Virus record (IMG/VR): IMGVR_UViG_3300034736_000146
Location: 1 to 22,507 of that record
Source: a virus
Strand: one strand, 5' to 3'
Length of the DNA stretch: 22,507 nt
Below are positions 1-22,507 of the stretch, piece after piece. Made by a program: the position numbers and the translations under genes. Positions within the stretch are counted from its first letter, which is position 1, and the number at the start of each line of letters is the position of its first letter. The notes under the pieces are model-generated. The model was given only the letters and a program-made list of their open reading frames with translations, had not been told where the DNA came from and ran no database searches.

Positions 1-89
1 CAGCCAGCAAGTACCTTATAGAACGGGTCATTGCCTCTGTCTACGTGTATCTTTATAACAATCCAATTGGTTGGATAGTAATCTGACAT
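1..89 (-). CDS. Conserved phage protein, partial (N-terminal 29 codons)
   Basis: The gene reads leftward off the window edge, so only the start is visible. The peptide begins MSDYYPTNWIVIKI and continues with DPFYKVLAGW. This beginning resembles short conserved proteins of unknown role in T4-like and T7-like phages, a recollection of family pattern rather than a database match. A GGGAGG ribosome binding site lies about seven bases before the ATG at 87-89, which fixes the start. It is the last visible member of the leftward replication operon, after the GIY-YIG-like gene. Function unknown. Confidence 0.7.
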   Translation of the reverse strand, partial: MSDYYPTNWIVIKIHVDRGNDPFYKVLAG

Positions 90-116
90 TACGACCACCT
101 CCCTTCTTTAAGATTC

Positions 117-644
117 TTAATCATCCTTCGCTTTAACTGTGACTCCTTCTTCCTCTGAATGCGAGAGGTCTTCTTTGTTTTCCCGCTCTTCTCTAATTCC
201 AATTGAGATGATTTGGAGTCTTTCTCTTGTTCGATCATTGACTTGTTCCTTAGGTATAAATTTGATAGCGCCTATCTGTCTGTTAAGAAATACAGGAGTA
301 CCATCAGGGTACTTCTCTGTGAGTACATCAAGATCCCATTGTACCTTAACTTCCCCAGCAGACAAACCACCCTTAGTCTCAAACAACTGCAGTATTTCAT
401 ACGTAAAGTACTCATCATCGAGATCACTAATAAGCTTATTGATATGCTTGGATGAGCTGCTATATACTTTCCAATTGGACACTGCCCTATCTTTACCCTT
501 GCGATACATATGGAATTGCTTACGCCCTATGTACCTCTTGAGTTCTTCAGGGTGTGTACAAGTTATTAAGTAGATGAACCCGAAGTAATCATCAGGATTA
601 AAAGGTTCACCTGCATACGTCCAATGCCCTAAGTCCTGTGTCAT
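117..644 (-). CDS. GIY-YIG nuclease-like protein
   Basis: This 175-residue protein probably belongs to the GIY-YIG superfamily. Residues 22-26 (GFIYL) and 38-40 (YIG, in RYIGRKQF) match the two halves of the signature with normal spacing. A later Glu (in AGEVKVQWDLDVL, about residue 97) could be the metal-binding residue. The block NWKVYSSSSKHI and the GG-x-x-x-x-E segment resemble phage proteins annotated as Seg-like nucleases, which cut DNA. The C-terminal 40 residues are charged and probably disordered. It overlaps the exonuclease gene by four bases (ATGA) and so is translated with it. It could be a structure-directed nuclease, a homing-type enzyme or a catalytically dead relative; I see no sign that it interrupts another gene. 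Confidence 0.6.
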   Translation of the reverse strand: MTQDLGHWTYAGEPFNPDDYFGFIYLITCTHPEELKRYIGRKQFHMYRKGKDRAVSNWKVYSSSSKHINKLISDLDDEYFTYEILQLFETKGGLSAGEVKVQWDLDVLTEKYPDGTPVFLNRQIGAIKFIPKEQVNDRTRERLQIISIGIREERENKEDLSHSEEEGVTVKAKDD

Positions 645-1405
645 CTTAGTCTACTCTCCCCATATACTTCTTCTATAGTTAATGGTTGGAATCCATCGAA
701 AGACCTACGCATATAGATTAGATTAAAGCACAGCTGTAGTTTCTCTTGCCAATCTTGTGGGTGTTTATCCCTCCAAGTTTTTCTAACTACATCTAACATA
801 TCATCCATCCTTACATTAGCCAGTAACTTTTCTGCAGTCTTAGGTCCTATGCCCTTGAGACCTTGTATGTTATCTGAAGAGTCACCTGTTAACAGTTGTT
901 TGCACAAGAGGTAGTGACCTTGTTCTTCGTCAATGTGATAGAGAGTCTTCTTGTTAAAGTTGTAATGCCACCCCGGTACCATATCAATATCCTTATCAAC
1001 ATGTGCTATTACAAAGGAGTCTCCAGCTTCTTCTGCTTCAGTAGCCCAGATAGAAACAACATCATCAGCTTCACATCCATGTGACTGAACACACTCAGTA
1101 GCCCAACAGTACTCGTACAGGTTGTTAAGTGCAACTTTAACCCGTGGGTCCATCTCAGTCTTACTACGGTTAGCTTTGTAATCATCAGCCATATCATGCC
1201 TGAAGTTACCCTTACCCTTAACTGCTACATAACCCTTGGCTGCATTGGTATCTCTCATTACTGCAAGCAATGCTAAGTCCAAAGTACTCTGAGCTTGAGC
1301 ATCTGAGTCAGTGGTATAAGCTATACGGTATAACATAGAGTCACCGTCTATAAAACATTTATCAAACTCAAACTTCTCTTCGTGATCATTAGTGAACGTC
1401 AGCAT
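641..1405 (-). CDS. 5'-3' exonuclease, FEN/T7 gp6-T5 D15 type
   Basis: This 254-residue protein is a metal-dependent 5' nuclease of the FEN family. Such enzymes remove RNA primers and resect or degrade DNA 5' ends. The N-terminal acidic motif IDGDSMLYR supplies D20 and D22. YKANRSK at 76-82 matches the conserved basic segment, CEADDVVS at 111-118 supplies E112, D114 and D115, and HVDKDID at 135-141 and TGDSSDN at 173-179 supply the remaining acidic ligands. GLKGIGPKTAEKLL at 182-195 is the helix-three-turn-helix DNA clamp. All expected motifs are present, so it should be active. AGGAGA before the ATG supports the start. Its start overlaps the end of the polymerase gene by 17 bases, so the two are coupled, as expected for replication partners. 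Confidence 0.93.
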   Translation of the reverse strand: MLTFTNDHEEKFEFDKCFIDGDSMLYRIAYTTDSDAQAQSTLDLALLAVMRDTNAAKGYVAVKGKGNFRHDMADDYKANRSKTEMDPRVKVALNNLYEYCWATECVQSHGCEADDVVSIWATEAEEAGDSFVIAHVDKDIDMVPGWHYNFNKKTLYHIDEEQGHYLLCKQLLTGDSSDNIQGLKGIGPKTAEKLLANVRMDDMLDVVRKTWRDKHPQDWQEKLQLCFNLIYMRRSFDGFQPLTIEEVYGESRLR

Positions 1406-3221
1406 AACTATCTCCTATTTGTCCATCTCCACCCATACACATAACACCGGAAGCTTTAGGTGCTTCACTGAAAGCCTCTACACATATATCTTTAACTTCT
1501 TCTGCATCTTTTTCTGCACAAACAAATACAACCTCATCGTGGTAGAACAGCGTAGGATAAGCATCAAGACCTTTCTCTTTAATCTTCTTGCTTGCATAGA
1601 CTAGTGCTGCTTTACAGGTAATACCCTCTAAGGTTTGCAATAAGTAGTTAAGAACTTGATGTTCAGATGCAACCATGATACGCCTACCATCAGCCCCAAC
1701 AATAAAACCTTGGCCTGTCTTCATCATAGACATACGGTACTCATCTTCCAACCTATCCTTAAGAACCTTAAGACCCGGAAGTGTAGACTTAAATGTTTCA
1801 TCAGCTTGCTTACCAATCTTAGCAGACTTCTTACCAGAGATAGCTTCTCCTAGCTTAGCTGGTCCAGCCCCAAACAAATATGCATAGATAAATGTTTTAG
1901 CTTGTGGCCTTGTGATCCCTAAGATGTCAGCGTTACGTTGGTGTACATCACCGTTAATAACTTCATTAGTAAAAGCATCATCATTAATGTAATGACATAG
2001 CCCTCTGAACTGATTACCTGCTGAGTCAGCACCCACTACCTTGTATCCTTCTTCACATGTCAACAGACTACGTAACTCCTTACCGTACGGAGAGTACACC
2101 CCGGGTATGTTAACGATAGTACGATGTCTACATCTGAATGAGGGTGTGCCAATAGTAAACATAGATCCGTGCAGCCTACCATCATTGTATCGTTCAGGAT
2201 CTTTTACTTCAGAGATCCATCCCTCTACGGTAGCAAGTCTATTACGCAACATGTAGTAGTCACCAATCATAGTACCAAGTTTACCTAAGGGTTTAAGGGA
2301 AGACTCTGTTAGCTTAGGGCTTTGGTTAATCCATTTACCATTGATCTTCTTAACAGTCCAGTCATCAGGCTTCCATCCTCTGTCTAGCAGGAACTTCTTT
2401 ATCTCAGCCATCTGTCCCATCTGCACATCCTTAAGCTCTATTCGAGTGTAAGGCCCTGCGATAATACCCTCTGATGCCCTGATGTCTTCAGCTAATTCAA
2501 ACCAATCAGTCACTCGTTTGTAGTAGTAACCATCTTTCTTTGTGATCTGATCTACTTCCTTGTTACCCCTCATCACACATACCTTACCAAGCTGAGGGTT
2601 CATCTCATACTCTATGTTCTCCATGGTTTCTATCAGGTGTACATACAAAGCTTCAGCCTTGTCCATGTTAAAGACCCAACCCTTCTCGGTAATCTCTGCA
2701 TTAACTAAAGCAAACTCATGCTCTGCTTGTAATGCTTTGAGAAAGTTAGGTTCTTGTTTCATTAAGATAGAAGCTTCTTTACTAAGGCGTTGATACACCA
2801 GCTTGTTGAGGTTAACATCTCGTATACAATACGTAAGCATCTCTTGGCTGTAACACGACCAATCTTCGTGATCCCCTTTCGGAAACTTAAAGAAGTCACC
2901 CCAACCTTTAAGACCATGGAGGTGACCCCTTTGGTACTTACATAGTTGAGACATAAGAAAGGTATCCCATATCTTAGTGTTACTATCAGGTGTCCAACCA
3001 GTTATCTTTTTCATAACAGGTAAGTCAAAGCCTATGATATTATGACCAGCGATAATCTTAGCATTGCTTAGTACATTAAGGCCTTCAGCTAGTGGAGGCA
3101 GTCCTTCATCAAAGTCTGAGTAAGACAGCACTTCCCCTGTGTCTATCTCTTCCATCACTAGGCACCAGATAGTATCGGGGAACAGTCCATTAGTTTCTAC
3201 ATCAAATATATATTTACTCAT
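1389..3221 (-). CDS. Family A DNA polymerase with 3'-5' exonuclease domain
   Basis: This 610-residue T7-like replicative polymerase has an N-terminal proofreading domain: DVE at 7-9 (Exo I), GHNIIGFD at 59-66 (Exo II) and YCIRD at 131-135 (Exo III). The polymerase domain has motif A DSAGNQFR at 399-406, motif B R438-x3-K442-x3-Y446 within RPQAKTFIYAYLFG, and motif C HDE at 561-563. Two positions differ from the usual family A residues: Gln404 stands where Glu normally acts as sugar selector, and Phe450 where Tyr is usual. A start four codons earlier exists at 3233, but GGAG six bases before the ATG at 3219-3221 favours MSKYIFDVET. It is shorter than T7 polymerase (704 residues), and I see no clear thioredoxin-binding insertion. 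It lies between NrdJ and the exonuclease. Confidence 0.95.
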   Translation of the reverse strand: MSKYIFDVETNGLFPDTIWCLVMEEIDTGEVLSYSDFDEGLPPLAEGLNVLSNAKIIAGHNIIGFDLPVMKKITGWTPDSNTKIWDTFLMSQLCKYQRGHLHGLKGWGDFFKFPKGDHEDWSCYSQEMLTYCIRDVNLNKLVYQRLSKEASILMKQEPNFLKALQAEHEFALVNAEITEKGWVFNMDKAEALYVHLIETMENIEYEMNPQLGKVCVMRGNKEVDQITKKDGYYYKRVTDWFELAEDIRASEGIIAGPYTRIELKDVQMGQMAEIKKFLLDRGWKPDDWTVKKINGKWINQSPKLTESSLKPLGKLGTMIGDYYMLRNRLATVEGWISEVKDPERYNDGRLHGSMFTIGTPSFRCRHRTIVNIPGVYSPYGKELRSLLTCEEGYKVVGADSAGNQFRGLCHYINDDAFTNEVINGDVHQRNADILGITRPQAKTFIYAYLFGAGPAKLGEAISGKKSAKIGKQADETFKSTLPGLKVLKDRLEDEYRMSMMKTGQGFIVGADGRRIMVASEHQVLNYLLQTLEGITCKAALVYASKKIKEKGLDAYPTLFYHDEVVFVCAEKDAEEVKDICVEAFSEAPKASGVMCMGGDGQIGDSYADVH

Positions 3222-3269
3222 TCGTCTCTCCATTGAGCAGTTTAATGACCATGCTCAGGTCGATTATGT

Positions 3270-5123
3270 TTAGAACGTTACTTCACATTCTCCACCAGCA
3301 CAAGCAGCCTCACCACTGAGGTCCGTCTTGTCTTCTACTTCTTTCACTTGAGTCAAATCAATATTACTTAGAGCACTCTCCATGATACGGTAACGCTCTT
3401 CAGATATATCTTCGAAGGGTGCTTGCACATAAGTGCCGCCGTTATAAGGGAGTACAGCAATGCCATTAAAGGTGTAACGGTTCTTCCACATCCACTCACC
3501 ACCAAGCTCCCACTCATCATCCTTCAATGAGATAGTACAGGATACATTGTGAGAGTTCTGCCCTTCGACATGACCCGGTGCAACCCACTCAACATTATAT
3601 CTACGCACTCGATCAAGTAAATCAATAGGGCTTTCGGTTCTTAAGATAGAACCTTCGGGTGCTGCTTGTGGTATCTCAATTACAGCTTGCTCCTTAGGGT
3701 TGAAGTACTCATCTTCAACCAGTTGAGGGTGGTGCTCAGCAAAGTAACCATACAAAGCCTCATTTTTTCCAACCCTTTGGCGGCGAATATAGTAATCATT
3801 ATGCCAAGCATGAATGCCAGAACTACTACCAAGAACGCAACTGCTAGTGCCACTCGGCTTAACGGTTGTACATCTTGCTGCTGGATTGATTCCCAGAATC
3901 TTCGCAACCCTTTCATTTTCTTTTCTCACCTCAAGCGCAGCTTCTTCTAAGTTGAATTCAAGTACAGCGCCAGAGCCAATACCCGTTTGACCTACGCCAA
4001 TCAATGCGTCACGCTCGCATGTCTCTTTCCATTCAGGTCGGAGGTAGTGGAAGTCAGTGTACCCTGCTTGTAGTGTACCGATAAGTGAGGCTGCCCTTGC
4101 ACGTTCATTCAGATCTTCTTGAGATGTAACGTTAGATGCGTTGAGTTCTGTAAGGTTACACATCTGGTATGGACGTAACCCAATCTCACAGCAAGGGTTA
4201 GTACCCCAGTCTTTATCATTAGTAAAGTAAACCCCGGGTTCCCCTGAGCCCGATAGCTCCACACGTTTCCATAGATCCAAGAAGGCACCCTTAGTAATCT
4301 TATGACGTAGCATGACAGCTGAATTGTTAGACCTTGCACGTTGTGGGTTCTCTTCCCACCATGAGCCAGACTTACAAGCAAGCATATCATTATCATCCAT
4401 AGAGAACAAAGAGATCATAGCTGCTCTTCGGATACCTCCAGTAAGCACAGCATCAGCAATGTAACACATGAGGTCATGGGTTTCTAAGGTAGAGAGTTGA
4501 CGACCAATAGCTTGATCAAAGACTGAACGCATCTTGTGTATGCAATCTTTAAGTGGCTGAGGTCCGGGAGCCTTACCACCAGTAGTGATTAGCATAGCAC
4601 CCTTAGGTCGTATGTCTCGGTAGTCAAAGTCAACATCCATTGTGCCGTTAAAGTAAGACTCACATAGTACCTTCACTGCATCAGCCCAACCTTCAATGTT
4701 ATCAGATACAAGGAACCTACGCTTACGTTTCTTAGGGCCAGATACATCTGGAAGTTTACGTACGTGATGACGTTGTACTGAGTAACCTACACCAGTACCA
4801 CCAAGCAATAAGAACATAGCCTCAGCAAAAGCTTCGGTGCTTTCAATAGGAAGATAAGCACAGTTGTAGATCCGGTTAGGTGCTAACTCAATAGGCGCAC
4901 CTCCGAACTGTAACGCCCTCATAGAGGGTAATACTTTTTTATCATACACTAATTTGTACGCAGTCTCAATCTCTTCAGCGGCGTGAGGATACTTACGGAT
5001 GTGCATCTCTTTGTTACGTGTTACTAACTCATCCCATGTTTCCCTACGGTTTAGGTTAGGCACATACTTTGCATACTTACTGAATACTGTGATGTCTGAT
5101 AAGATCTTATTTGAAATGTTCAT
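3270..5123 (-). CDS. nrdJ: Adenosylcobalamin-dependent (class II) ribonucleotide reductase
   Basis: This enzyme converts ribonucleotides to deoxyribonucleotides using a cobalamin-generated thiyl radical and needs neither a second subunit nor oxygen. The 617 residues carry the class II catalytic set: Asn309-x-Cys311-x-Glu313 in TNPCCE (radical Cys311), and redox cysteines Cys88 (YNCAYLP) and Cys322 (QMCNLTE). Cys322 lies eleven residues after Cys311, the same spacing as in the Lactobacillus leichmannii enzyme. VKPSGTSSCV at 421-430 is the typical barrel motif. The C-terminal CAGGEC (608-613) is the swinging CxxxxC pair that re-reduces the active site. The host must supply or import B12. The start overlaps the endonuclease VII stop by four bases. 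A thioredoxin-like gene upstream in the same operon is a likely electron donor. Confidence 0.95.
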   Translation of the reverse strand: MNISNKILSDITVFSKYAKYVPNLNRRETWDELVTRNKEMHIRKYPHAAEEIETAYKLVYDKKVLPSMRALQFGGAPIELAPNRIYNCAYLPIESTEAFAEAMFLLLGGTGVGYSVQRHHVRKLPDVSGPKKRKRRFLVSDNIEGWADAVKVLCESYFNGTMDVDFDYRDIRPKGAMLITTGGKAPGPQPLKDCIHKMRSVFDQAIGRQLSTLETHDLMCYIADAVLTGGIRRAAMISLFSMDDNDMLACKSGSWWEENPQRARSNNSAVMLRHKITKGAFLDLWKRVELSGSGEPGVYFTNDKDWGTNPCCEIGLRPYQMCNLTELNASNVTSQEDLNERARAASLIGTLQAGYTDFHYLRPEWKETCERDALIGVGQTGIGSGAVLEFNLEEAALEVRKENERVAKILGINPAARCTTVKPSGTSSCVLGSSSGIHAWHNDYYIRRQRVGKNEALYGYFAEHHPQLVEDEYFNPKEQAVIEIPQAAPEGSILRTESPIDLLDRVRRYNVEWVAPGHVEGQNSHNVSCTISLKDDEWELGGEWMWKNRYTFNGIAVLPYNGGTYVQAPFEDISEERYRIMESALSNIDLTQVKEVEDKTDLSGEAACAGGECEVTF

Positions 5124-5503
5124 TCTCTTCCTTTCTTTAGATAGGTTTTAATTCTTGCCAGTGTGCCGAAGTCATCCTTTAGCCCACCTAATGTCCTGTT
5201 ACATGAGTGGCATAGCCACCCTCTAAACTTACCAGTAAGGTGGTCATGGTCTAGTGTCCAAGGGGATCTTGATACACCTCCGCAACCAGCTGCCTCTGTT
5301 TCATCCCTTACACATATAGGGCATCTGTATTCAGGGCCGGGTCTTTCATTCTCTTTCTTTAGTTCAGCCCTAACTTTTGCTATAGAGTTTTCACAAACAC
5401 GACATGCAGTTCGTAAGTAATTACCCCCACTACACATAGCAAATGCACTTAGTGGTTTCTTAGCTCTGCATTTAGTACAAGCTTTGTAATCATCTTTAAT
5501 CAT
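5120..5503 (-). CDS. Recombination endonuclease VII-like HNH nuclease
   Basis: This 127-residue protein resembles T4 endonuclease VII-type nucleases, which resolve branched DNA before packaging and also appear in HNH nickases. The C-terminal half carries CPIC at 61-64, LDHDHLTG at 84-91, then RGWLCHSCNRTLG at 94-106. These supply four zinc cysteines (61, 64, 98, 101), the DHDH catalytic cluster and the conserved Asn102. The N-terminal 50 residues contain two extra CxxC pairs (C9/C12 and C34/C37), consistent with a second zinc ribbon. The gene overlaps its neighbours on both sides by four bases, so it is a fixed part of the replication operon and not an obvious free-standing insertion, although HNH genes do move between phages. 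Confidence 0.88.
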   Translation of the reverse strand: MIKDDYKACTKCRAKKPLSAFAMCSGGNYLRTACRVCENSIAKVRAELKKENERPGPEYRCPICVRDETEAAGCGGVSRSPWTLDHDHLTGKFRGWLCHSCNRTLGGLKDDFGTLARIKTYLKKGRE

Positions 5504-5688
5504 GGGACCTCGCTGTCATCTATTTCAACAAGCTCTGCATCACCTTTAGATACAAAGTTCAGGTACCCAGCAAACTCTCTGCTTGCATACTCTACATCAT
5601 CTTCCCCTGCATAGGGCAAGAGATATCCTACGCAACCTGCATACCATTTACTTTCGTCTGAACATTTAAGTATCTTTATACATTGCAT
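5500..5688 (-). CDS. Small conserved phage protein, 62 aa
   Basis: This 62-residue acidic protein begins MQCIKILKCSDESKWYAGCVG and has a central NFVSKGDAELVEI segment. That pattern (an initial beta strand, W-Y-x(2-3)-VG, then FV-x-K-x-DAE) resembles a family of small phage proteins of unknown role found in T7-like and other replication operons. It overlaps the endonuclease VII start by four bases and begins six bases after the preceding 51 aa gene. The upstream AAAGAG is a modest ribosome binding site, so translational coupling is likely. No catalytic motif or membrane segment is visible. Confidence 0.7.
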   Translation of the reverse strand: MQCIKILKCSDESKWYAGCVGYLLPYAGEDDVEYASREFAGYLNFVSKGDAELVEIDDSEVP

Positions 5689-5694
5689 AATGTT

Positions 5695-5850
5695 TTACTC
5701 TTTAGGTTTCTTATCGTCCGCGTAGCGGACTTTATCCTTTGAGTTTTTATCTTTATCTATTTCATTACTCTTTCTAAAGATAGCATCCCAATTAGATTCA
5801 TAGTTTTTTCTATTAGGCATGGGTCTTGGTGCTGAACCTTTACCGCTCAT
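5695..5850 (-). CDS. Small conserved phage protein, 51 aa (MSGKGS type)
   Basis: This short gene was found by reading the minus strand. It encodes 51 residues starting MSGKGSAPRPMP and containing ESNWDAIFRKS. The MSGKGS-x-PRP opening followed by WDAIF resembles a small protein widely seen in phage replication operons, with no function known to me. The rest is lysine- and aspartate-rich and probably disordered. GGAGGT lies six bases before the ATG at 5848-5850. It overlaps the end of the DUF6378-like gene by 11 bases and ends six bases before the next start. The last codons contain a perfect hairpin (5716-5730). Confidence 0.8.
   Translation of the reverse strand: MSGKGSAPRPMPNRKNYESNWDAIFRKSNEIDKDKNSKDKVRYADDKKPKE
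5716..5730 (-). other. GC-rich hairpin, first of a pair
   Basis: The bases GTCCGC-TAC-GCGGAC form a six-base-pair stem with a three-base loop inside the last codons of the 51 aa gene. The same hairpin with the same flanking bases occurs again at 15194-15208 with one compensated base pair. There is no T-tract after it on the minus strand, so it is not a normal terminator. It may stabilise or mark processing of the mRNA. Confidence 0.5.
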
Positions 5851-6127
5851 AACCTACCTCCGCATTTTCTTTAATCAATACATCATCTATTAGTTTTGCA
5901 TACCCTGCAATATCATGCCAGCTATCCGAATAGTTAGGGTCTCCATTAAGGATACGTGCTACCTTATGCATTATCATTTCTAATGATTCTTTTTGAGAGG
6001 ACTTCATACGTTGCCACTGCGGTGCAGATCTTAGTATGCTTTTAAACTCTTGAGCGTATGCGCTCTGACCCTCGAAGCTTCCGTATCGTGAGCCACGTTC
6101 TTCTATTGTGGTGTTAATGAGTGACAT
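5840..6127 (-). CDS. DUF6378-like phage protein, 95 aa
   Basis: This 95-residue protein has the pattern ERGSRYGSFEGQ, then ESLEMIMHKVARILNGDPNYSDSWHDIAGYAKLI. That matches phage proteins assigned to DUF6378, which resemble MazG-like all-helical proteins; a nucleotide-related role is only inference. The conserved E-x-x-x-H and D-SW-D segments could bind metal. An in-frame ATG three codons earlier (6136) sits directly against AAGGGG, too close for normal initiation. The ATG at 6125-6127 has the same AAGGGG nine bases away and is preferred. The gene overlaps the neighbouring 58 aa gene by 14 bases and the 51 aa gene by 11. Confidence 0.8.
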   Translation of the reverse strand: MSLINTTIEERGSRYGSFEGQSAYAQEFKSILRSAPQWQRMKSSQKESLEMIMHKVARILNGDPNYSDSWHDIAGYAKLIDDVLIKENAEVGYER

Positions 6128-6290
6128 TATCTTCATCCCCTTCTAGTGTTTGAACACAGTCTAGTAGGTAAGCACAAAGCTGAAAAGCTTTACTCTCTTC
6201 ATCTACAATATCTAAACCTTCAGCTTCAAAGCTGACCTTAACATTCTCGTTATCTTCGGCATCACTAATACGAATAGTATATCCAGGCAT
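6114..6290 (-). CDS. Hypothetical acidic protein, 58 aa
   Basis: This short gene, read directly from the minus strand, encodes 58 residues beginning MPGYTIRISDAED and ending EGDEDNVTH. It is strongly acidic, with a predicted beta hairpin then a helix (ESKAFQLCAYLLDCVQ). I do not recognise it. Its ATG overlaps the thioredoxin-like stop by one base (TAATG), AAGGA lies about eight bases upstream, and it overlaps the DUF6378-like start by 14 bases. This tight fit between two clear genes is the main evidence that it is real. Confidence 0.7.
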   Translation of the reverse strand: MPGYTIRISDAEDNENVKVSFEAEGLDIVDEESKAFQLCAYLLDCVQTLEGDEDNVTH

Positions 6291-6559
6291 TATTTATTTC
6301 CTTCTTCAGTTGATAGGAATACTTTGATAGCTATGTCGCTATGCTTAGAACCCCTTAGTTCATCCCATACTTTACCGTCTTTGATATTAAGTATCATCGG
6401 TATAGTTCGGACGTTACGTAGCTTAGCTTCTTCTAAGCCTTCGTCAGTAGAGAGATCAATTAATCTTAGCTTATCAATCAGGTTGGTACGAGTAAGAGCA
6501 TCTTTAATGTGCTTACATCCGGGGCATGATGGCCCACTAAACAGTACGAATTCTTGCAT
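6290..6559 (-). CDS. Thioredoxin/glutaredoxin-like protein
   Basis: This 89-residue thioredoxin-fold protein has the redox motif C12-P-G-C15 in SGPSCPGCKHIK and the cis-proline loop RTIPM (Pro54). CPGC is neither classic thioredoxin (CGPC) nor classic glutaredoxin (CPYC). The protein is short, as in phage glutaredoxin-like proteins. An open frame continues 28 codons further upstream, but that segment is a proline/alanine-rich translation of a repeat and has no ribosome binding site. AGGAGA five bases before the ATG at 6557-6559 fixes the start. It is the first gene after a terminator, and NrdJ follows in the same operon, so reduction of the NrdJ CxxxxC tail is its likely job. Confidence 0.88.
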   Translation of the reverse strand: MQEFVLFSGPSCPGCKHIKDALTRTNLIDKLRLIDLSTDEGLEEAKLRNVRTIPMILNIKDGKVWDELRGSKHSDIAIKVFLSTEEGNK

Positions 6560-6568
6560 GTATCTCCT

Positions 6569-6621
6569 AGGTGTCGGTGCAGGTGTCGGTGCCTGAAAAA
6601 ATGCATGTAACAGGTGTCGGT
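6569..6621 (-). repeat. Three direct repeats, ACCGACACCT on minus strand
   Basis: Two perfect tandem 12-base units (6569-6580 and 6581-6592) and a third 10-base copy (6612-6621) lie in the leader of the thioredoxin-like gene. The copy nearest the gene runs straight into its AGGAGA ribosome binding site. The third copy sits just past the T-tract of the upstream terminator. This placement suggests an operator or an RNA-binding site; the binding partner is unknown. Confidence 0.6.
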
Positions 6622-6629
6622 TCTGCAAT

Positions 6630-6655
6630 AAAAATAGGGGCACAAGGCCCCATAT
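6630..6655 (-). terminator. Rho-independent terminator after the 144 aa gene
   Basis: On the minus strand, GGGGC-CTTGT-GCCCC forms a five-base-pair stem that extends by ATA/TAT across a bulged T, followed by TTTTT. The stem starts right at the stop codon of the 144 aa gene (6655-6657). It separates the SSB-like/144 aa transcript from the thioredoxin/NrdJ/polymerase transcript, or makes the latter depend on read-through. Confidence 0.8.
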
Positions 6656-7089
6656 TAATTACCAGATAGTCTATCCATCTCAGTAGCTAACTCTTCATCG
6701 GTAAGATCACTGTAATCAAAGTTAGTATTAATGTTTTCAGATCGTTGAAGCTTAGGTTGTTCATACTCTGCTACAATAGAAGCTAGTCTAGCTGCTTCAA
6801 CCATATCATCTGCAGAGATAGCCTTAATCATAGCCAGTTTCATAACGGTTAATCCTTTAGGGATAGAATCCATTAGACTGTCTGATAGATTGTTGACTAG
6901 CTTAAGCACATCTCCCATCTGTTCTTTCATTCTATCATTCTTTAGCCTAGCTTCTGTTGCTTTGTCACTCATCATTTTCATGTGATCTTTATCGTGACGA
7001 GGCTTAAGGTTAGCTAATGAATTAGGGTGTATCTTTTTCTTACCTTCAGCAATATCTTCTTGCGTATAGGTTTTAGTATCAGGTTCCAT
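6655..7089 (-). CDS. Hypothetical 144 aa protein, possible small terminase
   Basis: This 144-residue protein begins with a polar, basic region (KKKIHPNSLANLKPRHDKD), continues with predicted helices (about 45-110) and ends with an acidic tail containing YSDLTDEELATEMDRLSGN. The NPNxxANLKP-like opening and the DLTDEEL ending are frequent in small terminase subunits and related packaging proteins, and no other small terminase is visible next to terL. This is suggestive, not proof; no helix-turn-helix is clear. GGAGAT six bases before the ATG supports the start. Just upstream is one of three copies of the 19-base promoter-like element, and a terminator follows immediately, so it may be expressed as a single-gene unit. 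Confidence 0.6.
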   Translation of the reverse strand: MEPDTKTYTQEDIAEGKKKIHPNSLANLKPRHDKDHMKMMSDKATEARLKNDRMKEQMGDVLKLVNNLSDSLMDSIPKGLTVMKLAMIKAISADDMVEAARLASIVAEYEQPKLQRSENINTNFDYSDLTDEELATEMDRLSGN

Positions 7090-7113
7090 TTAATATCTCC
7101 GTTCTAGGTAGTC

Positions 7114-7132
7114 CTCTATAAGGTACTAAATA
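7114..7132 (-). promoter_or_regulatory. Putative phage-specific promoter, leftward copy
   Basis: The minus strand reads TATTTAGTACCTTATAGAG, identical over all 19 bases to two tandem plus-strand copies before terL (15659-15677 and 15691-15709). It points toward the 144 aa gene and lies 24 bases before its ATG. The layout ATTTAG...TATAG recalls SP6/T7-type promoters, but the internal spacing is two bases shorter than SP6, so the polymerase that reads it is unknown. Confidence 0.65.
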
Positions 7133-7243
7133 CCCTAGACGTATACGCAATAGGCCTGTGTTGCTATCTAACTGCACTAAAAGAAACCCTACCCAACGTA
7201 TTTCTACGGTGAGTAAGGCTCTTAGGGTTAACTACAGTAGCCC

Positions 7244-7312
7244 TTATGGGCTCTTGTCTAGCACATCTACTACTACTAGTGACATGACAAGTATGCTAAT
7301 AAGAATAATCAT
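7244..7312 (-). CDS. Possible 22 aa membrane peptide
   Basis: A very short minus-strand frame encodes MIILISILVMSLVVVDVLDKSP, a single hydrophobic segment with a charged tail, consistent with a tiny one-pass membrane peptide. AGGA lies five bases before the ATG. Both the ATG and the AGGA sit in the loop of a perfect 10-base inverted repeat (7299-7333), and a small hairpin (AGCCC/GGGCT, 7239-7252) follows the stop. With only 22 codons it could be chance; the ribosome binding site and hydrophobic composition are the only support. Confidence 0.35.
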   Translation of the reverse strand: MIILISILVMSLVVVDVLDKSP

Positions 7313-7333
7313 TTACATCCTAGTTATTCTTAT
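7299..7333. repeat. Perfect 10-base inverted repeat with 15-base loop
   Basis: ATAAGAATAA at 7299-7308 is the exact reverse complement of TTATTCTTAT at 7324-7333. In a minus-strand transcript the loop would contain the AGGA and ATG of the 22 aa frame. As DNA it would be a symmetrical AT-rich operator candidate. The rest of the 7090-7381 gap holds only the promoter-like element, the 22 aa frame and a small hairpin. Confidence 0.55.
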
Positions 7334-7381
7334 CTCTTTGAGTAGTTAGTTTCCGTGATGAGAAAGTTTTATAACAGCTAA

Positions 7382-7849
7382 TTAAAACTCACTGTCATCA
7401 GCTTCCGCATCATCAATATCAAAGTCAACCGAACCGGTGTACTCGATAAGGTTAGTTACTTGAATAGCGGACAGGATAGTTGAGATACCCTGACGACCAG
7501 CAACATCGTACTCTCTACGATATACTTTAACATTACCTATAGAACCATTGCCGATCTTAATAGTAGGGTCAATCTTTTGCTTACGACCATCTACCATCTG
7601 CACTGGATCATTATCTGTACCGTCTTTACGAAGAGCCTTACGCTTTAGGTTGACAGCTACACGAGTGGGATCATCTTTAACAGGCTTAACTGAACCGAAA
7701 CCTGCTAGCTCTTCAGCTCTATCCGAACCAACAACGATCTGACATTCCCATTGCAGAGTACCAAAAGGATCTGTTGGGTTTGAAGGATCTACTTTAACGT
7801 AGTTAAGAGTTACGTTACGGATGATTGAAGTACCAAGATTATCTGACAT
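7382..7849 (-). CDS. Single-stranded DNA-binding-like protein (OB-fold type), 155 aa
   Basis: This 155-residue, beta-rich protein resembles phage SSB-like proteins: GTSIIRNVTLNYVKV, then WECQIVVG, then a basic segment (VAVNLKRKALRKDG) and IGNGSIGNVKVYRREY. It ends in an acidic tail closed by an aromatic residue (DIDDAEADDSEF). An acidic tail with a terminal Phe is the protein-interaction feature of T7 gp2.5 and bacterial SSB. I infer that it coats ssDNA during replication; family assignment by search is still needed. Its start is preceded by AAAGG at about ten bases, slightly far. It follows the amidoligase block after a 65-base gap and is the second SSB-like gene here. Confidence 0.65.
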   Translation of the reverse strand: MSDNLGTSIIRNVTLNYVKVDPSNPTDPFGTLQWECQIVVGSDRAEELAGFGSVKPVKDDPTRVAVNLKRKALRKDGTDNDPVQMVDGRKQKIDPTIKIGNGSIGNVKVYRREYDVAGRQGISTILSAIQVTNLIEYTGSVDFDIDDAEADDSEF

Positions 7850-7914
7850 ATATGTATTACCTTTATAATTAATAAGTGTTTATTAGATTGGTTTTAAATG
7901 CACTATGCTTTATA

Positions 7915-8085
7915 TTAGCTCATCGTATCCTCCGCTTGGTATGTGGTTTCCCACGCATAAGTATCCTCTACAAATTCGTCAAGAGTATACCCTCTTTGCT
8001 TTATCTCTAACAACGTAATATGTTTTACGTCATCAATGAACTCACCTTTAACATGCTTTGGTACAGCATATGCAAATGTCCTCAT
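7915..8085 (-). CDS. Hypothetical 56 aa protein at the end of the amidoligase block
   Basis: A short minus-strand gene encodes 56 residues beginning MRTFAYAVPKHVKGEF and ending with a polar tail, TTYQAEDTMS. I do not recognise it. The middle (DDVKHITLLEIKQRGYTLDEFVEDTY) should be helical. Its ATG overlaps the stop of the cyclotransferase-like gene by four bases (ATGA), with AAAGGA upstream, which supports a real, coupled gene. The 65 bases after it, before the SSB-like start, hold a weak AATAA/TTATT stem and no clear terminator. Confidence 0.7.
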   Translation of the reverse strand: MRTFAYAVPKHVKGEFIDDVKHITLLEIKQRGYTLDEFVEDTYAWETTYQAEDTMS

Positions 8086-8471
8086 AAAAGATCCTTTAGA
8101 TTTACCTTACGGTACTCCACCCAATCACCCGAAGTAACTTCATCATGCCCCTTATACCTTTCATCACGTAAGGTATACATAAGAGCTTGACCGAACTCAG
8201 TCATAACAACTTCTCTTTCATAAAAGTTACGAGAGGTGGGGCCATGATACCCTTCTAGTCTATCTAACCTAGCTAGGGTTTCTTCATTGACACGATAGAC
8301 TTCTACTTTAATAGATGAAGTACCTGTTCCAACACCGGGGAACGCACCAAGAGAGAACATTCTAAACTCTTTTGGTGTTTGAGTTGTCCCTATTAGTTCA
8401 GACTGCGATAGTAACGCATGGTTACCAAAGCCTTTACGCAAGGACCCATACACTGCTACTTTAGTATTCAT
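8082..8471 (-). CDS. Gamma-glutamylcyclotransferase-like (AIG2/GGCT fold) protein
   Basis: This 129-residue protein is of the AIG2/gamma-glutamylcyclotransferase fold, whose members cleave gamma-glutamyl amines by cyclisation to 5-oxoproline. The substrate-binding loop is VAVYGSLRKG (residues 5-14), matching the YGSLRxG signature. The catalytic Glu is E73 in RLDRLEGYHG, followed by YERE at 84-87 as in the family. Length is normal for a single domain. It lies 11 bases after the ATP-grasp gene with an AGGAGA site. The context suggests it cuts or rearranges a glutamyl-amide made by the neighbouring ligases, or reverses the reaction; the true substrate is unknown. Confidence 0.88.
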   Translation of the reverse strand: MNTKVAVYGSLRKGFGNHALLSQSELIGTTQTPKEFRMFSLGAFPGVGTGTSSIKVEVYRVNEETLARLDRLEGYHGPTSRNFYEREVVMTEFGQALMYTLRDERYKGHDEVTSGDWVEYRKVNLKDLL

Positions 8472-8482
8472 ACATTCTCCTG

Positions 8483-9709
8483 TTATTGATTTACTTTTAT
8501 TAAGCTATGAGCTTGAAAGACTAAAGGTAACTGAGTCACACCTACGTGTCCGGGCTTAAGGAATACTGTATATCTGCCCCTTCGATTACAATGCCTGACA
8601 TACAGCTTGTATGGTGGGACTATACCTTGATTGTTTAACCAATAGTGGTAATCATGAATAACATTATCAGTTCCACCTTGATTAATATAATCTTCAATCA
8701 GTGTATTTACATTGTCTTGAAACCTTACCTCAGTCAAATACTCTAAGTCTTCATGGTGTTGCACATTATGGGGAGGTTCTAAACCATCTAAACAATATTG
8801 AAGATCCTGTACTAAACTAAAAGAGTTATTGCTTTCGTCCTCAACTGTGTCTTCTTGTTGATCTTCTTCTTCTATTTCATATAGAGGCTTCTTCCAACTG
8901 TAAGGTAACTCACCTTCTAGCATACGTTTAAATGCAGAAACATAACGAGTGCTAGTGCTATCACCTTCAAGCCCACATGCTGTATTAACTTCCAGTACTG
9001 TAGCTTTCTTCTTACGTTCATTCCAGATAACATCTACTGCACCAAAGTCTAAGTTGATAGCCGACACTGCATTGATTGCTTCTGATATAATACTTTTATC
9101 AGGAGTAAGATCGTTAATAGTATAGATGAACCCGTTATCATGGTTACGTATTTGATAGTTAGAAGGTACGCTTCCATACTGATGTGCTTTACGTTGAACG
9201 TGAATAGCAACACCTTTAGCAACATGAACACGGTACTCATCTCGCTTTCTCATATACTTAGTATAGAGTAAAGCAGTGGGTATTGCTACTGATGGGCTTA
9301 CGTCCTCACTAAATGTTACTAGCTCAAGCCCTTCACCAGAGTGACCTTGTAATACATGGCGGACTACAACGTCATTACCTTCAGCGTACCAACGTTTAGC
9401 TTCTGTCTTTGAGGTGGTCCAGTCGGGTATGCTTACAGGAAGTAAGGTGTCTTGATTTGATTTACTAATCTCTTTAAAGAACTTAAGCTTGTTAGATGCA
9501 ACGCTTACTGCATTTGTTTTATTTATAACATTAACAGAAGGCAGGTGCTTTAAGTCTGAGGTTGAGTTACCCCAATTAATAATGGTTGTATTCTCATTGT
9601 CTCTTAGAGTAGAGTCACTTAGTTTCATTCTCTTACACCTAAGAGTGTTAGCTAATAGTTTAGCTGAACTGCTTCCTACTTTATATGGTAGTACTATTGT
9701 ATTGTTCAT
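8483..9709 (-). CDS. ATP-grasp ligase with extra C-terminal domain
   Basis: This 408-residue protein has an ATP-grasp catalytic core. Such enzymes activate a carboxylate as acyl-phosphate and couple it to an amine. Visible features are INWGNSTS (44-51), the ATP-binding strand/loop VVVRHVLQGHSGEGLELV (114-131), KYMRKRDEYRVHV (151-163), and the metal-binding end DFGAVDVIWN (221-230) plus LEVNTACGLEG (239-249) with E240 and N242. After residue 276 comes an acidic linker (EIEEEDQQEDTVEDE) and a further 115 residues (about 295-408) that I do not recognise. The start overlaps the glutamine amidotransferase stop by four bases. With two other amide-forming enzymes upstream, it probably adds an amino acid or amine to a shared substrate. 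Confidence 0.85.
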   Translation of the reverse strand: MNNTIVLPYKVGSSSAKLLANTLRCKRMKLSDSTLRDNENTTIINWGNSTSDLKHLPSVNVINKTNAVSVASNKLKFFKEISKSNQDTLLPVSIPDWTTSKTEAKRWYAEGNDVVVRHVLQGHSGEGLELVTFSEDVSPSVAIPTALLYTKYMRKRDEYRVHVAKGVAIHVQRKAHQYGSVPSNYQIRNHDNGFIYTINDLTPDKSIISEAINAVSAINLDFGAVDVIWNERKKKATVLEVNTACGLEGDSTSTRYVSAFKRMLEGELPYSWKKPLYEIEEEDQQEDTVEDESNNSFSLVQDLQYCLDGLEPPHNVQHHEDLEYLTEVRFQDNVNTLIEDYINQGGTDNVIHDYHYWLNNQGIVPPYKLYVRHCNRRGRYTVFLKPGHVGVTQLPLVFQAHSLIKVNQ

Positions 9710-10845
9710 TGCACTTGCTCCGTTTTAGTAACTGATACAGCCCATTGGCTGCTAAGTATTTCATTGATTTGATTTTGTTTGTGCTTGTTGTTTACATCTC
9801 CTTCAATTATCTCAAGCAACCATGGTGTATCTACAATTAAAACTTCAGACCCAGCGTTACCTACTAAAGCTTTTACAAACCCTGTGTAATAGCCAGCTAC
9901 TGAGTTGTTAGGCTGATTGAAAGCACGTACTCTTAGTTGCTTACCATCAGTTTGTAAACCCTCTAGTACTCCTGTAATGTTAGAGTCTAAGATGTCAGGC
10001 AATCCCATACTATAGAACTCTACCTCTTCACCTAGTATAAGGTTATGTCTAGCTAGCGGATTAGTATTGCCTTGATATGCAACAGCCTTAGGCGTATTGT
10101 AGTAGGTATTTATTGGACGTTTGTAAGGTTTAACAATTGGCTTTGGTGCAAGCTTTACTTTCTTATCTGTTAAAGTAATGTCACCTTTATCGTTAAACTT
10201 AAAGGTTAGTAAGTGACCAGCGGGTAGCTCGTTGATTGTATACTTAATGTTATTACGTGACAGTATAGCTTCAAGCATGTGACGTTCAGATGCATAGTAG
10301 TACGTATCTTTAAGGTCACTCTTAGCTACCCACAGTGGGCGTTCTTCATTACGTACTAAGTAATACTCACGAGTATGATCGTTCCACCACGATAAAGCAA
10401 AGGCACCTATCAGTTTACTAATTACTTCTTCAGGGTTATCAGCTAATCCCATAGCATAGGCAATGTTCTCGCTGTCAACTTCAAAGTCTTTATGATCTGG
10501 AAGGGTTGTCTGATCAGAAAGAGTACCGTTGTGAGCTAAGGTTACGTTACCGTATGTAAACGGGTGTGCATTGTTATCATCAATAGCACCTTGAGTGGCG
10601 TATCTATTATGGCCAAGCAAGAAGTCACCTGTTACTCTGCTTGATATCTTTTCACCTAACTTTAGCTGAAGGTAATCACTAGCATTAAGCGCCCTCTTGA
10701 ACGTCTCTACTTCACCTTTAATATTATTAGTAGACACCCCGGTACTGTGTGGGCCACGCAATGCGTCTATATATAACAACTGACGAAACACTTTACTGTC
10801 TGTAAAGTTCATAGTTGAACCTACTACTCCTACTAATCCACACAT
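9706..10845 (-). CDS. Class II glutamine amidotransferase (Ntn hydrolase)
   Basis: The first half of this 379-residue protein is a GATase type II domain, which hydrolyses glutamine and releases ammonia for a partner enzyme. Cys2, exposed after Met removal (MCGLVGVVG), is the nucleophile. RGPHSTGV (30-37), GHNRYATQG (78-86, Arg81), AHNGTLSD (104-111, Asn106-Gly107) and DSEN (124-127) match the glutamine-binding residues of GlmS/PurF in order. There is no sugar isomerase or phosphoribosyl domain; residues 240-379 are an unrecognised beta-rich tail. It overlaps the amidoligase gene by 13 bases and the ATP-grasp gene by four. It probably feeds ammonia to, or transfers glutamyl groups with, these enzymes. 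Confidence 0.9.
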   Translation of the reverse strand: MCGLVGVVGSTMNFTDSKVFRQLLYIDALRGPHSTGVSTNNIKGEVETFKRALNASDYLQLKLGEKISSRVTGDFLLGHNRYATQGAIDDNNAHPFTYGNVTLAHNGTLSDQTTLPDHKDFEVDSENIAYAMGLADNPEEVISKLIGAFALSWWNDHTREYYLVRNEERPLWVAKSDLKDTYYYASERHMLEAILSRNNIKYTINELPAGHLLTFKFNDKGDITLTDKKVKLAPKPIVKPYKRPINTYYNTPKAVAYQGNTNPLARHNLILGEEVEFYSMGLPDILDSNITGVLEGLQTDGKQLRVRAFNQPNNSVAGYYTGFVKALVGNAGSEVLIVDTPWLLEIIEGDVNNKHKQNQINEILSSQWAVSVTKTEQVQ

Positions 10846-11750
10846 ATTTTATCCCTTATCTTTTCCAATTGGTTAAAGCCGTTATTAGTTTGTCGTATTG
10901 ATTCAGAAGCTGACCTAAATCTCATATCATATAATAGATCTTCTGCTATAGACACACCTTCATATACTTCTTGAAGGGCACTTGTTGCACTTGATATATT
11001 ACTATTAATTAAATCATCACCTAGTATTTCTCTTAACATAAACATAGGTCCGTGGTTACTTAATACTTTAGGTAGGCCAGTTAGTTTATTACTATCTGAT
11101 ATTGCATACTCCTTAAGTTTAAGTAGATGATTGACCCAGTTGATAAGCCTTGACCTATCAGCTGTCCCCTCATGCCCACGGAACTCTAAAGACCCGAACT
11201 GTGGGACAGATAGTAAGTTAACAGAGGAGTACTTACTCCAGTATCTTTCAGATCTTAAGGCATCTGGACCTAGCCTAGCGATAGCACTTAGCTTTGACAC
11301 TTGATCCTTGCCTCGATACAAAGATAAAGAATATATACCTTCATCTCTTTCTTTACCACACACAGCAAACAAGTAAGGCTCTATCATAGCATACAGTATT
11401 ACGTATTTTATTAGCTCATTCCATGTCATATCTCTCACATCAACATGAACATGCACTGAAGTCCTATGTGAAAACCTAATGTCAGGCATAGCAGATAAGG
11501 TTTCGCATAAGGAATCTAACCTACGAGTTGCACTAAGGCCACCAACAGGTCCTTTAAATACGTACTCTACCCCGTTGTCTCTTAGTGATCCGTCACCTAT
11601 ACATCGCCATCCTTTTATTGGAGCATCTACTGTGATGTTTTCTACCTCTACTTCTATACCTATCTTGGTGGTGTTTATTAGATCACCTAATAAAACCTGA
11701 GGTGTTTGTTGCTCCCTAGTTGCAAACAACGATTGAATTGTGGTATCCAT
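10833..11750 (-). CDS. Amidoligase (COOH-NH2 ligase, glutamine synthetase-like fold)
   Basis: This 305-residue protein matches the putative amidoligase family (PF12224 type), relatives of glutamine synthetase and gamma-glutamylcysteine ligase that form amide bonds with ATP. In numbering that includes three upstream codons, the motifs are IGIEVEVE (33-40; E36, E38), GDGSLRDNGVEYVF (55-68; E65), SVHVHVDVRD (101-110; H103, H105) and YSSVNL...GSLEFRGHEG (177-198; E192, R194), in the expected order. A TTG start at 11757-11759 is possible, but it abuts AGAGGA; the ATG at 11748-11750 lies nine bases from the same site and is preferred. It overlaps the unknown 224 aa gene by 35 bases and the amidotransferase by 13, so all three are coupled. 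Confidence 0.85.
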   Translation of the reverse strand: MDTTIQSLFATREQQTPQVLLGDLINTTKIGIEVEVENITVDAPIKGWRCIGDGSLRDNGVEYVFKGPVGGLSATRRLDSLCETLSAMPDIRFSHRTSVHVHVDVRDMTWNELIKYVILYAMIEPYLFAVCGKERDEGIYSLSLYRGKDQVSKLSAIARLGPDALRSERYWSKYSSVNLLSVPQFGSLEFRGHEGTADRSRLINWVNHLLKLKEYAISDSNKLTGLPKVLSNHGPMFMLREILGDDLINSNISSATSALQEVYEGVSIAEDLLYDMRFRSASESIRQTNNGFNQLEKIRDKICVD

Positions 11751-12390
11751 TTGGGACAATCCTCTTTAGCATTGGCATTAAATGATCGAGACCTTCATGT
11801 ATTTCTACATTAGTTCCATTGACCACACCTACTGGGTTTGATTTGTACATAAGAACAGTGTCATTTAACCCATACATATTTGATATAGCAAAGTCTAATG
11901 ATAAAGCTCTTGCTATCTTTTCACCTGACACTACCATATCTATTGCATCTCCTATGGGTGTGAAGGTATTATCATACAGACTGTTAAGATCTTTATCCGT
12001 AAAGGATCTTCCGTAATTCTTTTCATTCCTCATTATATTACATAGGTCTTCATCATGCACCTGAGAGTTAACACATTGCATCCTTAAGCCTTTCTTCCAC
12101 TGTCTCTTAGCTACCCTCTCTGTATACACAACGTGGTCTCTAACGTTAATCATGCCTAACTTAGGCCAGTTAAAATTTATATTAACACTAGGGTCATCGA
12201 GGTCAAGGGCTACAGTGTCTCCGTTTAACTTAGTAATTTCAATAATGATATTATTGTTGGAGTGGAAGTTTTGTACCAATGCAGGGTACCAGCCATCATC
12301 ATCTCTACTAGAGAACCTTAAGTATGTACCTACGTACGTACTATGGACATCTCTTGCACTCATGTCCTTAAAATGTTTACTTACTGACAT
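11716..12390 (-). CDS. Unknown protein between the two ligases, 224 aa
   Basis: I do not recognise this 224-residue protein by domain. It starts MSVSKHFKDMSARDVHSTYVGTYLRF and has a beta-rich first third (YPALVQNF, NIIIEITKL, DTVALDLDD) that could be an SH3-like barrel. A basic central segment follows (VVYTERVAKRQWKKGLRMQ), then a helical C-terminal half. There is no signal peptide or membrane segment. GAGG seven bases before the ATG supports the start. It sits nine bases after COOH-NH2 ligase type 2 and overlaps the amidoligase start by 35 bases, so it is probably made in step with them. It could be the modified substrate, a carrier or a targeting subunit; this is inference from position only. 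Confidence 0.75.
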   Translation of the reverse strand: MSVSKHFKDMSARDVHSTYVGTYLRFSSRDDDGWYPALVQNFHSNNNIIIEITKLNGDTVALDLDDPSVNINFNWPKLGMINVRDHVVYTERVAKRQWKKGLRMQCVNSQVHDEDLCNIMRNEKNYGRSFTDKDLNSLYDNTFTPIGDAIDMVVSGEKIARALSLDFAISNMYGLNDTVLMYKSNPVGVVNGTNVEIHEGLDHLMPMLKRIVPNGYHNSIVVCN

Positions 12391-12399
12391 TATTTTACC

Positions 12400-13194
12400 T
12401 CATAGTACAGATAAGTTTAGGTTATTGATGACCGAAGTCGCAGACTTGGTATCGCTTTTGTTAATAATCTTACACAAAGTACGTTGATCAACCTCTTCTA
12501 GGTACGAAGGTAGCAAATCTATGTTACGAGTAGCCCATAATGTACGATCATACACCCATTCCATTAGTTCTGTAGACTCTAACCAGAAATTACTAAGGGT
12601 TCTGTACTCTACACCATACATTTTGTGACGCATTGAACCAGCTTTACCGTACAATCTACGTCTTTGTGTGTCACTGTCAAGCATAATAGAAGGAAGGCCT
12701 AAGGTAAAGTCCATCATCTTAATAAGATTACGGTTTACTATTGGGTTAGGTGAGTCGTATCCCACATGAACATGACCACCTGCGGTACGTAGAGTAACCT
12801 TGTCACCTTGGGGTCGTGGCATTTCTCTGTTGGTCCATGCATTAAACTCTGCACTGCAACCAAACTCCATAGCTTCAGGGCCGTAACTCTCTAGCTCTTC
12901 CATAGTATAGTTGTGACTTGGTACTACAACAGTACGTAACCCTTTGTTTTCTAAGATGTTTTTCAACTGAGACATAACTGTTGTCATGTTACTAGTAAAC
13001 TCTAGCTTAGAGTAAGCAGGGTCAATGTTAAACTCAGCAAGGACATTATCTTCTTGCACTGCACCGTTATTTACAGGCCTTGGGTATGACTTGTTACCAC
13101 CTAAGTGCCCGATGACAGACGATATTTTACCAGACATGTCAGCTACAAAGACTTCAGGGTCTGCTCCGACTGTTACGTTTTCCAACTTGGACAT
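12400..13194 (-). CDS. phiEco32-type COOH-NH2 ligase type 2
   Basis: This 264-residue protein matches the phage phiEco32-like COOH-NH2 ligase type 2 family (PF14395 type), a second branch of the glutamine synthetase-like amidoligases. Motifs in order are VGADPEVFV (9-17; E14), VQEDNVLAEFNID (46-58; E48, E54), RTAGGHVHVGY (136-146; H141, H143), the basic TQRRRLYGKAG (176-186), and GVEYRTLSNFW (194-204; E196, R198). These correspond to the metal and ATP ligands of the fold. GGAG lies about seven bases before the ATG. It is flanked by two unrecognised proteins and forms the upstream half of the amide-bond cluster. Substrate unknown. Confidence 0.87.
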   Translation of the reverse strand: MSKLENVTVGADPEVFVADMSGKISSVIGHLGGNKSYPRPVNNGAVQEDNVLAEFNIDPAYSKLEFTSNMTTVMSQLKNILENKGLRTVVVPSHNYTMEELESYGPEAMEFGCSAEFNAWTNREMPRPQGDKVTLRTAGGHVHVGYDSPNPIVNRNLIKMMDFTLGLPSIMLDSDTQRRRLYGKAGSMRHKMYGVEYRTLSNFWLESTELMEWVYDRTLWATRNIDLLPSYLEEVDQRTLCKIINKSDTKSATSVINNLNLSVL

Positions 13195-13206
13195 AATAGC
13201 TCTCCG

Positions 13207-14091
13207 TTATACAGTTAAAAGTTGCATTAGTTTTTCTATATGATCGTCATTTAATCCTTTATCTTCACTTCTCATCCAACCGATACCACTGTGAAGTCTT
13301 GTTGGGTTCTTTAGGATGTCAGTCATCAGTGTACATTGAATGTTACCTCTGGTGTAGGCACCTGATGGTGCTTTACAGAAGAACCTACCTAACGCTTCAG
13401 AGTTATTGACGCTAGCTCTTTTGTAATGCTTAGCGGTTCTGAATGTACTTTGCTTACCGCCATATAGATCTTTATCCCAATCATCACAAAGTAATCTGTT
13501 AAGCATAATCTTAGCACCCTTTATAGTAAATCTTTCAGGGTATATGATAGTGCTTTCTGTTGAACTGTTAGGATTAAATTGTAAATCTTGGGGGTCTTCA
13601 CTGAGGTATCTTTGATAGTCATTGATTGCAAGTGCTGCAACAAAGGATAAGTCTTTATCGTAACCCATATCTACCAGCTTAGTAAAGGTTTGTACTACCC
13701 CTTGCATGAACTGAGGCGCACGTAACAAAAATAAGACAACCATCATTCTATCTGCAGGGATATCAGTTTGTACTTCGAACCCTGCTTTGTAACCTAAGAG
13801 GTTGTTACGTTTCTGAACAAGAGCTGAGCTTATAAAATCAAGAGACATTAGGTAAGTCCACCAGCTATCGCATGTTTCCCAATCAATGTTATCGGGAAGT
13901 ACGATCTCCTCTACTTCTACTTCTTCCTCTCTGTCCCATCTTTTAATTAGGAAAGGTAAGTACTTAATAGAAACAGGGTGTACGTGGTTGCTCATACCTC
14001 TTGTTACGTTGTTAATAGCGGCAAAGCAAGGCTTACCTACATGTTTTACTACCATATAGTTTGAAAGCTTAACATCAAATGCAACACACAT
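13207..14091 (-). CDS. Unknown protein heading the amidoligase block, 294 aa
   Basis: I do not recognise a domain in this 294-residue protein. The N-terminus (MCVAFDVKLSNYMVVKHVGKP) begins Met-Cys, as an Ntn-type enzyme would, but the rest of a GATase signature is missing, so that resemblance is probably accidental. The middle is helical and hydrophobic (PADRMMVVLFLLRAPQFMQG), not clearly membrane-spanning. The C-terminal third has many Lys, Arg and Asn residues, with GYPER-like and GAKIMLNRLLCDDWDKDLYGG segments. GAGGAT before the ATG supports the start. Its ATG overlaps the stop of a 29 aa gene by one base and its stop lies 12 bases before COOH-NH2 ligase type 2. The strict co-location suggests a role in the same pathway. 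Confidence 0.75.
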   Translation of the reverse strand: MCVAFDVKLSNYMVVKHVGKPCFAAINNVTRGMSNHVHPVSIKYLPFLIKRWDREEEVEVEEIVLPDNIDWETCDSWWTYLMSLDFISSALVQKRNNLLGYKAGFEVQTDIPADRMMVVLFLLRAPQFMQGVVQTFTKLVDMGYDKDLSFVAALAINDYQRYLSEDPQDLQFNPNSSTESTIIYPERFTIKGAKIMLNRLLCDDWDKDLYGGKQSTFRTAKHYKRASVNNSEALGRFFCKAPSGAYTRGNIQCTLMTDILKNPTRLHSGIGWMRSEDKGLNDDHIEKLMQLLTV

Positions 14092-14180
14092 TAGTTATCC
14101 TCTTGGTTTAGTTTAATCCATAGCGTTACTAACAACGCTCCGTAAAACAACATCATAATATCAGTCATCCACATCTTCAT
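14091..14180 (-). CDS. Small membrane protein, 29 aa
   Basis: A minus-strand gene of 29 codons encodes MKMWMTDIMMLFYGALLVTLWIKLNQEDN. Residues 7-23 form one hydrophobic helix flanked by Lys, so it is probably a one-pass membrane peptide. Its stop overlaps the ATG of the 294 aa gene (TAATG) and it overlaps the 33 aa gene by 20 bases. AGAGGAT is very close to the first ATG; the ATG at 14172-14174 (two codons later) has better spacing and may be the true start. Function unknown. Confidence 0.55.
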   Translation of the reverse strand: MKMWMTDIMMLFYGALLVTLWIKLNQEDN

Positions 14181-14262
14181 TATCCTCTTGGTTTTCTTCT
14201 TCTAAATCTAAATCCCCATGGTGCCAGTCGGGATCTCCCATTTCTTCCCAAGTCCTACCCAT
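14161..14262 (-). CDS. Acidic small protein, 33 aa
   Basis: A minus-strand gene of 33 codons starts MGRTWEEMGDPDWHHGDL and ends in a run of Glu, Asp and Asn (QEDNEDVDD). Its ATG overlaps the stop of the HTH-like gene by one base (TAATG), which favours reinitiation by the same ribosome. I do not recognise it. Composition suggests a soluble, partly disordered acidic peptide, possibly a partner for a basic protein. Confidence 0.5.
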   Translation of the reverse strand: MGRTWEEMGDPDWHHGDLDLEEENQEDNEDVDD

Positions 14263-14546
14263 TACAGTGCCATCCTTATCCACTTATCTGATAGCCTTTC
14301 AGACTCAGACTCTAACCTTTCAAACACATAAGCATTGGTACGTGATTGCGTACGCTTACGCATCTGATCAATATCCCTGAAGGTATCATTATCTACAGTC
14401 CCTTTGTTACTGCGGACTATGCGGCCCCATAGGGTAGCTGTCTTGATACCTGTGATGATTGACAGTTGCGGTATGGTATACTCTGCTCCGTGAAGGAGCC
14501 TAGGGTGACTTGATTCGTTTACATATTCTATTGGTTTTCTGGCCAT
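14262..14546 (-). CDS. HTH-like DNA-binding protein, 94 aa
   Basis: This 94-residue basic protein has a plausible helix-turn-helix at about 23-48: YTIPQLSIITGIKTATLWGR. The pattern T-x-x-x-L-x-x-x-T-G-I-x-x-x-T-x-x-x-R is typical of small phage regulators. The C-terminal half is helical and charged (MRKRTQSRTNAYVFERLESESERL). GGAG lies nine bases before the ATG. It is the first gene after a strong terminator and before the amidoligase block, so control of that block is a reasonable guess. It could instead bind the degenerate repeats of the divergent hub. Confidence 0.6.
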   Translation of the reverse strand: MARKPIEYVNESSHPRLLHGAEYTIPQLSIITGIKTATLWGRIVRSNKGTVDNDTFRDIDQMRKRTQSRTNAYVFERLESESERLSDKWIRMAL

Positions 14547-14602
14547 GATGCGTTTGCTCCGCGTGTGGTGGTATGGTGCCCGTTAGGCGTTGTCGGTTTA
14601 AT

Positions 14603-14634
14603 CAAAAAAGACAGGGCTCCGAAGAGCCACTGTC
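14603..14634 (-). terminator. Strong rho-independent terminator after the SSB-like gene
   Basis: On the minus strand GACAG-T-GGCTC-TTCG-GAGCC-CTGTC forms a ten-base-pair stem with one bulged T and a stable UUCG loop, followed by TTTTTT. It lies just after the stop of the 167 aa SSB-like gene and ends the first leftward transcript. No sigma-70 promoter is evident between it and the HTH-like gene, so read-through or antitermination may be needed. Confidence 0.93.
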
Positions 14635-14642
14635 AAGGGGAA

Positions 14643-15146
14643 CTAGAACGGACAATCACCATTAGCAGTCTTAGCCTTTGGTGAAGAGTCTTCAGAGACA
14701 TGCATATCTAATAAGTGCATTGACAACTTATCTTGATACGTAGTCTTAACGTCGAAAGCGACAGCTCGGACTGCTACGATACGAGCTTTAAAACCAGCTA
14801 CAAACTTGGTGCCATCTTTACGGACACCCGCTGGGTAATCCCGAAGCTGGAACAAGATGTGAGCAGTAGAACCATTCTCTAAGTCAGCATCGAGATCGTT
14901 ACCATCCATATCTTGAATGCTTACAGGGTCTACTATAACACCCGTACTGCCGTACTTGGCGTTGGTGGAGTACCAGTGTCCACCGTCTTGAGCCTCTTTC
15001 AGACCTACCTCTGAGAGACCAGCACCTGTTAGATGCGCACCATACTGAAGGCCGTAGTTGCCATTATAGGTACTGCGCAACTTACACGCAGAAACAACAA
15101 CGTCTTTTACCAGTACGTGTCTGGGTTTAATTTGAACTTTACTCAT
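14643..15146 (-). CDS. SSB-like DNA-binding protein with aromatic acidic tip, 167 aa
   Basis: This 167-residue, beta-rich protein is probably an OB-fold ssDNA-binding protein. It has strands KPRHVLVKDVVVSACKL, GLQYGAHLTG and AHILFQLRDYPAGVRKDGTKFVAGFKARIVAVRAVAFDV, then a short disordered tail ending NGDCPF. That tip resembles the DDDIPF end of bacterial SSB that recruits partner proteins. It is the second gene of the leftward transcript and is followed by a strong terminator, consistent with high early expression. GGAA eight bases before the ATG is a moderate ribosome site. It is unlike the 155 aa SSB-like protein in sequence; one of the two may serve recombination instead of replication. 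Confidence 0.55.
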   Translation of the reverse strand: MSKVQIKPRHVLVKDVVVSACKLRSTYNGNYGLQYGAHLTGAGLSEVGLKEAQDGGHWYSTNAKYGSTGVIVDPVSIQDMDGNDLDADLENGSTAHILFQLRDYPAGVRKDGTKFVAGFKARIVAVRAVAFDVKTTYQDKLSMHLLDMHVSEDSSPKAKTANGDCPF

Positions 15147-15193
15147 ATCTATAATTCCACTTGGTTATTGGCATCAGGATTGATACCCTTATG

Positions 15194-15208
15194 GGCCGCG
15201 TAGCGGCC
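15194..15208 (-). other. GC-rich hairpin, second of a pair
   Basis: GGCCGC-TAC-GCGGCC forms a six-base-pair stem directly after the stop codon of the 51 aa membrane protein. It repeats the hairpin at 5716-5730 with one base pair changed from T-A to G-C, and flanking TAAAG and ATAAG are also shared. No T-tract follows on the minus strand. Confidence 0.5.
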
Positions 15209-15209
15209 T

Positions 15210-15365
15210 TTACTTGTTACGGAGCATTTTAACTATCTCTGCATCAGACATGAACACTGCACCGCGAACACGTTTCTTTGGTATACAACTTACAATTAGA
15301 AAAGCTATAGAACACATACCAAACACGGTAAAGAAACTTAAGCTTAGCATTACAAAGCCATCCAT
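15210..15365 (-). CDS. Small membrane protein, 51 aa, first leftward gene
   Basis: This minus-strand gene was found by direct reading. It encodes 51 residues: MDGFVMLSLSFFTVFGMC, continuing through IAFLIVSCI as one hydrophobic helix (about 4-28), then a basic KKRVR and a polar tail ending IVKMLRNK. The positive charges after the helix predict the C-terminus in the cytoplasm. GGGAGA six to seven bases before the ATG supports the start. As the first gene leaving the divergent hub leftward, it may be an early membrane-acting protein, for example one affecting host envelope functions or superinfection. I do not recognise a family. Confidence 0.65.
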   Translation of the reverse strand: MDGFVMLSLSFFTVFGMCSIAFLIVSCIPKKRVRGAVFMSDAEIVKMLRNK

Positions 15366-15658
15366 ATATATCTCCCGAGCCCCTAAGGACTCTGTTAAGT
15401 ACTGTGTATGACCGATACACTACGGTTACTGTTAGATACTCCCGGGTTCTTAGGGAGCTTTAGGGCTATCCCTGAGACCCCCTACGGCCCCCCACACTAG
15501 CAGGTATCTTAGGGATCTCTAGGGGAGCCTTACTAACACCTCATAGATACCGTAGGGATCTCCATGCTACGAAGAGGGGGGTATCAAGTTATATCATAGG
15601 TACATATATATATGGGTTATCTATGTTCTCCCTAAAGACCCGATAGACCCACAGACTC

Positions 15659-15677
15659 TATTTAGTACCTTATAGAG
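15659..15677 (+). promoter_or_regulatory. Putative phage-specific late promoter 1
   Basis: TATTTAGTACCTTATAGAG, followed by GGAAATAG, is identical over 19 bases to the copies at 15691-15709 and on the minus strand at 7114-7132. It points toward terL and the head genes. Exact conservation outside coding sequence and correct orientation before gene units argue for a promoter. Confidence 0.7.
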
Positions 15678-15690
15678 GGAAATAGAAATC

Positions 15691-15709
15691 TATTTAGTAC
15701 CTTATAGAG
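15691..15709 (+). promoter_or_regulatory. Putative phage-specific late promoter 2
   Basis: This is the second tandem copy, 32 bases after the first, with TC also shared just upstream and AGAGAG just downstream. A 32-base step is about three helical turns, placing both on the same face of the DNA. The leader to terL would be about 270 bases. Confidence 0.7.
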
Positions 15710-15977
15710 AGAGAGTACACGTAGGAAAGGACTGGTCCCCCAAGGGTCCCACAGAACATCTATTGCTTAGGGTACGGAGGGGGCCCTAAGATCTTATACG
15801 CCTTATAGGCTTATAGGATAAAATATAGATCTATGTGTCAGGACTAGACCCCTCCCCTTAAGGGCTAAGGGGGCATCCTCGACACGGCTAGATACCTTAG
15901 AGATAACCTTAGGATATATTCCTATGGAACTTCTCTCTCTGGTATCTTAAAGATATATCAGAGTCTGGGAGGACCTA

Positions 15978-17615
15978 ATGAGTAACAACAAGAAACTAGC
16001 CTTAGCTAAAGAAACCTATAAGAGGAAGAAGCTAGCTGAGTATGAGCAGGACTTTGAGAAGTTTGCACTAGATCAGATAAAGATACTTACAAAAGATTCT
16101 GCTAAGGGGTTTGTACCCTTTGTTCTTAACGAAGCTCAGAAGATTGTAAACGAAGCGATTTCAAAACAATTGAAGGAAACTGGCCGTGTCAGGTGTATAA
16201 TCCTTAAGGGCCGACAGATGGGCTTATCAACCTATGCGGTTGGCAGGGTGTTCTGGAAGTCTTACTTCAATGCGTATAACAAGTCAGTTGTAATGGCACA
16301 TGACTCAGCCACATCTGACTCCCTCTTTAACATGTCACGTAATACAATTGCTAACATGCCCGAAGAGTTCCGTCCAGAGTTTAAGAGGTCCAATGCTAAA
16401 GAGATCTTGTTTGAACATAATGATTCAGGCTATAGATTGTATACAGCAGGATCTCCTGAAGCTGGCAGGGGTACAACCCCAACTATCGCTCACCTATCTG
16501 AGGTTTCCTTTTGGACCCATGATGAGAAGATCCTTGCAGGTCTATTTCAGGGTATTTCGGAAGCCGATGGTACGGAAGTGATATTAGAGTCCACCGCTAA
16601 TGGTGTTGGTAACGAGTTCCATAGATTATGGAAAGGTGCAGTTAACGGTGAGAATGATTACTTACCTATCTTTGTACCTTGGTTCTTGATGCCGGAATAT
16701 AGAAGAACAGTACTAGAGCCTGAAGTGTTCAATGAAAGTACTACAGAAGAGGAAAAGAAACTACAGGACCTACATGGTCTTGACGTAGAACAACTCTACT
16801 GGAGACGTTTAAAGGTTGCAGAGGGTGGGTTAAATAAGTTTAAACAAGAGTACCCTTGTACAGCCGAGGAAGCCTTTCAGGTTTCTGGAGCTAATGTGTT
16901 TAGCCTTGAAAAGCTACAATCCCTTGTACCCGAAAAACTAATGAAGAGGCAGATGTTTAGTCTTACATCATCTACCTTTGAAGATCACTCTGAAGGGTTT
17001 CTGGAGATTTACCAGTATCCTAAGTTTGATCACAACTTTGTAATTGGAGCTGACTGTGCTCTTGGTGTAGGCCAAGACTCCTCGGCTTGTACTGTAATGA
17101 ACACTGATAATGAAGTAGTAGCTGTATTCAGGAATAACAGGATTGACCCCACGCAATACGGGGACTTATTGTTTTACTTGGGTAGGTACTACAACAATGC
17201 TTTATTAGCTGTTGAATCTAATTCCTTAGGTATAGCAACATTGAATCGTCTCAAGCAGATGAACTATGTAAACCTATACCATCAAACCAAAGTAGCTAAT
17301 GTGTCTAATGAGGAAGGCAGTCGTCTTGGATGGCGTACAACTCAAGCTACTAAACCCATGATCATTGGGCATCTTAAGAACGCAATTGAGAATGATGACA
17401 TCAATCTTGCGTCCCCGCGAATCATCCAGGAATGTATGGATTACGTGGCTGATGCCAATGGTCGTACCAACGCTCTTTCAGGCTCACACGATGATACTGT
17501 AATTGCAACAGCTATAGCCCTTGAAGTCCTAAGAACCCACAGAGACCGTTTGGTCCAGAACAGGGTAGGCTTCCAGAACCAACAGTATGAGGAGGACAAT
17601 ACTAGTTGGCTGTAG
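15978..17615 (+). CDS. terL: Terminase large subunit
   Basis: This 545-residue protein is the ATP-driven packaging motor and headful or end-cutting nuclease. The ATPase domain has Walker A KGRQMGLST at 77-85, Walker B IAHLSE at 170-175 with catalytic E175, and the coupling motif ESTANG at 204-209. The C-terminal RNase H-like nuclease domain has D359 (VIGADCALG), E413 (AVESNSLG) and D505/D506 (GSHDDTVIA), the usual acidic triad. Length is normal. GGGAGG six bases before the ATG fixes the start. It is the first rightward gene, after the tandem promoter elements, followed by the portal. No small terminase is beside it; the 144 aa leftward gene is one candidate. Translation in the same frame stays open for 26 codons past its TAG stop. 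Confidence 0.96.
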   Translation: MSNNKKLALAKETYKRKKLAEYEQDFEKFALDQIKILTKDSAKGFVPFVLNEAQKIVNEAISKQLKETGRVRCIILKGRQMGLSTYAVGRVFWKSYFNAYNKSVVMAHDSATSDSLFNMSRNTIANMPEEFRPEFKRSNAKEILFEHNDSGYRLYTAGSPEAGRGTTPTIAHLSEVSFWTHDEKILAGLFQGISEADGTEVILESTANGVGNEFHRLWKGAVNGENDYLPIFVPWFLMPEYRRTVLEPEVFNESTTEEEKKLQDLHGLDVEQLYWRRLKVAEGGLNKFKQEYPCTAEEAFQVSGANVFSLEKLQSLVPEKLMKRQMFSLTSSTFEDHSEGFLEIYQYPKFDHNFVIGADCALGVGQDSSACTVMNTDNEVVAVFRNNRIDPTQYGDLLFYLGRYYNNALLAVESNSLGIATLNRLKQMNYVNLYHQTKVANVSNEEGSRLGWRTTQATKPMIIGHLKNAIENDDINLASPRIIQECMDYVADANGRTNALSGSHDDTVIATAIALEVLRTHRDRLVQNRVGFQNQQYEEDNTSWL

Positions 17616-17696
17616 TTGAAAAGTTTCCCCATTAGTCCTCCAGCTAACGTTGTGGTTTTAGGTGACATACGCGTTTCGGGAAAGAAAAAAGTATAG
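17616..17696 (+). other. In-frame 26-codon continuation after the terL amber stop
   Basis: Directly after TAG the frame reads LKSFPISPPANVVVL and continues with GDIRVSGKKKV before another TAG. It could be a read-through tail of TerL, a tiny gene starting at TTG, or chance. The sequence looks protein-like (hydrophobic strand then basic end), but no ribosome binding site is near the TTG; the closest GAGGA is 18 bases or more away. Confidence 0.3.
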
Positions 17697-17728
17697 GAAC
17701 CCAATTTTAATAACTAACTGATTGTCTG

Positions 17729-17747
17729 GCAGATTGTGTTAATCTGC
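17729..17747 (+). other. Stem-loop between terL and portal
   Basis: GCAGATT-GTGTT-AATCTGC forms a perfect seven-base-pair stem with a five-base loop about 20 bases before the portal start. No T-tract follows, so it is more likely an RNA processing or stability element than a terminator. Nothing else is seen between 17697 and the portal ribosome site. Confidence 0.5.
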
Positions 17748-17767
17748 GTACATAAGAGGAAATATAA

Positions 17768-19975
17768 ATGAGAGACCCGCAAGGCTACATGGAAGAAGTT
17801 ACGGATGATGAGCTTCACAATATAATTAACTCAGAGGTTGCTAATTCACAGGGTAATTTCCTTGACTCTTCTGATCTTTCTAATGAAAGAGAGAAAGCTA
17901 CCTATGAGTACGCAATGCAGCCTATAGGCCACTTAGCGCCTCAAGGTGTGTCTAAGATTGTATCCTCAGATACTGTTGAAGCTATCGAGGGGTACTCTGC
18001 AGTTCTCTCTGAATTGTTATTAAATAATAAAAAATTAGCAAGGTTCATACCGTACAGCCAAACGGCTTCGGGTGTACATGCTGCACGAGTTGCATCTGAT
18101 GTTGTTAACTACTGTATCTTTAAAAAGAACAAAGGTTGGGAGATCATTAACTCGTGGATTAAAGCAGCTCTTCTGTGGAAGAACGCTGCAGTAGTATGGG
18201 AATACGTTGAAGACTTTACATACAGCTTTGAAGAGTATGAAGAGATTAGCCCTGAAGCCCTTGACATGCTGCTTGCAGATCCAGAAGTAGAAGTAGTAGG
18301 TGACCTTTACTCTAATGAGGGTGGCATCTATGAAGATGTACGTGTTAAGCGTACTAAGAATAAGAGTGGTATTAAGATTAGGAACATTGAGCCTGAGTCT
18401 TTCATTATCAGCCAAGGGGCTTCTTCTATTGAAGATGCATCTTTTGTTGGTATTAGAACTGAGATGACACGTTCTGAGATCCGTAAACAGTACCCAGACC
18501 AAGCCGGAAGTATTGATTGGGAGTCCACTGATGACTCTTACTCTTTCCAGCAAGCTATTAATAACGAGAAGACTGCTCGAAGAACTTCTGTTGGATTATC
18601 TAATGTATCCTTTAGCACCAACCAAACCTCAGAGGCTAACCAAGTAACTAGTGTTTTAGAATGCTGGCTACAGGTTGATCGTGATGGTGATGGTATTGCA
18701 GAGCTAAAAAGATTCATTACTGTAGGTAACCACATCCTGTTTGAAGAAGATGTTGATTCTGTTCAGATTGCAGAGCTAAAGCCTTTTGACATCCCACATG
18801 AGTGGGCTGGTCTATCTATGGCTGATATGACTCGTCCCTCTACTATGGCATCTACTGCTATCCTTCGTGGGTTTGTTGAGAACACTTACTTGACTAACTA
18901 CTCACCTAAGCTAGCTGATCCCAATGTAGTTGACTTCTCTGCTTTACAAAATATAAAGCCTAAGCAAATTGTACCTACCAACGGAAACCCTTCAGGAGCT
19001 GTGCAAAACATGCCCCCTGAAGCTTTATCCTCTGGTACTGTACCTTTACTGGAGTTCTTACAACGTCATAAGGAACAGGCTAACGGATTATCTAAGGCAG
19101 CACAAGGCCTTAACGATACCCTTTATGTGTCAGGAAACTCTGAACAAAAGGTATCTGCTGTACAATCTGCAGCACAAACACGCATCCAACATATCGCAAG
19201 AAGATTTATGGAGACTGGCTTAGCTCGTCTATGTGAAGGTGTGTATGAAACGATGAAGAAAGAGATGCGTACGCAAGAGATGAGCTATTATGATCGCAAT
19301 GATTTCTACTCAACAATCAATATTAAGGAACTCCCTGACAATATGATGTTGCAAGTAGAAGCCGATGTGGGCGATGCAAGTAATAGTTCTATACTAAACA
19401 AGATGCAAATGATTGGCTCGCAAGTACTCCCCAGCTTAATGCAAGCTGGATTCCAAGGCGTAGTCAATCCGTTAGCTCCGGCTATCATTGCATCTAAAAC
19501 CATTGAGGCTTTAGGCGAAGACCCGTTAGACTACATAGTAGACTACACTTCCGAAGAGTATAAAAAGTCCGCAATGGATGGCAAACAAAAAGAGTCTAAA
19601 GCAAATGAGATTAAGAAAGCTATGGAAGAGCAGTCTGTCAAAACAAAGATGGCTCTCGACCAAGCAAATGTCGATTACACAAATGTGCAGTCTCAGAATG
19701 CAATTCAAGATAACTTGAAACAACTCGTTGTTGCCTTGGATAAATCATATCAAGAGTGGGCTAAACTAGATATCTCTGCAGCTAAGGAGGGTACAACCCC
19801 TGCTGAGCAACCAAACGTACAAGAGATGTACGCCTTGGCGCAAGAACTTATTAGTAAGACAATGACTCAACCAAAATCTAACGGGAACCAAGAACAACCT
19901 CAGCAAGGTCAACCTCGACAAGAGGAGTTAACACCTGAGGCTATTCAAAGTTTCCTTCAGCAAGGTGGTATGTAA
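17768..19975 (+). CDS. Portal protein
   Basis: This 735-residue protein is the probable portal, the dodecameric ring at one capsid vertex through which DNA is packaged and on which the tail assembles. Position directly after terL and before scaffold and capsid, length, and the pattern of the N-terminal half (LSELLLNNKKLARFIPYS, WIKAALLWKNAAVVWEYVED, KIRNIEPESFIIS) match portals of P22-like/phiEco32-like podophages. Residues about 440-500 (QEANGLSKAAQGL...SAAQTRIQHIARRF) are the long helical stem and crown region typical of portals. The C-terminal 50 residues are Gln/Pro-rich and probably flexible. GAGGAAA eight bases before the ATG supports the start. Assignment is by context and pattern. Confidence 0.9.
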   Translation: MRDPQGYMEEVTDDELHNIINSEVANSQGNFLDSSDLSNEREKATYEYAMQPIGHLAPQGVSKIVSSDTVEAIEGYSAVLSELLLNNKKLARFIPYSQTASGVHAARVASDVVNYCIFKKNKGWEIINSWIKAALLWKNAAVVWEYVEDFTYSFEEYEEISPEALDMLLADPEVEVVGDLYSNEGGIYEDVRVKRTKNKSGIKIRNIEPESFIISQGASSIEDASFVGIRTEMTRSEIRKQYPDQAGSIDWESTDDSYSFQQAINNEKTARRTSVGLSNVSFSTNQTSEANQVTSVLECWLQVDRDGDGIAELKRFITVGNHILFEEDVDSVQIAELKPFDIPHEWAGLSMADMTRPSTMASTAILRGFVENTYLTNYSPKLADPNVVDFSALQNIKPKQIVPTNGNPSGAVQNMPPEALSSGTVPLLEFLQRHKEQANGLSKAAQGLNDTLYVSGNSEQKVSAVQSAAQTRIQHIARRFMETGLARLCEGVYETMKKEMRTQEMSYYDRNDFYSTINIKELPDNMMLQVEADVGDASNSSILNKMQMIGSQVLPSLMQAGFQGVVNPLAPAIIASKTIEALGEDPLDYIVDYTSEEYKKSAMDGKQKESKANEIKKAMEEQSVKTKMALDQANVDYTNVQSQNAIQDNLKQLVVALDKSYQEWAKLDISAAKEGTTPAEQPNVQEMYALAQELISKTMTQPKSNGNQEQPQQGQPRQEELTPEAIQSFLQQGGM

Positions 19976-19998
19976 AAAGGGGGTGATTCTCTACACTT

Positions 19999-20020
19999 GA
20001 GGGGCCCAGACGGGCCCTTC
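19999..20020 (+). other. Strong GGGCCC hairpin after the portal gene
   Basis: GAGGGGCCC-AGAC-GGGCCCTTC forms a nine-base-pair stem including one G-U pair, 23 bases after the portal stop. It is followed by AAACTTAAG rather than a T-tract. It may attenuate transcription, block mRNA decay, or adjust the level of the next genes. Confidence 0.6.
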
Positions 20021-20050
20021 AAACTTAAGACACTACACAGAGGAGATATA

Positions 20051-20398
20051 GTGGATAAGTATAAGCAAGGGGCTAAGCGTAAGTTTAAGCCTAAGATGGA
20101 CCAAGCTAGCGGAGAGTACAAGGTTAATCCTTTTGTTTCTTCGGCTGAAGCATTATCAAGCGCAATGTTTGCAAAGAAAGAAAGAGATGAGTTCTTTACA
20201 GAAGCTTACTCTGATATTTTAGTAGACCTCTTTACGCAATGGTTACAAACAGAACCGCACTGTACAAAAGAACGTGAGTACTTATTCCACGTAGCTATGG
20301 GCTTAGGATCTGTTAAAGAACGTTTACTGCAAATAGAAACCTTTGGTTTTAACCAAGAGTTAATTGATCATAATAAGTCTCAAGACGGAGCTATTTAA
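20051..20398 (+). CDS. Unknown head-region protein, 115 aa
   Basis: This protein of about 115 residues lies between portal and scaffold. A TTG 18 codons earlier keeps the frame open, but it would translate the GGGCCC hairpin and has no ribosome site. GAGGAG with a five-base spacer precedes a GTG at 20051, giving (M)DKYKQGAKRKFKPKMDQ. The N-terminus is very basic; the rest is helical, with YLFHVAMGLGSVKERLLQI near the end. It could be a head-completion or ejected protein by position, which is inference only. Its stop overlaps the next ATG by one base (TAATG). Confidence 0.7.
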   Translation: MDKYKQGAKRKFKPKMDQASGEYKVNPFVSSAEALSSAMFAKKERDEFFTEAYSDILVDLFTQWLQTEPHCTKEREYLFHVAMGLGSVKERLLQIETFGFNQELIDHNKSQDGAI

Positions 20399-20601
20399 TG
20401 ACACCTAGTAAAAGTATTTTAGAAAAAGCTATCCTCGCAACAGAGGGTACAATAAACGCAATGATTAAGGAGTTAGCTGCCGGTCCCGGTAAAGCACGGT
20501 ATCATGCTGAGACTTTTGTCCACGCATGTAACGCTTTAGAGGAACTTAAGAAGCTAGATAAAACCCGAGCCCCTAAGAAGATGGCGGCTAAACAGGACTA
20601 A
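20398..20601 (+). CDS. Unknown small head-region protein, 67 aa
   Basis: A 67-residue, alpha-helical protein (MTPSKSILEKAILATEGTIN, then ETFVHACNALEELKKL) with a lysine-rich end (APKKMAAKQD). The ATG overlaps the previous stop by one base and GGAG lies seven bases upstream. I do not recognise it. Small helical proteins between portal and scaffold are common in podophages and may be assembly cofactors. Confidence 0.7.
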   Translation: MTPSKSILEKAILATEGTINAMIKELAAGPGKARYHAETFVHACNALEELKKLDKTRAPKKMAAKQD

Positions 20602-20617
20602 TATAGGATAACAAATT

Positions 20618-21721
20618 ATGAGCAACGAAAACACTACAGCCTCTACCCCTTCGGATGACGCTGGTTTTTATGCTGGTCAAGACTATGACTCTTTAGATGA
20701 CATTCCAGTACCAATGGGACCAATGGGCGCTAAGCTAGGCCTTACGACCATGGAGGAATCTCTACCTGATGAGGACGAATCTGAGCTTGACCCGGAAGAT
20801 TCTGTGGATGAAGATGTACCCGAACTTGAAGACGACACAGATGAAGACGATACCGATGGTGATGAAGCAGACGCTTCTGAAGATAAGGATGATGAGGATG
20901 AAGATGATTCTACCCAAGACGCAGACTTACCTGAAGAAGATGATATTGATTGGGATTACAAGATTCCCGTTAAAATTGACGGTGAAGTAAAACATGTAAG
21001 CCTAACTGAACTCCGTAAAGGATTTGCAACAGACCAACACTTGTCTAAGAAGGGTAGAGAAGTTAGTGAGCTTGAGAAGGGACTTAAAGAGAAATACTCT
21101 GAAAAGACTAATCAAGCACTTGAACTTGGGACCGCTTTATCTGCTGAGCTACAACAAACAGAAAACGCTCTCGCTAAAGAGTTCCATGACTTAGAAACAA
21201 AAATTCAGAAAGCCCGTGATGACGGGGATACGTATGAGCTTAATGAGCTTAAGGACAAGAGGGAAACTGCACAAGAAGCTTACTGGAAGTCTCGTAAAAA
21301 ACGAGAAGGCCTTAACGCTGCTGTGCAGGAGCATCAACAGTCTATGCTACAGGAGCAAGTGGACGGCTTAATGGCCACCTTTGAACAAGAAATTCAAGAG
21401 CTAGTACCAGACTTTGATTCTGAAGCTGTTCGAGGATTTGCACTTGAAGAGGGTGTACCTCAAGAGTTCCTTGATGTAATCATGGATGCTCGTGTAGTTA
21501 AGTTTGTAGATGATTATCGAAAGCTTAAACAAAAATCCTCTAAAGGTTCCGCTAAGCGAAAACAAGTTACTAAGGCTAAAGGTGTACCTACTAAACGTAA
21601 GAGTACCCAAAGCCAACGTAAAGCCCGTGACAGTCAAGAGCTACGTACAAGTGTGCTAGCTGGCGCTGGTAATGAGCAATCTGAATTAGCATTTCTAAAG
21701 TCATTAAGCAAGTTCCGCTAA
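20618..21721 (+). CDS. Capsid scaffolding protein
   Basis: This 367-residue protein has the usual scaffold layout. The N-terminal segment to about 115 is extremely acidic (runs of Asp/Glu from about residue 50). A short folded part follows (KIPVKIDGEVKHVSLTEL), then a long helical, coiled-coil-prone region (about 150-255, ETKIQKARDDGDTYELNELK) and a strongly basic C-terminal segment (SKGSAKRKQVTKAKGVPTK), which usually binds the capsid protein. It lies 34 bases before the capsid gene, the normal place. AGGA nine bases before the ATG supports the start. It guides procapsid assembly and leaves before DNA fills the head. No protease domain is visible. Confidence 0.9.
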   Translation: MSNENTTASTPSDDAGFYAGQDYDSLDDIPVPMGPMGAKLGLTTMEESLPDEDESELDPEDSVDEDVPELEDDTDEDDTDGDEADASEDKDDEDEDDSTQDADLPEEDDIDWDYKIPVKIDGEVKHVSLTELRKGFATDQHLSKKGREVSELEKGLKEKYSEKTNQALELGTALSAELQQTENALAKEFHDLETKIQKARDDGDTYELNELKDKRETAQEAYWKSRKKREGLNAAVQEHQQSMLQEQVDGLMATFEQEIQELVPDFDSEAVRGFALEEGVPQEFLDVIMDARVVKFVDDYRKLKQKSSKGSAKRKQVTKAKGVPTKRKSTQSQRKARDSQELRTSVLAGAGNEQSELAFLKSLSKFR

Positions 21722-21755
21722 CATTTAATTAGATTCAATTAAAAGGAATATTATA

Positions 21756-22507
21756 ATGGCTGCAACAAACTTTGTAACAACTAGTTCTCTCTCAGAGAAA
21801 GAAGATCTCGCTAATTTCATTTCTATGATCTCTCGTGAAGAGACTCCATTCTTGGCCTCTATTGGCAAGACTCAATCTAAAGCTATCTACCACGAGTGGC
21901 AGACCGATGAGCTTGTTGCTCCCGGCTCTGGCGCAGTTGCTGAAGGTTCTTCTTTCGCTACTGTAGCTGCTGCACAAACTGGTGCTGGTGATCGTACTCG
22001 CCTTGGTAACTACACTCAGATCAACTCTAAGACCGTTCAGGTTTCTGGCTCTAAGCGAGCTGTTGATCAGGCTGGTGTTGCTGATGAATATGCTTACCAG
22101 TTGAAGAAGCGTGGTACTGAGCTTCGCCGTGATCTTGAGCATGATGCTGTACACAGCTTCCACAGCAAGAACGGTTCTGGCACTCGTACTATGGGTGGCT
22201 ACCAAGCTTACTGTAACGATGCTGCTCTCGTAGTAAACGGTGGTGAAACCGCTGCTTATACTGCTCCGAGCACTACTGGTGTTGGTACTGCTGGTGTTAT
22301 TAACCGTGGTTCTGCCGATGCTAACCTTAACGATATTGAGCTTAGCCAAGTTGATGACGTTATGCAAGCTATCTACGAAGCCGGTGGTAAGGCTACTACT
22401 CTGATGACTTCACCTTTGAACAAGCGTACCTTGTCTTCCAAAGCTCACGCTACTGGTAACAACACTGTACGCAACATTGATGACACCGGTAAGATCCGTC
22501 AAAGCAT
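21756..22507 (+). CDS. Major capsid protein, SU10/DUF5309 type, partial
   Basis: The gene starts at ATG 21756 with AAAAGGA about eight bases upstream and runs open to the window end, so 250 codons are visible and the C-terminus is missing. It begins MAATNFVTTSSLSEKEDLAN, then ISREETPFLASIGK, HEWQTDELVAP and VSGSKRAVDQAGVADEYAYQLKKRG. This pattern (ED-LAN-I, TPF-S-IGK, EWQ-D-L) matches HK97-fold capsid proteins of the DUF5309/phage SU10 family. Codons are more GC-rich and regular (GCT, GGT, CGT) than in neighbouring genes, as expected of the most highly expressed phage protein. It forms the icosahedral shell around the scaffold. Confidence 0.92.
   Translation, partial: MAATNFVTTSSLSEKEDLANFISMISREETPFLASIGKTQSKAIYHEWQTDELVAPGSGAVAEGSSFATVAAAQTGAGDRTRLGNYTQINSKTVQVSGSKRAVDQAGVADEYAYQLKKRGTELRRDLEHDAVHSFHSKNGSGTRTMGGYQAYCNDAALVVNGGETAAYTAPSTTGVGTAGVINRGSADANLNDIELSQVDDVMQAIYEAGGKATTLMTSPLNKRTLSSKAHATGNNTVRNIDDTGKIRQS

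Follow-up and report, generated by a model that had tools for sequence, protein, structure and literature searches.

Described amide-bond systems

An amide-bond cassette is carried by the phages LUZ24, phiEco32, RIO-1, PA11 and CW02 and was reportedly described by Iyer et al. 2009 and Hardies et al. 2013. In butirosin, the ATP-grasp ligase BtrJ attaches a protecting gamma-glutamyl group, which the GGCT-family enzyme BtrG takes off. The PuuA/PuuD putrescine pathway likewise has a GS-fold gamma-glutamyl ligase and a C26 gamma-glutamyl hydrolase. In peptidoglycan amidation, the ligase and the glutaminase of MurT/GatD produce a carboxamide (PMC3267633), as the enzymes described here may do. The phage gene set has been published as the "peptidoglycan modification cassette", a name that expresses a hypothesis (PMC5498523); this hypothesis is cited in PMC10580990.

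Gene content of the run

The window, by which we mean the whole 22,507-nt stretch of marine phage DNA that was analysed (IMG/VR record IMGVR_UViG_3300034736_000146, positions 1-22,507), contains eight ORFs on the minus strand in a run that is unbroken from 14091 to 7915, with intergenic gaps of -44 to +12 nt. A plausible purine-rich Shine-Dalgarno sequence is found directly 5' of seven of the eight genes. The run encodes two GS-like ligases, an ATP-grasp similar to RimK, a class II GATase and a GGCT, together with two unnamed proteins and a 56-aa protein, all listed here from the first gene to the last:

13207..14091, minus strand: 294-aa core protein with which the run opens; no Pfam family
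12400..13194, minus strand: GS/GCS-like ligase, phiEco32 COOH.NH2 ligase type 2; PF14395 above cut-off, PHROG 3815 at 2e-90
11716..12390, minus strand: 224-aa core protein (PHROG 11055), no Pfam family; 44-nt overlap with the downstream Amidoligase_2 gene
10833..11759, minus strand: GS/GCS-like ligase, Amidoligase_2; PF12224 above cut-off, PHROG 7469 at 3e-55
9706..10845, minus strand: class II glutamine amidotransferase (Ntn Cys2); PF13522 at 5e-17, PHROG 4736 at 8e-80
8483..9709, minus strand: ATP-grasp ligase, RimK/MptN-like; PHROG 2599 at 3e-73, under the Pfam cut-offs
8082..8471, minus strand: gamma-glutamylcyclotransferase (GGCT/YtfP/AIG2-like); PF06094 at 9e-22, PHROG 2520
7915..8085, minus strand: 56-aa protein that closes the run; 4-nt overlap with the GGCT gene

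The original prediction of a leftward coupled block with these enzyme families is borne out by the ORF layout and by the Pfam and PHROG matches. The block had been drawn up to 14262, but the coupled run stops at 14091, and 170 nt without any gene of at least 50 aa lie between this point and a 94-aa gene at 14262-14546. Three small proteins had been claimed, of which only the 56-aa one (7915-8085) is inside these coordinates; its HMM matches are confined to the near relatives forming the window's own clade, and this distribution marks it as a non-core component.

The cluster is another copy of the known podophage amide-bond cassette, not a new one. Its gene order is that of LUZ24 gp15-gp22 and of phiEco32 gp87-gp77, with the conserved succession 294-type, COOH.NH2 ligase, 224-type, Amidoligase_2, GATase, ATP-grasp and GGCT, and the matches by which cassette members are recognised (PF14395 with PF12224, PHROG 2599 with PHROG 4736, and GGCT) are all present. 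The same seven families make up the cassette of LUZ24, phiEco32, RIO-1, PA11 and CW02, although in PA11, CW02 and RIO-1 the genes are reshuffled relative to the LUZ24/phiEco32 order. Compared with LUZ24/phiEco32-type cassettes, the COOH.NH2 ligase of the window is mostly 30-45% identical, the GATase is shorter at 379 aa (LUZ24 510, phiEco32 676), the members follow one another without inserted genes and the 56-aa last gene is private. To call the cluster little-known was too strong, as the cassette is already described (PMC5498523).

With respect to PuuA/PuuD, the window has GGCT in place of C26, no intervening oxidase or dehydrogenase, and GS-like enzymes from other families; the C26 of cassette relatives is closest to the PuuD-type group. 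Unlike butirosin, it has no acyl-carrier protein or aminoglycoside genes, and it contains two GS-like ligases plus a GATase in addition. Pfam and PHROG matches revealed no oxidase, dehydrogenase or carrier protein of the Puu or butirosin type among the eight genes. MurT/GatD, in turn, combines a Mur ligase with a class I GATase, whereas the window combines GS-like ligases with a class II GATase.

Distribution and co-conservation

Independent tblastn searches with four cassette proteins returned 312, 320, 310 and 332 phage records, in near-identical sets (Pseudomonas 119-121, Escherichia 92-93, Vibrio 22, Proteus 8, Salmonella 7). The cassette is present in about 310-330 sequenced phage genomes, and its carriers, which number in the hundreds, are phages of E. 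coli, of Pseudomonas, of Vibrio and of marine bacteria. When the block was compared with phages at the DNA level, only short GATase matches resulted, and single-sequence scans with the 294-aa and Amidoligase_2 proteins recovered close copies only. The comparison covered 117 distinct loci with at least 6 kb on either side: both ligases, the GATase and the ATP-grasp occur together, on one strand, in all 117, and the lack of co-conservation that would have spoken against a common pathway was not observed.

In the case of the Planctomycetes strain ZRK32 phage, such genes have been claimed to be auxiliary metabolic genes that were taken from bacteria and improve the nitrogen and amino-acid metabolism of the host, and growth promotion by this phage is published (PMC10945688). 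However, the growth assays did not isolate the effect of the cassette genes (PMC10945688), the ZRK32 phage record is a standard cassette in LUZ24 order, and no homologous chromosomal cluster was found: a pattern-based scan across 84,980 genomes of bacteria and archaea, which is most sensitive to close relatives, gave the ligase in nine contigs only, all from metagenome-assembled genomes, at least six of which contigs carry further cassette genes. This explanation is very improbable, and our analysis argues against a host-derived nitrogen-metabolism reading of the cassette, which has the look of a lytic-podophage module confined to phages rather than of a recent host gene set.

Another proposal is DNA modification, the ligases adding glutamyl or amide groups to a modified base; in its favour, the cassette adjoins replication genes in most families. 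Yet the loci read show no base-modifying enzyme linked to the block, nucleotide genes vary widely among cassette phages, and GGCT and C26 are not known to play a role in DNA hypermodification. We consider this proposal barely credible.

A portal search returned 291 records, from a phage set similar to that of the cassette. The cassette is missing in Roseobacter phage CRP-7, which has the most similar portal (50%), and in Sulfitobacter phage pCB2047-C. The cassette is therefore not obligatory for this type of virion, and a virion-linked function was rejected.

Ligases and amidotransferase

Both GS-like ligases score above the curated Pfam cut-offs (COOH-NH2_lig, PF14395, 40.8 bits vs. 25; Amidoligase_2, PF12224, 27.4 bits vs. 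22), and a PDB sequence search gave no match for either. Residues D12, E14, H141, H143, R178, E196 and R198 of the COOH.NH2 ligase are 99-100% conserved in 194 relatives, as are E36, E38, H103, H105, E192 and R194 of Amidoligase_2 in 191; the called start of the latter gene is TTG, with an in-frame ATG at 11750. The GATase (GATase_6, 62.7 bits vs. a curated Pfam cut-off of 27) has R81, H94, N106-G107 and D124 intact, and its glutaminase domain resembles that of GlmS/PurF/AsnB, with no synthase domain recognised. The claim that each recognised enzyme has an intact active site is thus confirmed, the catalytic positions being near-invariant across up to 194 relatives; loss of catalytic residues in relatives was looked for and was not seen.

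The family profile of the ATP-grasp matched alpha-L-glutamate ligase and RimK structures (3e-7 to 3e-6), and the NCBIfam matches were MptN (6e-9) and RimK (1e-6), which place the enzyme on the alpha-L-glutamate ligase side of the superfamily. Its C-terminal extension (about residues 265-408) is highly variable among relatives.

The closest characterised ATP-grasps being RimK, which glutamylates ribosomal protein S6, and phage R2K-type ATP-grasps having been proposed as protein taggers (PMC4431377), the ATP-grasp and the GS-like ligases might put glutamate or short peptides on a host or phage protein, with GGCT or C26 trimming or editing the tag. The R2K assignment, however, is under the curated Pfam cut-off (R2K_2, 17.0 bits vs. 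26.2), and weak R2K matches occur in 7 of 14 family members, with RimK and D-Ala-D-Ala ligase models matching equally many. Moreover, GGCT and C26 usually work on small molecules and no target candidate was found, so that protein tagging appears doubtful. A ribosomal precursor peptide was rejected as unlikely, because the module has no small ORF conserved throughout and the block has no universal small peptide gene.

The two proteins without a Pfam family

The 224-aa protein, encoded between the two ligases, was found in 111 of the 117 loci and adjoins both ligases without break in 108; judged from this conservation, it is a core part of the cassette. Its AF2 model (pLDDT 92) predicts an N-terminal SH3/Tudor/Sm-like small barrel and a C-terminal part, and fold searches gave weak matches to Tudor/Sm-like barrels only (Z ≤6, best Foldseek E 6e-3), with the other parts of the fold barely covered. 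It is probably a non-catalytic subunit that keeps both GS-like ligases together.

The 294-aa protein, matched by HMM in 88 of the 117 loci, is also a core part, with Cys22 and Arg124 invariant. Its AF2 model is confident (pLDDT 88, pTM 0.88) and found no match in the PDB (Z ≤2.2, other fold parts barely covered). Those structural relatives above noise in BFVD that are named all belong to cassette-bearing phages, and the ORF 5' of C26 in Zobellviridae is of the same family (hhalign prob 97.5, E 8e-12). The protein may be either an acyl-group acceptor or carrier, or a cysteine enzyme. The two larger unrecognised proteins that had been noted in the block are therefore present, lack a Pfam family and are core; termed "hypothetical" in annotation pipelines, they can now be named as cassette parts.

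Proposed gamma-glutamyl removal and pathway

The GGCT of the window (GGACT/GGCT, 78.3 bits vs. a curated Pfam cut-off of 22.8) has YtfP as its closest solved structure (1xhs, 3e-15) and retains the catalytic Glu73, which is 100% conserved in 79 relatives. In the peptidase C26 of cassette relatives, C82/H183/E185 are 99-100% conserved (139 relatives), and the nearest models are gamma-Glu-GABA hydrolase and gamma-Glu-CDP-amidate hydrolase. GGCT or C26 lies inside the flanks in 113 of the 117 loci and, since in two of the four exceptions (phage 7-11 and vB_CsaP_009) GGCT is found beyond the fetched flank, at least 115 loci have one or the other; neither was present in the stretches read of three phages without the full cassette. 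The first 44 loci (none with neither, two with both) had suggested strict mutual exclusion, which was replaced by "at least one" because 25 loci of the wider sample of 117 have both. Among Pseudomonas isolates there are 103 GGCT and 16 C26 records as compared to about 121 cassette phages, and among the 22 Vibrio cassette phages GGCT is found in 4 and C26 in 15.

Part of the complementarity of the two enzymes is phylogenetic in origin: it gave a Fisher p of 1e-8 with relatedness ignored, and the tree-based independence test had only five independent contrasts on supported branches, mostly uninformative. On the tree, GGCT was gained or lost 14 times in the 85 loci that bear C26 and twice in the 32 that lack it, a pattern that fits an interchange but falls short of proof. 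From gene content, GGCT and the gamma-glutamyl hydrolase C26 are interchangeable in the cassette, with too few independent swaps on the tree for statistical proof, and the pair is available for a swap experiment.

The chemistry of the cassette points to glutamate, because the ATP-grasp resembles RimK/MptN, C26 resembles gamma-Glu-GABA and gamma-Glu-CDP-amidate hydrolases, and GGCT resembles YtfP. Co-conservation, intact active sites and nearest-family matches lend support to the original prediction of a complete pathway centred on glutamate or glutamine amides. We give about an even chance to this copy running a cytosolic, glutamate-centred amide assembly line with a required gamma-glutamyl-removal step. 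One GS/GCS-like ligase would attach a gamma-glutamyl group, or alternatively an amino acid, to the amine of a substrate, and the RimK-like ATP-grasp would add a further residue, probably glutamyl; the class II GATase would supply ammonia from glutamine to the other GS-like ligase, yielding a carboxamide. The assignment of the ligases and the order of the steps are guesses. In a final or proof-reading step the gamma-glutamyl group would be removed, by GGCT through cyclisation to 5-oxoproline in some phages and by C26 through hydrolysis to glutamate in others. The question is reduced to testable chemistry, in which a gamma-glutamyl group goes on and must come off. More tentatively, and with a rather low probability, the seven components, two of them from uncatalogued protein families, could form a machine making a phage-specific gamma-glutamyl-protected amide, in which the barrel subunit bridges the ligases and the invariant Cys of the 294-aa protein carries or receives the chain.

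The substrates of the removal enzymes also bear on a cell-envelope target, proposed in PMC5498523 and cited in PMC10580990, according to which peptidoglycan precursors would be modified with unusual peptide-stem amides, excluding other phages from the infected cell. GS-like, ATP-grasp and GATase enzymes of such kinds act on peptidoglycan elsewhere, and the named hosts of full-cassette phages in the tblastn records are mostly Gram-negative. Against this, GGCT and C26 normally use L-gamma-glutamyl compounds while the peptide stem has D-Glu, a wall modification would come late for a lytic phage, the sequence holds no pointer to the wall and our literature search found no experiment. A cell-envelope target is possible but rather unlikely. 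It names a target, and could coincide with the glutamate-centred pathway.

Organization of the gene block and its known relatives

The linear 22.5-kb virus record belongs to a short-tailed phage, whose leftward genes encode a 5'-3' exonuclease, a family A DNA polymerase, ribonucleotide reductase, thioredoxin-like and gp2.5-like single-strand-binding proteins, and whose rightward genes encode terminase, portal and scaffold. The block lies between these replication-type genes and the terminase/portal/scaffold genes, and consists of eight genes with intergenic gaps of -44 to +12 nt:

14091-7915, leftward: eight-gene block
14091-13207, leftward: 294-aa protein
12390-11716, leftward: 224-aa protein
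8471-8082, leftward: gamma-glutamylcyclotransferase (GGCT)

A purine-rich Shine-Dalgarno-like stretch was found upstream of seven of the eight genes; promoter- and terminator-like matches around the block were no more frequent than in shuffled sequence. GGCT, the class II glutamine amidotransferase (GATase) and the two glutamine synthetase-like ligases, Amidoligase_2 and COOH.NH2 ligase, scored over the curated Pfam cut-offs and were also found by PHROGs 2520, 4736, 7469 and 3815, while the ATP-grasp enzyme was recognised via PHROG 2599 (3e-73). At the left end of the window, the product of 117-644 belongs to a family labelled 'NAD synthetase' by PHROG and GenBank (cf. MK613349.1, CRP-7 gp22); it also matches homing endonuclease families, and the label looks wrong.

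Families and order are identical in LUZ24 (gp15 to gp22) and phiEco32 (gp87 to gp77), and the families recur, partly reshuffled, in PA11, CW02, CVT22, RIO-1, phage 7-11, LAh_6 and others. Separate tblastn searches with four block proteins retrieved 312, 320, 310 and 332 of 50,697 records, with nearly identical phage sets. The block is therefore a further copy of a known cassette, described in 2017 as a seven-gene 'peptidoglycan modification cassette', with superinfection prevention as a hypothesis, and conserved in RIO-1, phiEco32, 7-11, PA11, tf, LUZ24, PaP3 and CW02 (PMC5498523). In the literature on the cassette, we found no experiment on its product or target. The present analysis adds the complete core list, an interchangeable gamma-glutamyl-removing enzyme and two unnamed core families.

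Core content and active sites

Cassette loci were collected from viral contigs and named phages by distinct COOH.NH2 ligases, with 6 kb or more of flanking sequence on either side (117 loci). Since only similarity to this ligase governed the choice, selection does not account for the other genes being present. Both ligases, GATase and ATP-grasp occur together in 117/117 loci. The 224-type protein is present in 111 loci, the six lacking it being a rearranged group, and these five genes always share one strand. The original observation of an amide-bond gene block is confirmed; across the loci, COOH.NH2 ligase, 224-type and Amidoligase_2 genes are contiguous in 108.

Rearranged cassettes (L055, L067, L070, L239, L260, L315, L297) have, for example, the order COOH.NH2 ligase, ATP-grasp, GGCT, GATase, Amidoligase_2, and some carry two GATase genes; the 224-type protein was looked for in these seven and not found. 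In five other loci (L060, L072, L078, L081, L134) the ATP-grasp gene is present twice, at its usual position and again upstream of GATase.

Catalytic positions proved near-invariant among up to 194 relatives compared per protein: in the two ligases the Glu-x-Glu, His-x-His and Glu-x-Arg residues, Arg81/His94/Asn106-Gly107/Asp124 of GATase and Glu73 of GGCT. GATase in the window has Cys at position 2; across automatic ORF calls the N-terminus aligns poorly, and the Cys motif lies near the start in 245/313. The GATase ORFs of four loci (L107, L128, L172, L283) read ICGIVG or ICGLVG, and no ATG immediately precedes the catalytic Cys, which suggests ATT, ATC or ATA start codons.

Probable removal of a gamma-glutamyl group

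Many relatives without GGCT encode a 200-215-aa Pfam Peptidase_C26 protein, well above cut-off, whose Cys-His-Glu is conserved in 99-100% of 139 sequences. Among the 117 loci, 28 have GGCT only, 60 C26 only, 25 both and 4 neither; in two of these four, phage 7-11 and Cronobacter phage vB_CsaP_009, GGCT is present outside the fetched flank, and in L190 and L297 neither enzyme was found. Among isolates, the two enzymes divide by host: for Pseudomonas phages there are 103 records with GGCT and 16 with C26, compared with about 121 for the cassette; for Vibrio phages the figures are 4 and 15, compared with 22; and all three Klebsiella phages had C26. Fisher's test for the two occurrences gave 1e-8 with loci taken regardless of common descent; the tree of loci offers few supported contrasts for GGCT/C26 independence. 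GGCT changed 14 times among 85 C26-bearing loci versus twice among 32 loci without C26.

GGCT frees 5-oxoproline and C26 frees glutamate, both from gamma-glutamyl amines, and their common denominator is therefore gamma-glutamyl removal. That the cassette includes such a step, carried out by GGCT or C26, is the best-supported functional reading, short of proof.

The ATP-grasp profile hits alpha-L-glutamate ligase/RimK structures, at 3e-7 to 3e-6, ahead of D-Ala-D-Ala ligases and also matches the NCBIfam MptN and RimK models. For the C26 relatives, the closest models are those of gamma-Glu-GABA and gamma-Glu-CDP-amidate hydrolases, all far under curated cut-offs, and their nearest structures have the class I amidotransferase fold. 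Judging from sequence, each recognised enzyme of readable specificity, GATase included, would handle glutamate or glutamine. In PuuA/PuuD and BtrJ/BtrG, gamma-glutamyl serves as a temporary group; by analogy, a similar use here would be the most economical mechanism.

The 294-aa and 224-aa proteins

The 294-aa protein matches PHROG 38092 weakly. Its predicted structure (pLDDT 88, pTM 0.88) had no match in the PDB, and the named entries among its better BFVD matches come from the cassette phages CVT22, GAP52, CW02, 4_4572, 3H10_20, LAh_6, LAh_8 and RIO-1. In Zobellviridae, the gene immediately upstream of C26 yields a profile that hhalign matches to the 294-aa protein (probability 97.5, E 8e-12), and the alignment pairs Cys22 with Cys41 and Arg124 with Arg151. 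Combined HMMs place the family in 88/117 loci, and some of the others have a C-[FY]-G protein at the same place. In phiEco32-like and 7-11-like phages (phiEco32 gp87/gp88; L181, L184, L187, L213, L185, L189) two adjoining proteins carry an early C-[FY]-G motif and appear to be its paralogues.

The 224-aa protein hits PHROG 11055, a family of unknown function; its model (pLDDT 92) begins with a small barrel, for which all fold matches, of Tudor/Sm/biotin-ligase type, were weak. Because its gene sits between those of the two ligases, and its ORF overlaps that of Amidoligase_2 in 97/111 loci, we infer that it may be a non-catalytic bridge of both.

Apparent phage restriction and absence of the cassette

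When 84,980 genomes of bacteria and archaea were scanned for the ligase, 9 contigs were found, all from metagenome-assembled genomes and at least 6 with other cassette genes, so that, as far as the scan reaches, the cassette appears phage-restricted. Phage-ZRK32 (OP650935.1, 21.9 kb), presented as a chronic phage of Planctomycetes that carries nitrogen-metabolism AMGs, has been claimed to have acquired these genes from Pseudomonas (PMC10945688). It contains an ordinary LUZ24/tf-type cassette in LUZ24 order, which, together with the phage restriction, argues against this acquisition; the published interpretation as host-derived AMGs seems doubtful.

The portal most similar to that of the window (17768-19975, rightward) is from Roseobacter phage CRP-7 (50% identity), which has no cassette; related virion genes thus occur with and without it. 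In OM43 phage MEP401 (OP830906.1, 1063-3569) the cassette is reduced to a diverged Amidoligase_2-like protein of 548 aa and a diverged GATase-like protein of 289 aa; COOH.NH2 ligase, ATP-grasp, GGCT and C26 are missing. Because CRP-7 has none and MEP401 only these two diverged proteins, phages can lack the cassette or lose it. The 349-kb record of Vibrio phage V07 (MT135025.1) contains an apparent VPp1-type cassette at 300943-306560, with C26 and ATP-grasp seen, and is possibly a chimeric or contaminated assembly.
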